DNA of 64,000 nucleotides from an uncultured Acidimicrobiales bacterium (GCA_938021675.1 CALIFY010000025.1:1-64000), one strand, 5' to 3'. Positions 1 to 64,000 are shown, numbered from the stretch's first letter. The notes: a model not told the origin generated them from the letters alone. Made by a program: numbers and translations.

Positions 1-914
<914 letters not shown>

Positions 915-1432
915 AGAATCTGCAATTCAATCATAAGGCATCTCCGAACCAAGGTTCTTTAACGTCTATACGAATGAACTGCGGTGATCCAAGCACCGAG
1001 TCGTGAGTGCCAACCCACACTCGGCGGCTTCAACCGAAAAGGAAATCGATTGAAACCAGGAATTTTTTGACGGGGTATCAATACCGTGCCCGAGCAGAAG
1101 CTCAAGCACGTGGCTGTACAGATACTCCGCACACGCTGCGTACATCCTCTTTTCCGTTTTCAAGTAGCTAGTGATCGCTCTATGACGATCGGCCCACACA
1201 GCAGTCCGATCTCGGAACGAACACACACTCATTCGCAGATTTTACTCTGCTAGTGTGGTTCGCTCGGTTCGAGGCCGGGCAACTCCAGGGCTTGCCTCAG
1301 TGCGGTTCCGCCAGAGCCAGGAGCGTTTCGCTCGGACTCGGGCGTGCCGTTGAGGCGAGTTACTACGTTAACGTCGCTCCACACAGTGTGCAACCCGCTG
1401 TCGCGTGGTTTTGTGGGTTTCTTTGAAAATTT
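915..1432 (-). promoter_or_regulatory. rRNA leader and promoter region between tyrS and 16S
   Basis: This 518-base stretch has no convincing gene; the one 88-codon frame in it (966-1232) looks non-coding. Read on the minus strand it offers a promoter-like pair, TTGCAC at 1388-1393 and TAACGT at 1365-1370 with a 17-base spacer. A boxA-like element, CTTGAAAACGGAAAAG at 1149-1164, resembles the antitermination boxA region of Gram-positive rRNA leaders. A small hairpin GAGCG-TTT-CGCTC lies at 1321-1333. The promoter call is inference; the position upstream of 16S is what makes it plausible. Confidence 0.5.
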
Positions 1433-2728
1433 CTAGTCTCCATCGACAAACTCCAGCAAGAACACGGACTTTTTGCCCTTGCGGACAAGACAAAATCGGT
1501 CGTGATAGAGAGATGAACGTTCGATTGTTACCCCAAGGTCGACCTTGACATCATTTACTGCGATCCCGTTCTGACCGAGGAGTCGACCGGCCTCGCTCCT
1601 CGATGACGCGATGCTGGCATCGACGAGTAGGGACACCAGATTGTCGGGATCGTCAAGCCGCGACCGATCGAAACGGGTCGTCGGTACTTCGTCGGCCAGC
1701 ATCTCGAACGTCATCGTGTCGAGTTGTGCGACGGGACCGCCGAAGATGGCCGCCGAGGCGTCGGCAGCCGCCGCCGCAGCATCGGCACCGTGAACCAGTT
1801 CGGTGAGCTCCGACGCCAATCGTCGCTGGCCGACTCGGCGGTGCGGTGCCTCGGCGTGGCTGGCCACCAACTCATCGATTTCGGCCGTCGAGAGGAACGT
1901 TAACCACAACAAGAGTTTTCGCAGCTCGTCGTCCTCGACCTGGATCCACGCCTGATAGAACCGGTACGGCGACATGAGCTCGGCATCGAGCCAAATGGTT
2001 TCGCCGCCTGCGGTCTTGCCATACTTCGAACCGTCCTTCTGGAGCAGCAACGGCCAAGTGAGCCCGTGAGCCTTCGCCCCCGTGCGACGCCGGATCAGAT
2101 CGACCCCAAGGGAAATATTTCCCCACTGGTCGGAACCACCGATCTGCATCTCACACCGTTCGTGCTCGAACAGCCAGAGGAAGTCATGGGCTTGGAGCAG
2201 CATGTAGCTGAACTCGGTGAAAGATATGCCGTCATCACCGGCCATCCGATTCTTGACCGACTCCTTCGCCACCATCTGGTTGATGGTGACGTGCTTCCCG
2301 ACATCGCGGAGAAAGTCCAGGATGGACAACGAGACGGTCCACGCTCTGTTATCGAGCAGCTTGGCTGGGTTCTCCCCCTCATCGAAGTCGAGAAACTGCC
2401 GGAGCACCGGCACGATGCCAGCGAGGTTGGCCTGAAGGTCATCATCGCCGAGTAGATTTCGCTCCGACGACTTCCCGGATGGGTCGCCGATCATTCCCGT
2501 CGCCCCACCGGCCAGCGGAACGGGACGATGACCGGCCTGTTGGAACCGGCGCAGCGTCAGGAGGCCGATGAGGTTCCCAACGTGCAAACTGGGAGCGGTC
2601 GGATCTACGCCGTAGTAGACGGTAACCGGCCCCTCGGCGAGTCGATCGGCCAACGCCTGTCGATCGGTGGTGTCTTGAATCAGCCCCCGAGCGGTCAGAT
2701 CGTCTAGGAGTTTCGGATCCGTTGACAT
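1433..2728 (-). CDS. tyrS: Tyrosyl-tRNA synthetase
   Basis: This class I synthetase charges tRNA-Tyr in the cytosol. The 431-residue protein has the HIGH-box variant HVGN at about 49-52, the tyrosine-pocket segment QIGGSDQWGN near 196-205, the KMSKS variant KYGKT at about 235-239, and an S4-type RNA-binding domain at roughly 365-420 (SRSEAGRLL, then KVDLG). The frame is open for 17 more codons upstream, but the ATG at 2728 (MSTDPKLLDD) gives the usual family length. It is divergent from the small membrane-anchored protein gene and directly upstream of the rRNA leader. Confidence 0.95.
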   Translation of the reverse strand: MSTDPKLLDDLTARGLIQDTTDRQALADRLAEGPVTVYYGVDPTAPSLHVGNLIGLLTLRRFQQAGHRPVPLAGGATGMIGDPSGKSSERNLLGDDDLQANLAGIVPVLRQFLDFDEGENPAKLLDNRAWTVSLSILDFLRDVGKHVTINQMVAKESVKNRMAGDDGISFTEFSYMLLQAHDFLWLFEHERCEMQIGGSDQWGNISLGVDLIRRRTGAKAHGLTWPLLLQKDGSKYGKTAGGETIWLDAELMSPYRFYQAWIQVEDDELRKLLLWLTFLSTAEIDELVASHAEAPHRRVGQRRLASELTELVHGADAAAAAADASAAIFGGPVAQLDTMTFEMLADEVPTTRFDRSRLDDPDNLVSLLVDASIASSRSEAGRLLGQNGIAVNDVKVDLGVTIERSSLYHDRFCLVRKGKKSVFLLEFVDGD

Positions 2729-2873
2729 GTCCGCCAGCCTAACGGCGGGGTCGGACACGGTCGGAGGATTTGCCACCAATCAACCCGGGCCGAGAACGAA
2801 ACCGACGAACAACGGCCGACGGCCAGACGGTCAACTACGGCGATCGGTGAGGGCACAGCTACGCTCGAACAGG

Positions 2874-3473
2874 ATGCAGACCGACTCGATCGACACCGAG
2901 CCCAGCGATCCCGGCAACCCCAGCGATGGATCCGCAGAAGGTGGCGTCCGTTCGATCGGATCGCTACTCTTCCGCATCATCGTGGGGGCGATCATCGCCG
3001 CCAGCTTTGGCGTCTGGGTATACGCCTACTCCGGCTTTGCCGAGCGCGAGGCGCCCGATCTCCTCGCCGACCGGGCCGCGGTCGCATCGGCGGAAGCAGC
3101 GTGCGCCAATGCCCTCGTCGACGTCGAAGCCATGCCGGGAGCGATAGATGCCGTCGATGGAGCAGATCGCGGCGACCAGATCTCCCGTTCGACCGACCGG
3201 TTCGAAGACATGCTGGACGAACTCGACGCGCTCGTGGCCGACGAAGTGGCGTTCATATCCGAGCGTGACCGCACGATCGCCAACGCCTGGCTCAGCGACT
3301 GGCGAGTTCTCATCGAGGACAGGCGGACCTACGCCGCGGCCATCGCCGCCGATCCGAACGCACAGTTTCTCGTTACCAACACCGGCGTCGGCGAACGGCT
3401 CGACCGGCGAATAACCCGGCTAGCCAACACCAACGCCATGCCGTCCTGCGTCGCCCCGACCGACGTCGGGTAG
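2874..3473 (+). CDS. Small membrane-anchored protein of unknown function
   Basis: I do not recognise this 199-residue protein. An acidic N-terminal tail of about 27 residues is followed by one hydrophobic segment (about 31-52), and then a helical acidic region of about 145 residues rich in Ala, Asp and Arg. That arrangement suggests a single-pass protein with its C-terminal part outside. There are two cysteines, one in AACANAL and one near the C-terminus (PSCVAP), which could form a disulfide. The frame is open further upstream, but the ATG at 2874 avoids overlap with the tyrS promoter region. It is monocistronic and convergent with the Nudix gene. Confidence 0.6.
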   Translation: MQTDSIDTEPSDPGNPSDGSAEGGVRSIGSLLFRIIVGAIIAASFGVWVYAYSGFAEREAPDLLADRAAVASAEAACANALVDVEAMPGAIDAVDGADRGDQISRSTDRFEDMLDELDALVADEVAFISERDRTIANAWLSDWRVLIEDRRTYAAAIAADPNAQFLVTNTGVGERLDRRITRLANTNAMPSCVAPTDVG

Positions 3474-3528
3474 CCCGGCACGGTCGAACCGCCCGGCGTC
3501 GGGCCAACGGGCGAGGTCGAACCGATCG

Positions 3529-4128
3529 TTATCGGAGCTGCGAACGATTCATCGCCTCGGTGGCATGTCCGACCGCCCGGCGCAACTCACCGGCGTCGAT
3601 AGCGGGATCGCTCGGCGATACCCACCGAGCACCCAGCGACTCGTGGTTGTGCACCACGTCAGCTCCGGGCGGCGCAAACATCAAGAATCGGAGATCGAGA
3701 TGCAGATGCTCCCGCACCAGTCCACGCTCGGGGATTTGATGAACGTCTACATCTAATGCTGGGAGCACGATCCGTAGACCGTCAATCCCGGTTTCCTCGG
3801 TTGCCTCCCGCAACGCGACCGCAGCGAGATTGCCGTCACCGTCGGCATGCCCGCCGGGTTGCAACCAGCGATCCAGCTTCACGTGATGCAACAACAGAAT
3901 CGAGCCGTTTCCTTGGTCGACGACGATCGCAGAGCCGGTAAGGTGACCGGCCAGACAGGTCCGATACAACGCGTTGTCGTGCTCGGCGCAGAATCGTTTG
4001 ATCTGGGTTCGAAACGGCTCAGCGTCGGGATGGATCTTGGCCTCGGCCAACTGCTCCAACGCACCGGAGAGATCACCGGGGCGAGGCTGAACCATGTCAT
4101 CTGATCCGGTGAACGTAGAAAACATCAC
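3529..4128 (-). CDS. Nudix hydrolase
   Basis: A 199-residue Nudix protein, predicted to hydrolyse a nucleoside-diphosphate-linked substrate that cannot be named from sequence. The Nudix box spans about 93-115: Gly93, then Arg107-Glu108 and Glu111-Glu112, ending Gly-Ile at 114-115, so the catalytic REUXEE core is intact. The glutamate expected at position 99 of the GX5EX7REUXEEXGU signature is Gly. An N-terminal helical region of about 60 residues precedes the fold. ATG at 4128 is used; Met12 is an alternative start. The gene follows the mpg gene in the same direction. Confidence 0.85.
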   Translation of the reverse strand: MMFSTFTGSDDMVQPRPGDLSGALEQLAEAKIHPDAEPFRTQIKRFCAEHDNALYRTCLAGHLTGSAIVVDQGNGSILLLHHVKLDRWLQPGGHADGDGNLAAVALREATEETGIDGLRIVLPALDVDVHQIPERGLVREHLHLDLRFLMFAPPGADVVHNHESLGARWVSPSDPAIDAGELRRAVGHATEAMNRSQLR

Positions 4129-4205
4129 CCTTGGAGTGTAGGTAGGCCAGCGGTGAGCACAGGCCGGCGGCCGATAGTGGCGGCAGACTTACTCCCGACG
4201 GTCAC

Positions 4206-4787
4206 TCACGGCCGTGGACGACTGACGTAGGAATTCGATCGGACGGCAAAACGCCAGCGGTAATCGACCGCTTTTGTTATCCCGACCCTGGGACCGTTCA
4301 ACCATCGATCCGATCCGAGGCCAACCCGAGGGGCGAGTAGCCGAACGGGGCCGTCGCCCGACAGCAGGTCGACGCCGTTGTGCTCCCCAGAAATAGCGAG
4401 CGCGGCGCACAGCTTTCCCGGTCCAGAGGTCAGATCGGTTTCACGCGTCGCCTTGGGGCGGTCCCCCCACATCTCGGCGAGACCATCGGTTGGCTCTATC
4501 GCGCGTAGCAACACCGCACCAGGTTCGCCCTCGGCGCCACACACGATGTTTGCACACCAATGCATGCCGTAGATCAGATACACGTACAGTGTGCCGGCCC
4601 GGCCGAACATCAACTGATTCCTGGCGGTGGGGCCACGGGCGGCGTGGCTCGCCCCGTCGGCGGCCCCCTCGTAGGCTTCAACCTCGACGATGGTGCCAGC
4701 CCTGGTCCCGACCCGCAGTTCCCATCCGAGCAGCTGTGGGGCAACCACCGACGCCCGGTCGGCCAACATCTCCGCTAAGTCACCCAC
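4206..4787 (-). CDS. mpg: DNA-3-methyladenine glycosylase, AAG/MPG family
   Basis: This is a base-excision repair glycosylase that removes alkylated purines. The 193-residue protein shows family hallmarks: VEVEAYEG with the catalytic Glu, SHAARGPTARN, GTLYVYLIYGMHWCANIV, GAVLLRAIEP and LTSGPGKLC. The GTG at 4787 is chosen because it overlaps the stop of the preceding small ORF (TGA at 4780-4782) and keeps VGDLAEML. ATG at 4769 is the alternative. The frame is open to 4853, but those extra residues look non-coding. Coupled translation with the upstream small ORF is likely. Confidence 0.9.
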   Translation of the reverse strand: MGDLAEMLADRASVVAPQLLGWELRVGTRAGTIVEVEAYEGAADGASHAARGPTARNQLMFGRAGTLYVYLIYGMHWCANIVCGAEGEPGAVLLRAIEPTDGLAEMWGDRPKATRETDLTSGPGKLCAALAISGEHNGVDLLSGDGPVRLLAPRVGLGSDRWLNGPRVGITKAVDYRWRFAVRSNSYVSRPRP

Positions 4788-5106
4788 GGCACAGCACGAC
4801 CGGATGTGCCTCGCCGTTCGACGGCTGAACCCCTGTCGGAGCGGTCGGACCAATACCGGGAGGCAAACATCCTGTGTTGGGTGTCAGGTAGACGGGCACT
4901 CTCGATCCTTGTTGGCAGCCTCGCTGATCTCCGACGAGGATAACGTCACCGATCTCGTCGAAGGTAAGCGAGACCAGCCCCTTGTCGCCCCCCGCTGTCA
5001 TCGACGAAAGGCTTGAGTCAGCGAATCTGGGGTCAACCGCCTCACCGCTGCAACCGGCCTCGAACGTGTCGGAGTCCAACTCCAGCATCTGCACGCCATC
5101 GCTCAA
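4780..5106 (-). CDS. Small hypothetical protein upstream of mpg
   Basis: I recognise no family. The proposed TTG start at 5106 has a GAGGA Shine-Dalgarno about 9 bases upstream, and the 108-residue frame ends inside the mpg GTG start, as expected for a coupled pair. The first 75 residues (DGVQMLELDSDTFEAGC, then GLVSLTFDEIGDVILVGD) read like a real acidic protein with beta strands. The last 30 are Pro/Gly rich. Four cysteines are spread along it, and there is no signal peptide or membrane segment. It could be a short genuine gene or a decayed remnant. Confidence 0.4.
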   Translation of the reverse strand: MSDGVQMLELDSDTFEAGCSGEAVDPRFADSSLSSMTAGGDKGLVSLTFDEIGDVILVGDQRGCQQGSRVPVYLTPNTGCLPPGIGPTAPTGVQPSNGEAHPVVLCRG

Positions 5107-5289
5107 CCGATAGATCCTCAGTTTGGGGCGCTTCCCACCCTGCGACGGCGGTGATACGACCGATCATGTTCGCCAGGCAAGCCTTAGTGTGAGATGGACA
5201 TCACGATACTGAGTCGCTACCGGTCGAACTCTGTATCCAGGTTCTTGAGACTCTTCCAAGACTGCGACCCGACAGACCAACGTTCGGCG

Positions 5290-6732
5290 CTACGACAACG
5301 CACTCCGGTGGCCAGACCATCCAGCCGCCTCCAGGCGAGCAGCATCGGCATCGATTCGCTCCGCCAACCGTTGGAGCTGTTCGGCCACCGGCCCCGTGCC
5401 GGCCCCACCCGGACTCTGGCGGCGGGCAAGCGCGGCGCCCGGTTCGAACAGTCCGTCGATCGCCGCCGCGATATCCGACTCGGCGAACGCCGCATCCTCG
5501 GCCACCAGTTCAGACAGTGGTCGACCGGATTCGATCGAGGATTTCACCAGTCCGCCGACGACGGCATGAGCGTCTCGGAACGGAAGGCCACCGGCCACCA
5601 GAATCTCAGCCAGATCGGTCGCCAGAGCAGTCTGGTCATCTGCGGCTTCGGCCATCCGCTCGGCATCGAACGTCGACGTACCAATCATCCCGGACATGGC
5701 GACGAGGGCCAGGCGTACCTGGTCGACCGAGTCGAACACCGGTTCTTTGTCCTCCTGCAGGTCGCGGTTGTAGGAAAGTGGTAGGCCTTTCAACGTTGCG
5801 AGCAGACCGGTCAGGTTGCCGATGAGCCGACCAGACTTACCCCTCGTCAACTCGGCGATGTCGGGGTTTTTCTTTTGCGGCATCATCGAGCTACCGGTGG
5901 CGTACCCATCGTCGATAGCGACAAACCCGAACTCCGACGACGACCACAACACCCACTCCTCCCCCAATCGACTCAGGTGAACCCCGAGCAAGGCGATGAC
6001 GAAGAGGGTCTCGGCCACGAAGTCACGATCGCTCGTGGCATCGAGCGAGTTGTCGAACACCGCCCCGAACCCAAGATCGGCGGCGGTGACCGCCGGGTCG
6101 AGCGGCAGCGAGGATCCGGCGAGGGCACCGGCGCCGAGGGGCGAGACATCGAGACGATCGCCAGCGTCGAGTAGACGGTCGATATCGCGGGCCAATGCCC
6201 AGGCATGGGCGCCAAGGTGGTGGGCCAACGGCACCGGCTGCGCTCGTTGCATGTGGGTGTAGCCGGGAAGGTACGTGGTTCCGGCCGCTTCGGCCGCGCC
6301 GAGCAGTGTCCGTTGTAGCTCAATCGTCTCGGCCGTAACCGCCGCCAGCTGGTGGCGCAGCCACAATCGGAACGCGGTAGCAACCTGGTCGTTTCGGCTT
6401 CGTCCGGTATGGAGCTTGCCCCCGACCGCGCCCGCCAGCTCGGTCACCCGACGCTCGATGGCGGTATGGATATCCTCGTCGCTGTCGACGAAGACCAGCT
6501 GTCCGGCCTCGATTTCCTGCCCGGTCTGCTCGAGAGCATGCACGATGGTCGACTTCTCGTCGTCGGTCAGAAGACCGGCTTTCGCTAGTCCTCTGACGTG
6601 GGCTTTGGATCCCTCGACGTCGTGTGTCGCCAGACGAACGTCGAACGGCAGGCTGGCGGTGAACGCCATCAACGCGGCGGCCGGCCCCCCATCGAACCTG
6701 CCATGCCAAAGTGCCTTGCTCTCGGCGTTCAC
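5290..6732 (-). CDS. argH: Argininosuccinate lyase
   Basis: It catalyses the last arginine step, argininosuccinate to arginine plus fumarate. The 480-residue protein belongs to the fumarase/aspartase superfamily. It has [14 protein letters not shown] (about 108-121), [12 protein letters not shown] (about 157-168) and the signature loop [12 protein letters not shown]. Length is normal. The GTG start overlaps the argG stop (GTGA), so translation is probably coupled. It is the last gene of the arg operon; no strong terminator was seen after it. Confidence 0.97.
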
Positions 6733-8000
6733 GATCCCTCCGAGCCGGACATCGGTCCGCGCTTGGCGGCCAGGGTGCGAAGCCGGAGCGCGTTTAGTTT
6801 GATGAACCCTTCGGCGTCGGCCTGTTCGTATGCACCGCCGTCGTCCTCGAACGTGGCGATGGCCTCATCGAACAGCGAGTCGTCGGAACGGCGGCCGACG
6901 ACCTCGACGTTGCCCTTGTACAGCTTGAGCCGAACCGTTCCGTTGACCGCCTGCTGGGAGTGGTCGATCGCTACCTGCAGCATGTGACGCTCCGGACTCC
7001 ACCAATAGCCGTTGTAGATCATCTTTGCGTATCGAGGCATCAGATCATCCTTGAGGTGAGCGACCTCCCGGTCGAGCGTGATCGACTCGATAGCTCGATG
7101 AGCCCGAAGCATGATGGTGCCGCCCGGTGTCTCGTATGCGCCGCGGCTCTTCATTCCGACATAGCGGTTTTCCACAATGTCGAGCCGCCCGACGCCGTTT
7201 GCCCCCCCGATCTTGTTCAGCGCGGCGAGGACTTCTGCCGGCGTCATGGGCTGTCCGTCGATGGCCACGATGTCACCGGCCCGGTAGTCAACCTCGATGT
7301 AGGTTGGCTCATCGGGGGCCTCTTGGGGGCTAACCGACCACCTCCACATCTCGGCTGGCGGCTCGGTCCAAGGATCTTCGAGAGGGCCGCCCTCGTAGGA
7401 AATGTGAAGCAGGTTGGCATCCATCGAGAACGGCGACTTTGCACCCCGAGACATCTCGATCGGGATGTCCCGGTCGGCGGCATAGCCCAAAAGCTTTTCC
7501 CGACTCAACAAGTCCCACTCTCGCCACGGGGCGATGACCCGAATGTTGGGATCGAGGGCGTAGGCCCCAAGTTCGAACCGAACCTGATCATTGCCTTTGC
7601 CGGTCGCTCCATGACTAATGGCGTCCGCCCCTTGCATCTGGGCAATCTCGATTAGCCGCTTGGCTATCAACGGTCTCGCAATCGAGGTACCGAGCAGGTA
7701 TTCGCCTTCATAGATGGTGTTGGCCCGAAACATCGGGAACACGAAGTCCCGCACAAACTCTTCTCGGAGATCGTCGATGTGGATGGACGACTCCGGAATG
7801 CCCATGGCCAGCGCCTTGGTCCTGGCCGGCTCCAACTCTTCGCCCTGACCAAGGTCGGCGGTGAATGTCACCACCTCGCATTCGTAGGTCTCCTGTAGCC
7901 ATCGCAAGATGACGGACGTGTCGAGGCCTCCGGAATACGCCAACACGACCTTCTTCACCTCGGTCGTGTCTGGCAAACGCGTTTCAGTTGCGGGGCTCAT
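6729..8000 (-). CDS. argG: Argininosuccinate synthase
   Basis: It joins citrulline and aspartate with ATP to give argininosuccinate. The 423-residue protein has the N-type ATP-pyrophosphatase loop [10 protein letters not shown] near the N-terminus, [15 protein letters not shown] for citrulline binding, and [17 protein letters not shown]. Length fits the roughly 400-residue bacterial type. The ATG at 8000 follows a purine-rich GAGTAGAAG. It lies 38 bases after argR and overlaps argH by 4 bases. Confidence 0.97.
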
Positions 8001-8039
8001 CTTCTACTCACTTTCTTTATCGACCGATATCGGTGTGGT

Positions 8040-8504
8040 TCAGAGGCCGGCCAAATAGGACAGCTTGTCTGCTACCCGTTGACCGTGACCTTCGGTTGCG
8101 ATGGCCAGCAGGGTGTCGTCGCCGGCAACCGTACCGAGGAGTGCCGGCACCACGGATCGATCGAGGGCCGAAGCCACCACGTGGGCCGATCCGGGCGGTG
8201 TTCGGAGAATGACGAGGTCACCGGACCGGGCTACTTCGACCAACCACTCTCCCAGAACCCGCCGAAGGTGATCCTCGGGCGCGACCTGTTCGGTCGGCAG
8301 CTCGGGAATTGCGTAGACGGTGGGGCCTCCAGGGACCCTGACCTTGATGGCGCCAAGCTCCTCAAGGTCGCGCGACACGGTGGCCTGGGTGGCGGCAATT
8401 CCGCTGTCGCCGAGCAGCTCAACCAACTGAAACTGGCTTGAGATTTCTTTCTGCCCGAGCAACTTGGCGATCCGGTGTTGCCGCTGTGTCTTGCCGGTAC
8501 TCAT
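8040..8504 (-). CDS. argR: Arginine repressor ArgR
   Basis: This is the arginine-responsive hexameric repressor of the arg genes. The 154-residue protein has an N-terminal winged helix ([13 protein letters not shown], then [15 protein letters not shown], about 5-55) and a C-terminal oligomerisation and arginine-binding domain with [12 protein letters not shown] (about 125-136). ATG at 8504 overlaps the argF stop (ATGA). The 11-codon N-terminal extension that is also open was not used. It is encoded inside the operon it presumably controls; see the operator-like site before argC. Confidence 0.95.
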
Positions 8505-9409
8505 CGCTCGTCGAGTCGCCGCTGAGATTCGATCCAAAACAACACGGCCCGGGCCGCATAGAGCCGGTTCGTGGCTTGCGGCCAGATCCGGCTCTGTGGC
8601 CCATCGAGCACCCCGTCGGTAACCTCTTCGTTTCGATGGGCAGGCAGGCAGTGCATGAAGATGGCCGACGGGTTCACGCTCATCATTCGCTCATCGACCG
8701 CGAAGCCTTCGAATGCCTTCAAACGGCCGTTTCGCTCTTGCTCCTGGCCCATGGAGACCCAGGTGTCGGTATAAACAACGTCGGCACCCTCGATCGCATC
8801 GGTCGGCCGGTCGATCTGGTCGACTTCGACTCCCGCCGAGGCAAGCCGATCGAGATCGACCTCGGAAAACCGGTGCCCGGGCGGGGACGATACCCGCATC
8901 GTGCCGCCCAGCATGCCAACGGCCAGCGCCAGAGAACGGGCCACGTTGTTTGCATCACCGACATAGGTGACCGTGACGTCGGAGACCGACCCGAACTCGC
9001 GTTCGATGGTTAGCACATCGGCGATCGCTTGGAGTGGGTGGGCGTCCTCGGAGAGCAAATTGACGACGGGAATGATTTCGAGCGCCGCCATGCGCTGCAA
9101 CACCGCCACCTCGAATACTCGTCCGCAGACTACGCGGTGATAGCAAGCGAACGTTCGGGCAACGTCCTCTGCCGTCTCCCGCTCATCGATACCCACCTCC
9201 CCTGCGGTGATGTATACCGGATGCCCCCCGAGCTGGGCGACGGCCAACTCGGTGGAGTTCCTCGTGCGAGCCGACGGCTTGGCGAAATAGCAAGCAACGC
9301 CTTGGTGAGCGAGGACCGGGCCCAGCTCATCGACCGGCCGATATGCCAGATCGACGATGTTCCGTAGCTCGTCTGCGGTCAGGTCATCAATTTCGAGTAG
9401 GTGTCTCAT
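8501..9409 (-). CDS. argF: Ornithine carbamoyltransferase
   Basis: It converts ornithine and carbamoyl phosphate to citrulline. The 302-residue protein shows the carbamoyl-phosphate loop as SARTR in [13 protein letters not shown] (about 44-56), [11 protein letters not shown], and the ornithine-loop motif [11 protein letters not shown]. The loop reads SARTR rather than the textbook STRTR; I take this as a lineage variant. A strong AAGGAGG lies just before the ATG at 9409 and overlaps the argD stop, so it is well placed for coupled translation. Confidence 0.96.
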
Positions 9410-9420
9410 GGCCTTCCTCC

Positions 9421-10665
9421 TTAGCGGTACGCCGCTAACACACCGTCGATCTTGGCCACCGCCTCGGCGATGTGGCTGTCGTCGATGATGAACGGCGGCG
9501 CAAGCCGCACCGCCGTGTTGGTTACGCCGTTGAGGACTAGTCCAGCTTCAAGGCAATCCAATGCGATCTGGCCGGCATCGATTCCGGCGTGGGACAGGTC
9601 GAGTTCTACCGCGAGCAGCATCCCAAGCCCGCGTACCTCTGTCACCTCGGGGAGTGACGCCATCGCCCGAGATATCGTGGCACCTACCGAATCGGCCAAT
9701 GCTGGAGCACCGATGGCCATCATGGCATCGAGCACGGCTCTCGCCGCGGCGGTGGCGAGCGGCTGACCACCGAAGGTAGACGCGTGGTCTCCGGGGATGA
9801 ACGACGCTGCAACCTCAGACGTGGCCCAACAGGCCCCGATGGGGACGCCATTGCCCAAGGCCTTGGCCATGGTCACGACATCGGGCGATACGTCGAAGTG
9901 CTGGAATCCAAACCAACGGCCGGTGCGAGCTAGGCCGGTCTGGACCTCGTCGACCATGAAGAGGACATCACGTTCCCGACACAGAGCCTCGACGCCTTGA
10001 AAGTACTCGGTGGTTGCCGGGTTGACGCCACCCTCGCCTTGGATCGGCTCCAACAGCACCGCGGCCACCGTGTCATCGATGTTCTTTTCCAGTTCTTCGA
10101 GATCGTCCCAGATCACATGACGGAACCCTTCGGGCAACGGCTGAAACGCGTCCCACTTCTGCGGCTGGCCCGTGGCGGCCAATGTGGTGAGGGTCCGACC
10201 GTGGAAGCTCTGAAACGCGGAGACGACAACGTGTCGACCCGGCCCGCCATAGCGGCGGGCGAGCTTGATCGCTGCCTCGTTCGCTTCTGCACCGGAGTTT
10301 GAGAAAAATACCTGTCCGCCACGAGGCTCGCCGTCGCCAATCAAGCGGTCGAGGGTGCTAGCTACCAGACCGTTGTGTTCGGTGGCGTACAGGTTTGAGA
10401 CATGGACGAGCCGGTTGGCCTGGTCGGCTACCGCGGCCGCTACCGCCGGATGGGAGTGTCCGAGGCTTGTGACAGCCAGTCCGGACAGGAAGTCGAGGTA
10501 GCACTTGTCGTGGATATCCCACAGATAGGGGCCCTCTCCTCGAATGAATTGGACCGGCGGTGGACCATAGGTTGGCATGATCGGACAGCGGTCAAACTGG
10601 CCGGCGTTGGCGAGCGCCGCCAGGTGGCGCTCGCCGGGCGAAGCCGAGGTGTCGTCGGTGGTCAT
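9421..10665 (-). CDS. argD: Acetylornithine aminotransferase
   Basis: A PLP-dependent class III aminotransferase that makes N-acetylornithine in the acetyl-cycle arginine pathway. The 414-residue protein has [19 protein letters not shown], the PLP-aspartate motif [16 protein letters not shown], and the Schiff-base lysine in [16 protein letters not shown]. Length is typical. GGAAGG lies 7 bases before the ATG at 10665. It follows argB after a 115-base gap holding a short tandem repeat, the largest gap inside the operon. Confidence 0.95.
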
Positions 10666-10708
10666 CTAGTTGCCTTCCCGTCGCCCGAGGGCAGCCTAAT
10701 TCTCTTTG

Positions 10709-10735
10709 GTGATGTGGTGATGTGGTGATGTGGTG
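10709..10735. repeat. 8-bp tandem repeat between argB and argD
   Basis: GTGATGTG occurs three times head to tail (10709-10732), followed by a partial fourth copy. It sits in the only sizeable gap of the arg operon, about 45 bases before argD. It may be a simple slippage repeat with no function. Confidence 0.85.
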
Positions 10736-10780
10736 GCGGAATACGAGTCCGGAGTCGATGTAACGGTTCCAGCGACATCG

Positions 10781-11698
10781 TCATGGCGATTCACCCGCCC
10801 GTTGCGCGGTGATCATCGTGCCGATGCCAGCGTCGGTGAATAGCTCGAGTAGAAGAACGTGGGGAACACGCCCATCGAGCAGATGAGCGCTGGCGGCGCC
10901 AGACCGAACCGCTTCGATACATGATTGAACCTTTGGGACCATCCCGCCGGCGATGGTCCCAGCGGCCATTCCGGCTTCCAGATCTGCCACGGTGGCCTGA
11001 GCAATCGTCGAGCTCGGGTCGTCGATGTCGGCCAACAGGCCGCTGACGTCGGTGAGGAACACGACTTTTTCGGCTCCGAGGGCACCCCCTAGGGCCCCAG
11101 CGACAGTATCGGCGTTGATATTGAGCGCCTGGCCGTCCTCGTCAGATCCAATCGAGGAGACGACAGGAATCATGTCTTCACTGAGAAGGCGCTCCACGAT
11201 CCCGGTGTTGACCGAAGCCACATCGCCAACCAAGCCGAGCGCGGGATCCCGCAGCTTGGCCCGAATGAGCCCCCCATCCTCACCTGACATGCCGACCGCA
11301 TAGGCACCGTGGACGTTGATCCGTCCAATAATGTTCCGGCCGATACGACCGACGAGCACCATCCTGGCGACGTCGAGCGTTTCGGCATCGGTTACCCGGA
11401 GCCCATCGCGAAACTCGGCCTTCTTCCCAAGCCGATCGAGCAACTCCCCAATCTGAGGGCCACCACCATGGACTACCACCGGGCGAAGCCCGACGGACCG
11501 CAACATGACGATGTCCTCGGCGAATGTGGTCAGCACCTCATCGTCGATCATGGCGTTTCCACCAAGTTTTACGACTATGACCGCACCTCGGAACCGTTGA
11601 ATGTATGGCAACGCTTCGAGCAATGCCCTGGTTCGCAGCTCCGGCGAATAGCCACGATCGGTTATCGCCTTCTCGGTCTGGTGGGGGGCGACGTCCAT
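10781..11698 (-). CDS. argB: Acetylglutamate kinase
   Basis: It phosphorylates N-acetylglutamate and is usually the feedback-controlled step in organisms with the acetyl cycle. The 305-residue protein has the amino-acid-kinase fold: VVKLGGNAM near 43-51, VVHGGGPQI and the nucleotide-binding segment GGMVPKVQSCIEAV. An N-terminal helix (ALLEALPYIQRFRG) of the kind linked to arginine inhibition in hexameric enzymes is present, so arginine-sensitive regulation is likely. Its start overlaps the argJ stop by one base (TGATG). Confidence 0.96.
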   Translation of the reverse strand: MDVAPHQTEKAITDRGYSPELRTRALLEALPYIQRFRGAVIVVKLGGNAMIDDEVLTTFAEDIVMLRSVGLRPVVVHGGGPQIGELLDRLGKKAEFRDGLRVTDAETLDVARMVLVGRIGRNIIGRINVHGAYAVGMSGEDGGLIRAKLRDPALGLVGDVASVNTGIVERLLSEDMIPVVSSIGSDEDGQALNINADTVAGALGGALGAEKVVFLTDVSGLLADIDDPSSTIAQATVADLEAGMAAGTIAGGMVPKVQSCIEAVRSGAASAHLLDGRVPHVLLLELFTDAGIGTMITAQRAGESP

Positions 11699-12876
11699 CA
11701 GCTCGTGCCCATATTCTCGTCGATGTATGCGTGGGTCAGATCGGTGGTGACGATCTGGCTCCGCCCGGGCCCTTGTCCGAGATCGATGTCCAGGTCGAGC
11801 CGCCGTTGGTTCATCACCTCTGCCAGCGCACCGGTCTCAGGTTCGGTCGCCTTCCCCATTTCGAAGGTGGGGATTCCCCCGTAGCTGATGGTCAATGTGT
11901 CGGGAGAAAACGCCTCAGCCGCTGAGCCGGCCTCAGCGGCGATACGGCCCCAGTACGGATCCTTTCCGTACCACGAACACTTGATCAGCTGACAGTTGGC
12001 AATACTCCGGGCAACCGTTGCGGCATCAGCATCGGAGGACGCGCCGGAAACGGTGATGAAAACCGTTTTGGTCGAACCCTCGGCATCGTCGGCCATCATG
12101 ACCGCCAGCTCGGTGCAGACTTCGGTCAGCGGGGCCAACAGCGAAGCGATGTCCTCAGGGCGACCGGCTCGACCGTTGGCCAGCAACAGGACCGTGTCGT
12201 TGGTCGACTCGGCACCGTCTACCGTCAACCGATTGAAGGTGGACTCGACCGCTTGGACCAAGAGACCGGATGCCTCATCTGGGGTGAGGGCGGCGTCTGT
12301 GGTTATGACCGACAACATGGTGGCCATGTTCGGTTCCAACATGGCCGAACCCTTGGCGATTCCGCCGAAGGTGGTGACCAGACCGTCAACGTCGGCCGTG
12401 ACTGTAGCTAGCTTCTCGCGGCTATCGGTGGTCAACATCGCGGTAGCGGCGGCGAGGCCACCGTCGGGTGACAACGCTTCGACCGCGTGCGGAATACCAC
12501 TTTCGATCGCTTCCATCGGAAGAGGGAAACCGATCAGACCGGTGCTGCACACGAGGACGTGATGCGAGTCTACGTCGAGCGCTTTCGCCGTCTGCGACGC
12601 CATGACAGCTGCATCGCGCATGCCATCGGGCCCGGTGGCGGCGTTGGCATTGCCGCTGTTAATTATGACGGCGGCCGCCCTCCCAGCCGACCGAGCAAGA
12701 TTGTGGCGGCTCACCGTGACCGGAGCGGCCGTCATCTTGTTGCGGGTAAACACTCCGGCCGCGGTGACCGGGGTCCGGTCCTCGCTGGCGATCAACGCCA
12801 AGTCAGGACGGTTCGACGACTTGATCCCACAGGAAAGGCCGGAAGCGACAAAGCCGGGAACATCGGTCACGCTCAT
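11698..12876 (-). CDS. argJ: Ornithine acetyltransferase / N-acetylglutamate synthase ArgJ
   Basis: It transfers acetyl groups from acetylornithine back to glutamate; bifunctional forms also use acetyl-CoA. The 392-residue precursor has the self-cleavage motif in ATAMLTTDS, where the Thr after Met-Leu would become the nucleophile of the beta chain. It also has NSGNANAATG and QLIKCSWYGKDPYWGR. Start at ATG 12876 overlaps the argC stop (ATGA); the 21-codon upstream extension was rejected. No separate argA-like gene is seen, consistent with ArgJ recycling. Mono- versus bifunctionality cannot be told from sequence. Confidence 0.95.
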   Translation of the reverse strand: MSVTDVPGFVASGLSCGIKSSNRPDLALIASEDRTPVTAAGVFTRNKMTAAPVTVSRHNLARSAGRAAAVIINSGNANAATGPDGMRDAAVMASQTAKALDVDSHHVLVCSTGLIGFPLPMEAIESGIPHAVEALSPDGGLAAATAMLTTDSREKLATVTADVDGLVTTFGGIAKGSAMLEPNMATMLSVITTDAALTPDEASGLLVQAVESTFNRLTVDGAESTNDTVLLLANGRAGRPEDIASLLAPLTEVCTELAVMMADDAEGSTKTVFITVSGASSDADAATVARSIANCQLIKCSWYGKDPYWGRIAAEAGSAAEAFSPDTLTISYGGIPTFEMGKATEPETGALAEVMNQRRLDLDIDLGQGPGRSQIVTTDLTHAYIDENMGTS

Positions 12877-13934
12877 GGAAATACCCCGATCGTGTTCAGA
12901 CCATCGGTTTCTGGAAGCCCGTTGGCGATGTTGGCGCACTGTATCGCCATCCCAGAGGCCCCCTTCATCAGGTTGTCGATGGCCCCAATAGCCATCACAA
13001 CACCGGTTCGTTCGTCGACCCGAGCCGTGAGGTGCACCGAATTCGATCCGGCCACCGACTTGGTCGCCGGACTCCGTTCGTCGACGACGATGAACGGCTC
13101 GTCTTGGTAAAAGTTGGCCATGGCCGAGAGCGCCTCATCGGTAGTACACGCCGCCGCTGGCCGCCCGTAACACGTGGCCAGAATACCTCGGTTCATCGGG
13201 GCGAGATGTGGCGTAAACAACACCGATACCGGTCGCCCGCTCAGAGCGGCCAGGGCCTGCTCGATCTCGGGGGTGTGTCGATGGGTGAGAAGCCCATACG
13301 CCGCCACGTTCTCGTCAACCGCGCAGAATGTGGTGGCCGGTTTCGGTGGTCGCCCAGCGCCGCTTACACCGGTGATCAAATCGACGATCAATCCGTCGGG
13401 TTCCACCAACCCGGCGTCCAGCAAGGGAGCCAGGGTCAGTATCGCGGCCGCCGCGTTACATCCGGTGGCGGCGACGAGTTTGGCGGTGGCGATCTCAGAC
13501 CGGAATAGTTCTGGAAGGCCGTAGATCGCTTGAGACAACAGATCGGGGCTGGTGTGATCGGCGCCGTACCATTGCGGATACAGGGCCGGATCGTTGAGCC
13601 GAAAGTCGGAGCCGAGATCGATGATGACCCCGACGTTCCCCACCAAGTCAGGGACCACGTTCATGCTGACCCCGTGAGGTAATCCGCAGAACACGACATC
13701 CAGCCCGTCGAAACGAGCTGGATCGTATACGTCGAAACATCGATCGCTATACGCCAAGGCGAGGCTCGGATACAGATCGGCGATCGCTGTCCCGGCCATA
13801 CTGTCGCCAGAGGCGACCGACAGCTCCAATTGGGGATGACCGGCGATGAGCCGTAACAATTCGGCACCGGTGTAGCCCGAAGCACCAACTATTCCCGCCG
13901 TGAGGATCTTCCGTTCGGTCACCTGGTTGATCAT
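12873..13934 (-). CDS. argC: N-acetyl-gamma-glutamyl-phosphate reductase
   Basis: It reduces acetylglutamyl phosphate to the semialdehyde with NADPH. The 353-residue protein has the nucleotide motif GIVGASGYTGAELLRL near the N-terminus, FCGLPHGVS, and the catalytic cysteine in ATGCNAAAAILTLAPLL. The GCNA context resembles the LysY-like branch of the ArgC/LysY family more than the GCYPT form, but every neighbour is an arginine gene. ATG at 13934 is used; a GTG at 13922 (VTERKILTAG) is equally possible since neither has a clear Shine-Dalgarno. It is the first gene of the operon. Confidence 0.94.
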   Translation of the reverse strand: MINQVTERKILTAGIVGASGYTGAELLRLIAGHPQLELSVASGDSMAGTAIADLYPSLALAYSDRCFDVYDPARFDGLDVVFCGLPHGVSMNVVPDLVGNVGVIIDLGSDFRLNDPALYPQWYGADHTSPDLLSQAIYGLPELFRSEIATAKLVAATGCNAAAAILTLAPLLDAGLVEPDGLIVDLITGVSGAGRPPKPATTFCAVDENVAAYGLLTHRHTPEIEQALAALSGRPVSVLFTPHLAPMNRGILATCYGRPAAACTTDEALSAMANFYQDEPFIVVDERSPATKSVAGSNSVHLTARVDERTGVVMAIGAIDNLMKGASGMAIQCANIANGLPETDGLNTIGVFP

Positions 13935-13943
13935 ACGGCGATC

Positions 13944-13972
13944 GCAATAGTTATGCACATGAATTAATTGGA
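13944..13972 (-). promoter_or_regulatory. Putative ArgR operator before argC
   Basis: On the minus strand ATTCA is followed by TG and TGCAT, within an A+T-rich stretch (TTAATTCATGTGCATAAC) just upstream of argC. These match the inner half-sites of the ARG-box consensus (TGMAT-N4-ATKCA); the outer half-sites are poor. Position directly before the first arg gene and the presence of argR in the operon support the call. Confidence 0.45.
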
Positions 13973-14002
13973 CCCCGGATTTTCGACTACCCTGCCTGTT
14001 CG

Positions 14003-14629
14003 GTGAGCACTTTGGTCGGGGTTTGTGGCGGCAGCGGGTCTGGCAAGACCACGTTGGCTCGACGACTGGTCGATGAACTCGGGAATGGTCAAGCCACCAG
14101 TGTGTCTTTTGATTCGTACTATCGCGATCACGGCCACCTGTCCGTGGAAGAGCGAGCGGCGGTTAACTTCGATCACCCGGACTCGCTCGACGTCGATCTG
14201 CTCATCGACCACCTTCGCTCCCTCAAACGGGGAGACAAGGTGGCCGTACCCGTCTATGATTTCGCCACCCACACTCGATCGGGCGACTTCGAGGTGATCG
14301 AACCTCAACCGTTTGTCATCATCGAAGGCATCCTGCTGTTCAGTTCCGAGATCGTACGTGACACCCTGGATTGCCTCATCTTCCGAGACTGCCCGGAAGA
14401 TGTTCGCGCCGGTCGACGGATGCGCCGCGACATCGACAAACGAGGTCGGACTCCGGCTTCGGTTCGGACCCAATGGGAAACAACCGTGCTACCAATGCAC
14501 GCCATTCACGTGGCACCATTCGCTCACCACGCCGACATCGTCACCACCAGCGATCAAGATCTCGACGACATCGTTCGTGTCATCGCCGCCACGCTGCGCA
14601 AAGGACACAAGTCACTAGAAGCCAGCTAG
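14003..14629 (+). CDS. udk: Uridine kinase
   Basis: A pyrimidine salvage enzyme phosphorylating uridine or cytidine. The 208-residue protein has the P-loop GGSGSGKTT (about 9-17), FDSYYRDHGHLS, the NFDHPDSLD motif characteristic of uridine kinases, VPVYDFATHTR, and the lid FRDCPEDVRAGRRMRRD. GTG at 14003 gives the family's normal N-terminus immediately before the P-loop strand. It is divergent from argC, sharing a 68-base region, and ends at a strong hairpin. Confidence 0.94.
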   Translation: MSTLVGVCGGSGSGKTTLARRLVDELGNGQATSVSFDSYYRDHGHLSVEERAAVNFDHPDSLDVDLLIDHLRSLKRGDKVAVPVYDFATHTRSGDFEVIEPQPFVIIEGILLFSSEIVRDTLDCLIFRDCPEDVRAGRRMRRDIDKRGRTPASVRTQWETTVLPMHAIHVAPFAHHADIVTTSDQDLDDIVRVIAATLRKGHKSLEAS

Positions 14630-14640
14630 CCGCCAACCGC

Positions 14641-14673
14641 GATTCGGGCCGATGTAACGCGTCGGCCCGAATC
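14641..14673. terminator. Perfect 12-bp hairpin between convergent udk and pepF
   Basis: GATTCGGGCCGA at 14641-14652 pairs exactly with 14662-14673 across a 9-base loop. It lies 11 bases after the udk stop and 16 bases after the pepF stop, so it can serve both strands. There is no long T run, as is common in high-GC actinobacteria. Confidence 0.8.
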
Positions 14674-14689
14674 ACAGCCGACCAGCGAG

Positions 14690-16507
14690 CTATATCCGAC
14701 CAGCGGCAAGCGCCGCCTCCTCAGCCCGGTTGAGCTGGTTGTCGACGATTTGAAGGCCACCATCCCAAAACGCCGGGTCGGCGAGGTCGCAGTCGACGAT
14801 AGCGCCAAGCTCTTCTGGCGAACGGGACCCTCCCGCTCGCAAAAGCTCGAGGTAGGCCGGCACAAACGCGTCGCCTTCGACTTCGTAGCGGGCATAGACC
14901 GACAGGGCGAGCAACTGACCATAGGCGTAGGCGTACACGTACCCCGGCGTGCCCATGAAGTGAGGAACATAGGACCACCAGCTGGCGTAGTTGTCGCTCA
15001 AATCAACCGAATCGCCCATCATGTCGGTCTGACTCCCCATCCACAGCTCGCCGAAACGATCGACCGAAAGTTCACCCGCTTCCCGCCGCTCGGTATGGCA
15101 GGCATGCTCGAACCGATTCATGGCCACCTGGCGGAACACCGTCGCTACCGAATCGTCTACCACCGAGGCCAGAATGGCAAACCGCTCTCCCGGATCTTCG
15201 AGCATGTCGAGGAGCCGGTTGTTCGTTACGGTCTCACCGAACACCGATGCCGTTTCGGCCAGCGTCAGCGGCGTCGACTGATGGTAGATGCCCTGTTCCC
15301 GGGCAAGGTAACCATGAACGCCGTGACCGAGCTCATGGGCCAGGGTCAACACATCGCGAGACCGGCCGGTCCAGTTCAATAAGACGTATGGGTGGTGGCT
15401 CGGTACCGCATAGGCGCAAAACGCCCCCGGCTGCTTACCGGGCCGAATCGGAGCATCGATCCATCGCTCGTCGATGAAACGGCCGACGATGTCGGCCAGC
15501 TCAGGAGAGAACGACCGGTACGCGTCACGCACGATTTCGGTCCCCTCGGACCAGCCAACCTGCTGTTGCCCATCGGCTACCGCCGCCATCCGGTCGTAGT
15601 CGGAAAGACGGTCCAGCCCAATCGCTTTCGCCTTCAGCCGATACCACCGTTGCGGGATGTCGTACCGGTCGACGACAGCGGACACCAACGCCTCAACCGA
15701 CGAGTCGCTCGCCTCATTGGACAGATTTCGGCTCGACAACCACGACGGAAAATTGCGGATTCGATCCTGAACCGATTTGTCGAGCAGCAGCGTGTTGTAG
15801 ATAAAGGCCCGGGTCCGCAGGCCGGGTGCCAAACCGGCGGTTACCGCATCGGCCGCCTGCTCCCGAATCGACCGGTCCGGATGTTGCAATAGTGACAGGC
15901 CCTCCTCCAGCGATGCGGTGCGGGTCTCCACGCTGTCTTCGCCTGTCGCCTCGGGGAGCTCGACGGTAATGGCCGACGTAAGCTCCGAGAACAATCTCAC
16001 CCAAGCCGACGCTCCAGACACCGAGGTTTCGAGAAGCACCGTCTCCTCAGCCTCGCTGAGCATATGGGGCCGGGTCCGGCGGGTATTCTCCAGATGATGG
16101 CGGCAGAACGCCAGCCGATCATCGGCCAGCACCATGGCTGCATGCTCATCGTCGGCGGCGGCGAACTCGAGATCAATGAACACCAACTGGGAGGCGATCG
16201 ACGTCGCCTCTTCCTGCAGCCGCTGCATGAGTGCTCCACGCTCAGGGTCTGCGGTGTTTTCAGAGAACCGCAGCATGCCGTAGTGACCGGCCCGGCTCAG
16301 AAACTCATTCGTCTCGGCCAACGACGTCATTAACTCTGCCAGTGTTGCTGCATCGAGCGTGGCGACCGTACCTCGGTACGCCTCGAGCGAGGTAGCCATC
16401 GCCTTCGCTCGATCGATCAAATCCAGCGGCGAGTCGACACCGGTCAGCAGTGACTCGAGATCCCAGGCGACATCGGCGGCCGTCAGGTCGGCTTCTGTTG
16501 TACTCAT
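14690..16507 (-). CDS. pepF: Oligoendopeptidase F, M3 family metallopeptidase
   Basis: A cytosolic zinc peptidase that trims oligopeptides. The 605-residue protein has the M3 signature HELGHG at about 391-396 in LTLAHELGHGVHGYLA, with the downstream glutamate in TASVFGETVTN as third ligand. The N-terminal helical half (PepF_N-type) and GAFCAYAVPSHHPYVLLN match the PepF/M3B branch. No signal peptide is seen. Length is standard at about 600. It is convergent with udk and stands alone. Confidence 0.94.
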   Translation of the reverse strand: MSTTEADLTAADVAWDLESLLTGVDSPLDLIDRAKAMATSLEAYRGTVATLDAATLAELMTSLAETNEFLSRAGHYGMLRFSENTADPERGALMQRLQEEATSIASQLVFIDLEFAAADDEHAAMVLADDRLAFCRHHLENTRRTRPHMLSEAEETVLLETSVSGASAWVRLFSELTSAITVELPEATGEDSVETRTASLEEGLSLLQHPDRSIREQAADAVTAGLAPGLRTRAFIYNTLLLDKSVQDRIRNFPSWLSSRNLSNEASDSSVEALVSAVVDRYDIPQRWYRLKAKAIGLDRLSDYDRMAAVADGQQQVGWSEGTEIVRDAYRSFSPELADIVGRFIDERWIDAPIRPGKQPGAFCAYAVPSHHPYVLLNWTGRSRDVLTLAHELGHGVHGYLAREQGIYHQSTPLTLAETASVFGETVTNNRLLDMLEDPGERFAILASVVDDSVATVFRQVAMNRFEHACHTERREAGELSVDRFGELWMGSQTDMMGDSVDLSDNYASWWSYVPHFMGTPGYVYAYAYGQLLALSVYARYEVEGDAFVPAYLELLRAGGSRSPEELGAIVDCDLADPAFWDGGLQIVDNQLNRAEEAALAAGRI

Positions 16508-16649
16508 GAAGCCAGACTAGCTTCGTCGACCGACAGACGATCCGACCCGGCGATCGGAACCCCCAGAAAGATCCTGGGTGTATTCGGCGTACAGATCATT
16601 GACGATGACGCGCCCTCGGTTCGGGTTCACCTTGTTCCTCGGCCTTGTT

Positions 16650-16928
16650 TCAACGTTTCGGGGCCTGTTGTTTCAACATCATCGCACTGCCGGACTCGGC
16701 CTCCGCCAGAAGTTTCTTCAACTGCTCGTTCTCGGCTTCGAGCTGTTTCAGGCGTTTCGCATTCTCGGCATTCGCTCCCCCGTATTCGCCCAGCCACCGA
16801 TGCCAAGTCGACTCTGGGATCTCGAGTTGTCGACACACGTCGACCAACTCCATCCCACCGGACATCAGCTCGTGACCATCGGCCAACTTCCGGATGATTT
16901 GTTCCGGAGTTTCTCCCCGTTCTGTCAT
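16650..16928 (-). CDS. IS3-type OrfA-like transposase subunit, orphan
   Basis: The 92-residue protein resembles OrfA of IS3-family elements: TPEQIIRKLADG, a helix-turn-helix (LVDVCRQLEIPESTWHRW, about 26-43), the conserved EYGG, and a leucine-zipper coiled coil (AKRLKQLEAENEQLKKLLAEAE). No OrfB with a DDE catalytic domain follows in any frame, and no terminal inverted repeats were recognised. It is probably the remnant of an insertion, or a domesticated DNA-binding protein. ATG at 16928 is used; 35 upstream codons look non-coding. Confidence 0.75.
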   Translation of the reverse strand: MTERGETPEQIIRKLADGHELMSGGMELVDVCRQLEIPESTWHRWLGEYGGANAENAKRLKQLEAENEQLKKLLAEAESGSAMMLKQQAPKR

Positions 16929-16980
16929 AACAATTCCTTTCCAGCCCGCCGAGCAGAAGAACATCAGACCCGAAAAGCTC

Positions 16981-18099
16981 CTAGCGGCTGTAGGTCTCGG
17001 TCGTGACCTGTCCGTCTGGGGTCGTGAAGACAAAGTCGACCGTTGTGTCGGTCACGGTGTAGTCGGTCGAACCGATGGCTCCATCCATCTCGAACTCCAA
17101 CCGGTATGAGTTGTCACCCAGGTCCTCGAAGCTGGTGATCGTCGCCCCCGGCAGTGGTTCTCCCGCATTACGGATGGCCGGAGTAGTAGGTTGTGGTTCG
17201 ACTTGGTCGGTGGCCTGGACAACCCCCACCAGCCCGCCGTTGATATACGGATAACTGGACGTGCCGTGATAGTGGTAGGTGCCCTCGGCTCCAACGTGAC
17301 CGTTGTACTCGTCCAAGTCCTCCACTGGCCGGCCGTCCGGCTCGGTTGAGCCGTAGATCGCAAACCCATCGAGGGCGTAGGCAATCGGATTGCCCTCCCC
17401 AACGGCCTCTTGCAGATGCAGCGGAGCAGTGTGGTAGTGGTAGTCGTCGGCCCGTCCACAGTGTCCGCCGAACTCGTCGAGTTCACCGGCCAGGAAGGCA
17501 TCGTCGCCTCTGTTGTTCAACGCATTGAAGATTGGAACCCCGTTGACCGCAAGAGCGATCGCCCCCCGAAAGAGTCCGGTCCTAGCTGAAATCGGTTCGT
17601 CCGCCAGCTCCGGAGTGATGGGGAATCGCCAGGCATTGTCGCCTGTGTAGTCCTGAGGGATGGGGACCTGCTGTTGCCAATTTGTTATCCCCACCATCAT
17701 CGGGTGCGTCGGCAGGCTATTGCACTCGACCATCCACACCTCACCGCTGGTGAAAGCAGCCACGGTGTCGGCAAACGCGTCGAAGCCTGCGAGCCCATCG
17801 GCCGTCGTCGACGCCGGTTCTGGAGCCGTTCCGCTGGAGGCAACGGCAGTAGTGGCCGCCGCGGTGCCGGTCGTATTCGAACTGCACGCGGCGAGAAGGA
17901 TCGCCCCGAGGCCGACTGCACCGGTTCGAATCGCGGTCCGCCGATCGAGCACCGGTGAGCCGTGGGGCGGTGTGCGCCGGGCAACGTGGCCGGGATGGTG
18001 AGGGTGCACGTGGTCGTGGTGACGGTCGTAATGAGAGTCGTCATGAGGGTGAGAGTGGTCGTGGGAGTGGGAGTGAGAGTGGTCGTGGGAGTGGCTCAT
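16981..18099 (-). CDS. YHYH-domain lipoprotein with a histidine-rich N-terminus
   Basis: The 372-residue protein has three parts. Residues 1-38 hold 17 histidines, mostly His-Ser/Asp-His repeats. An RR-containing hydrophobic signal follows, with Arg53-Arg54 and a lipobox LAAC ending at Cys72, so export as a lipoprotein (possibly Tat) is predicted. The C-terminal region carries the YHYH signature twice, at about 220-223 and 275-278, with GGHCG and ALDGFAIYG between. The function of YHYH proteins is unknown to me; metal binding is an inference. GGAG lies 9 bases before ATG 18099. It is downstream of a second lipoprotein gene and near a two-component system. Confidence 0.88.
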   Translation of the reverse strand: MSHSHDHSHSHSHDHSHPHDDSHYDRHHDHVHPHHPGHVARRTPPHGSPVLDRRTAIRTGAVGLGAILLAACSSNTTGTAAATTAVASSGTAPEPASTTADGLAGFDAFADTVAAFTSGEVWMVECNSLPTHPMMVGITNWQQQVPIPQDYTGDNAWRFPITPELADEPISARTGLFRGAIALAVNGVPIFNALNNRGDDAFLAGELDEFGGHCGRADDYHYHTAPLHLQEAVGEGNPIAYALDGFAIYGSTEPDGRPVEDLDEYNGHVGAEGTYHYHGTSSYPYINGGLVGVVQATDQVEPQPTTPAIRNAGEPLPGATITSFEDLGDNSYRLEFEMDGAIGSTDYTVTDTTVDFVFTTPDGQVTTETYSR

Positions 18100-18157
18100 G
18101 TACGGTTCTCCGTTCAGAGTTCTTCTGGATCTGCTCAATCGTCCGACTGCGGCCCGT

Positions 18158-18880
18158 TCACGAGACCGTTGTGCGGAACAGGACCGTGTTGTCGATCTCC
18201 AGGTCGGCCCCCCAGACGAGTTGCGCCGAGGGGTCCCAGCTGATCTGGTCGTAGCCATCCTTCGGATCCACATCAGCGGCACTCCAAACGGTGGCGTCGA
18301 CCCAGCTGCTGTCGTCGAAGTCGACCGTCGTCCAGTCGGTCGGGGTGTCGAGGATCGAGAACTCACACGCTGTATCCGGATCATCGGACCGTTCGCACTC
18401 GGTATTCAGCGGCGCCTGGTGGACCACGAACGCCGACCAGCCAGAATCGGTAACGGCAACGACTTCGCCGGTCGCCTCCTCGGTGATTTGGGCGATGATT
18501 CCACCGTCGCCCATTTGCTGATTCTGTTCACCGATGTATTCGATACCCGAGTCGGTTTCTTTGTAGTCCTTCGCTTCGATGGCGACGACGAACGGGGTGG
18601 TGGCTTCGAACGCGAACGTCTCCGCGTTGAAGGAGCGCTCGGTCGTGATCGGCACCGAGTCCTCGCCCACCAACTCACCGTCGACGAACACGGCGCTCCA
18701 GTTGTCCGCCCACACCTCAACACGGAAGGTCGATTCGTCGCCCGACGGAGTGCTTGCCGTATCCACAAGTTCCGTTTCGTCCTGGACCACACCGTCAACT
18801 ACTCCGGTCGTCGTCGTATCCGATCCGCACCCGGAGGCGAGAATCGCAGCGGCGATGACGAATGAATAGGTCCGACTCAT
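18158..18880 (-). CDS. Predicted lipoprotein with a jelly-roll-like domain
   Basis: The 240-residue protein starts with a lipoprotein-type signal (AAAILASGC, Cys18) and a Thr/Asp-rich linker. The rest reads as a beta-sandwich: VEVWADNWSAVFVDGELVGE, then FDDSSWVDATVWSA and a C-terminal DLEIDNTVLFR. Such endings are typical of galactose-binding-like domains fused to glycosidases, so carbohydrate or cell-surface ligand binding is possible but unproven. GGAGAG lies 4 bases before ATG 18880. It is 58 bases upstream of the YHYH gene, so they are probably one transcript, divergent from the histidine kinase gene. Confidence 0.72.
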   Translation of the reverse strand: MSRTYSFVIAAAILASGCGSDTTTTGVVDGVVQDETELVDTASTPSGDESTFRVEVWADNWSAVFVDGELVGEDSVPITTERSFNAETFAFEATTPFVVAIEAKDYKETDSGIEYIGEQNQQMGDGGIIAQITEEATGEVVAVTDSGWSAFVVHQAPLNTECERSDDPDTACEFSILDTPTDWTTVDFDDSSWVDATVWSAADVDPKDGYDQISWDPSAQLVWGADLEIDNTVLFRTTVS

Positions 18881-18903
18881 GGGGCTCTCCGGTCGTTTGT
18901 CGG

Positions 18904-18963
18904 GGTACTTCTTTGACTGCTTCGGTTCAAACATATGAAGTTCCTCGCTGCGCCGGAAGTACC
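18904..18963. promoter_or_regulatory. Repeated GAAGTACC-like elements in the divergent lipoprotein/kinase intergenic region
   Basis: GGTACTTC (18904-18911) is the inverse of GAAGTACC (18956-18963), and a near copy GAAGTTCC (18937-18944) lies between, 19 bases from the latter. Repeats of this kind between divergent promoters suit dimeric response-regulator binding. The link to the adjacent regulator is inference. Confidence 0.4.
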
Positions 18964-19055
18964 GGTCGGCACCGATGTGGCGGAACTGCACCTGCCGATC
19001 AGCACGTGTTGACCGGCACTTGTCCTTTAGGCCCAATCGTCCGACACTGGAGGCC

Positions 19056-20177
19056 ATGGATTGGTTGCAGAGAGTTCGGCGCACAGAGATCCTGGTCGCC
19101 TGGGTCGTCGCCAGCGGCGTCGCTGCAGCCGGTGCCTATGACTTCCGCCAAGGCGAACCACCACGGGGGCTGGTCACGACCGCTCCCGACGTCCGTTTCA
19201 TGGTCTTCACCGGTTCGTGTGTAGCCGCGGCAGCTCTGGCGACGGCCATGCTCGAAACGACGACGAGCCGCCTACGACAGGCGTTGCGAGCGTTGACGCT
19301 CATGGCCGGTATTCTGGCCTCTGTTCTGGCCGATCCGACCTACAGCTCCCTGCTGCTCGCCGTGCCACTCATCGAGATCCGACGGCGTGACGACGAACCT
19401 TTCAGGAGCCTCTGGACCTTTCTGGTGATCGGCCTGGCGGCGTGGCTGCTGGTGACCGAGGACACGCCACGGGTTGTCGCCGAGGTTGAGGCGATGTTTG
19501 GTCTCGCCATAGCATTCTTCATCATCGTGATGTTCGGTGACGCACTTCGACAACTTGACCGGGGCCTGGAGAACGAAGTAGAGCTGGCTCAGCTCAACGA
19601 ACGCAACCGCTTGACCGCCGACCTGCATGACAGCGTCGGGCACCATCTTCTCGCCTCGTCGGTGCAGTTGCAGAAGGCGAGAGCGGTCCGTGAGCGCGAC
19701 GTCACCGAATCGTTCAAAGCCGTCGACTTCGCCGCACAGGCGGTCGCCGAAGCAATCTCCGAGACCCGCTTCATCGTCGATGCCGGCCGACATGAACGAG
19801 CGTTCGAACTACAATCGGCCATCCAGCGTTTGGCGCGCCGTGTCGTACCGGCCTCCACCAACTTCACCCTCGACATGACAGGCGATCACCACCGTCTCGA
19901 CCCCCTTGTCCAGATCGCCCTGTATCGCGTTGCCCAAGAGGCGCTCAGCAACATCGTCCGTCACGCAACCGCCACTTCGGCGCAGATTGCCACCAAGACC
20001 TGCGCCAAGGGTGTACGGCTCGAAGTCATCGACAACGGTTCCGGATTCGAACTTGCGACAAACCGTGAAGGTGGAGGCCTGGAAAACATGAAGCGACGCA
20101 TCGAGGACCTCGACGGGTCGTTCACCGTCACGTCGACCCCCGGCCGCACATCGGTATTGGCCACACTGCCGACATGA
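19056..20177 (+). CDS. Sensor histidine kinase, HisKA_3/LiaS-like
   Basis: The 373-residue membrane kinase has about five hydrophobic segments in residues 12-162 with short loops, so it probably senses within or near the membrane. A linker helix leads to the HisKA_3 phosphoacceptor His191 in LTADLHDSVGHHLL. A compact HATPase_c domain follows with N-box EALSNIVRHA, DNGSGFE and GGGLENMKRR. GGAGG lies just before ATG 19056; upstream codons were rejected. It overlaps the response regulator gene by 4 bases (ATGA) and is divergent from the lipoprotein/YHYH pair. Confidence 0.92.
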   Translation: MDWLQRVRRTEILVAWVVASGVAAAGAYDFRQGEPPRGLVTTAPDVRFMVFTGSCVAAAALATAMLETTTSRLRQALRALTLMAGILASVLADPTYSSLLLAVPLIEIRRRDDEPFRSLWTFLVIGLAAWLLVTEDTPRVVAEVEAMFGLAIAFFIIVMFGDALRQLDRGLENEVELAQLNERNRLTADLHDSVGHHLLASSVQLQKARAVRERDVTESFKAVDFAAQAVAEAISETRFIVDAGRHERAFELQSAIQRLARRVVPASTNFTLDMTGDHHRLDPLVQIALYRVAQEALSNIVRHATATSAQIATKTCAKGVRLEVIDNGSGFELATNREGGGLENMKRRIEDLDGSFTVTSTPGRTSVLATLPT

Positions 20178-20824
20178 CTCCAATCCGCCTGATGATCATC
20201 GAAGACCAGTGGATGATTCGAGACGGCCTGGCCGCGCTGGCTCAGATCGCCGACAACATTGACGTCGTGGCGACCGGCGCCGACGGAACCGAAGCGATCG
20301 CACTCGCCTCCCGACATCAACCCGACGTAGTCCTGATGGATATCAAGATGCCGAAGCTCAACGGCATAGAAGCCACGAGAAGAATCAAGGAATCGCATCC
20401 AACCATCGCCGTGCTTGTGTTGACAACCTTCGAGGAAGACGATCTCATCCACGACGCCTTCGCCGCTGGAGCGGTCGGCTACCTGACAAAGGACATCGCA
20501 GCCGAAGACCTTGCCGACGCAATCGCAACCGCAGCGAAAGGGATAGTCCAACTAACCCCAGGGGTCGCCGCTCGCGTCTTTCCGAAGCCGTCAGCCCAGC
20601 GCCGCGAGCTCGACGACGAGGCCGAGACGATCTCGCACCTCACTCCCCGCGAGCGGGAGGTGCTTCGCCTACTTGCAACCGGCGCCACCAACCCCGAGAT
20701 CGGCCGGCAGCTCCACATCAGCAAAGGCACCGCCAAGAACCACGTCTCGGCCATTCTTCGCCAGCTCGGCATCAAAGACCGTACGCAGGCAGCCGTCATC
20801 GCTTCTCGGTACGATCTCCGGTAG
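20174..20824 (+). CDS. NarL/FixJ-type response regulator
   Basis: The 216-residue partner of the adjacent kinase. The receiver domain has the acidic pair Glu10-Asp11, phosphoacceptor Asp56 in VVLMDIKMP, the Thr of VLTTFEE and the Lys of YLTKDI. The C-terminal LuxR-type helix-turn-helix (about 152-210) shows LTPREREVLRLLATGATN and KNHVSAILRQLG. Likely targets are its own operon and the divergent lipoprotein genes. It converges on pheT with a 14-base gap. Confidence 0.94.
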   Translation: MTPIRLMIIEDQWMIRDGLAALAQIADNIDVVATGADGTEAIALASRHQPDVVLMDIKMPKLNGIEATRRIKESHPTIAVLVLTTFEEDDLIHDAFAAGAVGYLTKDIAAEDLADAIATAAKGIVQLTPGVAARVFPKPSAQRRELDDEAETISHLTPREREVLRLLATGATNPEIGRQLHISKGTAKNHVSAILRQLGIKDRTQAAVIASRYDLR

Positions 20825-20838
20825 ACGGCGAGCCGTGC

Positions 20839-23217
20839 TCACCGGAGCTCTGCTCCGTGGCGCCGTTCGACCTCGTCGATGCACCGTTGGCGAACCTCCG
20901 CTACCTCTTCGTCGGTCAGCGTACGGTCGCTGGCCTGAAGTCGGATCTGATAGGCCAATGACCGTCGACCCTCCCCTACCTGTTCACCCCGGAACACGTC
21001 GAAGAGCTGCACGGTCCTGATGACGCCGTCACCGGCTTTACGAATAGTGCTGGCAACATCGGTTGCCGCCACGTCGTCAGCCGTAGCGAAGGCCAGATCG
21101 ATATCGCTCGACGGATACAGCGAGATAGGCCGATACTTCGGAACCGAGGCCAACGCGTCGACGAGCGGCAGCACCTCGAGTTGAAGCCAGGCCACCCGAC
21201 CGGACAGCTGGTAGCGCTCAAGCACACCGGGGTCGACCTCGCCAACCGACCCGATCGATCGACCACGAAAGCGGACTTCGCCGGCCCGAGTCGGATGCAA
21301 TCCAGGAACCTCGGCATTGGCGATCGTGACCCCCGACAGTCCAAGATCAGCGGTCATCCGATGGAGCGATCGAACCGCGGCGTGGGCGGCAGCCTCGCTT
21401 TCCTCATCGGTCCCCGTCCCGAATCCAGACGCGACGGCTGCGAGATACTCGTGCTCGTCCGGAAGCTCGTCGGCAGATGGAAGGTACACCCGTCCGAGTT
21501 CGTAGAGCCGTACTCCGTCGATGCGATGTGCCTGATTCCGGCCGATGGCCTTCAACAAGCCCGGGAGCAAAGAGGTTCGCAGAACAGACTCCTCAGCTAC
21601 CAGCGGATTACTCAACGTGATAGCGGACGTTTCCAGTCCGGCCATGGCGAGATCTCCCGGAGCCAAGAACGGCATGGGCATGGCCTCGGAAAATCCGTCG
21701 GCCAACAGGGCCTGGCGGATGCGCCGACGACCGAGTTGATGGGGTGTCAACCGGCCGAACTGCTCGGGCGTCGGGACCCGTTTTCCGGATTTCTCGTACC
21801 CGTGATGCCGTCCGACCTCTTCGATCACATCTTCCTCGATCGAGGAATCCGGACGCCACGTCGGAACGGTGACCATAAGCCCGCCATCGGTTGGCGAGGC
21901 CTCAAAGCCGATCGGATCGAGCAGGGCCGCAACCTCGTCCGTGGTCAACCCGGTATTCAACAACCGGTTGACCCGATCGGTTCGGACCAGCACGGTGACC
22001 GGTGGAGCGAGGTTGCCGTGCTCGATGACCGAGCCGGTGGCAACTTTCGCCCCGCAGATCTCGACCGCAAGCTCGGCGAACCGGTCGAGGGCACGTTCGA
22101 TTCCCATCGGGTCGACGCCACGCTCGAAACGGGTCGACGCTTCCGACCGCAAGCCGAGGCGCCGTGACGTCTTGGCGATCGTCATCCGATCCCAGACCGC
22201 TGCTTCGAGCAACACACTGGTCGTACCTTCGCCGATCTCGGTCGATGCCCCACCCATGACCCCGGCCAGGCCGATGGGGGTGTCGCCGGCATCGACGATC
22301 ACGCCATCGTCGGCGGTAAGCGTGCGGTGGACATCGTCGAGTGTGACCAACGTTTCGCCAGCTCGGGCCATTCTGACACCCAGATGACCGTTGGAAACAG
22401 TGGCCAAATCATAGGTATGGTTCGGTTGGCCCAGTTCGAGCATCACGTAGTTCGAGATGTCGACGATCGAGTTGATCGGCCGCATACCGGCGGCGGTCAG
22501 TCGGTTCGCCATCCAAGCCGGAGATTGGCCGACCGACACATTGTGGAGCACGCGTATCCCGAAGCGCGAACAGAGGTCGGGGGCAGCGATAGTTACCGAC
22601 GCCCCGGTCGACGCCGCAGGATCCAACTCCGACAGCGACGGCGACGGCAACTCGAACGGAACCCCCAGGCGAGCCGAAAGGTCTCTGGTGACACCTGCGA
22701 CAGAGAGGGCGTCGGGTCGATTGCCTTCGATATCGAGGTCGAACAATGTGTCTTGTTCCGCACCGAGGGCGTCGGCCAGCGAACTCCCGACGTCGAGGTC
22801 CGGGGCGAGGACCATGATCCCATCGGCGTCCTCTCCCAGTTCAAGCTCGGAGGCCGAGCAGATCATGCCGTTCGACCACTCGCCGCGCAGCTTGCGGCGC
22901 GCAATCTCAAGACCTCCCGGCATCGTTGTGCCGATGGTGGCCAGCGGCACGAGATCCCCAACCGTCATATTGAACGCGCCGCAGCAGACCTGGAGCGGTT
23001 CCCCGTCACCACGGTCTACGTCTACAAGCTGGATGCGGTCGGCTTTGGGGTGGGGCCGAAGGTCGACAACTCGACCGACGACGATTCCGTCCCAGTTGGC
23101 ACCGATCGTCTCCACTCGCTCGACGACCATACCGAGGTCGGTCATCGTGTCGGCCAACGCCGACGGATCACCGTCGACCGGGGCGAACTCTCTCATCCAC
23201 GACAGCAGGACTTTCAT
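20839..23217 (-). CDS. pheT: Phenylalanyl-tRNA synthetase beta subunit
   Basis: The large subunit of the (alpha-beta)2 enzyme. The 792-residue protein has the N-terminal EMAP/OB tRNA-binding domain (about 40-150, VGRVVDLRPHPKADRIQL), the B3/B4 editing region, the B5 domain, a catalytic-like core with SNPLVAEESVLRTSLLPGLL, and the C-terminal ferredoxin-like anticodon-binding domain ending SDRTLTDEEV. Length is standard. It lies 84 bases after pheS and is the last gene of the infC operon. Confidence 0.97.
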   Translation of the reverse strand: MKVLLSWMREFAPVDGDPSALADTMTDLGMVVERVETIGANWDGIVVGRVVDLRPHPKADRIQLVDVDRGDGEPLQVCCGAFNMTVGDLVPLATIGTTMPGGLEIARRKLRGEWSNGMICSASELELGEDADGIMVLAPDLDVGSSLADALGAEQDTLFDLDIEGNRPDALSVAGVTRDLSARLGVPFELPSPSLSELDPAASTGASVTIAAPDLCSRFGIRVLHNVSVGQSPAWMANRLTAAGMRPINSIVDISNYVMLELGQPNHTYDLATVSNGHLGVRMARAGETLVTLDDVHRTLTADDGVIVDAGDTPIGLAGVMGGASTEIGEGTTSVLLEAAVWDRMTIAKTSRRLGLRSEASTRFERGVDPMGIERALDRFAELAVEICGAKVATGSVIEHGNLAPPVTVLVRTDRVNRLLNTGLTTDEVAALLDPIGFEASPTDGGLMVTVPTWRPDSSIEEDVIEEVGRHHGYEKSGKRVPTPEQFGRLTPHQLGRRRIRQALLADGFSEAMPMPFLAPGDLAMAGLETSAITLSNPLVAEESVLRTSLLPGLLKAIGRNQAHRIDGVRLYELGRVYLPSADELPDEHEYLAAVASGFGTGTDEESEAAAHAAVRSLHRMTADLGLSGVTIANAEVPGLHPTRAGEVRFRGRSIGSVGEVDPGVLERYQLSGRVAWLQLEVLPLVDALASVPKYRPISLYPSSDIDLAFATADDVAATDVASTIRKAGDGVIRTVQLFDVFRGEQVGEGRRSLAYQIRLQASDRTLTDEEVAEVRQRCIDEVERRHGAELR

Positions 23218-23301
23218 CTACAACTCTCATTTTCCGGGGTGATGGGACTGCCGAGCAGCTCGGGCGCACGTCGGCCGGCTGACCAGCTTCGATGAGCAGG
23301 G

Positions 23302-24300
23302 TCAGAACTGGTTGAGAAACCGCACGTCGCCAGTAAACAACTCACGAAGATCATCGACGCCATACTTCATGGCGGCGAGGCGATCGATACCGAATCCGAA
23401 GGCAAACCCCGTCCACCGTTCAGGGTCGATGCCGCCAGCGTTGAGGACGTTGGGATGCACCATGCCGCAGCCTCCGAGTTCGAGCCATGAGCCGTCGGGC
23501 CGTTGGATGTCGAACTCGGCCGACGGCTCGGTGAACGGGAAATAGTTTGGCCGGAGCCGGGAGGTGAATCCGGGACCAAAGTAGGCCTCGGTGAATGCTT
23601 CGATCGTGCCGGCGAGATCGGCTAGAGAAATGTCGCGATCGACGACAAGGCCTTCCAACTGGTGAAACACCGGCATGTGGGTGGCGTCTGCGGTATCTCG
23701 GCGAAAAACTCGACCCGGAGCCACGATGTAGATCGGTGGTTCCTGGTCGAGCATCGTCCTGATTTGGACCGGGGAGGTGTGGGTGCGCAGTAGCGTCGTC
23801 CCCGGCCGGCCGTGATCGACATAGATGGTGTCGAATCCGTCGCGAGCCGGGTGACCGGGCGGGATATTCAAGGCATCGAAGTTATGCCAGTCCGTCTCGA
23901 CCTCGGGCCCCTCGGCTACCCGAAAGCCCATGCCGACGAACACGTCTTCCAAGGCTTGCCAAGCCTGGGTGACGATGTGGGCGTGACCTACCGTCGCTCC
24001 TTCTGGCACCTCGGTTAGGTCGAGACGTTCCGCGACCAGCTGGGTGGCCCGTTCGGCCTCAGCCAGCGAACTGCGGTGGGCATCCAGTGCCCGTTCGATT
24101 CGTCCTCGGGATTCGTTGACCGCTCGACCGGCGCTTTTGCGATCCTCGGGTGGGAGGGTGCCGAGCGACCGTTGGGCTTTGGCCAACGGCGCCGACTTAC
24201 CAAACACTTCGGTCTTGACCTCGGCCAAAGCGGCGAGAGACGTTGCACCTTCGATGGCTGCAACAGCCGAGGTTTCAATAGTGTTCAGCTCATCGATCAT
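23302..24300 (-). CDS. pheS: Phenylalanyl-tRNA synthetase alpha subunit
   Basis: The catalytic class II subunit, 332 residues. The N-terminal coiled coil that binds tRNA covers about 1-85. The core has GHPARDGFDTIY, LLRTHTSPVQIRTM (motif 2 region), FHQLEGL, WLELGGCGMVHPNVL and motif 3 in GFAFGFGIDRLAAMKYG. It starts three bases after the stop of the rRNA methyltransferase gene. Confidence 0.97.
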   Translation of the reverse strand: MIDELNTIETSAVAAIEGATSLAALAEVKTEVFGKSAPLAKAQRSLGTLPPEDRKSAGRAVNESRGRIERALDAHRSSLAEAERATQLVAERLDLTEVPEGATVGHAHIVTQAWQALEDVFVGMGFRVAEGPEVETDWHNFDALNIPPGHPARDGFDTIYVDHGRPGTTLLRTHTSPVQIRTMLDQEPPIYIVAPGRVFRRDTADATHMPVFHQLEGLVVDRDISLADLAGTIEAFTEAYFGPGFTSRLRPNYFPFTEPSAEFDIQRPDGSWLELGGCGMVHPNVLNAGGIDPERWTGFAFGFGIDRLAAMKYGVDDLRELFTGDVRFLNQF

Positions 24301-24303
24301 CAG

Positions 24304-25137
24304 CTACAAACCTGGTTGGTTGGGGGTCGGTCGTCCACCGAATTTCCTCTCGCGCCGCTGCCGGGCGGCTTCGAAGCACAGCACCGCGCCGGCTGCCGCC
24401 ACGTTAAGTGACTCGACCGCCGGTGCAAGCGGGATAGTGCAGCGGGCGTCTCCGAGGGTACTGGCGGACTCCCCGAGTCCGTGCGGTTCGTTCCCTAGCA
24501 AGACCGCGGCCGTCTCCAGATCAAAAGAGTCGTGAGGCGGCGCTTGGGGATCGACAACCGTTGTGAGCGGCGTCCAGCCCGCGGACCGAATCGCATCGAC
24601 GGCAACCTCGAGGTCGTCGAATTGGACGATGGGGACTCGGAGCACTGAGCCAGCCGATGATCGGACCACCTTTGGACTGAGGTAATCGACGGTTTCTCCA
24701 GCGACTACCAGCCCTGCCGCGCCGGAACCCTCGATGGACCGGATGAGGCTTCCAAGGTTGCCTGGGTCGCGGAGCTCGACCGCCACGGGGAGGATCCGGT
24801 GTGGACGCAACTGGTCCAGCGACCATTGAGGCGCCGACACTACGGCGGCCACGGGGCGCGGATTGACCGCATCGAGGGCCGCCGACAACACATCGGGGTC
24901 GACCTCAAGAATCGGTGTCTCAGCGGGGACCAACCGTCGATCGAGAAGATCCACGCCGGTGCCGACGAAGATCTCTTCGATGTGCAAATCAGTCCGCAAC
25001 GCGTCGGCGACGAGGACCGGACCTTCGATGACGAACGCCCGGTCCTGTCTTCTGATTCGAGCGCGAGACGACAATCGCCGCAGGCGCTTCAGTCGGGAAT
25101 TCTGCGCTCCGATGATCATCGCCGCAACGGCGGACAT
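24304..25137 (-). CDS. SpoU/TrmH-family RNA 2'-O-methyltransferase
   Basis: A SPOUT-class methyltransferase, typically of 23S rRNA, of 277 residues. A basic N-terminal substrate-binding domain (NSRLKRLRRLSSRARIR, then FVIEGPVLVADAL) precedes the knotted domain. This has motif 1 LRDPGNLGSLIRS, motif 2 LLGNEPHGL and motif 3 IPLAPAVESLNVAAAGAV. The exact rRNA target is not determinable. ATG at 25137 has AGGA upstream; ATG 25119 is the alternative. Its place between rplT and pheS is common in actinobacteria. Confidence 0.9.
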   Translation of the reverse strand: MSAVAAMIIGAQNSRLKRLRRLSSRARIRRQDRAFVIEGPVLVADALRTDLHIEEIFVGTGVDLLDRRLVPAETPILEVDPDVLSAALDAVNPRPVAAVVSAPQWSLDQLRPHRILPVAVELRDPGNLGSLIRSIEGSGAAGLVVAGETVDYLSPKVVRSSAGSVLRVPIVQFDDLEVAVDAIRSAGWTPLTTVVDPQAPPHDSFDLETAAVLLGNEPHGLGESASTLGDARCTIPLAPAVESLNVAAAGAVLCFEAARQRRERKFGGRPTPNQPGL

Positions 25138-25184
25138 GTACGCCGATCCTGGTCGCCGGTACAACCCATGGCGACCGGCGGATC

Positions 25185-25547
25185 TCAGGCGGCGTCTACG
25201 GAACTCTCGGCCCGGCCAACCAGGGCAGAAAAAGCCGCCGGGTCGGACACTGCCATCTCAGCCAACATCTTCCTGTCGACCTCGATTCCAGCTTCCTTCA
25301 GGCCGTTGATGAACCGACTGTAGGTGGTGCCGTTCTGCCGGCAGGCCGCATTGATCCGCTGGATCCACAGGCGACGGAACTCACCTTTGCGGGCTCGGCG
25401 ATCCCGAAACGCATAGTTTCCGGAGTGCATGACCTGCTCGTTGGCAGCCCGAAGGCTCCGGCTCTTGTTGCCGTAGTAGCCCTTTGCTTTCTTCAGGGTG
25501 GTACGGCGGCGCTTCTTGGAGTGAACTGCGCGCGGTGCTCGTGCCAT
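25185..25547 (-). CDS. rplT: 50S ribosomal protein L20
   Basis: An early-assembly 23S-binding protein, 120 residues. The very basic N-terminal tail ([20 protein letters not shown]) and the globular part with [33 protein letters not shown] and [12 protein letters not shown] are diagnostic. In several bacteria L20 represses its own operon by binding the infC leader; a structured leader is present here. It follows rpmI by 94 bases. Confidence 0.98.
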
Positions 25548-25641
25548 GTGGCCTGCTCCTTACATTCTTTGTTGCGGGGCACGAACTCTTGTCGTGCCAG
25601 CTCTTGCACTTGATATTGGCCTCGTCGATGAACGGGCGGGA

Positions 25642-25836
25642 TTAGCTTGAGAGCAGCTTCTTGATGCGGGGGGCATCGGCCGCCGAGACCTCGCTCGGGC
25701 CGCTCAAGCGCCGCTTCCGACGGCTCGACTTCTTTTCCAAGAAGTGATTCAAGTTCTTACTCCGACGCGTGACTTTACCCGAACCGGTGACCTTGAAACG
25801 CTTCTTGGCGCCCTTGTGAGTCTTCATCTTGGACAT
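25642..25836 (-). CDS. rpmI: 50S ribosomal protein L35
   Basis: A 64-residue basic protein: MSKMKTHKGAKKRFKVTGSG, then KSSRRKRRLSG and a C-terminal helix ending RIKKLLSS. Length is normal for L35. The open frame continues 63 codons upstream into the infC tail, but ATG 25836 matches the family start and is preceded by a GGAGA sequence. It lies 40 bases after infC. Confidence 0.97.
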   Translation of the reverse strand: MSKMKTHKGAKKRFKVTGSGKVTRRSKNLNHFLEKKSSRRKRRLSGPSEVSAADAPRIKKLLSS

Positions 25837-25876
25837 AGGTATCTCCTGGTACAGACTTGGGGGCGAACCGTGGCCC

Positions 25877-26524
25877 CTAGACCGGCTTAGGTTTTGCAGC
25901 GTCGGCGACCGCCAGGGCCGCATCGCCACCGGCCGAACCGGCGACTTTACCAGTTCCGCCATTGCCAGCAGGAACGTCGTCCTGTGGCTTTCGTTTCTTC
26001 TTACCCTTCTTACCTTCAGGGCCAAGGACCATCGTCATGTTTCGACCGTCGAGCCGAGGGTAGACCTCAACCTTTGCGAACTCCTCGACTCGTTCTGCAA
26101 TGTCGTCGAGGATTCGTCGACCAAGCTGCGGATGGGATACCTCCCGCCCGCGGAACATGATCGTGATCTTGACCTTATGCCCTTCTTGGAGAAACCTCTC
26201 CACTTTGCGAGTCTTGGTGTCGAAGTCGCCCTGCCCAATCTTGGGCCGGTACTTCATCTCCTTCACCACGACGTTGCTGGCCTTTTTGCGTGACTCTTTG
26301 GCTCGCTGCGCCTCTTCGTACTTCCACTTGCCGTAGTCCATGATCCGGCAGACGGGCGGACTTGCTTTGTCCGCGACCTCGACCAGATCCAGTTCTAGTT
26401 CTCGCGCAAGGGAAAGCGCCTCAGGGATCGGCTTAATTCCAAGCTGATCTCCATTCGGACCGATGACGCGTACTTCTCGAGCGCGGATCTTCTCGTTGAT
26501 CCGCGGCTCAGGCGACGCTGCTAT
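25877..26524 (-). CDS. infC: Translation initiation factor IF-3, probable AUA start
   Basis: IF-3 binds 30S and rejects non-canonical starts. From the ATA at 26522-26524 the product is 215 residues: N-domain EPRINEKIRAREVRVIGP with LGIKPIPEALSLARE and PPVCRIMDYGK, then the C-domain KEMKYRPKIGQGDFDTK with VSHPQLGRRILDDI. A low-complexity tail of about 45 residues ends the protein. The first ATG in frame (26341) would delete the whole N-domain, and a TGA lies two codons before the ATA. The sequence GGGGTGATC nine bases upstream pairs well with the 16S 3' end. AUU/AUC/AUA starts are known to autoregulate infC. Confidence 0.93.
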   Translation of the reverse strand: MAASPEPRINEKIRAREVRVIGPNGDQLGIKPIPEALSLARELELDLVEVADKASPPVCRIMDYGKWKYEEAQRAKESRKKASNVVVKEMKYRPKIGQGDFDTKTRKVERFLQEGHKVKITIMFRGREVSHPQLGRRILDDIAERVEEFAKVEVYPRLDGRNMTMVLGPEGKKGKKKRKPQDDVPAGNGGTGKVAGSAGGDAALAVADAAKPKPV

Positions 26525-26640
26525 TGCCGATCACCCCTCATGCCGATAGCTCTCTCCTTCTTGGCTTCCTTTAGATGATGCCAAGAAGACTTCGCTACCG
26601 TGGAACGCCAAACGACCCTTGGGTCGAGTGGTTCCATGGA
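26525..26640 (-). promoter_or_regulatory. Structured infC leader with two hairpins and strong Shine-Dalgarno
   Basis: Two stems precede the Shine-Dalgarno on the minus strand. The first has 9 perfect base pairs, CTTCTTGGC-type, between 26557-26565 and 26580-26588 with a 14-base loop. The second is a two-part stem at 26601-26636 (TGGAAC/GTTCCA enclosing CGACCC-AA-GGGTCG). The first ends directly before GGAGAGAG. The arrangement is like known leaders of infC-rpmI-rplT operons controlled by L20, but no established consensus was matched. Confidence 0.55.
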
Positions 26641-26770
26641 CCCGGACTCACCACTGGTGGCCGGGTGGGGCAACGCCCTCTTCTTGACGCCTACCTAGGG
26701 TAACAGCGCGACGAGCAAACTCCTGCATTCGGGCCAGGAGCGCTCCAACAGCAACGATAACGTGACATCC

Positions 26771-27184
26771 ATGACTCTTTGGACTCCCGACGGCGAGCGT
26801 CAAGTATCGAACGCCCCGGATGCACAGCCGCCCGCCACCGAACCGCAACCTGAACTCACTCCCGAGCAAGAAGAGCAGGCCCGGGCCATGGCCCACGAAC
26901 TGGCCGAAGCCCGCGCTCGCCTACTCGAGACCGAGGCGTCGATGGTTCTCGCGAACCACGCCTTTGGCATCTATGAGCTCGCCGCTATCCACCTGACCGC
27001 CGACGAACCAAAACTGGACGAAGCACAGCTGGCAATCGATGCCTTGTCGGCCCTGGTAGAAGGGCTGTCCGGCCGACTGGGCGAGCACGAATCGACGATG
27101 ACCGAAGCGCTCCACCAGGCCCGCATGGCCTACGTACAACGCGCCTCGCAAAGCAACGAGTCGACCACAAACACCGAGGGGTAA
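26771..27184 (+). CDS. DUF1844 family protein
   Basis: This 137-residue protein has a short N-terminal TLWTPDGE segment, a Pro/Glu-rich linker, and the helical DUF1844 core. The core has NHAFGIYELAAIHL, LDEAQLAIDALSALVEGLSGRLG and a terminal helix EALHQARMAYVQRA. The function is unknown; the family is commonly next to infC in actinobacteria. ATG 26771 is chosen over the GTG at 26762. The gene is divergent from infC and ends at a hairpin shared with the GGDEF-EAL gene. Confidence 0.85.
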   Translation: MTLWTPDGERQVSNAPDAQPPATEPQPELTPEQEEQARAMAHELAEARARLLETEASMVLANHAFGIYELAAIHLTADEPKLDEAQLAIDALSALVEGLSGRLGEHESTMTEALHQARMAYVQRASQSNESTTNTEG

Positions 27185-27188
27185 GCGT

Positions 27189-27206
27189 CGCCCCACCACG
27201 GGGGCG
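27189..27206. terminator. Hairpin between convergent DUF1844 and GGDEF-EAL genes
   Basis: CGCCCC (27189-27194) pairs with GGGGCG (27201-27206) over a 6-base loop, immediately between the two stop codons. The short, very GC-rich stem can act on both strands; no T run follows. Confidence 0.5.
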
Positions 27207-28826
27207 TTAGACCACCGAGCTATACGCCCAATGGGTGGTGTGTTCGGCGTCGAGCAGCTCGTTCATTTCCTCGGCCGCGCCCGGCCGACGGAACAGAAAG
27301 CCTTGGAGCCGGTCGACACCGAGCCGACCAAGAATCCTGGCCTGCTGCTCTGACTCGACCCCTTCGGCCACCACCGTCATCCCGATACTCGACGCAAGCG
27401 CAACAATAGCGCTCACGATTTTTCGATCGACCTCGTCGGTGGCGATGGCCTCGATGAAGGCCCGATCGATCTTGAGTGTCGACACCATAGCCAGGTTCTT
27501 CAACTGACTCAGCGAGGCCTGACTCGTACCGAAATCATCGATGGCCAACCGGACTCCCAGAAGGTCGAGTTGCCGGAGCACGACGAATGAGTGGTCGATG
27601 CGAGTCATGATCAGCTCTTCGCTCAACTCCAATTCAAGCTGCCCCGGGGGCAGACCGGTCTCGGCCAGCGCTTTGGATACCGTACCGACGAGGCTGAGGT
27701 CGAGCAGCTGCCGCTCGGCAACGTTGACGGACACCGCGATCGGTCTCCCCGCCGCGGTGCTCCAGGCAACGGCCTGGCGGCAGGCATCATGAAGCACGAT
27801 CTGGCCCAGTTCAACGATCAGTAGCGACTCGGAAGCCACCGGCAGGAAGTCGGCGGGATGCACGACGCCGCGGGTCGGATGTTCCCAGCGAACCAACGCC
27901 TCGAATCGTTCGACGCGCCCATTCCGCTGATCGACGATCGGCTGATAGTGAACCGCGACCTCTCCTCGCCCGATCCCCTGGCGCAGCTCCTGCTCCAACT
28001 CAAGTCGGGCCACAGCCTGGGCCCGAAGCGAACTGTCGAAGAAGGCGAACCGCCCCCCACCAGCCTGTTTGGCCTGGTACATGGCAACGTCTGCGTCGCG
28101 CAGCAGGTCTCCAGCCTCGGCACTATCGGGACCGGCCACCCAGGCAATCCCAATACTGCCCGACACGACCTGAGCCGATCCGTCGGCCAGAACAGTCGGC
28201 TCTTGGAGGGCCTCAGTCAGCCGTTCGGCCAGGATCTCCAAGTCGCGAACCGTAGGCAAACCAGACGACACGATCACGAACTCGTCCCCACCGAACCGTC
28301 CGATCGTGTCGACCCCACGGACCAAGCGGGCCAGACGGGCCGCAGCGACTTGCAACACCTGGTCGCCGGCGGAATGCCCGAGCGAGTCGTTTACCACCTT
28401 CAGGCGATCGAGATCACAAAACAGCACGCCGACCAGCTCACTCGGCGACCGGTCGACGAGACGCTGTTCGATGTCGGCGGCGATCCCCTTGCGATTGAGT
28501 AACCCGGTCAATTCGTCGACCAAGGCATCGCGCTCGGAGCGATCCAGCCGGCGTCGAGTCTTCATGTTGTTGCGAGCGAGATGGGTAAGCAGCCAGCTCG
28601 ACCCCGCCAGGAGCACCCCGGCTGCCAAGGCGACCCACGACCCGGCATGACCGCTTCCGGTCGCCTGTTCAAGTGTCCGCAGCGTGCGCCAAACGAATAG
28701 AGCCAACAGGGCGACGATAAGGAGAACAGGCAACCACGAAGCGCGGGCCAGCATGGCGCCGACGACCAGCGTCGGACCTTTCGAATCAGCACGACCGGCA
28801 TCGTCGTTTTGGTGATCGGTGCCCAT
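27207..28826 (-). CDS. Diguanylate cyclase/phosphodiesterase, GGDEF-EAL
   Basis: A 539-residue protein that makes or degrades cyclic di-GMP. Two hydrophobic segments (about 30-47 and 61-81) anchor it in the membrane. The GGDEF domain is intact (GRFGGDEFVI, about 176-185) with an RGVD inhibitory I-site five residues before it. The EAL domain keeps FEALVRWEHP (about 308-317), the DDFGT loop and VVAEGVES. Both activities may therefore be present; which dominates cannot be told. GGGAG precedes ATG 28826. No sensory PAS or HAMP domain is seen. Confidence 0.93.
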   Translation of the reverse strand: MGTDHQNDDAGRADSKGPTLVVGAMLARASWLPVLLIVALLALFVWRTLRTLEQATGSGHAGSWVALAAGVLLAGSSWLLTHLARNNMKTRRRLDRSERDALVDELTGLLNRKGIAADIEQRLVDRSPSELVGVLFCDLDRLKVVNDSLGHSAGDQVLQVAAARLARLVRGVDTIGRFGGDEFVIVSSGLPTVRDLEILAERLTEALQEPTVLADGSAQVVSGSIGIAWVAGPDSAEAGDLLRDADVAMYQAKQAGGGRFAFFDSSLRAQAVARLELEQELRQGIGRGEVAVHYQPIVDQRNGRVERFEALVRWEHPTRGVVHPADFLPVASESLLIVELGQIVLHDACRQAVAWSTAAGRPIAVSVNVAERQLLDLSLVGTVSKALAETGLPPGQLELELSEELIMTRIDHSFVVLRQLDLLGVRLAIDDFGTSQASLSQLKNLAMVSTLKIDRAFIEAIATDEVDRKIVSAIVALASSIGMTVVAEGVESEQQARILGRLGVDRLQGFLFRRPGAAEEMNELLDAEHTTHWAYSSVV

Positions 28827-28902
28827 AGACACTCCCGTCGGACGCCCTGACCACCTACTGACCGAATCGGGATGTTTCACCCACATCGTGTTCCGGAAAG
28901 CT

Positions 28903-29151
28903 TTAGCCGCCGACGTCCTGTCCGACGGCGTTCGGATCGGGGAAGCGAGCCGTCACCGCGAACGCCTCCCATCGACCGGGGCCGCCAGCAGAAATCAGGA
29001 AAGACACCCGAGCGCCTACCTGGATCGTCCGGGTGCCATCGGCGATCGTGGTGCAGTGGAAGTCCCAGGCGTCACCAGTTTCAGCGGTGATGGTGCCCAA
29101 ACCGACCTCGACGTCGAACCGCTCGACGATCCCGGCCGCCATACGAGCCAT
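28903..29151 (-). CDS. Cold-shock-domain-like protein
   Basis: An 82-residue small beta-barrel protein resembling the cold-shock/OB fold: GIVERFDVEVGLGTITAETG, then WDFHCTTIADGTRTIQVGARVSF and RWEAFAV. The aromatic RNP1/RNP2 residues of classical CspA are only partly kept, so nucleic-acid binding is likely but not certain. Its start overlaps the hisG stop by one base (TGATG), implying co-translation. Confidence 0.7.
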   Translation of the reverse strand: MARMAAGIVERFDVEVGLGTITAETGDAWDFHCTTIADGTRTIQVGARVSFLISAGGPGRWEAFAVTARFPDPNAVGQDVGG

Positions 29152-30029
29152 CAGGGGACGATCTTGGCCAATGGCAACTCGATGATGTCGGAGGCGCCAG
29201 CGTCCTTGAGGTCGGGAATCAAGATGTTGATATCGGCCTTTGGTACCACTGTTTCGATGGCGAACCCCGCGCCGCCATGGAGTTCGTTGACGGTCGGAGC
29301 CTTCAACGATGGGAGCAGCCCGACCACCTTGTCGAGTGAAGTCGAATCGCTGACGTTGAGCTTGACCAACACGTTGGCCCGGGCGTCGAGCGCGCCGCGG
29401 AGCAAGGTCATCAGCTGTTCCATGGCGTGACGCTTTTTCGGGTCGGCGTATGCCGCCGGATTGGCAACGACTTCGGTGTAGCTCGAGATGATGGTGTCGA
29501 TGATCTTGAGGCCAGCGGCCCGCAGCGCCCGGCCGGTCTCGGTTAGATCGACGGCAACGTCGACGATGTCGGGAACTTTGGCCTCGGTCGCACCATACGA
29601 CAACTGGATATCGGCGTCGATGCCCTTTTCAGCAAAGAAGCGCTCGGTGAGATGCGGGTATTCGGTCGATACTTTGACCCCGCTCGCCAGGTCGGTGACC
29701 GACTCGATCGGCGAGTCTTCCGGCACGGCAACCACCAGCCGGACCGGGTTCGAGGTGGCCTTCGAGTATCGAAGCTCCCCCATCGACACGATCTCGCTCG
29801 ATGTCTCCTCGACCCAATCTCGACCGGTGATTCCCAAGTCGAACAATCCATCAGCGACATAGCGAGGGATCTCTTGAGGCCTCAAGATTCGGACCTCCGA
29901 TACTCGAGGGTCGGCGATGGCGGCCGAATATTCGACCGAGGAGCTTCGCTTAACCGGGAGATCGGCTGCCTCGAAAAGCTCAAGGGTGGCCCGCTCAAGT
30001 GACCCCTTCGGAAGAACCAGTTTCAACAT
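29151..30029 (-). CDS. hisG: ATP phosphoribosyltransferase, long form
   Basis: It catalyses the first step of histidine synthesis, ATP plus PRPP. The 292-residue protein is the long homohexameric HisG with its own C-terminal ACT-like histidine-sensing domain (about 210-292, GGAGFAIETVVPKADINILIP). The catalytic part has LVLPKGSLERATLELF, DLGITGRDWVEE, KVSTEYPHLTERFF and DLTETGRALRAAGL. Start at ATG 30029 gives the family N-terminus; 64 upstream codons were discarded. No hisE is adjacent, so the pathway genes are dispersed. Confidence 0.95.
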   Translation of the reverse strand: MLKLVLPKGSLERATLELFEAADLPVKRSSSVEYSAAIADPRVSEVRILRPQEIPRYVADGLFDLGITGRDWVEETSSEIVSMGELRYSKATSNPVRLVVAVPEDSPIESVTDLASGVKVSTEYPHLTERFFAEKGIDADIQLSYGATEAKVPDIVDVAVDLTETGRALRAAGLKIIDTIISSYTEVVANPAAYADPKKRHAMEQLMTLLRGALDARANVLVKLNVSDSTSLDKVVGLLPSLKAPTVNELHGGAGFAIETVVPKADINILIPDLKDAGASDIIELPLAKIVP

Positions 30030-30065
30030 GGGTTCAACGCTAGTACCGGATCGGGCTGGCGCTGC

Positions 30066-30129
30066 CCAAAATTCCTCACCGCTTCTTCGGCAACCCGAAT
30101 TTTGGACGTCTGCCGGCATGGCGGACGTC
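30066..30129. repeat. Two adjacent inverted repeats between hisG and the M14 peptidase gene
   Basis: CCAAAATTC at 30066-30074 is exactly inverted at 30097-30105. Immediately after, GACGTCTGCC pairs with GGCGGACGTC (30105-30129, one G-U type mismatch). They lie in the 222-base region shared by two divergent genes, about 120-180 bases before the peptidase start. A TTGACA at 30132-30137 follows but has no clear -10 partner. They could be operators or leader structures. Confidence 0.5.
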
Positions 30130-30251
30130 ACTTGACAGCGGTCGAGGCAGATCATCGGCCGATGCGATGCCGACCGGACATTGCCAGCCGTCTGGGCTAT
30201 CACGGTGGGCAACGGGGGCATCAGGTACCTAGTTCTTCAGGAGGCGGGGTC

Positions 30252-32030
30252 TTGAAAGCGAACAGCAACGGTCACCTACGACGAGTGGGTGGACCGACCA
30301 TATGCGTCGTGACGACGCTGGCATTGGTGGGAATACTGGCATCGACGCTGACGGCGGGGACCGCGGCAGCCGAATCAGCCAGTCGCCTCGAACGCCATGT
30401 CACACTTCTCGAGGTATACGTCGAAGACGAGGCCGACGAACAACCCCTACTGGAAGGCGGGTACGACCTGGTGGAGGGTCGAGGTGACGACTACCTCCTC
30501 GTCATAGGAACGGACGAGACCGCTGACGAGCTGCGCGACCAGGGCTACCGGGTCATACCAAGACTCGGAACCAGCGCCTCGCCCGGCCCGGATCGGCAGG
30601 CGGTCGAACGAGACGCCCAACCCCTCTCGTTTCGCGGCGGATACCGAACCGTGGACGAACACGAGGAGCATCTGACAGCGGTCGTTTCGCAACATCCCGA
30701 CCTAGCCCGGCTGGTCGACTACGGCGACTCGTGGCTAAAAACCCAGGGCCGCGGCGGACGTGATCTTTTGGCGGTATGCATCACGAACCAACAGGCCGGT
30801 GACTGTGAACTTCTTCCAGACAGCGACAAACCTCGGGTCGTGATGATGTCGGCCATCCACCCTCGTGAGCTGGCGACAGCCGAAATCAACTGGCGCCTCG
30901 TCGACGATCTCGTCGAGGGCTACCGGTCAGACCCGGAAATCACCATGATGCTCGACACCACCGAGGTATGGATCATCCCGCTCGCCAACCCCGATGGACG
31001 CGACATCGTAGAACTCGGCGGCGGACGAGAATGGCAACGGAAGAATGCGAACGACTCGGACACCCCCGACGGCTGCAGGAGCGGTGCGCCGTTCAACCAG
31101 ATCGGGGTAGACCTGAATCGAAACGCCTCCACCTCCGATTGGGGGCGCCAGGACAACGGCAGGGTCGTTTCCGATCAGCCGTGCAGTTCTGTATTCGCGG
31201 GGCCAAGCCCAGCCTCGGAACCAGAAGAACAGGCACTCGAGAGCCTGTTCCGCTCGCTTTGGCCCGATGGCCGGGCCGATACGCCGGGCGCCGGTGCCCC
31301 GGCAGACACCGCTGGTGTGTTCATCTCCTTGCACAGCTTTTCGGACTTCGTACTGTTCCCACCAGGAGGGACGGCGGGGAAGACAGCGAACGATGCTGGA
31401 CTTCGATCGATGGGATTTCGAATGGGCCATTTCAACGGCTACCAGGTCGGTACTGCACCGGAGATTCTCTACCAAGCGCCGGGAGCCACCGATGATTTCG
31501 TCTACGAGGATCTCGGTGTCGCCAGCTACACCTATGAGGTGGGCTCGGCGGACGAATCAGCACCCTGTGGCGGATTTTTCCCCATCTACGAATGTATCGA
31601 CAACGAGTTGTGGCCCGAGAACCGCGATGCATTGTTGTACGCCATCAAAGCGGCCGGATCTCCCTACCTGACGTCCCGCGGCCCAACGGTGACCGACGTC
31701 CAAGCTCAGAATCCAGCGGCTCCCGGGAGCGCGGCCCCGATCACCGCGGTCGCCGATGATGACGCGTTGGCCACCGACGGGATTGAGCGGCCACAGGCAA
31801 CCGAGATCGTCGACGTCGAGTACTACCTCGACCAGCTACCAGACGACGGTGGTCAGCCGGTGCCGATGGCCCCGTCCGACGGAGCACTCGACGCTCCGAC
31901 CGAGCAGGTCAGCGCAAGCGTGGCGACCCAAGACCTCGCCGTTGGATCTCACACCGTCTACGTGCGAGCACGAAACGAGGCTGGATTCTGGGGGCCGTTT
32001 ACCGCCGCCAGCTTCGATGTTGCGAGCTGA
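30252..32030 (+). CDS. Secreted zinc carboxypeptidase, M14 family
   Basis: An exported 592-residue peptidase. The TTG start at 30252 is supported by AGGAGG seven bases upstream and gives a signal peptide ending near TAGTAAA-E. The M14 domain (about 145-450) keeps the zinc pair in SAIHPRELATAE (HxxE), NPDGRD, LNRNAS, the third ligand His in SLHSFSDF, and the catalytic Glu in YTYEVGS. A C-terminal beta domain of about 120 residues (VEYYLDQLPDDGGQ, then VYVRARNEAGFWG) follows. The role is probably extracellular peptide scavenging. It is monocistronic. Confidence 0.92.
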   Translation: MKANSNGHLRRVGGPTICVVTTLALVGILASTLTAGTAAAESASRLERHVTLLEVYVEDEADEQPLLEGGYDLVEGRGDDYLLVIGTDETADELRDQGYRVIPRLGTSASPGPDRQAVERDAQPLSFRGGYRTVDEHEEHLTAVVSQHPDLARLVDYGDSWLKTQGRGGRDLLAVCITNQQAGDCELLPDSDKPRVVMMSAIHPRELATAEINWRLVDDLVEGYRSDPEITMMLDTTEVWIIPLANPDGRDIVELGGGREWQRKNANDSDTPDGCRSGAPFNQIGVDLNRNASTSDWGRQDNGRVVSDQPCSSVFAGPSPASEPEEQALESLFRSLWPDGRADTPGAGAPADTAGVFISLHSFSDFVLFPPGGTAGKTANDAGLRSMGFRMGHFNGYQVGTAPEILYQAPGATDDFVYEDLGVASYTYEVGSADESAPCGGFFPIYECIDNELWPENRDALLYAIKAAGSPYLTSRGPTVTDVQAQNPAAPGSAAPITAVADDDALATDGIERPQATEIVDVEYYLDQLPDDGGQPVPMAPSDGALDAPTEQVSASVATQDLAVGSHTVYVRARNEAGFWGPFTAASFDVAS

Positions 32031-32085
32031 CCGACCGGGACGAGCCCGACGGAGTCGACGGTCGTGATCGAGCACTCTCAGGTCA

Positions 32086-33372
32086 TCAATCCTCGCCGAC
32101 GGCATCGTCAAGATCGGGGTCGAGGTCGGGGTCGAGGCCCAGAATGTGTCCCATCCGCTCTTGCTTGGTCCGCAGGTACGCGATGTTGTGTTCGGTCGGC
32201 TCGGTTCGCAAGGGAACCCGTGCGGTAATTTCAAGCCCGTAGCCGTCCAAGCCGCCATACTTTGCCGGGTTGTTGGTCATCAGGCGAATGGTCGAGATTC
32301 CGAGATCGACCAGCATCTGGGCCCCGATTCCATACTCCCGGCTGTCCGCTGGCAATCCCAACTCGAGGTTGGCGTCGACGGTGTCGAACCCGTTCTCCTG
32401 CAAACCATAGGCTCGGATTTTGTGGCCGAGACCGATGCCCCGACCCTCGTGTCCTCGTAGATACACGACGACGCCCTCGCCATCGGCGGCGATCTTTCCC
32501 AATGCCTGGTCGAGTTGTGGGCCACAATCGCATCGGAGTGAACCGAAGATGTCACCGGTCAGACACTCGGAGTGAACCCGAACCAACACATTCTGTTTCC
32601 CCGAGGGCTCGCCGGTGACGAAGGCCACGTGTTGCTCACCGTCGAGGACCGATTCGTAGACGACGGCCCGGAAATCGCCGTGTCGAGTTGGGATGGTGGC
32701 TTCGCCGACGCGAGTCACCAACTTTTCTTTCTGGCGCCGATACCTCACCAAATCGGCGATCGAGACAAAGACCAGCCCGTGCTCGTCTGCGAATTCAATC
32801 AAATCAGGGACCCGAGCCATCGAGCCATCAGGCCGCACGATTTCGCAGAGCACACCGGCTGGTTTCAATCCGGCCAGGACGGCGAGATCGATGGCGGCCT
32901 CGGTATGACCGGCACGTTTCAATACCCCGCCGGGACGGGCCCGAAGAGGAAAGATGTGGCCGGGTCGAGCTAAGTCGGCGGCGGTGGTTGACGACTCGGT
33001 CAACGACCGAATGGTCACGGCGCGATCTGCGGCCGAGATGCCGGTCGATGTTCCGTGCCGGTAGTCGACGGTTACGGTAAAGGCGGTTCGCATCGCTTCG
33101 GTGTTCTGCGCCACCATCAGCGGCAGGTCGAGTTCGTCCGCCCGCTCGTCGAGAATTGGGGCGCAGATAACGCCAGAAGAGTGGTTGACGATAAAGGCGA
33201 TGTGTTCCTCGGTGGCGAATTCCGCCGCCATGATGAGGTCGCCCTCGTTCTCGCGATCTTCGTCGTCGACGACGACCACCATCTCGCCCCGGCCTATGGC
33301 GGCCACAGCATCCTCGATGGCCGCGAATGGCGACTGGGGGTTCTGACCGTTCGGTTGTGATGATGTCGTCAT
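32086..33372 (-). CDS. ribBA: Bifunctional DHBP synthase / GTP cyclohydrolase II
   Basis: It makes both riboflavin precursors. In the 428-residue protein the N-terminal RibB half has [17 protein letters not shown] (about 36-52) and [16 protein letters not shown]. The C-terminal RibA half has the zinc motif [31 protein letters not shown] and the late [15 protein letters not shown]. All three zinc cysteines are present. The start overlaps the ribE stop by four bases. The acidic Asp/Pro repeat at the C-terminus ([10 protein letters not shown]) is unusual but harmless. Confidence 0.96.
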
Positions 33373-33950
33373 GACTGATCGGTATGTCCGACGAGTAGCC
33401 GTTCAGCATATTTCGCCATCACGTCGACCTCTATGTTGACCCGATCACCAACGCCTTTGTGGCCAAGCGATGTGACCTTCGCGGTGTGGGGGATGACGGC
33501 CACGGTGAAGCCGTCGTCGGACGGGTCGACCACGGTCAAACTGACACCATCGACCGTGATGGACCCTTTTTCGACCACGTAACGAGACAGCTCGCCCGGG
33601 ATCTTTACCTTGAGGTCAGGTACCGGATCGACGATCGTGCCAACGGCGTCGACGTGGCCTTGGACGAGATGGCCACCGAGTCGATCTGCGAGGCGAACCG
33701 GACGCTCTAGGTTGACTCGATCACCGGGTTGGAGGTCACCGAGCTGGGTTCTGGCGAAGGTTTCGGTGGTCACGTCGGCAGAAAACCAGCCGTCATCGGC
33801 GTCCCAGTCAACGACGGTCAGGCAGCAACCGTTAACGGCGATCGATGCGCCAAGTTTGGCATCGCCGAGGACGTCTCGACAGCGGACGACCAGCCGCCCA
33901 TCGTCGCGTTGCTCGATCTGACCGAGTTCTTCCACGATTCCGGTGAACAC
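33369..33950 (-). CDS. ribE: Riboflavin synthase alpha subunit
   Basis: It dismutates two 6,7-dimethyl-8-ribityllumazines to riboflavin. The 193-residue protein shows the internal duplication of the family: [12 protein letters not shown] with VNGCCLTVV in the first barrel and [15 protein letters not shown] with [16 protein letters not shown] in the second. Length is slightly below the usual 200-215. It follows ribD after a 70-base gap that contains a perfect palindrome. Lumazine synthase (ribH) is not in the window. Confidence 0.95.
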
Positions 33951-34005
33951 CTACACCTACCTCTACTCTTCGGACCCCACGTGAGGCACCGATTGGTGAT
34001 GCTAA

Positions 34006-34027
34006 GACTTAAACATATGTTTAAGTC
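34006..34027. promoter_or_regulatory. Perfect 22-bp A+T-rich palindrome at the ribD/ribE junction
   Basis: The half-site GACTTAAACAT is followed by its exact complement, ATGTTTAAGTC, with no spacer. It covers the ribD stop codon and lies about 57 bases upstream of the ribE start. Its composition contrasts sharply with the flanks. This is the look of an operator for a dimeric regulator; a terminator role is unlikely because a spacer-free palindrome leaves little loop. Confidence 0.55.
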
Positions 34028-35055
34028 AATTCTAGGTCGATTCGGAGATCGTCTCCGACTTGACTGATCGACGTGATCTGACCCCGGTTGAGATCACCGA
34101 TGGAGTTCGCCCCCGGCCCGTCGAACATCCCTCGCCCATCGCTGCCCCCCATCAACGCCGGCGCAAGGTACAACACATATCGATTGACCAATCCCTGACG
34201 AAGGAACTGTCCGGCAACCGAAGAGCCGCCCTCGACCATCAGCTGAAGGACCTCTCGACGGCCAAGTTCATCGAGTACACCATCGAGCGGACCAGACATC
34301 TCAAGGCACGGATGAATAGCGGCCTCGGGAGATGCCGAGCCCAGCACCACCCGTAACGGTTCCCGAACCACCTGACCATCTGGAGCCTCCACCCCCCGCA
34401 CGGTGAGTCGTGGATTGTCGGCCCGAACGGTCCCCGCACCGACGAGGATGGCGTCGGACTCGGCCCGGAGCCGGTGAGTATCGGCCCTGGCGTCGGCACC
34501 GGTTATCCATTGGCTTGAGCCGTCGGCCGCCGCGGTCCGTCCGTCCATCGTCGCCGCCACTTTGAGTACCACATACGGTCTTCCGGTCCGCCGTTGATGC
34601 AGGTACGGGGCCAGCTGCCGCTCGACCATCCCAGCTCCGACGCCAACCAGCACCTCGATTCCCGCCTTCTGTAACGCGTCGATGCCGGCCCCGGCCACCT
34701 TCGGATCCGGGTCGGCAAGGCCGACGACAACCCGAGCGAGGCCGGCGGCGATAATGGCATCGACGCAGGGTGGGGTTCTCCCCTGGTGGGCGCAAGGCTC
34801 CAAGGTGACGTACATCGTGGCACCCTCGGCCCGCCCCCCGGCCCGGGCAAGTGCCACACGTTCGGCGTGATCGCCGCCGGGTCGCCTGGTCGATCCTTCG
34901 AAACTGGTCCCATCGACGGCGACGACCACCGCGCCGACCCAGGGGTTCGGCGGGGCCAACAACCGGCTGTGATCGCCTCGACCAACAGCCCGGGCCATCA
35001 ACTGCTCGTCTGCCGAGACGTCCGGTGTCATCGCTCGAGGCGACGGATACTCCAC
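34021..35055 (-). CDS. ribD: Riboflavin biosynthesis deaminase/reductase RibD
   Basis: The 344-residue bifunctional enzyme deaminates and then reduces the pyrimidine intermediate. The deaminase half has PNPWVGAVV, the zinc motif HAERVAL and PCAHQGRTPPC. The reductase half has RPYVVLKVAATMDGRTA, SQWITG, ILVGAGTVRADNPRLTVR and LMVEGGSSVAGQFL. The GTG at 35055 has GAGG five bases upstream; TTG 35058 and ATG 35031 are alternatives. It starts only a few bases after the MoaB-like gene. Confidence 0.94.
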   Translation of the reverse strand: MEYPSPRAMTPDVSADEQLMARAVGRGDHSRLLAPPNPWVGAVVVAVDGTSFEGSTRRPGGDHAERVALARAGGRAEGATMYVTLEPCAHQGRTPPCVDAIIAAGLARVVVGLADPDPKVAGAGIDALQKAGIEVLVGVGAGMVERQLAPYLHQRRTGRPYVVLKVAATMDGRTAAADGSSQWITGADARADTHRLRAESDAILVGAGTVRADNPRLTVRGVEAPDGQVVREPLRVVLGSASPEAAIHPCLEMSGPLDGVLDELGRREVLQLMVEGGSSVAGQFLRQGLVNRYVLYLAPALMGGSDGRGMFDGPGANSIGDLNRGQITSISQVGDDLRIDLELT

Positions 35056-35062
35056 CAATGCC

Positions 35063-35554
35063 TCAATGGGGCCGGCCGCCGGCCAACAGATCTACCGCAT
35101 GGCCCAACACATCGATAACCGCGTCCAGCGTCTCCACCGCTCCCGTCGTCGATCCTGGTGTATTTAGGATCAACGCCTCGCCCCGGGTCCCGGCAATGGC
35201 TCTACTCAGACGACCAAGACCGTCCGGGTTACACAATCGCATCGCCTCGGCCAGACCGGGGGCCTCCCGTTCGATGGCCGCTCTCGTTCCTTCGGGGGTG
35301 AGGTCTCGCGGCCCGAACCCGGTTCCTCCGGTCGTCACGATTACCCCCGAGAATCCTTCGGCGAGTTCGATCAGCGTGTCGCGCACCGTCTCCACTCCGT
35401 CGGCGATGTGTCGATGATCGACAACCTCCCAGCCCGCGCTCGTCAATCGATCGACCAACGCCCGACCGGAGCGGTCTTCGCGAGTCCCCGCTACGACTCC
35501 GTCGGACGCGGTGACAATCTTTGCCCTCTGTTGCATTTCGGCATGATTGACCAT
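35063..35554 (-). CDS. MoaB/MogA-family molybdopterin-binding protein
   Basis: The 163-residue protein matches the MoCF-binding fold: VTASDGVVAGTREDRSG near the N-terminus, VIVTTGGTGFGPRDLTPEGT and LNTPGSTTGAVETLDAV. Family members adenylylate or bind molybdopterin; some MoaB-type proteins have no proven role. No other molybdenum cofactor gene is nearby. Instead the gene heads the riboflavin set, nearly touching ribD. ATG 35554 or 35536 may be used. It is divergent from the PLP enzyme gene. Confidence 0.88.
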   Translation of the reverse strand: MVNHAEMQQRAKIVTASDGVVAGTREDRSGRALVDRLTSAGWEVVDHRHIADGVETVRDTLIELAEGFSGVIVTTGGTGFGPRDLTPEGTRAAIEREAPGLAEAMRLCNPDGLGRLSRAIAGTRGEALILNTPGSTTGAVETLDAVIDVLGHAVDLLAGGRPH

Positions 35555-35583
35555 TGTCGCCTAGTGTGCCAGCTGCCTCTGCG

Positions 35584-35655
35584 AATACTGCCGCCTCGCT
35601 CCACACCGTGGCCTGTCTGAAGACCGCGGCCCCTTTGAATACTGCGGCCGTCGGC
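35584..35655. repeat. Imperfect 18-bp tandem repeat, four copies
   Basis: Four consecutive 18-base units beginning at 35584, 35602, 35620 and 35638 share the pattern aaKACYGCSGCC with diverging tails. They occupy the divergent region between the MoaB-like and PLP-enzyme genes. The period of 18 keeps a reading frame, and the minus-strand frame reads AAVF-type repeats, so an extended coding origin is conceivable, but no start signal supports it. Confidence 0.6.
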
Positions 35656-35702
35656 AACAAAGATTCGGCGACACCGGTCACTGTCGCTACGATGCCCTTT
35701 CC

Positions 35703-36833
35703 ATGGCAGCGGACAATCTTCAGGCGGAGACGGTGGCGGTGACGGCCGGACGGCCCGACCAACCGGGAGAGCCGCTCAACGTGGCCATTCACCCGACCTC
35801 CAACTACCTTCAGGGCGGCGAGCGCGAATACAGCCGAGGGGACGGGACACCGACCATCGACGCCTTTGAGGCGGCGATAGGTGCGTTGGAAGGCGGCTGG
35901 GCTCTGGCATTCGCCTCGGGGATGGCGGCCGCGTCTGCGGTGTTCGACCAACTTCCACGAGGAGCCATCGTGGTCGTCGCCGAGGGTTGCTACCAAGGCG
36001 TGGCGGCACTCGTCGACGAGGGGGCGGAACGACAAGGTTGGGAGGTCAAGCGAGTGGCGAGCGCCGACACCGACCGCTGGCTCTCGCTCATCGATATCGG
36101 CCCCGATCTGGTATGGCTGGAATCCCCGTCGAATCCGATGCTCGAGGTGGCCGATGTTCCCGGAATCTGCAGCGCTGCCGCCGCGGCCGGCGTCACCTGC
36201 GCAGTCGACAACACGTTTGCCACCCCGCTCCTGCAACGACCCCTGGACCATGGCGCCACCTACTCGATACATAGCGCAACCAAATTCATAGGAGGCCACT
36301 CGGACCTCCTCGGCGGACTTGTGGTAACGGCCGACCCCGACCGGCGCCGCTCGCTTGAACAGCGTCGACTGCTCGGCGGCGCCACCATCGGCGCGTTAGA
36401 GGCATTCCTGGCCCTTCGCGGCCTTCGCACCCTTCCGGTCCGTCTGGCCCGATCTCAAGCATCGGCGGCCGACCTCGCCCACCGGCTGGCAAAACACTCA
36501 GCGATAACCACCGTGCGGTTTCCCGGTCTCGCCACCGATCCCGGCTACACGGTCGCCAAGCGCACCCTGTCGGGACCAGGAGCGGTGCTGTCGTTCGAAA
36601 CGACCGGCACCCCACAACAGGTCGATGCGACGCTCGACGGCTTGTCGTTGATACGGGTCGCCACAAGCCTCGGCGGCGTCGAGAGTACCCTGGAACGACG
36701 GGCACGTTTGCGTGGCCAGAATCATGTACCGGCTACCCTTATCCGACTCAGTGTTGGATGTGAACATGTCGATGATCTCTGGCGTGATCTTTCCAACGCC
36801 CTCGATCATCTACCATCCACGGAGATTCGATGA
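35703..36833 (+). CDS. Cys/Met metabolism PLP enzyme (cystathionine synthase/lyase-like)
   Basis: A 376-residue fold-type I transsulfuration enzyme. It has the PLP-contacting FASGMAAASAVFDQL, ESPSNPMLEVAD, DNTFATPLLQRPLDHGA and the Schiff-base lysine in HSATKFIGGHSDLLGG. The C-terminal SLGGVESTLERRA is also typical. Whether it is a cystathionine gamma-synthase, gamma-lyase or methionine gamma-lyase cannot be decided by eye. Its stop overlaps the start of the YceI gene (ATGA). It is divergent from the MoaB-like gene. Confidence 0.9.
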   Translation: MAADNLQAETVAVTAGRPDQPGEPLNVAIHPTSNYLQGGEREYSRGDGTPTIDAFEAAIGALEGGWALAFASGMAAASAVFDQLPRGAIVVVAEGCYQGVAALVDEGAERQGWEVKRVASADTDRWLSLIDIGPDLVWLESPSNPMLEVADVPGICSAAAAAGVTCAVDNTFATPLLQRPLDHGATYSIHSATKFIGGHSDLLGGLVVTADPDRRRSLEQRRLLGGATIGALEAFLALRGLRTLPVRLARSQASAADLAHRLAKHSAITTVRFPGLATDPGYTVAKRTLSGPGAVLSFETTGTPQQVDATLDGLSLIRVATSLGGVESTLERRARLRGQNHVPATLIRLSVGCEHVDDLWRDLSNALDHLPSTEIR

Positions 36834-37678
36834 AAAAGCTATTGCTAGGCGGCACGGGCCTTGTCGTTGCGCTCGTCGCAGCGGTATTCGTGTGGTTCAA
36901 CTTCATTCGGGACGACGCGCCGGCCGCGTTCGAGTTGACCGACCAAACCGAAACCGCAGCAGAAGAATCCAGCGAGCAAGATCCACCGGTCACGCCGTTA
37001 GAGGAAGACACCGATGATGGTGCAGCAGAACCATCGGATGGCGAGACGGTTGAGCAGGACACGGCCGACGGTGACGACGCTGGCGGTGAATCGACCGGCG
37101 GTGAATCGACCGGCGGTGACGACGCTGGTGATGCCGAAGCTGGCGCCCTCACCGGTCTCGACGGGACCTGGACGGTAGGAACCGGCTCCGAGGCCGGATA
37201 CCGAGTGGTCGAGGACCTCCGCGACATCCAAGACTTCGAAGCGGTCGGACGGACCGAAAGCGTGACCGGATCAATCGATATCGCCGACAACGTCATCTCC
37301 GCCGGGTCCTTTGAGGTCGTCGTCGCCGACATCACCAGCGACGACAACCGCCGCGACAACGCGTTCACCGGCGACGTGATGGCGGTGTCGGAGTTTCCGA
37401 CCGCCACCTTCACCTTGGCCGGTCCCATCGAGCTAGGCGACGACCCAACCTCGGGCCAGCCGGTAGAGACGAGTGCCGACGGCGAGTTGACCCTCCGAGG
37501 AACGACCAATCCGGTCTCGGCAACCATCCAAGCACAGCTTCTCGACGACCAAATCGAAGTCGTCGGTTCCATTCCCGTGCTTTTCTCCGACTTCGGAATC
37601 GAAAACCCGTCGAACCCGTTCGTCACCGTCCGAGACGAGGGGCTGGTCGAGGTCCGCCTCGTTCTGTCCAAGTCCTGA
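36830..37678 (+). CDS. Membrane-anchored YceI-like protein
   Basis: The 282-residue protein begins MKKLLLGG with one hydrophobic segment (about 4-25), followed by an acidic linker of about 85 residues. The linker contains two copies of GGEST and many Asp/Glu. The C-terminal YceI-type lipocalin-like domain (about 110-282) has LDGTWTVGTGSEAGYRVVE, SFEVVVADITSDDNRRDN, FPTATFTLAGPI and GELTLRGTTNPVSATI. YceI proteins bind polyprenoid-like lipids. It is translationally coupled to the PLP enzyme; no functional link is obvious. Confidence 0.88.
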   Translation: MKKLLLGGTGLVVALVAAVFVWFNFIRDDAPAAFELTDQTETAAEESSEQDPPVTPLEEDTDDGAAEPSDGETVEQDTADGDDAGGESTGGESTGGDDAGDAEAGALTGLDGTWTVGTGSEAGYRVVEDLRDIQDFEAVGRTESVTGSIDIADNVISAGSFEVVVADITSDDNRRDNAFTGDVMAVSEFPTATFTLAGPIELGDDPTSGQPVETSADGELTLRGTTNPVSATIQAQLLDDQIEVVGSIPVLFSDFGIENPSNPFVTVRDEGLVEVRLVLSKS

Positions 37679-37793
37679 CCGTCCACTCCATTCGCCGCCA
37701 GCCCGCGGGCCGGTAACCTGACGACAACACACGATTCCGACCCTGCCGTCCGTCCAAGCGACCGGCGCCGGGCTTCGAAACCGGGAGTACCTC

Positions 37794-38999
37794 GTGAAGA
37801 TCCTGTATGCCGACTCGGTCGATGAATCTCGTCTCGGTCCTCTCGTCGATGCTGGTCACGAGGTAGCAATCGACCCCTCGTTGACGGCCGCTGATCTTCC
37901 GGCTGCCATCTCAGGCGTCGATGTCCTCGTCGTCCGAAGCACCAACGTCACGACCGACACAATCGAAGCGGCAGACCGTCTCGGCCTCATCGTTCGAGCC
38001 GGGGCCGGTACCGACAACATCGACAAAGTTGCCGCATCGGCAAAGGCGATCTCGGTAAGCAATGTGCCGGGTCGCAACGCCGTCGCTGTCGCCGAGCTGT
38101 CCATGGCGCTTCTTCTTGCCGTCGATCGTCGGATCCCTGACAACACCGCTGACCTTCGGGCCGGTATCTGGGACAAGCGACGCTACACCCAGGCCGACGG
38201 GCTGTACGGAAAGCGCATGGCCATCATCGGACTCGGCGACATCGGTATGGCGGTGGCCGAACGAGCGAAGGCCTTTGGTTTGACGGTGTCGGCTATTCGC
38301 AACGACGGGCGATCGGCCTCGGCTAAGGCTTCGATTCGAAGAATCGGTATCCGCATGGTCGATACGACCGATGACCTTCTGGCCGACGCCGATGTCGTCT
38401 CCCTCCACATCCCAGCGACGGCCGAAACCACCGGAATGGTCGACGCCCACTTCCTGGCGGCCTTGCCGGACGGGGCGATCCTCATCAACACATCCCGAGG
38501 GGACATCGTCGACAGCCCCGCCCTCCTCGCCGCTCTAGACGCAGGGACGATCCGTGCTGGGCTCGACGTCTGGCCCGATGAGCCATCATCTGCGACCGGG
38601 GCCTTCGAATCGGCACTCGCTCGCCACCCGGCAGTCGTCGGCACTCACCACATCGGGGCGTCGACCTCCCAGGCCCAGCGATCGGTGGCCGACGGAACGG
38701 TGAAGACAATCGAGGCATATATAGATGGCAAACCAATAAACTGCGTGAACCTGAGGTCGGAACCGTCTGGAAACAACTACCTCATGATCAGACACCTCGA
38801 CCGAGTAGGCGTCCTGGCTCAAATTTTCGCTGCGCTGCGAGCGGGCGGTCTCAATGTGCAGCAAATGCAGAACCAGGTGTTCGACGGAGGCAAAGCGGCC
38901 GTCGCCACAATCCATGTAAGCGACGAACCGTCCCCCAGCGTCGTTGCTGCCGTCGGAGCCATCGACGAGGTTCTCAACGTCTCTTCGGTCAATGTCTGA
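37794..38999 (+). CDS. serA: D-3-phosphoglycerate dehydrogenase
   Basis: The first enzyme of serine synthesis, 401 residues. The NAD motif GLGDIGMAVAERAKAFG, the catalytic TSRGDIVD, DVWPDEPS and the histidine in GTHHIGAST are present. A C-terminal ACT domain (about 328-401, MIRHLDRVGVLAQIFAAL) should allow serine feedback. It lacks the extra ~130-residue ASB domain of mycobacterial SerA. GTG 37794 has GGGAG upstream. It heads serA-serC-DUF1015. Confidence 0.94.
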   Translation: MKILYADSVDESRLGPLVDAGHEVAIDPSLTAADLPAAISGVDVLVVRSTNVTTDTIEAADRLGLIVRAGAGTDNIDKVAASAKAISVSNVPGRNAVAVAELSMALLLAVDRRIPDNTADLRAGIWDKRRYTQADGLYGKRMAIIGLGDIGMAVAERAKAFGLTVSAIRNDGRSASAKASIRRIGIRMVDTTDDLLADADVVSLHIPATAETTGMVDAHFLAALPDGAILINTSRGDIVDSPALLAALDAGTIRAGLDVWPDEPSSATGAFESALARHPAVVGTHHIGASTSQAQRSVADGTVKTIEAYIDGKPINCVNLRSEPSGNNYLMIRHLDRVGVLAQIFAALRAGGLNVQQMQNQVFDGGKAAVATIHVSDEPSPSVVAAVGAIDEVLNVSSVNV

Positions 39000-39068
39000 C
39001 ACCGAAACCTACTCATCCCAACCAGCCCTCACATCACATCACCAATAGCGAGAGCGAGGCTCTGCCTA

Positions 39069-40166
39069 ATGACCCAGCCCGTGACCCGAGCACACAACTT
39101 CTCCCCGGGGCCCTGCGTCCTACCGGCTTCGGTGTTAGCCGAACTGTCCGAGGAACTACCAGACTTCAACGGCCAGGGAATGTCGTTGATCGAGATGAGT
39201 CACCGCGATCCGGTCTACGACGAGATTCACTGCGAGACCATCGACCTACTTACATCGCTGTGGAAGGTCCCCAATGACTTCTCGGTGTTGCTACTCCAAG
39301 GCGGCGCCTCGCTCCAGTTCGCCATGGCTCCGCTGAACCTCCTCGGCGAAAAAGGTGACACCGCTGGATACATCGTCAGCGGTTCGTGGGCCGCCAAAGC
39401 CATCGCCGACGCCAAACTCATCGGTGACACCTATTCAGCTTGGACCGGCGCCGATCACGGTTTCACTCGGATGCCGACGGCCGACGAGGTGGAGATCCGT
39501 CCGGGGACCCGCTACCTACACGTCACCTCGAACGAGACGATCGGCGGTATCCGGCTGCCGGACTTCTTCGACCCTGGCGTCCCCATGGTGGCCGATATGT
39601 CATCGGACTACCTGACAAGACACATTCCATGGGATCGGTTCGACCTCGTCTACGGCGGGGCCCAAAAGAGCCTCGGACCGGCCGGGCTCACGGTGGTCTT
39701 CGTTCGCCAGTCAGTGCTCGACGCAACGCCCGACGGCATTCCGGCCTACCTCCGCTACGACACCCACGCATCGGCGAACAGTGTGGCCAACACTCCCCCG
39801 GTGTTCGCGGTGTGGGCCACGGGAAAGATGCTCCGCTGGGTCGGTAACAATGGCGGCGTCGACGGCATGGAAAAGCGGGCGACCGAGCGTTCCTCGATGG
39901 TCTATCGGGTAATCGATGACAGCCAGGGGTACTACCGGAGCCCGGTGGAACCGGTCGACAGATCAACAACCAATATCGTATTTCGGCTCCCGACAGAGGA
40001 GGCCGAAGCCGCCTTCTTGGCCGGCGCGGCGTCCGAACAGCTGTTGAATCTCAAGGGACACCGGTCCGTCGGCGGTATCAGAGCCAGCATCTACAACGGC
40101 CTGGCCACCGAGAGCGTCCAAGCGCTCGTCGACTTCATGGAACGGTTCGCGGCCGACGGCCGCTAG
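39069..40166 (+). CDS. serC: Phosphoserine aminotransferase
   Basis: It converts 3-phosphohydroxypyruvate to phosphoserine. The 365-residue class V PLP enzyme is of the E. coli SerC type: HNFSPGPCVLPASVL, GMSLIEMSHRDPVY, LLLQGGASLQFAMAPLNLL, the PLP-aspartate region MVADMSSDYLTR and the Schiff-base lysine in YGGAQKSLGPAGL. It lies 69 bases after serA and 5 bases before the DUF1015 gene. It may also act in pyridoxal phosphate synthesis where that pathway exists. Confidence 0.96.
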   Translation: MTQPVTRAHNFSPGPCVLPASVLAELSEELPDFNGQGMSLIEMSHRDPVYDEIHCETIDLLTSLWKVPNDFSVLLLQGGASLQFAMAPLNLLGEKGDTAGYIVSGSWAAKAIADAKLIGDTYSAWTGADHGFTRMPTADEVEIRPGTRYLHVTSNETIGGIRLPDFFDPGVPMVADMSSDYLTRHIPWDRFDLVYGGAQKSLGPAGLTVVFVRQSVLDATPDGIPAYLRYDTHASANSVANTPPVFAVWATGKMLRWVGNNGGVDGMEKRATERSSMVYRVIDDSQGYYRSPVEPVDRSTTNIVFRLPTEEAEAAFLAGAASEQLLNLKGHRSVGGIRASIYNGLATESVQALVDFMERFAADGR

Positions 40167-40171
40167 AAGAC

Positions 40172-41422
40172 ATGGCTCGGCTGACCCCACTTCCTCTCCG
40201 CTTCGTATCCCCGAAGTGGGCAGCCGACGTTCCGTCGCCTCCACACGATGCACTCGATGCGCAGGGTCGACGGGCTCACGTCCATCAACATCCTCAATCT
40301 TTCCTGGCGGTGACAAAGAGTTTGGAGGACGCCGAGCCTGGTGTCGACTCGCACCAATTGCTGGCCGATGGGCGAGCTGCCCTGGAGCGGCTGCTGGCCG
40401 ATGGCGTCTTTGGTTCGATGACCTCACCGGCGTATCGCGTGTACCAGCTTGAGCACAATGGGCACCGTCAGACCGGGATCGTGGCCGGGGTATCGGTAGA
40501 CGACTACGACAACGGGGTGGTCAGAGTTCATGAGCGAGTCCACCGCGATCGAGCCAGGCACCTGGCAGAACACCTCCAGGTGGTTGGCGTCCAATCGGCT
40601 CCAATCGCCATCGCGTTCTCCGACCGGGGAGAACAGGCCGATGCCGCCGCGGTGATGGCGGAGGTCACCGCTGGGCAGACCCCGTTTCTCGACATCACCG
40701 GGTCGGACGGTCTGCGTCAGCAGTTGTGGACCGTCGAGGACGACCAACATCGCATACGGGTGGAACGGGCGCTGTCAACCGCTCCCCTCTACCTCATCGA
40801 CGGCCACCACCGGGCCGCTGCCGCGTCTGAACATCACAGAGGGCATCGCAGAGGACAAGGAAACGATGAACCCTCCCAGTGGGTTTTGGCCACACTGTTC
40901 CCGCTGAGCGAACTTCGGAGTCGGGCCATCCATCGCGTGCTCGTCGGCGTCGACGTGGCCCGCCTCATCGGTGCGATCGAAGATCGCTTCCCGACACGAA
41001 ACACCTCTGACCCCGCCGTCGTCGTAGCCAGGGAGCCCCATGAACTGGCCCTGGCGATAGGGGGTCAAGACCGTTCGATAGCGGCCGGGCCGCGTTGGAT
41101 GCTGTTCTCCGTCGCCGACCTTGCTGGCGGGACGCCAAATCCTCTTGAGTCGACCGACCCTGTTCGGCTGTCGGCTTCGGTCCTCAATCCGATACTCGGA
41201 ATCGACGAGTCGGGGGGTGATCATCGGCTGCGGTACCGTCCGGGCGACGCCGACGCAGCAGGGATTGTCACCGCCTCTGGCGAGGGCGAGTTGGTGTTCG
41301 TGATGCGCCCAATCGAAAATCAGACCCTGGTCGACGTGTCCGAGCGCGGGCTTGTCATGCCTCCAAAGTCGACATACTTCGTGCCAAAGGTACGAGCCGG
41401 GTTGATGCTGCGATCCATGTGA
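40172..41422 (+). CDS. DUF1015 family protein in the serine operon
   Basis: The 416-residue soluble protein fits DUF1015: an N-terminal LRFVSPKWAADVPSPPHD, a central YQLEHNGHRQTGIVAGVSV with VVRVHERVHRDR, LYLIDGHHRAAAA (about 204-216), and a conserved C-terminal MPPKSTYFVPKVRAGL. No enzymatic activity is assigned here. The DGHHR motif recalls the HxR-type motif of ParB/sulfiredoxin/serine-kinase-like folds, which is my inference. Immediate placement after serC with a 5-base gap suggests a job in serine metabolism; serB is absent from the window. Confidence 0.85.
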   Translation: MARLTPLPLRFVSPKWAADVPSPPHDALDAQGRRAHVHQHPQSFLAVTKSLEDAEPGVDSHQLLADGRAALERLLADGVFGSMTSPAYRVYQLEHNGHRQTGIVAGVSVDDYDNGVVRVHERVHRDRARHLAEHLQVVGVQSAPIAIAFSDRGEQADAAAVMAEVTAGQTPFLDITGSDGLRQQLWTVEDDQHRIRVERALSTAPLYLIDGHHRAAAASEHHRGHRRGQGNDEPSQWVLATLFPLSELRSRAIHRVLVGVDVARLIGAIEDRFPTRNTSDPAVVVAREPHELALAIGGQDRSIAAGPRWMLFSVADLAGGTPNPLESTDPVRLSASVLNPILGIDESGGDHRLRYRPGDADAAGIVTASGEGELVFVMRPIENQTLVDVSERGLVMPPKSTYFVPKVRAGLMLRSM

Positions 41423-41466
41423 ACGTCTACCTCGGCCGCGCTCATCCGGGGCGAGGCGACCGACGA

Positions 41467-42651
41467 CTAGAAGCGGCGCCGAAGTTGAGCCAGCATCATG
41501 CCGTCGGTGTCGGCCGGTACCAGCACGGCCATACCGTTGCGGGCCTGCCACGGCTCGGACGGCGGTTCGAGGCGATCGACTAGGAGGTCGGCTTCGGCGG
41601 CCCGATCGATCGCCTCGGCGATTACCGCCGCGCCCTCGTCGTCGCCAAAGGTGCAGACGCTGTACGTCAATATGCCCCCTGGCCGGAGCAAGTCGAGACC
41701 AGACACGACCAACTCCACTTGGAGCCGACCTAGCCGCCCCGGCGCCTCATCATCGATTCGCCACCGGGCATCAGGGCGCCGTCGGAGGCTCCCAAAGCCC
41801 GAACAAGGGGCGTCGACCAGCACCCGGTCGGCTGAGCCGGGCCGGACCGGGGGCTGCCGTCCATCGGCTACCACCGTCTGCACCGGGTGCCCGGTCCTCG
41901 AGGCGTTGGCCATAACCAGGCGGGTCCGCGATGCCCGTCGATCGCCGGCCACGACGAGGGCGCCTCTGGCCGCCAACCCCGTGGCTTTACCTCCGGGGGC
42001 GGCGCAGGTGTCGACCACGACGTGTCCCGGCTCGGCCGCCACCGCCTCGATCACCAACTGCGAGGCGGGGTCCTGTATGTAGCCGTCGTCTCGGGTGCTG
42101 GTCACCGCGGCCCGATTCATGGCGACCATGGCGTCCTCAGCATCGTCGGCACCGAGGTCGTGCGCTAGTCGCTGCACGATCCAATCTGGATAGCTCAGCC
42201 GAGTCGCATCGTCGGGGAACTCAACCGGCGCATCGGAGACTCGGCGAAGGACAGCATTCACTACCGAACGACCGGGCCCCGACAGGGCGCCAACCGTTGC
42301 CGCTACCGCTGCGTGGGGCGGCGTCTCGAGAAAAACCAGTTGGTACGCACCGATTCGAAGCGCAGCCCGAACCTTCGGATCGGCGTCGCCGAGTAGGAAT
42401 CGATCGACGAGATGATCGCAGGCCCGCTTCATTCTCGTTGTGCCGTACACGACCTGGGTGACAAATCGCCGATCTCGGTCGACGAGATCGGACTCCGATA
42501 GCAATTCCGGTAGCACAAGGTTGGCATAGGCACCATCGGATTCGATGCGAGTCATCGCCTCGATAGCCAGTCGCCGACTAGCGGTCCCAGACGGCGGGTT
42601 GCGGTCCCGGCGCGACCGTCCTCGGGCCGAGGATGGCTGGCGTGTCGACAT
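41467..42651 (-). CDS. rsmB: 16S rRNA m5C methyltransferase RsmB-like
   Basis: A 394-residue RNA cytosine-5 methyltransferase. A NusB-like RNA-binding domain (about 25-150, ASRRLAIEAMTRIESDGAYAN) precedes the Rossmann domain. This has DTCAAPGGKATGLAA for SAM, VLVDAPCSGFGSLRRRPD with one catalytic Cys and ILTYSVCTF with the other. Both cysteines are intact. It starts four bases after the fmt stop, in the common def-fmt-rsmB order. Confidence 0.92.
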   Translation of the reverse strand: MSTRQPSSARGRSRRDRNPPSGTASRRLAIEAMTRIESDGAYANLVLPELLSESDLVDRDRRFVTQVVYGTTRMKRACDHLVDRFLLGDADPKVRAALRIGAYQLVFLETPPHAAVAATVGALSGPGRSVVNAVLRRVSDAPVEFPDDATRLSYPDWIVQRLAHDLGADDAEDAMVAMNRAAVTSTRDDGYIQDPASQLVIEAVAAEPGHVVVDTCAAPGGKATGLAARGALVVAGDRRASRTRLVMANASRTGHPVQTVVADGRQPPVRPGSADRVLVDAPCSGFGSLRRRPDARWRIDDEAPGRLGRLQVELVVSGLDLLRPGGILTYSVCTFGDDEGAAVIAEAIDRAAEADLLVDRLEPPSEPWQARNGMAVLVPADTDGMMLAQLRRRF

Positions 42652-42655
42652 CGAC

Positions 42656-43633
42656 TCAGGTCGCGATCGGGGCTGGCTGTTGCGTTGCCTGGTTCTGACT
42701 CGCTACGCCGAGCCGTTCGCCCGGGTCGGGCTGGGCACCGTTGTACCAATCGACGGCCGACATCGTACGTTTGCCTTCGGGCCGAACCTCTACGAGCTGA
42801 AGGCGCCCGTCCGGGGTGTCGACAAAAACCGATCCGTTCTCAAACGCCAGGGCGCCAGGATGGCCTTGGCCATCGGCGACGGCAGTCCGTTCGACTCCAA
42901 TACGGCGGTGACGAAACTCGCTCCAGGCCCGACCGATCCTCACCCGCCGATGCACGTCGATCGCCGGCTGTGTGAAGTCGAGCTGCTGCTCGGCTCTGTC
43001 GAGTTTGCGGGCGTAGGTCGGCGTGCCGTCTTGCGGTGTCGCTTTCGCCAACCCACCGGCGACGGCTTCGACAAGCAGGTCGGCACCGAGGACCGCCAGC
43101 GTGGCTCGTAGCTCGGTTGCCGTCGCATCGTCGGTTATGGGCAGCGATCGCGAAGCGTAGACACCGCCCTCATCAAGACCTTCGGCTACCTCCATCAGAC
43201 AGACTCCGGTCTCGGTATCGCCGGCCAAGATGGCGCGCTCCACCGGCGCCGCGCCCCGCCACCGGGGCAATAGCGAAAAGTGGATGTTGATCATCGGCAG
43301 CATTCGAAGCAGGCTGACGGGAATAATTCGTCCGTAGGCGACCACCACCGCCAGATCGAACCGGTCGGCATCCTCGGCCAACGCCGCCAGGTCATGGGCG
43401 ACGGGGAGCCCGATGTCGGCCGCCGCCTCTTTGACCGGTGACGGGATGAGGGCCGAACCACGGCCACGGCGACGGTCGGGTTGGGTTACCACCAACCCGA
43501 TGTCGATCCCGGCCGCAACCAGTTTCTGCAGCGCCACCACCGCCTCGACCGGGGTGCCGAGAAAGGCGATGCGCTCGACAGTCGGCGGCACGGAGGCGAG
43601 GGCGATCGGTTCACCAGGGTGGGTTTCGTTCAC
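42656..43633 (-). CDS. fmt: Methionyl-tRNA formyltransferase
   Basis: It formylates initiator Met-tRNA. The 325-residue protein has ERIAFLGTPVEAVVAL at the start, VVVAYGRIIPVSLL, the catalytic Asn-His signature in INIHFSLLPRWRGAAPVERAI with DETGVCLM-like continuation (DTETGVCLMEV), and a C-terminal OB-like domain. The GTG at 43633 overlaps the def stop (GTGA), giving the expected size; nearly 100 upstream codons that overlap def are not used. Confidence 0.95.
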   Translation of the reverse strand: MNETHPGEPIALASVPPTVERIAFLGTPVEAVVALQKLVAAGIDIGLVVTQPDRRRGRGSALIPSPVKEAAADIGLPVAHDLAALAEDADRFDLAVVVAYGRIIPVSLLRMLPMINIHFSLLPRWRGAAPVERAILAGDTETGVCLMEVAEGLDEGGVYASRSLPITDDATATELRATLAVLGADLLVEAVAGGLAKATPQDGTPTYARKLDRAEQQLDFTQPAIDVHRRVRIGRAWSEFRHRRIGVERTAVADGQGHPGALAFENGSVFVDTPDGRLQLVEVRPEGKRTMSAVDWYNGAQPDPGERLGVASQNQATQQPAPIAT

Positions 43634-44211
43634 GGCAGGCTCAGCCCGTTGCCGCCGGTGCTGGTGCGTGATGGCGATCCGGTCGGGTCGGCATAACGTT
43701 CCCGAAGCGTCTTGAGGGCGGCTTTGCGGGTTTCGTCGTCGAGATGGTCGAGTAGGAGAACACCCTCGAGATGGTCGAGCTCGTGCTGAAACAATCGGGC
43801 CAGCAACTCGTCCGCTTCGATAGAGACCTCGTTGCCATCGAGATCCGAACCGGTCAGGTGGATCTCTTTTGGCCGTACTATCTCCCAAAAAAGACCGGGC
43901 ACCGAGAGGCACCCTTCCTCGTACACCCACTCGCCGCGAGACTCGGCGATTATCGGGTTCACGATCGTCTCCGGGCCATCGCCGACGTCGTACACGAAGA
44001 GCCGCCGTTGAACCCCAACTTGAGGGGCGGCCAACCCGATGCCCGGCTCGGCGTACATCGTTTCGAGCATGTCATCGACCAGTTTCACGACTTTGCCGTC
44101 GATATCGGTGACCTCATCGGCTACCTTCCGAAGCACAGGATCACCGAACACACGGACCTCGTATGGGGCCGCATCAGCAGAACGAGCTGTGCGTCGCAAG
44201 GGGGACTTCAT
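43630..44211 (-). CDS. def: Peptide deformylase
   Basis: It removes the N-formyl group from nascent proteins. The 193-residue protein has all three motifs: GIGLAAPQVG (about 67-76), EEGCLSVPG (Cys metal ligand) and QHELDHLEGVL (two His ligands and the catalytic Glu). ATG 44211 is chosen; the frame is open for 62 more codons into the divergent gene. The intergenic space to the divergent methyltransferase is only 23 bases. Confidence 0.96.
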   Translation of the reverse strand: MKSPLRRTARSADAAPYEVRVFGDPVLRKVADEVTDIDGKVVKLVDDMLETMYAEPGIGLAAPQVGVQRRLFVYDVGDGPETIVNPIIAESRGEWVYEEGCLSVPGLFWEIVRPKEIHLTGSDLDGNEVSIEADELLARLFQHELDHLEGVLLLDHLDDETRKAALKTLRERYADPTGSPSRTSTGGNGLSLP

Positions 44212-44234
44212 AGCTCTCAGGCTAGCGTCGGTGG

Positions 44235-44876
44235 GTGGTGACCCAGTACTTCGACGCCGAGCCAACAGCAGACTCCGAACGGTTGACGGTGAAGCTCTCG
44301 CTGCCCGATGCCAGTCTCGAACTGACAACCGACCGTGGCGTGTTCGGCCGGATGCGGGTCGACCCGGGGTCCAAGCTCTTGCTACTCGATGGACCACAGC
44401 CGACCACCGGAGACCGCGAGCTACTCGACCTCGGGTGCGGCTACGGGCCGATCGCTCTGACCCTGGCCACCCGAAACCCGAACGCTCGGGTGTGGGCCAC
44501 CGACATCAATCGTCGAGCCCGTGACCTGTGTCGTCACAACGCCAGCGAGGCCGGGCTATCCAATGTCTCGGTCGTCGCCCCCGAGGACATGCCGACCGAT
44601 GTCGGGTTCGACCGGATCTGGTCGAACCCGCCGATTCGTATCGGCAAGGCCTCACTCCACGAACTGTTGTCGACCTGGCTCGATCGGTTGACACCGACGG
44701 GAACCGCCCATCTCGTCGTTCAAAAACATCTCGGCTCGGACAGCCTGATGCGATGGCTCACACGATCGGGGTGGCCTACCGAACGTAGAAGTTCCAGGGC
44801 CGGATACAGACTCCTCGACGTAGCGTCAAAGAAAAACACCGACGTTGACCGACAGGACGAGACCGACCGGCTATGA
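44235..44876 (+). CDS. Class I SAM methyltransferase, RsmC/RlmG-like
   Basis: A 213-residue methyltransferase of the 'small' domain type that modifies guanine N2 in rRNA. The SAM motif LLDLGCGYGPIALTLA (about 64-79), VWATDINRRARDL and the catalytic SNPPIRIGK match RsmC-like enzymes. The N-terminal half of full RsmC is missing, as in many single-domain homologues. The rRNA target is unknown. Its stop overlaps the start of the SpoU gene (ATGA). Confidence 0.87.
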   Translation: MVTQYFDAEPTADSERLTVKLSLPDASLELTTDRGVFGRMRVDPGSKLLLLDGPQPTTGDRELLDLGCGYGPIALTLATRNPNARVWATDINRRARDLCRHNASEAGLSNVSVVAPEDMPTDVGFDRIWSNPPIRIGKASLHELLSTWLDRLTPTGTAHLVVQKHLGSDSLMRWLTRSGWPTERRSSRAGYRLLDVASKKNTDVDRQDETDRL

Positions 44877-45406
44877 CAAAACCACTCTCCCCCACCGACC
44901 TCAAACGTCTTCATCGAACCTGGCGCCGAGAGACCGACCTTCGGATGGGCATGATTCTCGACGGTGTGCAGAATCCGTACAACCTCGGTGCCATTCTCCG
45001 ATCAGCGGCCGCATACCAGGTCGAACGGTTGTGGACCGCTCCGCCGACGTTGCCGATCGACCACCCAAAGGTGGCAAAAACCGCGCTCGGGTGCGATCGT
45101 CTGGTCGATGTGGTGAATACCCCCTCTGGTCCGGAGGCGGTGGCCGCTGCCGGCGAAGCCGGACTGACCGTCGTGGCGGTGGAGTTAACGGCTGATGCCG
45201 TCCCGATGTTCGATCTCGAACTGGGACCCGCTGTCTGCCTCGTCGTCGGTCACGAAGAACGAGGTGTTCACACCAAGACACTGGACGCGGTCGATCGGGT
45301 CGCCTTCCTGCCGCAGCTCGGCAAAGTTGGCTCTCTCAATGTGGCCCATGCCGCCACCGCAGCCCTCTATGAGACAGCACGACAACACTGGTCGGCTCGA
45401 CCGTGA
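44873..45406 (+). CDS. SpoU/TrmH-family RNA 2'-O-methyltransferase
   Basis: This compact 177-residue protein has only the knotted SPOUT domain. It shows motif 1 LDGVQNPYNLGAILRSAAAY, motif 2 VVGHEERGV and motif 3 LPQLGKVGSLNVAHAATAALYE. The size and the HxERG form are close to tRNA Gm18 methyltransferase TrmH, which is the best guess. It is coupled to the RsmC-like gene, so the pair forms a small RNA-modification operon. It converges with priA, leaving 8 bases. Confidence 0.88.
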   Translation: MTKPLSPTDLKRLHRTWRRETDLRMGMILDGVQNPYNLGAILRSAAAYQVERLWTAPPTLPIDHPKVAKTALGCDRLVDVVNTPSGPEAVAAAGEAGLTVVAVELTADAVPMFDLELGPAVCLVVGHEERGVHTKTLDAVDRVAFLPQLGKVGSLNVAHAATAALYETARQHWSARP

Positions 45407-45414
45407 TGGATCGC

Positions 45415-47280
45415 TCACACCCTGGGCGGATCGACGCCAACTCGGACCCGACCAGCCGGTCGGGGTATCGCCGCCAACACCTGGGAAAGCTGGTCCTGAC
45501 CGTCGGCTCGCAACAGGAACCGGCCATCGGACCGGGGACCGAGGATGGTCACCAGCGACGCGACCTCAGGTGGCACACTGGCCACGAACTCGGCAGCCCC
45601 AGCGCCGCCGACCTCGGCCAACGCACCGGCGGGCGGAAAGCCGAGCACGTTTCGCATCGCCAACTCGTCGGCAACGAGTCGGCTGGGGTCGGCGAGAAGC
45701 GCTGACCGCACCACCCGGTGCTCAGGAGATCGGGTTTGGATAACGATCCGGGCCTCTGGCCGACGCCCCCCAAGTAGTCGAGCAGCCCTGGTCAACAGCC
45801 ACATCGCCTGCTCCGCCGCCCGGTACCGGGGGGCGTGTAACTCCTGATCGAAGTCGAGGAAGACGACGGTTTCGACCGGCGCCGCCAACCCAGCCGCGGC
45901 GTGCAACGCCGCCTCGGTTCCCAGCAGTATCGGCCTCGGGTTCAACCGGGACAGGTCACCGTCATCATCGGCCGATCGGTCCGAGGTCACTTCGATCACC
46001 GGTCGTCGGACCAGCTGGGCCATCTCCTCGGTCGCACGGGTAACACCAAGCCGCAGCCGCTTCAGGCCGGTGCCGGCACAAACAGCACAAACCAACGGTC
46101 GGCTCTCTCCTGTGGCGGGTGCGACAAGGCGATCGTCGACCTCGACCATCAGGTGCTCGCCATCCTCCGTCCTGACAAGTTCACCACACGAGTTGCAGGC
46201 CAGCATCCTGGCCCGACCTTTCCGGTTCAACACCGCAACGGCCGGACGGTCCTCTCGTAACAGCTCGACGACTCTCGGGGAGAACAACCCACCACGACCA
46301 GGTTCGGCCTCCCGCTGATCGATGACTTCCACGGCCGGCCACGACGCCCGCTCCTCGGTTCGGGAGACGCTTACGGTGCGATCTGCAGCAGCCAGGCCGG
46401 CCAGCGACGGTGCCGGGCTCACCAGGAGACACGGCACGCCGGCCCGGCGCGCCCGTTCGATTGCCACATCTCGAGCGTGCCACATGGGGACCCGCTCCTC
46501 CTGCAATGCCTCGTCGTGTTCGTCGAGCACCACGATCGAGCCGAGCGTACCGGTCGGCGCCCACACCGCAGAGCGAGGTCCTATGACTACGCCTCCGGAC
46601 GGCCCGCCGGACCATCCGCCGGGTTGGAGGTGGGTTCGGTGACCGAGCCGGTGGAGGCGCCCGCTCATCCATCTCGCCCGTTCGACACTCGGAACTACGA
46701 TCAGTGCGTCACCGATCGCCGCTGCACCAGCGGCAAATCGCACTTGGTCATCGGCCGGCCCGCAGCGAATGGCGGTGACTTCGGGTTTGGCCAGGGCGTC
46801 GACTACCAACTCATCGACGGAGGCGGTCGCCGCAGCACGAGAGGAGGCCGAAGCGGACCGACGTCGTGGCCAGGCCCGAACCATCCGAGGCGGGGATGCC
46901 GTCTTCACCACGGCGGCCAAACGCCCACGCCACCGGGTTGCCGCCCAACGGGCGAGATCGATCTCCTCGGCCGACGGCCCGACCGAGGACACTTTTATGA
47001 TCGGTTGAAGTTGAAACGACGGGTTGACTTCCACATCGACGTCCGTAATCCACGCCGCGACTCGACGGCCCTGGAGTTCGACCCGGACCATCGTGCCGAC
47101 GTCGATGTCGGCCGCCAATTCTGCCGGCACGATGTAGTCGAACTCGCGATCGAGACCGGAGACATCGGGTAGAACTCGGACTACCCGATCCCCCGGCCCA
47201 AGTTTGGTTGGTGACTCGGTTACCGATCCGCGTCGTGGCTCAGGCTCGCCGGGATCGAATAGCCGCGCCGGTTGTGACAA
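45415..47280 (-). CDS. priA: Primosomal protein PriA-like, helicase motifs degenerate
   Basis: A 621-residue PriA homologue. The N-terminal DNA-binding domain is recognisable (VVRVLPDVSGLDREFDYIVP, then VRVELQGRRVAAWI). A Walker A GSGKT is missing where expected, and the DEAH box reads DEHDEAL in VVLDEHDEALQEER. Only four zinc cysteines remain (CNSCG and CAVCAGTG). Actinobacterial PriA proteins are known to lack helicase ATP sites, so this probably acts as a non-helicase replication-restart or structural factor. The start is TTG 47280. It is the last gene of the metK run. Confidence 0.88.
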   Translation of the reverse strand: MSQPARLFDPGEPEPRRGSVTESPTKLGPGDRVVRVLPDVSGLDREFDYIVPAELAADIDVGTMVRVELQGRRVAAWITDVDVEVNPSFQLQPIIKVSSVGPSAEEIDLARWAATRWRGRLAAVVKTASPPRMVRAWPRRRSASASSRAAATASVDELVVDALAKPEVTAIRCGPADDQVRFAAGAAAIGDALIVVPSVERARWMSGRLHRLGHRTHLQPGGWSGGPSGGVVIGPRSAVWAPTGTLGSIVVLDEHDEALQEERVPMWHARDVAIERARRAGVPCLLVSPAPSLAGLAAADRTVSVSRTEERASWPAVEVIDQREAEPGRGGLFSPRVVELLREDRPAVAVLNRKGRARMLACNSCGELVRTEDGEHLMVEVDDRLVAPATGESRPLVCAVCAGTGLKRLRLGVTRATEEMAQLVRRPVIEVTSDRSADDDGDLSRLNPRPILLGTEAALHAAAGLAAPVETVVFLDFDQELHAPRYRAAEQAMWLLTRAARLLGGRRPEARIVIQTRSPEHRVVRSALLADPSRLVADELAMRNVLGFPPAGALAEVGGAGAAEFVASVPPEVASLVTILGPRSDGRFLLRADGQDQLSQVLAAIPRPAGRVRVGVDPPRV

Positions 47281-47373
47281 TGGAATCTACTCGAGGGGGT
47301 CAACGTGAACGGGAGCCGAGCTTGGCGGTCGACTCTAGTCAACGGACGTCAACCGCCGAGGAGTACCGGCCGT

Positions 47374-48573
47374 TTACAGCCCTAGCTCGGACCGCAGTGC
47401 GTCGACCCGGTCGAGCCGTTCCCAGGTGAATGAGTCGCCGGCTTCACGACCGAAGTGGCCATAGGCCGACGTCGGTGAATAAATGGGGCGACGCAATTCG
47501 AGATCGTTTACCACCGCGCCGGGGCGCAGATCGAACACCGAACGGACCGCTGCTTCGATCTTGTCGACCGGGGCGTGTTCGGTTCCGAAGGTTTCGACCA
47601 TGATCGACACCGGTTGAGCTACCCCGATGGCGTAGGCAACCTGGACTTCGCACCGGTCTACTGCACCGGCAGCAACCAGGTTCTTTGCCACCCAGCGGGT
47701 GGCGTAAGCGGCCGACCTGTCGACTTTGGACGGGTCTTTGCCGGAGAAGGCACCTCCGCCGTGGCGGGCGGCGCCTCCATAGGTATCGACGATTATTTTG
47801 CGGCCGGTAAGACCAGCGTCGCCCACCGGTCCACCGATCACGAATCGGCCGGTTGGATTGACCAACACCTCATAGTCGTTGTCTGCAAACTGCTCGGGAA
47901 CGACCGGGCGGATCACGTGCTCGATCAGGTCGGGCCGGATCATTCCATCGCGATCGATCCCCTCGTCGTGCTGGGTTGAAATGAGCACGGTTTTGAGCCG
48001 CACCGGCTTGCCATCTTCGTAGTCGAAGGTGACCTGCGTCTTACCATCGGGTCGAAGGTACGGCACCGTACCGGCCCGTCGGACCTCGGCTAAGCGCTCG
48101 GCGATTCGGTGGGCAAGATGGATCGGCAGCGGCATGAACACATCGGTCTCATTGCAGGCATAGCCGAACATCATCCCTTGGTCGCCAGCCCCCTGTTCGT
48201 CGAAGGAGTCGCCTGATGCTGTCCCCGATCGAAGCTCTTCTGATTTGTCGACGCCCTGAGCGATGTCGGCCGACTGCTCATCGATGGCCACCATCACGCC
48301 ACACGTGTTTCCGTCAAAGCCGTAGCGTTCGTTGTCGTATCCGATCCGAGCGATCGTCTGACGAACGACCGACGCAATGTCGACGTATGCCGAGGTCGAG
48401 ATCTCGCCGGCGACAATGGCCAAGCCAGTGGTGACCATGGTCTCGCAGGCCACCCGGCTCAGCGGGTCGCGTTCGAGCATGGCGTCGAGGATGGCATCGG
48501 AGATTTGGTCGGCCATCTTGTCTGGATGGCCCTCGGTTACCGATTCCGAGGTGAAGGTATAGTTTTTGGTCAC
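47374..48573 (-). CDS. metK: S-adenosylmethionine synthetase
   Basis: It makes SAM from methionine and ATP. The 399-residue protein has [21 protein letters not shown]-type start (about 6-25), [10 protein letters not shown], the signature [12 protein letters not shown] and the P-loop-like [22 protein letters not shown] region. All are intact and the length is standard. GTG 48573 overlaps the coaBC stop by four bases. Supply of SAM to the neighbouring methyltransferases is coincidental. Confidence 0.97.
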
Positions 48574-49793
48574 GGTTCCGGGCTTTCGTTGTCTTGTATG
48601 GGGTGTTTCGGTGCCAACCGGTCGGCGGCGGCCTCAAGCACCTTGCGGGCAATAGTCGTTTTTGGGCTACGGGCTATCTCGGCGACCGATCCGTCGGCTC
48701 CGTAGATAGTGACGGCGTTCGTGTCGTGGGCAAAGCCCACCCCGGGCGCGGAAACGTCGTTCGCGACGAGAAGATCGGCGCCCTTGCGGTGGAGCTTTTC
48801 CTGTGCATTGGAGGCGAGATTCTCGGTCTCGGCGGCGAACCCAACCAACACCTGGTGCGACGGTTTCGTTTGTCCCAGACCGGCCAAGATATCCACCGTC
48901 GGCTCAAGGACCACGGTGGGGACGCCACCGTCTTTCTTTATTTTCTGAGTCGATGCACCCACGGGGCGAAAGTCGGCAACTGCTGCAGCCATAACGATCA
49001 CGTCATAGCTCCCAGAGTCAGTCTGTACGGCACTGTGCATCTCGGCGGCGGTCCCGACCTCGATTCGGCGGATGCCGGGGCTCACCGGCAGCTCGACGGT
49101 GGTTACCAGTGTGACCTCGGCGCCCATCGCCGCCGCCTGTTCGGCCAACGCGTGGCCCTGCTTGCCGCTCGATCGATTCCCCAGGAAACGAACCGGATCG
49201 AGTGGTTCTCGAGTACCGCCGGCGGTTATGAGCACCCTACGACCGCGAAGGGGACCGTCCTGGAACAATTCCTCGACCGCCTCGAAAACCACGAGCGGAT
49301 CGGCCAGCCGTCCCTTTCCAATATCGCCACCGGCCAGACGACCCTCCTCGGGCCAGACGATGACGACGCCGCGCTCGACGAGAACCTCGATGTTGTGGCG
49401 CACCGCTGGATGCTCCCACATCTCGGTATGCATCGCCGGACAGACGATCACCGGTGCCGCGGTGGCGATCAAGGTGGCCGACAACAAATCTCCCGAACGA
49501 CCGGTGACCAAGTCGGATATCACCCTGGCTGTCGCTGGACACACCACGATGGCGTCGGCGGTCTGCCCAAGCTTGGTGTGGGGAATTGGGTCACGGTCGT
49601 GCCAGAGACTGGTTTTAACCGGCTCCGAGGCCAACGCAGTGAATGTGGTAGGACCCACCATGTGATGGGCCTGTTCGGTGAGGACCGGAATTACGTGAAC
49701 TCCGGCATCGACGAGCCTCCGACAAACTTCGATCGCCTTGTACGCCGCAATGCCCCCAGAGATGCCGAGAACGACTCTCCGGCCCTGTAGCAC
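48570..49793 (-). CDS. coaBC: Phosphopantothenoylcysteine decarboxylase/synthetase
   Basis: This bifunctional enzyme of coenzyme A synthesis has 407 residues. The flavin-dependent CoaC half starts [18 protein letters not shown] and has the catalytic [13 protein letters not shown]. The CoaB half begins with [22 protein letters not shown] and has [20 protein letters not shown] and the synthetase segment [13 protein letters not shown]. The GTG at 49793 is used because the upstream 80 codons overlap rpoZ. It is coupled to metK. Confidence 0.95.
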
Positions 49794-49810
49794 GGGAGAC
49801 CTGGCCGAAT

Positions 49811-50110
49811 TCAGGCGGCTGCGCCGCCACCGTTTTTCGACGTGCCTGCAGCACTCTCGGCACCGCCGGCGGGAACCGGCACGATCTTCTCTGCCGAAAT
49901 CTCCTCGAAGGCGATCGACAGCGGCTTGCGAGCGATGGAGGTCACCTGAGGTGGGACCATCGAGCCGAGACCTTCGCCGAGTTGTCCAAAATAGGCGTTG
50001 ATCTCGCGAGCCCTCGTAGCAGCGAGGGTGCACAGGCCGAACTTAGAGCTGGTCTTATCGAGCAAGCTCTCAACTTGTGGAGTCATCATCGTGTCATACG
50101 TATCGGCCAT
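49811..50110 (-). CDS. rpoZ: RNA polymerase omega subunit
   Basis: A 99-residue assembly factor of RNA polymerase. It has the conserved LLDKTSSKFGLCTLAATRAREINAY-type core (about 16-40), RKPLSIAFEEISAEKI and a Gly/Ala-rich tail. A GGAGG nine bases before ATG 50110 sits inside the palindrome CCTCCGGAGG. A TATACT on the minus strand (50132-50137) could be a -10 giving a very short leader. Order gmk-rpoZ-coaBC-metK is standard in actinobacteria. Confidence 0.94.
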   Translation of the reverse strand: MADTYDTMMTPQVESLLDKTSSKFGLCTLAATRAREINAYFGQLGEGLGSMVPPQVTSIARKPLSIAFEEISAEKIVPVPAGGAESAAGTSKNGGGAAA

Positions 50111-50213
50111 GGGGTCTTACCTCCGGAGGAAAGTATACGGCGGTTCAGCCCACGATCGGCGCATTCCGCGTACCGATGAGTCCACCTCATCGCAGTACGA
50201 ACGACCGAATCGA

Positions 50214-50801
50214 TCAGAGTCCGTTGCGACCCCGGCCAGCCCTGGCCTTTTCAATGGCCGACCACATGGCCTCAACGGTGTCATCTATTTGGTTGTTGGT
50301 GATGACAACCGCGCCAAGCTCTTGGCCGGCGTCGGCCTCTTCTGCCGCCTTGCGGAGCCGTTGCGCTACTTTGTGCTCAGGATCCCCACGCCGCCGGAGG
50401 CGCACCTCTTGCTCGGCCGCATCTGGCGCCTGAAGGAAGATCAACAGCGCCTCTGGATCACGATCCAGTACCTGTCGAGCGCCCTGCACGTCTATTTCGA
50501 GGATCACGTCGCGACCTGATGGCGCCTCGAGCGCTGGGGTGCCGTAATGATTGCCGAGAAACTCGGCATGTTCGAGGAACCCGTCGGCGTCGATCCGCTC
50601 GATGAACTCCTGTTCGGAGACGAAGATGTACGCTCCCTCCGATTCCGAAGGTCGTCGTTCTCGCGTCGTCCAAGATCGACTGAGCCACAATTCTGGATAG
50701 CGGTCAATCAGGACATCAACAACCGTACTTTTGCCAACGCCACCGGGACCGGAGACGACGATCAAGAGGGGTTCGTCATTCACGAGTGTGCCTCCATACA
50801 T
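50214..50801 (-). CDS. gmk: Guanylate kinase
   Basis: It phosphorylates GMP to GDP. The 195-residue protein has the P-loop GPGGVGKST (about 18-26), RSWTTRERRPSESEGAYIFV for GMP binding (about 42-61), ILEIDVQGARQV and LRRRGDPEHKVAQRL. The loop reads GPGG rather than the usual GPSG, which is within actinobacterial variation. It follows mihF by 24 bases. Confidence 0.96.
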   Translation of the reverse strand: MYGGTLVNDEPLLIVVSGPGGVGKSTVVDVLIDRYPELWLSRSWTTRERRPSESEGAYIFVSEQEFIERIDADGFLEHAEFLGNHYGTPALEAPSGRDVILEIDVQGARQVLDRDPEALLIFLQAPDAAEQEVRLRRRGDPEHKVAQRLRKAAEEADAGQELGAVVITNNQIDDTVEAMWSAIEKARAGRGRNGL

Positions 50802-50825
50802 GGATAGGCGGCGCGAAACAGCAGA

Positions 50826-51140
50826 TCAGGAGAATACCTCCAAAAGTGACTTCCGCTGTTGCGGGCCGAGGCCAGAGAGCCGGCGGGACTCAGCGATTCC
50901 GAGATCTTCCATCGTTCGGCGAGCCGTGACCTTCCCAACACCGGGAAGGGATTGGAGTACGTTTAGGACCTTGATCTTCGCCACGATCTCATCGTTATCG
51001 GCGCGTTCGATCAGTTCCTGCAGCGTGATCGTGCCCATCTTTAGTCGGTTCTTGACATCGGACCGGACCTGGCGTGCCGCAGCAGCCTTCTCCAGCGCCG
51101 CCTGACGCTGTTCCGCCGTGAGTTTTGGTGGGTTCGGCAT
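50826..51140 (-). CDS. mihF: Integration host factor, actinobacterial type (mIHF)
   Basis: A nucleoid-associated DNA-binding protein, 104 residues, found in actinobacteria and unrelated in sequence to proteobacterial IHF. It shows LTAEQRQAALEKAAAARQVRSD, GTITLQELIERAD, and the helix-two-turn-helix LQSLPGVGKVTARRTMEDLGI. ATG 51140 gives the family's MPxPPxLT start; 62 upstream codons are ignored. It lies between pyrF and gmk, as in most actinobacteria. Confidence 0.95.
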   Translation of the reverse strand: MPNPPKLTAEQRQAALEKAAAARQVRSDVKNRLKMGTITLQELIERADNDEIVAKIKVLNVLQSLPGVGKVTARRTMEDLGIAESRRLSGLGPQQRKSLLEVFS

Positions 51141-51279
51141 GGCTTCACCGTACCGCGTCCCAGCCCGGGAGCTGGCGGCGCGACACCGAAACAAGACGAG
51201 ATTCCGACCAAATCGGAGGGCATCGGCCCGCTGGATGTTCGAGGCGCAAGCTGCGACCTCCATTCCCGGCAACGGTCGA

Positions 51280-51996
51280 TCAACCGATGTCGGTAAATAG
51301 CTCTTTTGCCGCCACGGCCGGGTCATCGGCCAGGGTCACGGCGCGACCGATTACCAGCAGGTCGGCACCGGCCTCAAGGGCTTGGGACGGGGAGACCGGG
51401 TTTGGCTGATCATGGCGTTCGGCGCCGTCGGCCCGAATTCCGGGAACGACCCGCAGTGTGCGAGGCGACATCTCCCGAGCATCTTTGAGGTTGATGCCAG
51501 AACAGACAATGCCGCCGCAGCCAGCCTCGACCGCCAGTCGGAGCCGGTTCGGCACAATGTGGTCCGGGGCGTCGTCATCGCTGGTCAACACGGTGATCGC
51601 CACCGCCGTGGGCTCCGTGAGGCCGGCATTCCTTGCCCCCTCATGGAATCCTTCCACTCCGGCCCTGAGCATGTCTGTGCCACCGTGGGCATGCATTGTC
51701 AGGTATGACGCCCCGAGCGCACCACACACGTTGGCCGCTTTGCGGACGGTGGTGGGAATATCGTGCAACTTCAGATCAAGAAACACATCGAAGCCGCTGT
51801 CGATCATGGCTCCGACGGCATCGGGTCCGGCAGCGGTATAAAGCTCCAACCCGATCTTGGCTACCCCGAACCAGGGCGACAGCTGTCGAGCTAGGCGAAC
51901 AGCTTCGACGAGGTCGTCGACGTCGAGCGCCAGCGCCATCTTTGCCTTGAGTTCAGGGGCAAGCCCCTCGGTCGACGTTTCCGCTTTCGTAGGCAT
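51280..51996 (-). CDS. pyrF: Orotidine 5'-phosphate decarboxylase
   Basis: It makes UMP, the end product of the pathway. The 238-residue protein has ALDVDDLVEAV near the N-terminus, the catalytic charged network FLDLKLHDIPTTV, MHAHGG, and RVVPGIRADGAERHDQ with VIGRAVTLADDP at the C-terminus. This is the short compact type (about 240 residues). AAGGAGG precedes ATG 51996, which decides the start over 52017. It lies 82 bases after pyrD. Confidence 0.95.
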   Translation of the reverse strand: MPTKAETSTEGLAPELKAKMALALDVDDLVEAVRLARQLSPWFGVAKIGLELYTAAGPDAVGAMIDSGFDVFLDLKLHDIPTTVRKAANVCGALGASYLTMHAHGGTDMLRAGVEGFHEGARNAGLTEPTAVAITVLTSDDDAPDHIVPNRLRLAVEAGCGGIVCSGINLKDAREMSPRTLRVVPGIRADGAERHDQPNPVSPSQALEAGADLLVIGRAVTLADDPAVAAKELFTDIG

Positions 51997-52078
51997 GGCG
52001 GCCTCCTTGTTTGTCAATCGGCTACGGCGCAGGCCCCAGAGGTGGTGGAGCAGCGGGGGAAGACGGTCATCACCGGTT

Positions 52079-53011
52079 CTAGAGCCCGGCGGTCCCGATC
52101 AGGTCGACGAATCTCGCCACCCCTTGATTAGCACACCATGGGCCCAAATCAGCAGCCAATGTGCCAACCGTTCGAGGATCGACAAACGTAGCAGTCCCAA
52201 CCTGGGTTGCGCGTGCACCAACCCTGGCGAATTCAACCACGTCGTCGACCGAAGCGATTCCGCCCACGCCAACTATCGGAATATCGGGTTCGGCGGCGTG
52301 CACATCGGCGACGGCCCGCACCGCCAGCGGTCGGATCGCTGGCCCAGAAACCCCGCCACCACCGTTTCCGAGCCGAGCGGACCCGGTGACCGGGTCGACG
52401 CTGAGTCCAAAGTACGTATTTACCAAGGTAACGGCCTCGGCGCCGGCGTCTCGTGCTGCGGCGGCGATGGTGGGCAAAGTCGGTCCGGCGTTTGGGCTGA
52501 GCTTGGCCCAACGCGGCCGCTCACAACCGGCGGTGGCGGCGATGACCTCGGCGGTCATCTCCGGCGAATGGGCGAACAGGGCGTGACCGGCCTCGGTGTT
52601 CGGACATGAAATATTTACCTCGACCGCTACAACGTCGTCGGGAGCAGCGGCGAGAATGGTCGCCGCCCGTTCATACTCGGCGACCGTCCTACCCCATATC
52701 GACGCCACAACCCTGGCGCCGGCCCGTTGAAGCTGGGGAAGGTCATGGCGAAGCCAGGCGTCAAGGCCGGGGCCTTGCAAGCCAACCGCGTTGATCATGC
52801 CGGCCGGGGTCTGGTGTACCCGCAGCGGATCGTTGCCATCCCACGGGAAATGGGCCAACGACTTCACCACGACCGCACCGATAGCCGCCAAGTCGACATA
52901 GGCCGACAGCTCCGCGCCATGACCGGCCGTGCCGGCCGCAGTCATGACCGGTGACGGCAGGGTGACCGACCCGATCGTTGTCGTCAGATCCGGGACGGCA
53001 ACGATCGTCAC
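52079..53011 (-). CDS. pyrD: Dihydroorotate dehydrogenase, class 1B-like catalytic subunit
   Basis: It oxidises dihydroorotate to orotate on FMN. The 310-residue protein has no membrane-targeting N-terminus. The catalytic base is a cysteine in [13 protein letters not shown], which marks class 1, and the family resemblance is to the NAD-linked 1B PyrD. Other motifs are [29 protein letters not shown] and [21 protein letters not shown]. The electron-transfer partner PyrK is not in the operon. Its start overlaps the carB stop. Confidence 0.92.
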
Positions 53012-56000
53012 CCGCTCAGACCCCCAGCGCTGTGGATGGCCTGTAACGACCGCACGTGGATCGGCTGAGCGTTCAGCTCGACAAGGCCACGGGCGGTTGC
53101 CGCCGCGGCGGCAACAGTGGTGAGAAGCGGAATGCCGTGCTGCTCGGCGGCCATGCGAATGTACGCGCCGTCGGCCCTGGGTCCACGGCCTCTCGGGGTA
53201 TTGATGACGACGGCAATGTCACCAGATTCGATCAACCCCACTGCGTTCGTGCCGCCGTGATCGAGGCGATCGACGACTCGATCGACGTCGATTCCCGCCG
53301 ATCGCAACCGAGCCGCGGTGCCTTCGGTAGCCAACAACCGGTAGCCCAACTCGGACAACGACCGGGCGACCGGCACCGCTTCGTCCTTGTCCCGGTCGGC
53401 CAAAGACAGAAACACACCAGCACCTGGCGGTGGCGGCAACGTGACGCCGGCCCCGAGCTGACTTTTGACAAACGCCAAGCCCGGCGTGGTATCGATGCCC
53501 ATCACTTCGCCGGTCGAGCGCATTTCCGGGCCGAGAGCGGCATCGGTTTCCGGGAACCGGTTGAACGGCAACACCGCCTCTTTCACCGCCCAATGGCTTG
53601 GCGCCCCAGGCCGATCGGGGGGAAGGATACCTTCGGACGCTAGCTCGTCCAGCGTGGCACCGGCCATTACCCGTGCCGCCGCCTTGGCCAGCAGACGCCC
53701 GGTCGCTTTCGAGACGAACGGCACCGTACGCGACGCTCTCGGATTGGCCTCGATCACGAAGATCTCATCCTCTTTCACCGCGAACTGGACGTTCAACAAC
53801 CCGCAGACCTCAAGCGACTCGGCCAAACGCGTCGTGTAGTCACGCAGCGTCGCCAGGACGTCTTCCGACAATGTCGGCGGAGGTAGGACGCACGCCGAGT
53901 CACCGGAATGAACCCCAGCCTCTTCGACATGCTCCATCACTCCACCGATCAGGACAGCGCCGGTCTGGTCGCGAATGGCGTCGACATCGACCTCGATCGC
54001 CGACTCAAGGAATCGGTCGATCAGGACCGGCCGTTCGGAGGACAGACCGCCCTCCCGACCGAGTGAGCCGGTCTCCGAAAGGGCCTTCATCGCCGAGACG
54101 AGGTCCTCGTCGTTGTACACCAGTTCCATCGCTCGACCACCGAGCACATAGCTCGGACGTATCAACGTCGGGTAGCTGACCTCACGAGCGATGGTGAGGG
54201 CTTCCTCGACGGAGGTGGCGGTGCCCCCAGCCGGCTGCGGGATGTCGAGCCGGTCGCAGAGCGCCGCCCATCGATCACGATCCTCGGCCGTGTCTATCGA
54301 GGCCGGTGGCGTGCCGAGAATGAGTTCTGGCGGCAGGCGGTCGGCGAGCTTGAGCGGAGTCTGGCCGCCGAGTGACACGATGACACCGACCAACCGGCCA
54401 CCGGCTTGCTCCGCTTCGATGACGTTCAGCACGTCCTCGTAGGTGACCGGCTCGAAGTACAGCCGATCTGAGGTGTCGTAGTCGGTCGAAACCGTCTCTG
54501 GATTGCAGTTGATCATGATCGTCTCGTAGCCGGCGCTGCGGAGCGCGAAGCTGGCATGAACACAGCAATAGTCGAACTCGATCCCCTGACCGATCCGATT
54601 CGGACCAGAGCCGAGAATGAGGATCTTCTCCTTGGTCCCCGGCGTGACCTCACTCTCATCCTCATAGGTCGAGTAGTGATATGGCGTGTCGGCCTCGAAC
54701 TCGGCAGCGCAGCTGTCGACGGTCTTGAAGGTTGCGACCACTCCGGCTTCGAGCCGAGCCCGACGGACAGTTGTTTCGTCGCTTCCTAGCAGGTACGCGA
54801 TTTGAGCGTCACTGAACCCGAGCTGCTTTGCTCGACGCCAGTCGGCCCGAACCAGGTCGGTTACTCCCCCACCGGCCGCACCGTGGGCCTCAAGCGATTG
54901 CCGCTCCTCGACGATCACCGCGATCTGGTCGAGGAACCACGGATCGATCCGAGTCAGGTCGGCGACCTCATCAAAGGGCACGCCGAGCCGGATGGCTGCT
55001 TCTACCTCGAAGAGGCGGTCGGGGGTGGCGATCGGTATGCGCTCCCTGAGATCATCGACGGTGAGCGAGGCGAATCGATTCTCCGCCTCGCTGCCGTTCA
55101 ACCCGGCGTAGCCAGCTTCCAGTGATCGGCACGCTTTTTGTAGCGATTCGGGGAAGGTCCGGCCAATCGCCATCACCTCCCCTACCGACTGCATCGAGGT
55201 GCCGAGCACCCCAGACGAGCCGGGAAACTTCTCGAACGCCCACCGAGGAATCTTGGTTACGACGTAATCGATGACCGGCTCGAACGACGATGGGGTCTTC
55301 CCGGTGATGTCGTTGGGGATCTCGTCCAAGGTGTACCCGACAGCCAACTTTGCGGCGATCTTGGCGATCGGAAAACCCGTGGCCTTCGACGCCAGCGCCG
55401 ACGACCTGCTGACCCGTGGGTTCATCTCGATGATGACCTGTCGCCCGTCTTCGGGGTGTACCGCGAACTGGACGTTGGAACCGCCGGTTTCCACTCCGAC
55501 CCGTCGCAGGCAGGCGAACGACGCATCCCGCATCCGTTGATACTCGACATCGCTCAAGGTCTGGATTGGCGCAACGGTGATCGAATCGCCGGTGTGCACA
55601 CCCATCGGATCGATGTTTTCGATCGAGCAGATGATGACCTGGTTGTCGTTGCGATCCCGCATAACCTCCAGTTCAAACTCTTTCCAACCGGCGATGGACT
55701 CCTCGATCAGAATCTCACCGATGGGGCTTGAGGCAAGCCCATTGGCCGCTACCGCCTCGAATTCCTGAGCGCTGTGAGCGATACCGGTTCCCCGACCGCC
55801 GAGGATGTAGGCCGGTCGGATCACGACCGGCAGACCCAGATCGGTGATGACCTGGCGAGCCTCTTCCATCGAGTGGGCGATCCCGCTGCGGGGAACCTCC
55901 AAGCCGATTTCGATCATGGCCTCTTTGAATCGTTGCCGATCTTCGGCCGTGGCGATGGCCTCGGCATCGGCACCGATCAGTTCCACATTGTGGCGGTCGA

Positions 56001-56322
56001 GAACCCCCGCTTCGACGAGCTCCATCGCCAAATTGAGCGCCGTTTGTCCACCCAACGTGGCCAGCAACGCTTCTGGCTGTTCCGTCTCGATGATTTTCGT
56101 CAGCACGTCGAGCGTTAACGGCTCGACGTAGGTTGCATCAGCGAAATCGGGGTCGGTCATGATCGTCGCCGGGTTCGAGTTCGCAAGCACGACGCGATAC
56201 CCATCTTCTCGCAATGCTCGGCACGCCTGGGTTCCGGAGTAGTCGAACTCACAGGCCTGGCCTATGACGATCGGACCCGAACCGATTACCAGGATGGTGC
56301 TGATGTCATCTCGTCTCGGCAT
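53008..56322 (-). CDS. carB: Carbamoyl-phosphate synthase large subunit
   Basis: It makes carbamoyl phosphate for pyrimidines and arginine. The 1104-residue protein has two homologous ATP-grasp halves: first [19 protein letters not shown] (about 12-30) with [14 protein letters not shown]; second [19 protein letters not shown] with [16 protein letters not shown]. An oligomerisation region lies between them. The C-terminal MGS-like allosteric domain (about 960-1104, [19 protein letters not shown]) binds UMP or ornithine. Start overlaps the carA stop by one base. Serving both pathways, it is encoded with pyrimidine genes only. Confidence 0.98.
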
Positions 56323-57497
56323 CAGCCGACCCCCTCAACCGATGAGCGATCCGAGCCAGCAGAGTCCTCGATGAGGGCAGCAAATCGATCGAACAGGTAG
56401 GCGCTGTCGTGCGGTCCGGGGCTGGCCTCGGGGTGATGCTGTACACCGAAGGCCATCGTCTTACCGTCGGGGCCAGGAAGGCGTATGCCTTGACACACCC
56501 CATCGTTGAGGTTGATGTGAGTCAACTCAGCAACTCCCTTTAGCGAGTCAGCATCGACCGCGAAATTATGGTTTTGGCTAGTGATTTCGATATCTCCCGT
56601 CGTCTCGTCCCGTACCGGGTGGTTCGCTCCATGGTGACCAAATGGAAGTTTGATGATCCGGCAACCGGCGGCCAGCGACAAGATCTGGTGTCCGAGGCAA
56701 ATACCAAATATTGGCACCTGACCGAGCAGGGACCGAACGGTTTCGATCGCATACGGCACCTCGGTTGGGTCGCCCGGCCCGTTCGAGAGAAACACCCCAT
56801 CGGGCCGCCGGGCCATCACCTGGTCGGCCGTCGTCGATGCGGGCATCACCTCAACCCGACCGAGCCGCGCCAATTGGTCGACGATGCTCATCTTTATCCC
56901 GAAATCGATGGCGACGATGGTGCGCTGCCCACTCCCCGCGGTGTACGGCTCCGACGTCGTTACCTCGGCGACCAGATCGATCCCATCGGTTCCCGGCTCG
57001 TCTAGAGCGGCCTGTTTCAGGGCTGCGAGATCGACAGCGTGATCGCCCTCGATCGGACCGAATGCTCCGGGCATGGCGCCGCTGGACCGAATTATTCGGG
57101 TCAGACGCCGAGTATCGATCCCGGCGATACCGGCGAGACCGCGCGATCGGAGAAACGACTCAAGCGATTCTTCGGCCCGCCAGTTTGAGTGCCTGCGAGC
57201 AAGGTCGCGCACGATGATTCCACGGGCGAAGGTGGCCCGCGACTGGGAGTCCGCCGCTACGGTCCCGTAGTTGCCGATGTGGGGGTAGGTAAAGCTGATG
57301 ATCTGCCCGGCATATGAGGGGTCGGTAACGATTTCCTGATAGCCGGACAGGGCGGTGTTGAACACGACCTCGCCCGACGCGATTCCATCCACCGGGCTGA
57401 ATCCGATGTGCTCACCCTCGAACGTCGAGCCATCTGCCAGTACCAGCGCCGCGGCGAAGGGCCGAGTAGCGGAAAGACCTGAAGTAGTGCTGGTCAT
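56322..57497 (-). CDS. carA: Carbamoyl-phosphate synthase small subunit
   Basis: The glutaminase subunit, 391 residues. The N-terminal domain has [17 protein letters not shown] and [20 protein letters not shown]. The class I amidotransferase domain (about 200-391) has [17 protein letters not shown], the nucleophile Cys in [13 protein letters not shown] and [12 protein letters not shown] with His and Glu of the triad. ATG 57497 overlaps the pyrC stop by one base; 45 upstream codons are rejected. Confidence 0.97.
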
Positions 57498-58795
57498 CAC
57501 CGAGTCGCCTTTCCGTCGACGACGACGAGTTCGCCGGCGAATACCGTGTGGCGAACCATCCCGGTGACAGAGCGACCGTGGAACGGCGTATTGCTGGCCA
57601 GACTGGCCAACGCCCCTCGATCGACGGTCCACGTCCGCTCGGGGTCGATGATGGCAAGGTTGGCCGCCCTGCCGGGTTCGATTGGTCCACCTTGGCGGTC
57701 GGCCAAGCCGGCGATCCGGGCCGGTGCGGTCGAAAAGAGTTCCACCAACCGCTCCATTTCGAGGTCGAGTTCGGTGTGAGCGAGAGCGAATGCCGTTTCG
57801 AGACCGAGCATCCCCGGCGGCGCGGTATCGAACGGCAGCTCTTTGGAGTCCGGCGTATGCGGTGCGTGATCGGTAGCAACGGCGTCGATCGTGCCGTCTC
57901 GTAGCCCATCTCGAACCGCCTCGACGTCAGACGCCGGTCGCAATGGCGGGTGGACCTTGAAGACCGGATCGTACCCTGCGCACTCAGCGTCGGTAAGGGT
58001 GAAATGATGAGGTGCCGCTTCGGCGGTAACCGGGTGCCCTTCGGCCTTCGCCGCCCGAACCAGCGCCACCGAACCAGCGGTCGACAGGTGCTGAAGGTGG
58101 ACCCGCATGCCGGTCAGCCGCGACAGTGCGATGTCGCGGGCGACCATGAGCTCTTCGGCTTCTGCCGGTTGACCACCAAGCCCGAGTCGTGACGACCAAG
58201 CTCCCTCGTGCATAACGCCACCCTGCGACAGTGCCGATACCTCGCAGTGCTGGGACAACACAATGGAGGTCCCGTCATCGGTCAAGAGCCCCGAGGCGTA
58301 TTCGAGCGCCCGCCGCATCAACTGGGCATCTTGCAGGCCCGTTCCGTCATCGGTGAACATTCTCACCCCAGCCGCCACCAGCTCGGCCATTGGAGACAAT
58401 GCCTCGCCGGACCTTCCTAGGGTGATAGCGGCCGACGGCTTAATCTCGCATAGCGCATCGGCGGCATAGTCGAGTACCTCGCTGACCACAGCGACCGAGT
58501 CCGTGCACGGATCGGTATTCGGCATCGTGACCACTGCGGTATAGCCACCGAGAGCGGCGGCCCGGCTACCGGATTCGATGGTCTCCGCCATCTCGTTTCC
58601 TGGCTGCCGTAAGTGGGAGTGAATGTCGACGAAACCGGGAACGACGTAACATCCGTCGACCTCGATGGTTCGGTCGGCTGGCGATCCCTCCTCCACGGCC
58701 ACGATGGCGCCGCTCGAATCGTCAATAACGATGTCACCAGGTCGTCGACCACCCTGGTCGATCACCGTGCCACCCCGAAACGCTGTTGTCGTCAC
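57497..58795 (-). CDS. pyrC: Dihydroorotase
   Basis: It cyclises carbamoyl aspartate. The 432-residue amidohydrolase has the first metal motif HSHLRQPG in VDIHSHLRQPGNE (about 57-69), TVVTMPNTDPCTD, the histidine-containing MRVHLQHLSTAGSV, EAAPHHFTLTD and the catalytic Asp in DAVATDHAPHTPDSKE. These mark an active type I enzyme rather than a pseudo-dihydroorotase. GTG start overlaps the pyrB stop. Confidence 0.96.
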   Translation of the reverse strand: MTTTAFRGGTVIDQGGRRPGDIVIDDSSGAIVAVEEGSPADRTIEVDGCYVVPGFVDIHSHLRQPGNEMAETIESGSRAAALGGYTAVVTMPNTDPCTDSVAVVSEVLDYAADALCEIKPSAAITLGRSGEALSPMAELVAAGVRMFTDDGTGLQDAQLMRRALEYASGLLTDDGTSIVLSQHCEVSALSQGGVMHEGAWSSRLGLGGQPAEAEELMVARDIALSRLTGMRVHLQHLSTAGSVALVRAAKAEGHPVTAEAAPHHFTLTDAECAGYDPVFKVHPPLRPASDVEAVRDGLRDGTIDAVATDHAPHTPDSKELPFDTAPPGMLGLETAFALAHTELDLEMERLVELFSTAPARIAGLADRQGGPIEPGRAANLAIIDPERTWTVDRGALASLASNTPFHGRSVTGMVRHTVFAGELVVVDGKATR

Positions 58796-59778
58796 CGATT
58801 CTCCTCATGCTCGATACGGTCAAATTCGTTCCGATCCACCGCCTGTCCCGGCCCGATCAGACCAAACAGCACAGCCATACGGATCGGTACCCCAGCCGCC
58901 ACCTGGTCGAGTACGACGGCTTGCTTGTCGTCGGCCACCTCAGGGTCGATCTCCACCCCCCGATTCATTGGGCCAGGATGCATAATGAGCGCACCGGGCC
59001 TCAGCCGTCTCGCCCTCTCGGTGGTCAACCCGTACTGCGCCCGGTACTCCCGAGTGGACGGGAACAGGCCTTCGTTGAGCCGTTCCTGCTGAATACGTAG
59101 CAGGTACACAACATCGAGATCGGGCAGGACGGCGTCGATGTCGGGTTCAACCTTGACCGGCCAACCATCGAAACTCGGCGGGAACAGCGTTCTAGGTCCG
59201 ATAACCACGACTTCGGCTCCCAGCCGACTGAAGGCCTCGACGTTCGATCGGGCCACACGGGAATGTTTGATGTCCCCGCACACCGCTATCTTGAGCCCTT
59301 CGAGACCGTTGTCTCCCGTACCGAGTCGTTGCCAAATCGTGAAACAGTCAAGTAGCGATTGGGTGGGATGTTGGTGCCAACCATCACCGGCGTTGATAAC
59401 CGATGCGTCGGTCCACTCGGCGATTCGGTTGGGCACACCGGAGCTGGCATGGCGGACCACGATGCCGTCGACGCCCATGGCTGAGATGGTTTCGACCGTG
59501 TCGCGCAGCGACTCCCCCTTCTTGGTAGCCGACGAGGACACCGAGAAGTTGACGACGTCGGCCGACAGTCGGCGGGCGGCCAGATCAAAGCTGGTCCTGG
59601 TTCTGGTCGAGTCTTCGAAGAAGGCCATGACAACGGTCTTTCCCCGCAGTGCCGGAACCTTCGGAATGTCTCGTTTTTGAACCTCAGCGAACGAACTAGC
59701 AAGATCGAGATACCGCTCGATATCGACACGATCGAGATCCGCCATCGACAGCAAGTGTTTGCCAAGGGCCACGGTCAT
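58792..59778 (-). CDS. pyrB: Aspartate carbamoyltransferase catalytic subunit
   Basis: It condenses carbamoyl phosphate and aspartate. The 328-residue protein has the carbamoyl-phosphate loop STRTRTSFDLAARRL (about 55-69), SVSSSATKKGESLRDTV, INAGDGWHQHPTQSLLD and the aspartate-binding MHPGPMNRGVEID. No PyrI regulatory gene is adjacent, so it probably lacks the enteric allosteric chain. It starts in a 4-base overlap with pyrR. Confidence 0.97.
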   Translation of the reverse strand: MTVALGKHLLSMADLDRVDIERYLDLASSFAEVQKRDIPKVPALRGKTVVMAFFEDSTRTRTSFDLAARRLSADVVNFSVSSSATKKGESLRDTVETISAMGVDGIVVRHASSGVPNRIAEWTDASVINAGDGWHQHPTQSLLDCFTIWQRLGTGDNGLEGLKIAVCGDIKHSRVARSNVEAFSRLGAEVVVIGPRTLFPPSFDGWPVKVEPDIDAVLPDLDVVYLLRIQQERLNEGLFPSTREYRAQYGLTTERARRLRPGALIMHPGPMNRGVEIDPEVADDKQAVVLDQVAAGVPIRMAVLFGLIGPGQAVDRNEFDRIEHEENR

Positions 59779-60296
59779 GACCGGGTCACCTCTCCGAGTT
59801 CGATCTGGTCAAGGGTGGCATTGACCGCTTCGTTTCTACGGGTCGGCAGGTTCTTGCCGACGTAGTCAGGCCGAATGGGAAGCTCACGGTGCCCCCGATC
59901 GACCATGACAGCCAGCTGGATCGCACGAGGCCGGCCTTGATCCATGAGTGCATCGAGAGCGGCTCGAATGGTGCGCCCGGTGAACAACACGTCGTCGACG
60001 AGAACAACCACCTTGCGATTCAGGTCGAACCCGATTTCGGTTGTGGCCTCTGGCAGCACCGGTCGAAGGTTGATGTCATCGCGATAGAACGCCACATCGA
60101 GCTTGCCGACCTCGACATCGACCTCTTCGATCTCGAGAAGGGCGGCCGCTACCGACTCGGCGAATGGAACCCCACCGGTCTGAAGGCCGACGACCACCAC
60201 ATCGTCGAGACCTCGGTTGGCCTCGATGATCTCATGGGCCATCCGTCTGACGGCCCTGCTCACCGCAGCCGAATCGAGAACCACCGACTTCGGCAC
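59775..60296 (-). CDS. pyrR: PyrR: pyr operon RNA-binding regulator / uracil phosphoribosyltransferase
   Basis: PyrR senses UMP and PRPP and represses pyr genes by binding their leader RNA; it may also have UPRTase activity. The 173-residue protein has the PRPP motif VVVLVDDVLFTGRTIRAALD, VVVVGLQTGGVPFAE and the FYRDDI hood region. GTG 60296 is chosen because GGGGGA lies seven bases upstream; the TTG 60344 frame extends through the leader hairpin and is less likely. First gene of the pyr run. Confidence 0.94.
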   Translation of the reverse strand: MPKSVVLDSAAVSRAVRRMAHEIIEANRGLDDVVVVGLQTGGVPFAESVAAALLEIEEVDVEVGKLDVAFYRDDINLRPVLPEATTEIGFDLNRKVVVLVDDVLFTGRTIRAALDALMDQGRPRAIQLAVMVDRGHRELPIRPDYVGKNLPTRRNEAVNATLDQIELGEVTRS

Positions 60297-60420
60297 GAAA
60301 TTTCCCCCAAAGGGAGGCGTGCGTCTTCGCTCGCGTTCAGCCAACCTGCGCTGTCCTTCCGTCTGGGCCTCACCGGACCCGCTTCACGGGAGTCGTCTCG
60401 AACGACTATGAGGGTATCCA
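60297..60420 (-). promoter_or_regulatory. pyr leader with PyrR binding loop and Shine-Dalgarno hairpin
   Basis: On the minus strand GGTCCGGTGAGGCC (within 60365-60380) matches the PyrR binding-loop consensus ARUCCNGNGAGGYU in 12 of 14 positions and is closed by GGG/CCC. It is followed by AGACGGAAGGACAG, like other PyrR sites. Just before pyrR, CCTCCC-TTT-GGGGGA (60303-60317) forms a short hairpin hiding the Shine-Dalgarno. Translational repression, as in mycobacteria, fits better than termination because no U run is seen. Confidence 0.75.
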
Positions 60421-60603
60421 GTCGGGCAGCCGTGCGCCGCAGATTTGTTGAAGTCACGTCGGTCACAATGAGCCAACCCATCCAAAAGAGCGCGCCCGAG
60501 GTGACCTTGCGACCTCGCAGCGTGACGGGAGCGGGTGACGGGAGCGGGTGACCGAAGGTACGCCGCTCTACGGGCTGTTCGCTAGACCTACCGACCCACG
60601 TCG
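60421..60603. other. Gene-free region upstream of the pyr leader
   Basis: With the leader this makes a 307-base gap between pyrR and the CAP-domain gene, which face the same way. It should contain the pyr promoter, but I cannot pick a convincing pair of hexamers. It also holds the 13-bp tandem repeat described separately. No small gene or RNA was recognised. Confidence 0.5.
60527..60552. repeat. 13-bp direct tandem repeat
   Basis: GGGAGCGGGTGAC occurs twice in succession (60527-60539 and 60540-60552) and is preceded by a partial GTGAC. It lies about 50 bases after the CAP-domain gene on the minus strand, upstream of the pyr leader. It may be a simple duplication. Confidence 0.85.
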
Positions 60604-61713
60604 TTACCGGTCTGTCAGTTCCCCGACCTGACCGGCGATAGCCCGTACCGCTCGATAGGCCAATACCGCCGGTTGCCCCCTGGCCAACATCGAGTCTGGC
60701 GTCTGTTCGGGCACGACCGATACGCGGTAGTCGAACCGATGGGTCTCACCGTCGGCGCGCACACCGTCAACGGTGATGTCGAACTGAACCTCGTCGTTCC
60801 CGCTCAAGTCGATCTCCGGTTCCCAGACGATGATCGGCGCCGGCACATACCCTTGGAGGCTGTGCCGGGTCACGACCTTGAGCGGTATCGGGAGCTCTTC
60901 GGCCTCCGGTCCGCCGTCGCCGGAGACCTCCGTCATCGACACCACAGCCTCATCAAAGTCAGCACCGAGCAAGCTGAACGACCAGCGGGGATACACCAAC
61001 GGTTCGGGAATATACCCTCGTGGCGGCCATGCTACGAACCCTTCGCTCTCCCTGATGGGCGGCGGATCGGCGAACACATGCTCGTCGAAGACCCACAAGG
61101 CGTTCGACGGGTAGCGGTTGGCGTCGCCGGCCACGTTGCCGACCCCGATGCGCCTGGTCGGCGGGTGAAGAATGGTGTTCCGATGCCCGACGTCTACGTT
61201 GCTTGGACCCGGGTCCTCGATGTAGCCATCGATCGAAGCCGGTCCCGTTCGTCCGAGGTAGAGGTTGCTATTGGCCGCCGCTTCACGACCATCGCCTGAA
61301 AGGCAAGCAAACCCTTCAGGCGCATGGCTGAGCCTTCCTTCGGCGCTCATAGCCAAGGCCGCGTGGTGGGCCTTTCGCGAAAACTCTTCGTCTTCGACCA
61401 CCCCGGTCGGTACTCCGGCCATCGCCCGATAGAAGTTGAACCGACGGATCGTCGCCTGCCGAAGCAACGATGAACTAGAACCCGGCGTACAGCCTGAATA
61501 TTCGCCGGTCCACTCCATCTCCGGCGTGTCGTTTGCGTACTCGGCTGCGTACGCTACGAGGACAGCCTCACGGTTCGACGTATCGATCCAGGGTTCGGCC
61601 ACCGTCCCGGCGGGACTCTGTAGAGAAGTGGCGATGGTGACCGCGCCGATAATCACGCCGAGGACACGCACGACGATCGACTGGGCGAGCGCTTTCGCGA
61701 CGAGTCCGGGCAC
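60604..61713 (-). CDS. Secreted CAP (SCP-like) domain protein
   Basis: The 369-residue protein has an N-terminal signal anchor (about 10-38, VVRVLGVIIGAVTIATSL, ending near AGTVA). A CAP domain follows at about 75-215, with RQATIRRFNFYRAMAGV, SRKAHHAALAMSAEGRLSH, VDVGHRNTILHP and RRIGVGNV. The C-terminal 150 residues look like a beta-rich domain (VVTRHSLQGYVPAPIIVWEPEID). CAP proteins are extracellular; this one's partner is unknown. GTG 61713 has GGGAG upstream. It is probably transcribed apart from nusB. Confidence 0.82.
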   Translation of the reverse strand: MPGLVAKALAQSIVVRVLGVIIGAVTIATSLQSPAGTVAEPWIDTSNREAVLVAYAAEYANDTPEMEWTGEYSGCTPGSSSSLLRQATIRRFNFYRAMAGVPTGVVEDEEFSRKAHHAALAMSAEGRLSHAPEGFACLSGDGREAAANSNLYLGRTGPASIDGYIEDPGPSNVDVGHRNTILHPPTRRIGVGNVAGDANRYPSNALWVFDEHVFADPPPIRESEGFVAWPPRGYIPEPLVYPRWSFSLLGADFDEAVVSMTEVSGDGGPEAEELPIPLKVVTRHSLQGYVPAPIIVWEPEIDLSGNDEVQFDITVDGVRADGETHRFDYRVSVVPEQTPDSMLARGQPAVLAYRAVRAIAGQVGELTDR

Positions 61714-61804
61714 CCGCTCCCATCGGCCAAAACGCCAAGGGAATTACGTCAAACGAGAGGTCAATCCGCCCTAAGGCCACGTTTGGCCTGTAGCGAGATC
61801 GTGT

Positions 61805-62224
61805 TCAGGCCTCCTCGACGGCGGTCAGATCGTCGGCGATAGCAGCGAGAACACCGTTGACGAAACGACTCGACTCATCTGTCGAGTATCGACTCGCCAG
61901 CTCGACCGCTTCAGCCAGGACGACGCCCATAGGGGTCTGCCGGTGCAGCAATTCAGCGACGGCCATCCGCATCACGATCCGATCCATTACCGGCATACGG
62001 GCAAGGGTCCAGCCGGTCGCCTTGTCCTCGATACGCCGGTCGACTTCCGACCGCGTCGATTCGACGTTGCGGAGCAGTCCGACCGCGAACTCGTCAGGCT
62101 CAAGGGTGAGAGACTCCAACAACTCATCTACGGTCCAAGACCGCATCTCTGCCTCGTAGGCCAACTCGATGGCCCGTTCCCGGGCTTCGGATCGGGAACG
62201 GTCCTTTGTGGGGTCGCCGGTCAT
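61805..62224 (-). CDS. nusB: Transcription antitermination factor NusB
   Basis: NusB binds boxA RNA with S10 in rRNA antitermination. The 139-residue all-helical protein has SEARERAIELAYEAEMR at the N-terminus, IEDKATGWTLARMPVMDRIVMRMAVAELL and VLAEAVELASRYSTDESSRFVNGVLAAI, all typical. It lies 19 bases after efp, the usual actinobacterial neighbour. The 90-base gap to the CAP gene suggests a separate unit there. Confidence 0.95.
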   Translation of the reverse strand: MTGDPTKDRSRSEARERAIELAYEAEMRSWTVDELLESLTLEPDEFAVGLLRNVESTRSEVDRRIEDKATGWTLARMPVMDRIVMRMAVAELLHRQTPMGVVLAEAVELASRYSTDESSRFVNGVLAAIADDLTAVEEA

Positions 62225-62243
62225 CGTTTGTCCGCCACCCCGC

Positions 62244-62807
62244 CTAGGCGCGCGTCTGATATTCGCTGGAGCGAGTGTCGACCTTCACCCGGTCGCCGAC
62301 GTTGACGAACAGCGGGACTTGAATGACCAGACCCGTCTGCAGCGTTGCCGGTTTCCGGGCGCCCGACACCCGATCACCTTGCATTCCGGGCTCGGTCTCG
62401 GTGACCTCAAGCTCGACAGAGGCCGGGATATCGGTTCCTATCACCTCATCGCCGAACATAAGGAACGTCAGGCTGGCGCCTTCACTCACGAAGTTTCCCG
62501 CACTGCCCATGGTTGCGGCGGGAACGACGGACTGCTCGAACGTTTCGGTATCCATGACGGCGAATCCGTCACCGTCTCGATAGAGGTATTGCTTCTCACG
62601 CTTTTCGATGAAGGCTCGTTCAACCTTCTCCCCAGCCCGAAACGTGCGATCGACAACCGCACCGCTGCGCACGTTCTTCAGCGTCGTTCGAACAAACGCC
62701 CCACCCTTGCCTGGTTTCACATGCTGAAACTCTTGCACCTGGAACAGGCCATCCGACAGCTCAAGCGTCATGCCATTCTTCAGATCGTTCGTGGTTGTCG
62801 ATGCCAT
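62244..62807 (-). CDS. efp: Elongation factor P
   Basis: EF-P relieves ribosome stalling at proline runs. The 187-residue three-barrel protein starts STTTNDLKNGMTLELSDG and has the loop KPGKGGAFVRTTLKN with the lysine at about 34. Later parts are VSEGASLTFLMFGDEVIGTDIP and the signature GLVIQVPLFVNVGDRVKVDTRSSEY-type C-terminus. No modification enzyme gene (epmA or earP) is seen nearby, as expected for actinobacteria. Confidence 0.97.
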   Translation of the reverse strand: MASTTTNDLKNGMTLELSDGLFQVQEFQHVKPGKGGAFVRTTLKNVRSGAVVDRTFRAGEKVERAFIEKREKQYLYRDGDGFAVMDTETFEQSVVPAATMGSAGNFVSEGASLTFLMFGDEVIGTDIPASVELEVTETEPGMQGDRVSGARKPATLQTGLVIQVPLFVNVGDRVKVDTRSSEYQTRA

Positions 62808-62871
62808 GGTGTGCCAATCGAGTTGGTGGGGCGATACCGCCAGCGGGTATCCGAGCCTACCGACCGATCGG

Positions 62872-63999
62872 TCAGGACCCAGCGACCACTCCAGTGATCA
62901 TTCGGTCCTTCGTCGACTGGGTGATCGGCTCGCAGCCGGTGTCGGTGACGATCACCGAATCCTCGATGCGTACGCCGCCGACACCGGGCACGTAGACCCC
63001 GGGTTCGACCGTGACGACGTAACCAGATTGAAGCGTCTCGCTGGTCCGGGCCGACAAGATTGGTTGCTCATGAATCTCAAGCCCAATCCCGTGCCCCGTG
63101 CCGTGAACGAATGCCTCAGCTAACCCATGTTGAGCGAGATGGTCGCGACACACCCGATCGACGGCGGCCGCTTCGACCCCGGACCGGACCGCAGCCACAC
63201 CGGCCTTCTGTGCGTCGATTACTGCATCGAAGAGCGCGGTTTGCTCTTCGGTTGGCGGCCCGATACTGAAGCTCCGGGTCATATCGCTGCCATAGCCATC
63301 GACCGACGCCCCAAAGTCGATAACCAACAGGTCTCCGGAGACGATGCGTCGATCGGTCGGTGTGGCATGAGGACGGGCACTGTTGGGACCTGATGCCACG
63401 ATGGTGGGAAAGCTGCACCCGTCGGCGCCGAGTTCACCCATCGTACGATCTAGCAGCGCGGCCACCTGGCGTTCACTGAGCTGCCGGGACAGCTCTGGCC
63501 TGATGGCGGCCAAGGCGCCATCGGCGATCGCAGCGGCGCGTCTCAGGCAATCCAGCTCGCCGTCGTCCTTTACCCGCCGCAGCGTTTCGATTAGGTCGTC
63601 GGTTGGTACGAGGCGTTCGCCGCCGAGCCAGCGGGCATACGTTCGCTGCTGGGCCCAGGTCACGTTTTCGCTTTCCAAGGCGATTCGGTCGATGCCGGCC
63701 AGCGTTGAAACCAGCGGGGCTTCGACATCGCGGTTGATCTCGACCTTCGCCTCGACGCCCGCGGCCTCGAGCTGGCCGGCCAGTTGGATGCTATAACGCC
63801 CATCGGTGATGACGGTGAGTTCCTGCGGGGTGATCACCACCATGCCACTCGACCCGGTGAATCCGGTGAGCCAACGGATATTGGCGGCCTTCGTCACGAC
63901 GAGGGCGCCGCACGCCGCTTCGTCCATGGCTGCTCGGGCTGCGCAGAGCCTTGCCAGACGATCCATCACCGGCGGAACATGGTCAGACTGCTCGTTCAC
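62872..63999 (-). CDS. pepQ: Xaa-Pro aminopeptidase, M24 family (start near or beyond the right edge)
   Basis: A cytosolic dinuclear-metal peptidase that cleaves next to proline. The visible 375 residues have an N-terminal creatinase-like domain (about 20-135, LTGFTGSSGMVVI) and the pita-bread domain. All metal ligands are visible: the Asp pair in VIDFGASVDGYGSDMTRSF, His in VHGTGHGIGLEIHE, Glu in TVEPGVYVPG and Glu in RIEDSVIV. GTG 63999 is the last base triplet available; ATG 63966 (MDRLARLCAAR) is a good alternative. It lies 64 bases before efp, an order common in many bacteria. Confidence 0.93.
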   Translation of the reverse strand: MNEQSDHVPPVMDRLARLCAARAAMDEAACGALVVTKAANIRWLTGFTGSSGMVVITPQELTVITDGRYSIQLAGQLEAAGVEAKVEINRDVEAPLVSTLAGIDRIALESENVTWAQQRTYARWLGGERLVPTDDLIETLRRVKDDGELDCLRRAAAIADGALAAIRPELSRQLSERQVAALLDRTMGELGADGCSFPTIVASGPNSARPHATPTDRRIVSGDLLVIDFGASVDGYGSDMTRSFSIGPPTEEQTALFDAVIDAQKAGVAAVRSGVEAAAVDRVCRDHLAQHGLAEAFVHGTGHGIGLEIHEQPILSARTSETLQSGYVVTVEPGVYVPGVGGVRIEDSVIVTDTGCEPITQSTKDRMITGVVAGS

Positions 64000-64000
64000 T

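Follow-up and report, generated by a model that had tools for sequence, protein, structure and literature searches.

Proteins with a YHYH domain occur in bacteria, phages and diatoms, and in the literature we found there is no tested function for them. A metal site for Zn has been predicted for YHYH (PMC7824862), and for the YHYH domains of phages, found in fusions with tail and lectin domains, an activity as metal-dependent hydrolases is predicted (PMC7824862, PMC7029224). A second point of reference is the rhamnosidase SaRha78A of Streptomyces avermitilis, which carries the calcium-dependent rhamnose-binding module CBM67 and whose domain D is named as a carbohydrate-binding module (PMC4690510). 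Here we compare these with a locus in which a YHYH lipoprotein and a second lipoprotein (LIP) stand opposite a two-component system. The locus lies in a stretch of 64,000 nucleotides from an uncultured Acidimicrobiales bacterium, the whole of which we call the window. Our best reading, held with a little less than even confidence, is that it encodes a surface glycan-binding module controlled by the two-component system and including a Tat-exported metalloprotein, with no metal stimulus required.

The features of the locus are collected in Table 1. ORF calls and Pfam matches place the four genes where the preliminary description had put them, with the YHYH and LIP genes divergent from the kinase and regulator genes; the intergenic region between LIP and kinase (18881-19055) spans 175 bp. 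Among the loci examined, pheT is directly followed by pepF in 11 relatives. The window has the four genes, together with an IS3-type OrfA remnant, precisely between these two, so that genes and remnant form a discrete insert. The base composition of this cassette is not unusual and carries no mark of foreign origin, which argues for an old insertion or for one from a similar genome.

Table 1. Coordinates of the features discussed, counted from the first letter of the window.
Feature	Position	Strand	Remarks
pepF-type M3 peptidase	14690..16507	-	other flank of insertion site, outside the system
IS3-type OrfA remnant (HTH_Tnp_1)	16650..16928	-	Pfam 2.6e-11; within pheT-pepF insert
YHYH lipoprotein, 372 aa	16981..18099	-	ORF call and Pfam; Tat-type signal, lipobox Cys72
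Twin-arginine motif to lipobox Cys of YHYH protein (RRTAIRTGAVGLGAILLAAC)	17884..17943	-	
His-rich N-terminal tail of YHYH protein	17986..18099	-	17 His in 38 residues, ahead of Tat signal
LIP (second lipoprotein), 240 aa	18158..18880	-	lipobox Cys18; CBM67-like jelly roll (predicted); no Pfam family
WADNW motif of LIP (Asp59, Asn60)	18698..18712	-	W-x-D-N-W invariant in 73 rows
Third operator dyad (GTGCCGACCGGTACTTCC)	18955..18972	-	spacing kept
Conserved operator, two adjoining dyads (CAAGTGCCGGTCAACACGTGCTGATCGGCA)	18991..19025	-	aligned in 8 loci
Membrane sensor histidine kinase	19056..20177	+	Pfam HisKA_3 and HATPase_c
NarL-type response regulator	20174..20824	+	receiver and LuxR/NarL-type HTH (Pfam)
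pheT	20839..23217	-	one flank of insertion site, outside the system

By its domains the pair is a two-component system: the kinase matches HisKA_3 and HATPase_c above the Pfam cut-offs with its H-box present, and the regulator matches Response_reg (3.8e-27) and GerE (1.1e-18) with receiver Asp56 in place. At a threshold of E<=1e-40, kinase orthologues are found in 4 of 248 genomes of the order, every one of them beside LIP, and LIP itself is found in 15 of the 248. A second collection of 80 LIP loci, drawn partly from the same genomes, has this two-component system adjoining LIP in 8 loci and OmpR-type kinase or regulator genes near LIP in nine more, among them a gammaproteobacterial gene order of regulator-kinase-LIP-PEBP::YHYH. 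The other loci of the window's two-component type have no YHYH gene beside LIP.

The divergent region holds a conserved operator. The pattern CAAGTGY..CAC/GTGCCGATCGGCA is common to all eight aligned loci (the window and seven others), and the third dyad keeps its spacing to ±1 base in most loci, counting those where it could be matched. Nine dyads, in 5 of the 7 loci, reach 12 or more of 14 matches; first-order shuffles lead us to expect 0.06. With the sequence-only operator model R2, the held-out locus L081, the sole operator locus outside those that built the model, is the best match (1.6e-8), and LIP loci without this two-component system give no match. The window's own genome has one clear site, all other matches having E of about 0.5 or worse; across the order the four best matches are the four loci of this two-component system, all of which were used in building the model. 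Weak matches in five genomes (G016, G083, G181, G062 and G223) were set aside, the adjoining genes having no similarity to this system. L081 has its operator upstream of the kinase, with LIP at the opposite end and not divergent, which argues that the operator belongs to the promoter of the two-component system. We infer that the regulator binds it.

The same evidence bears on a different role for LIP, namely as sensor partner of the kinase: ligand-bound LIP would dock on the small membrane domain and set its activity, and the operator would autoregulate the whole sensor. In a simple hydropathy scan the kinase has four hydrophobic segments and no large extracytoplasmic domain; within the order it was not found without LIP; the identities of the two proteins co-vary (r=0.87 over 7 loci, the pairs not being independent); and the operator stays with the kinase in L081 even though LIP is not divergent there, all of which favours such a partnership. 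However, most genomes with LIP lack this two-component system, so LIP has a use of its own, and both adjacency and co-divergence would fit an output gene equally well. We consider a sensing role for LIP unlikely.

What LIP might do is suggested by its fold. No significant family was found for it in Pfam, NCBIfam, PHROGs, PADLOC or a PDB sequence search, and the phage records searched contain no LIP. Its AlphaFold2 model (pLDDT 92) is a jelly roll that matches lectin and CBM67 domains, in agreement with the ligand-binding-type fold first suggested for it. Two structural matches stand well above the rest: the lectin of Pleurotus ostreatus (Z 10.5) and the stretch 166-299 of SaRha78A (3w5m; Z 10.3, rmsd 3.2, 126 residues). 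Alignments show the latter to be an extra domain, inserted where a plain GH78 enzyme has none. By sequence the resemblance to CBM67 has an hhalign E of 6.1e-5 but is weak, with probability 65. In this alignment Asp59-Asn60 of LIP, within the motif invariant throughout our LIP alignment (A2), fall on Asp179-Asn180 of SaRha78A, which we take to be calcium and rhamnose ligands; Trp203, presumably a residue at the sugar site, lies in a gapped stretch and has no clear LIP counterpart. Of the 73 LIP rows, 18 match Pfam Bac_rhamnosid_N (best E 0.00098), which is a GH78 domain other than CBM67. PF08531 was ruled out as the CBM67 domain, since the alignments show CBM67 to be a separate inserted domain, and no PF08531 rhamnosidase was found in the Streptomyces genomes with LIP. 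On its model, then, LIP is CBM67-like in predicted fold and motif, and it probably binds sugar via calcium held by the invariant Asp-Asn pair.

LIP also keeps company beyond this order. The 80 loci come from records titled Actinomycetota, Chloroflexota, proteobacteria, Myxococcota and Verrucomicrobia, with the gene calls mechanical and the titles of metagenome-assembled genomes possibly wrong. A YHYH gene lies within 6 kb of LIP in 36 of the 80 and a PEBP gene in 26, rates that are descriptive because the survey was LIP-centred and used two peptide patterns. LIP::PEBP fusions occur in L077, L078, L082, L129-L132 and L135, and PEBP::YHYH fusions in L124 and L140. On Rhodobacterales plasmids, too, YHYH genes adjoin LIP; the annotation of the free LIP on these plasmids is 'PEBP family protein'. 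Parts of a LIP/PEBP/YHYH set thus recur in several phyla and seem to be undescribed. Some LIP loci have other genes nearby: multicopper oxidase (L105, L115), calcineurin-like phosphoesterase, metallophosphatase (8 loci), HupE/UreJ (2 loci) and, near L073/L076, a copper-type ATPase.

The preliminary description had staked its proposal on conservation of the neighbourhood in relatives, and this was found in two parts: the two-component system is kept with LIP and a shared operator, and LIP is kept with YHYH across phyla. Its idea that the genes belong together is supported by these two linkages; the four genes together were seen, among the loci surveyed, in this genome only. The LIP-YHYH gene order in the window is opposite to that of most such operons, and the window LIP falls among Acidimicrobiales LIPs, close to the main group linked to this two-component system and apart from most LIPs linked to Tat-YHYH genes. 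The simplest reading is that a cassette of two-component system and LIP gained a Tat-YHYH gene.

The YHYH protein scores 39.7 against Pfam YHYH (cut-off 25), and its start ATG has GGAGA upstream. His141, His149, His151 and Asp172 (alignment numbering) are invariant in 40 rows. As had been surmised, it carries a Tat-like export signal: DRRTAIR...LLAAC, with Arg-Arg at 53-54, a hydrophobic stretch and the lipobox Cys, has the features of a Tat lipoprotein, the twin-arginine motif is conserved in its subfamily, and the genome encodes TatC. Export by Tat is probable. Of 396 phylum genomes sampled, 2 had a close relative (this one and G136), both with LIP adjacent.

The phage precedent suggests that the protein might act on cell wall or surface polymers as a metal-dependent hydrolase, with LIP as its targeting lectin. 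LIP is indeed lectin-like, and the YHYH protein matches a cyanophage YHYH protein in BFVD (7.9e-8), beside the predicted hydrolases with tail and lectin fusions already mentioned. Against this, none of the PHROGs matches the window protein, searches turned up no solved structure related to the YHYH core, and no catalytic mechanism is known. We hold this reading of hydrolase and targeting lectin to be unlikely. Comparison of the fold with the PDB mainly matched its C-terminal beta strands to lipid-binding barrels (Z 7.5 or less), a kinship we do not accept.

The N-terminus of the YHYH protein raises the question of what a dense run of histidines is doing ahead of a signal sequence. The count and placement first noted are correct, and the feature is general: the closest YHYH relatives form, with the window protein included, a Tat-YHYH subfamily of 25, and we find a His-rich stretch ahead of the twin-arginine motif in 24, the exception (L126) having an N-terminus unreadable in the called frame. 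Such recurrence argues that the tail is not due to chance. Its residues vary, from MNHEHEVRHLTEVDRR in freshwater actinobacteria to HHEHGYIRLP in Streptomyces, and it is absent from the other Tat proteins neighbouring subfamily loci and from this genome's other YHYH proteins (one of which runs off its locus). The literature we searched, with the terms we used, yielded no paper on His-rich segments ahead of Tat signals. Lying ahead of the signal, the tail can have a role only inside the cell.

This placement matters for the proposal of an envelope metal-response system, in which the two-component system would answer a metal such as Cu or Zn and the His-rich protein would bind or load the metal. 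The conservation of the tail in the subfamily, the Zn binding predicted for the conserved His/Asp set (PMC7824862) and the metal-related genes near some loci all lend it something. Yet those neighbours vary by locus, the other loci of this two-component system lack the YHYH gene beside LIP, and the other subfamily loci lack this two-component system, so that the tail, kept inside the cell and kept with or without the system, is not a part of the sensor, which the preliminary description had suggested it could be. No computation revealed a metal stimulus, and LIP has the look of a glycan binder: its fold and motif point to a carbohydrate ligand with calcium. We regard a metal response as improbable. 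That the tail is a mere repeat expansion in a dispensable, functionless signal-peptide n-region is very improbable, for although it is a Ser-His/Asp-His repeat written mostly in CAC codons in this genome, and its length differs among relatives, the 24 members, from distant actinobacteria, have His-rich tails of unrelated wording, and the other Tat proteins encoded next to them have none.

We return to the reading of a glycan-binding surface module under two-component control. Inserted between pheT and pepF, the cassette would bring its own dedicated local switch, made of the kinase and the NarL-type regulator. Most likely the regulator occupies the triple-dyad operator in the 175-bp region, and from there it would control its own operon as well as that of LIP and YHYH; because the YHYH gene stands beside this two-component system only here, it is its position in the operon that suggests its control by the regulator. 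LIP would be a surface lipoprotein with a CBM67-type fold, probably holding sugar through calcium on Asp-Asn. For the YHYH protein, a metal-dependent role in the envelope is probable: it would fold and take up its metal in the cytoplasm before Tat exports it, with the tail serving as a metal-gathering or chaperone-docking segment that is lost upon processing at Cys72.

More broadly, it is possible, if on the doubtful side, that CBM67-like lipoprotein, PEBP and Tat-exported YHYH protein make up an undescribed surface module in several phyla, here under a dedicated two-component system, and that the YHYH protein receives its metal before export from the cytoplasm-retained tail, a new kind of Tat-substrate metallation. 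Such loading, if real, would add a new solution to the problem of supplying Tat substrates with the correct metal. Several handles on YHYH function emerge: LIP recurs as a partner, PEBP is a fused one, the regulator has a defined operator, and the pre-Tat tail, of metal-binding type, is conserved.

How, then, does the locus compare with known systems? NarL, MadR, MctR and LiaS, the best NCBIfam matches of the two-component system, belong to systems that likewise pair a HisKA_3 kinase with a LuxR-type regulator, whereas the window system scores far below all the curated equivalog cut-offs, has an operator of its own and is always beside LIP. The CBM67 of SaRha78A (PDB 3w5m, domain D) shares its jelly-roll fold with the LIP model, and its Asp-Asn pair and a Gly-x-x-Gly stretch align with LIP, but LIP is a free lipoprotein and not part of a glycosidase, identity is about 21%, and LIP has an extra Cys-containing stretch before its last third. 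The P. ostreatus lectin POL (PDB 6kbq, 6t1d), itself a sequence relative of CBM67 (4e-28), has the fold predicted for LIP, but is a tandem fungal lectin with Asp-Asp in place of Asp-Asn. Finally, the window YHYH protein (P0001) lies above the cut-off of Pfam YHYH (PF14240) and shares its conserved His/Asp set, with a best match that covers positions 2-110 of the 193-position model, and differs from it in having a Tat-type signal, a His-rich tail and a distinct C-terminal beta domain.

Beyond the cassette copy, the genome of the window holds six further genes for YHYH proteins, which, where their start is readable, have the appearance of Sec-type lipoproteins and are without the His-rich tail ahead of a Tat-type signal; one of the six (L003) has a stretch rich in His and Asp located C-terminal of its signal. 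At the cassette itself, no OrfB was recognised with the neighbouring IS3-type remnant.

IS3 remnant beside the four-gene cassette
Feature	Position	Length	Domain	Location
IS3-type OrfA remnant	16650-16928	92 aa	HTH_Tnp_1	adjoins cassette, within the pheT-pepF insert

At four loci of freshwater actinobacteria, the Tat-YHYH gene is flanked by two calcineurin-like phosphoesterases, and these genes form a single apparent operon with a fusion of the jelly-roll lipoprotein (LIP) to PEBP. In one lineage (three loci), the pair of two-component system and LIP is separated by only a few genes from others for a copper-type P-ATPase, a CopZ-like protein and a regulator of the MerR type.

Among LIP relatives, a 327-aa protein with a distant match (27%) is encoded close to conjugation genes on a Vibrio plasmid. 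Seven contigs titled 'Bifidobacterium breve' are placed by the LIP tree with freshwater actinobacteria, and we consider these titles probably wrong. At two loci on Rhodobacterales plasmids, free LIP is named 'PEBP family protein' in public annotation, a label probably carried over from the LIP::PEBP fusions.
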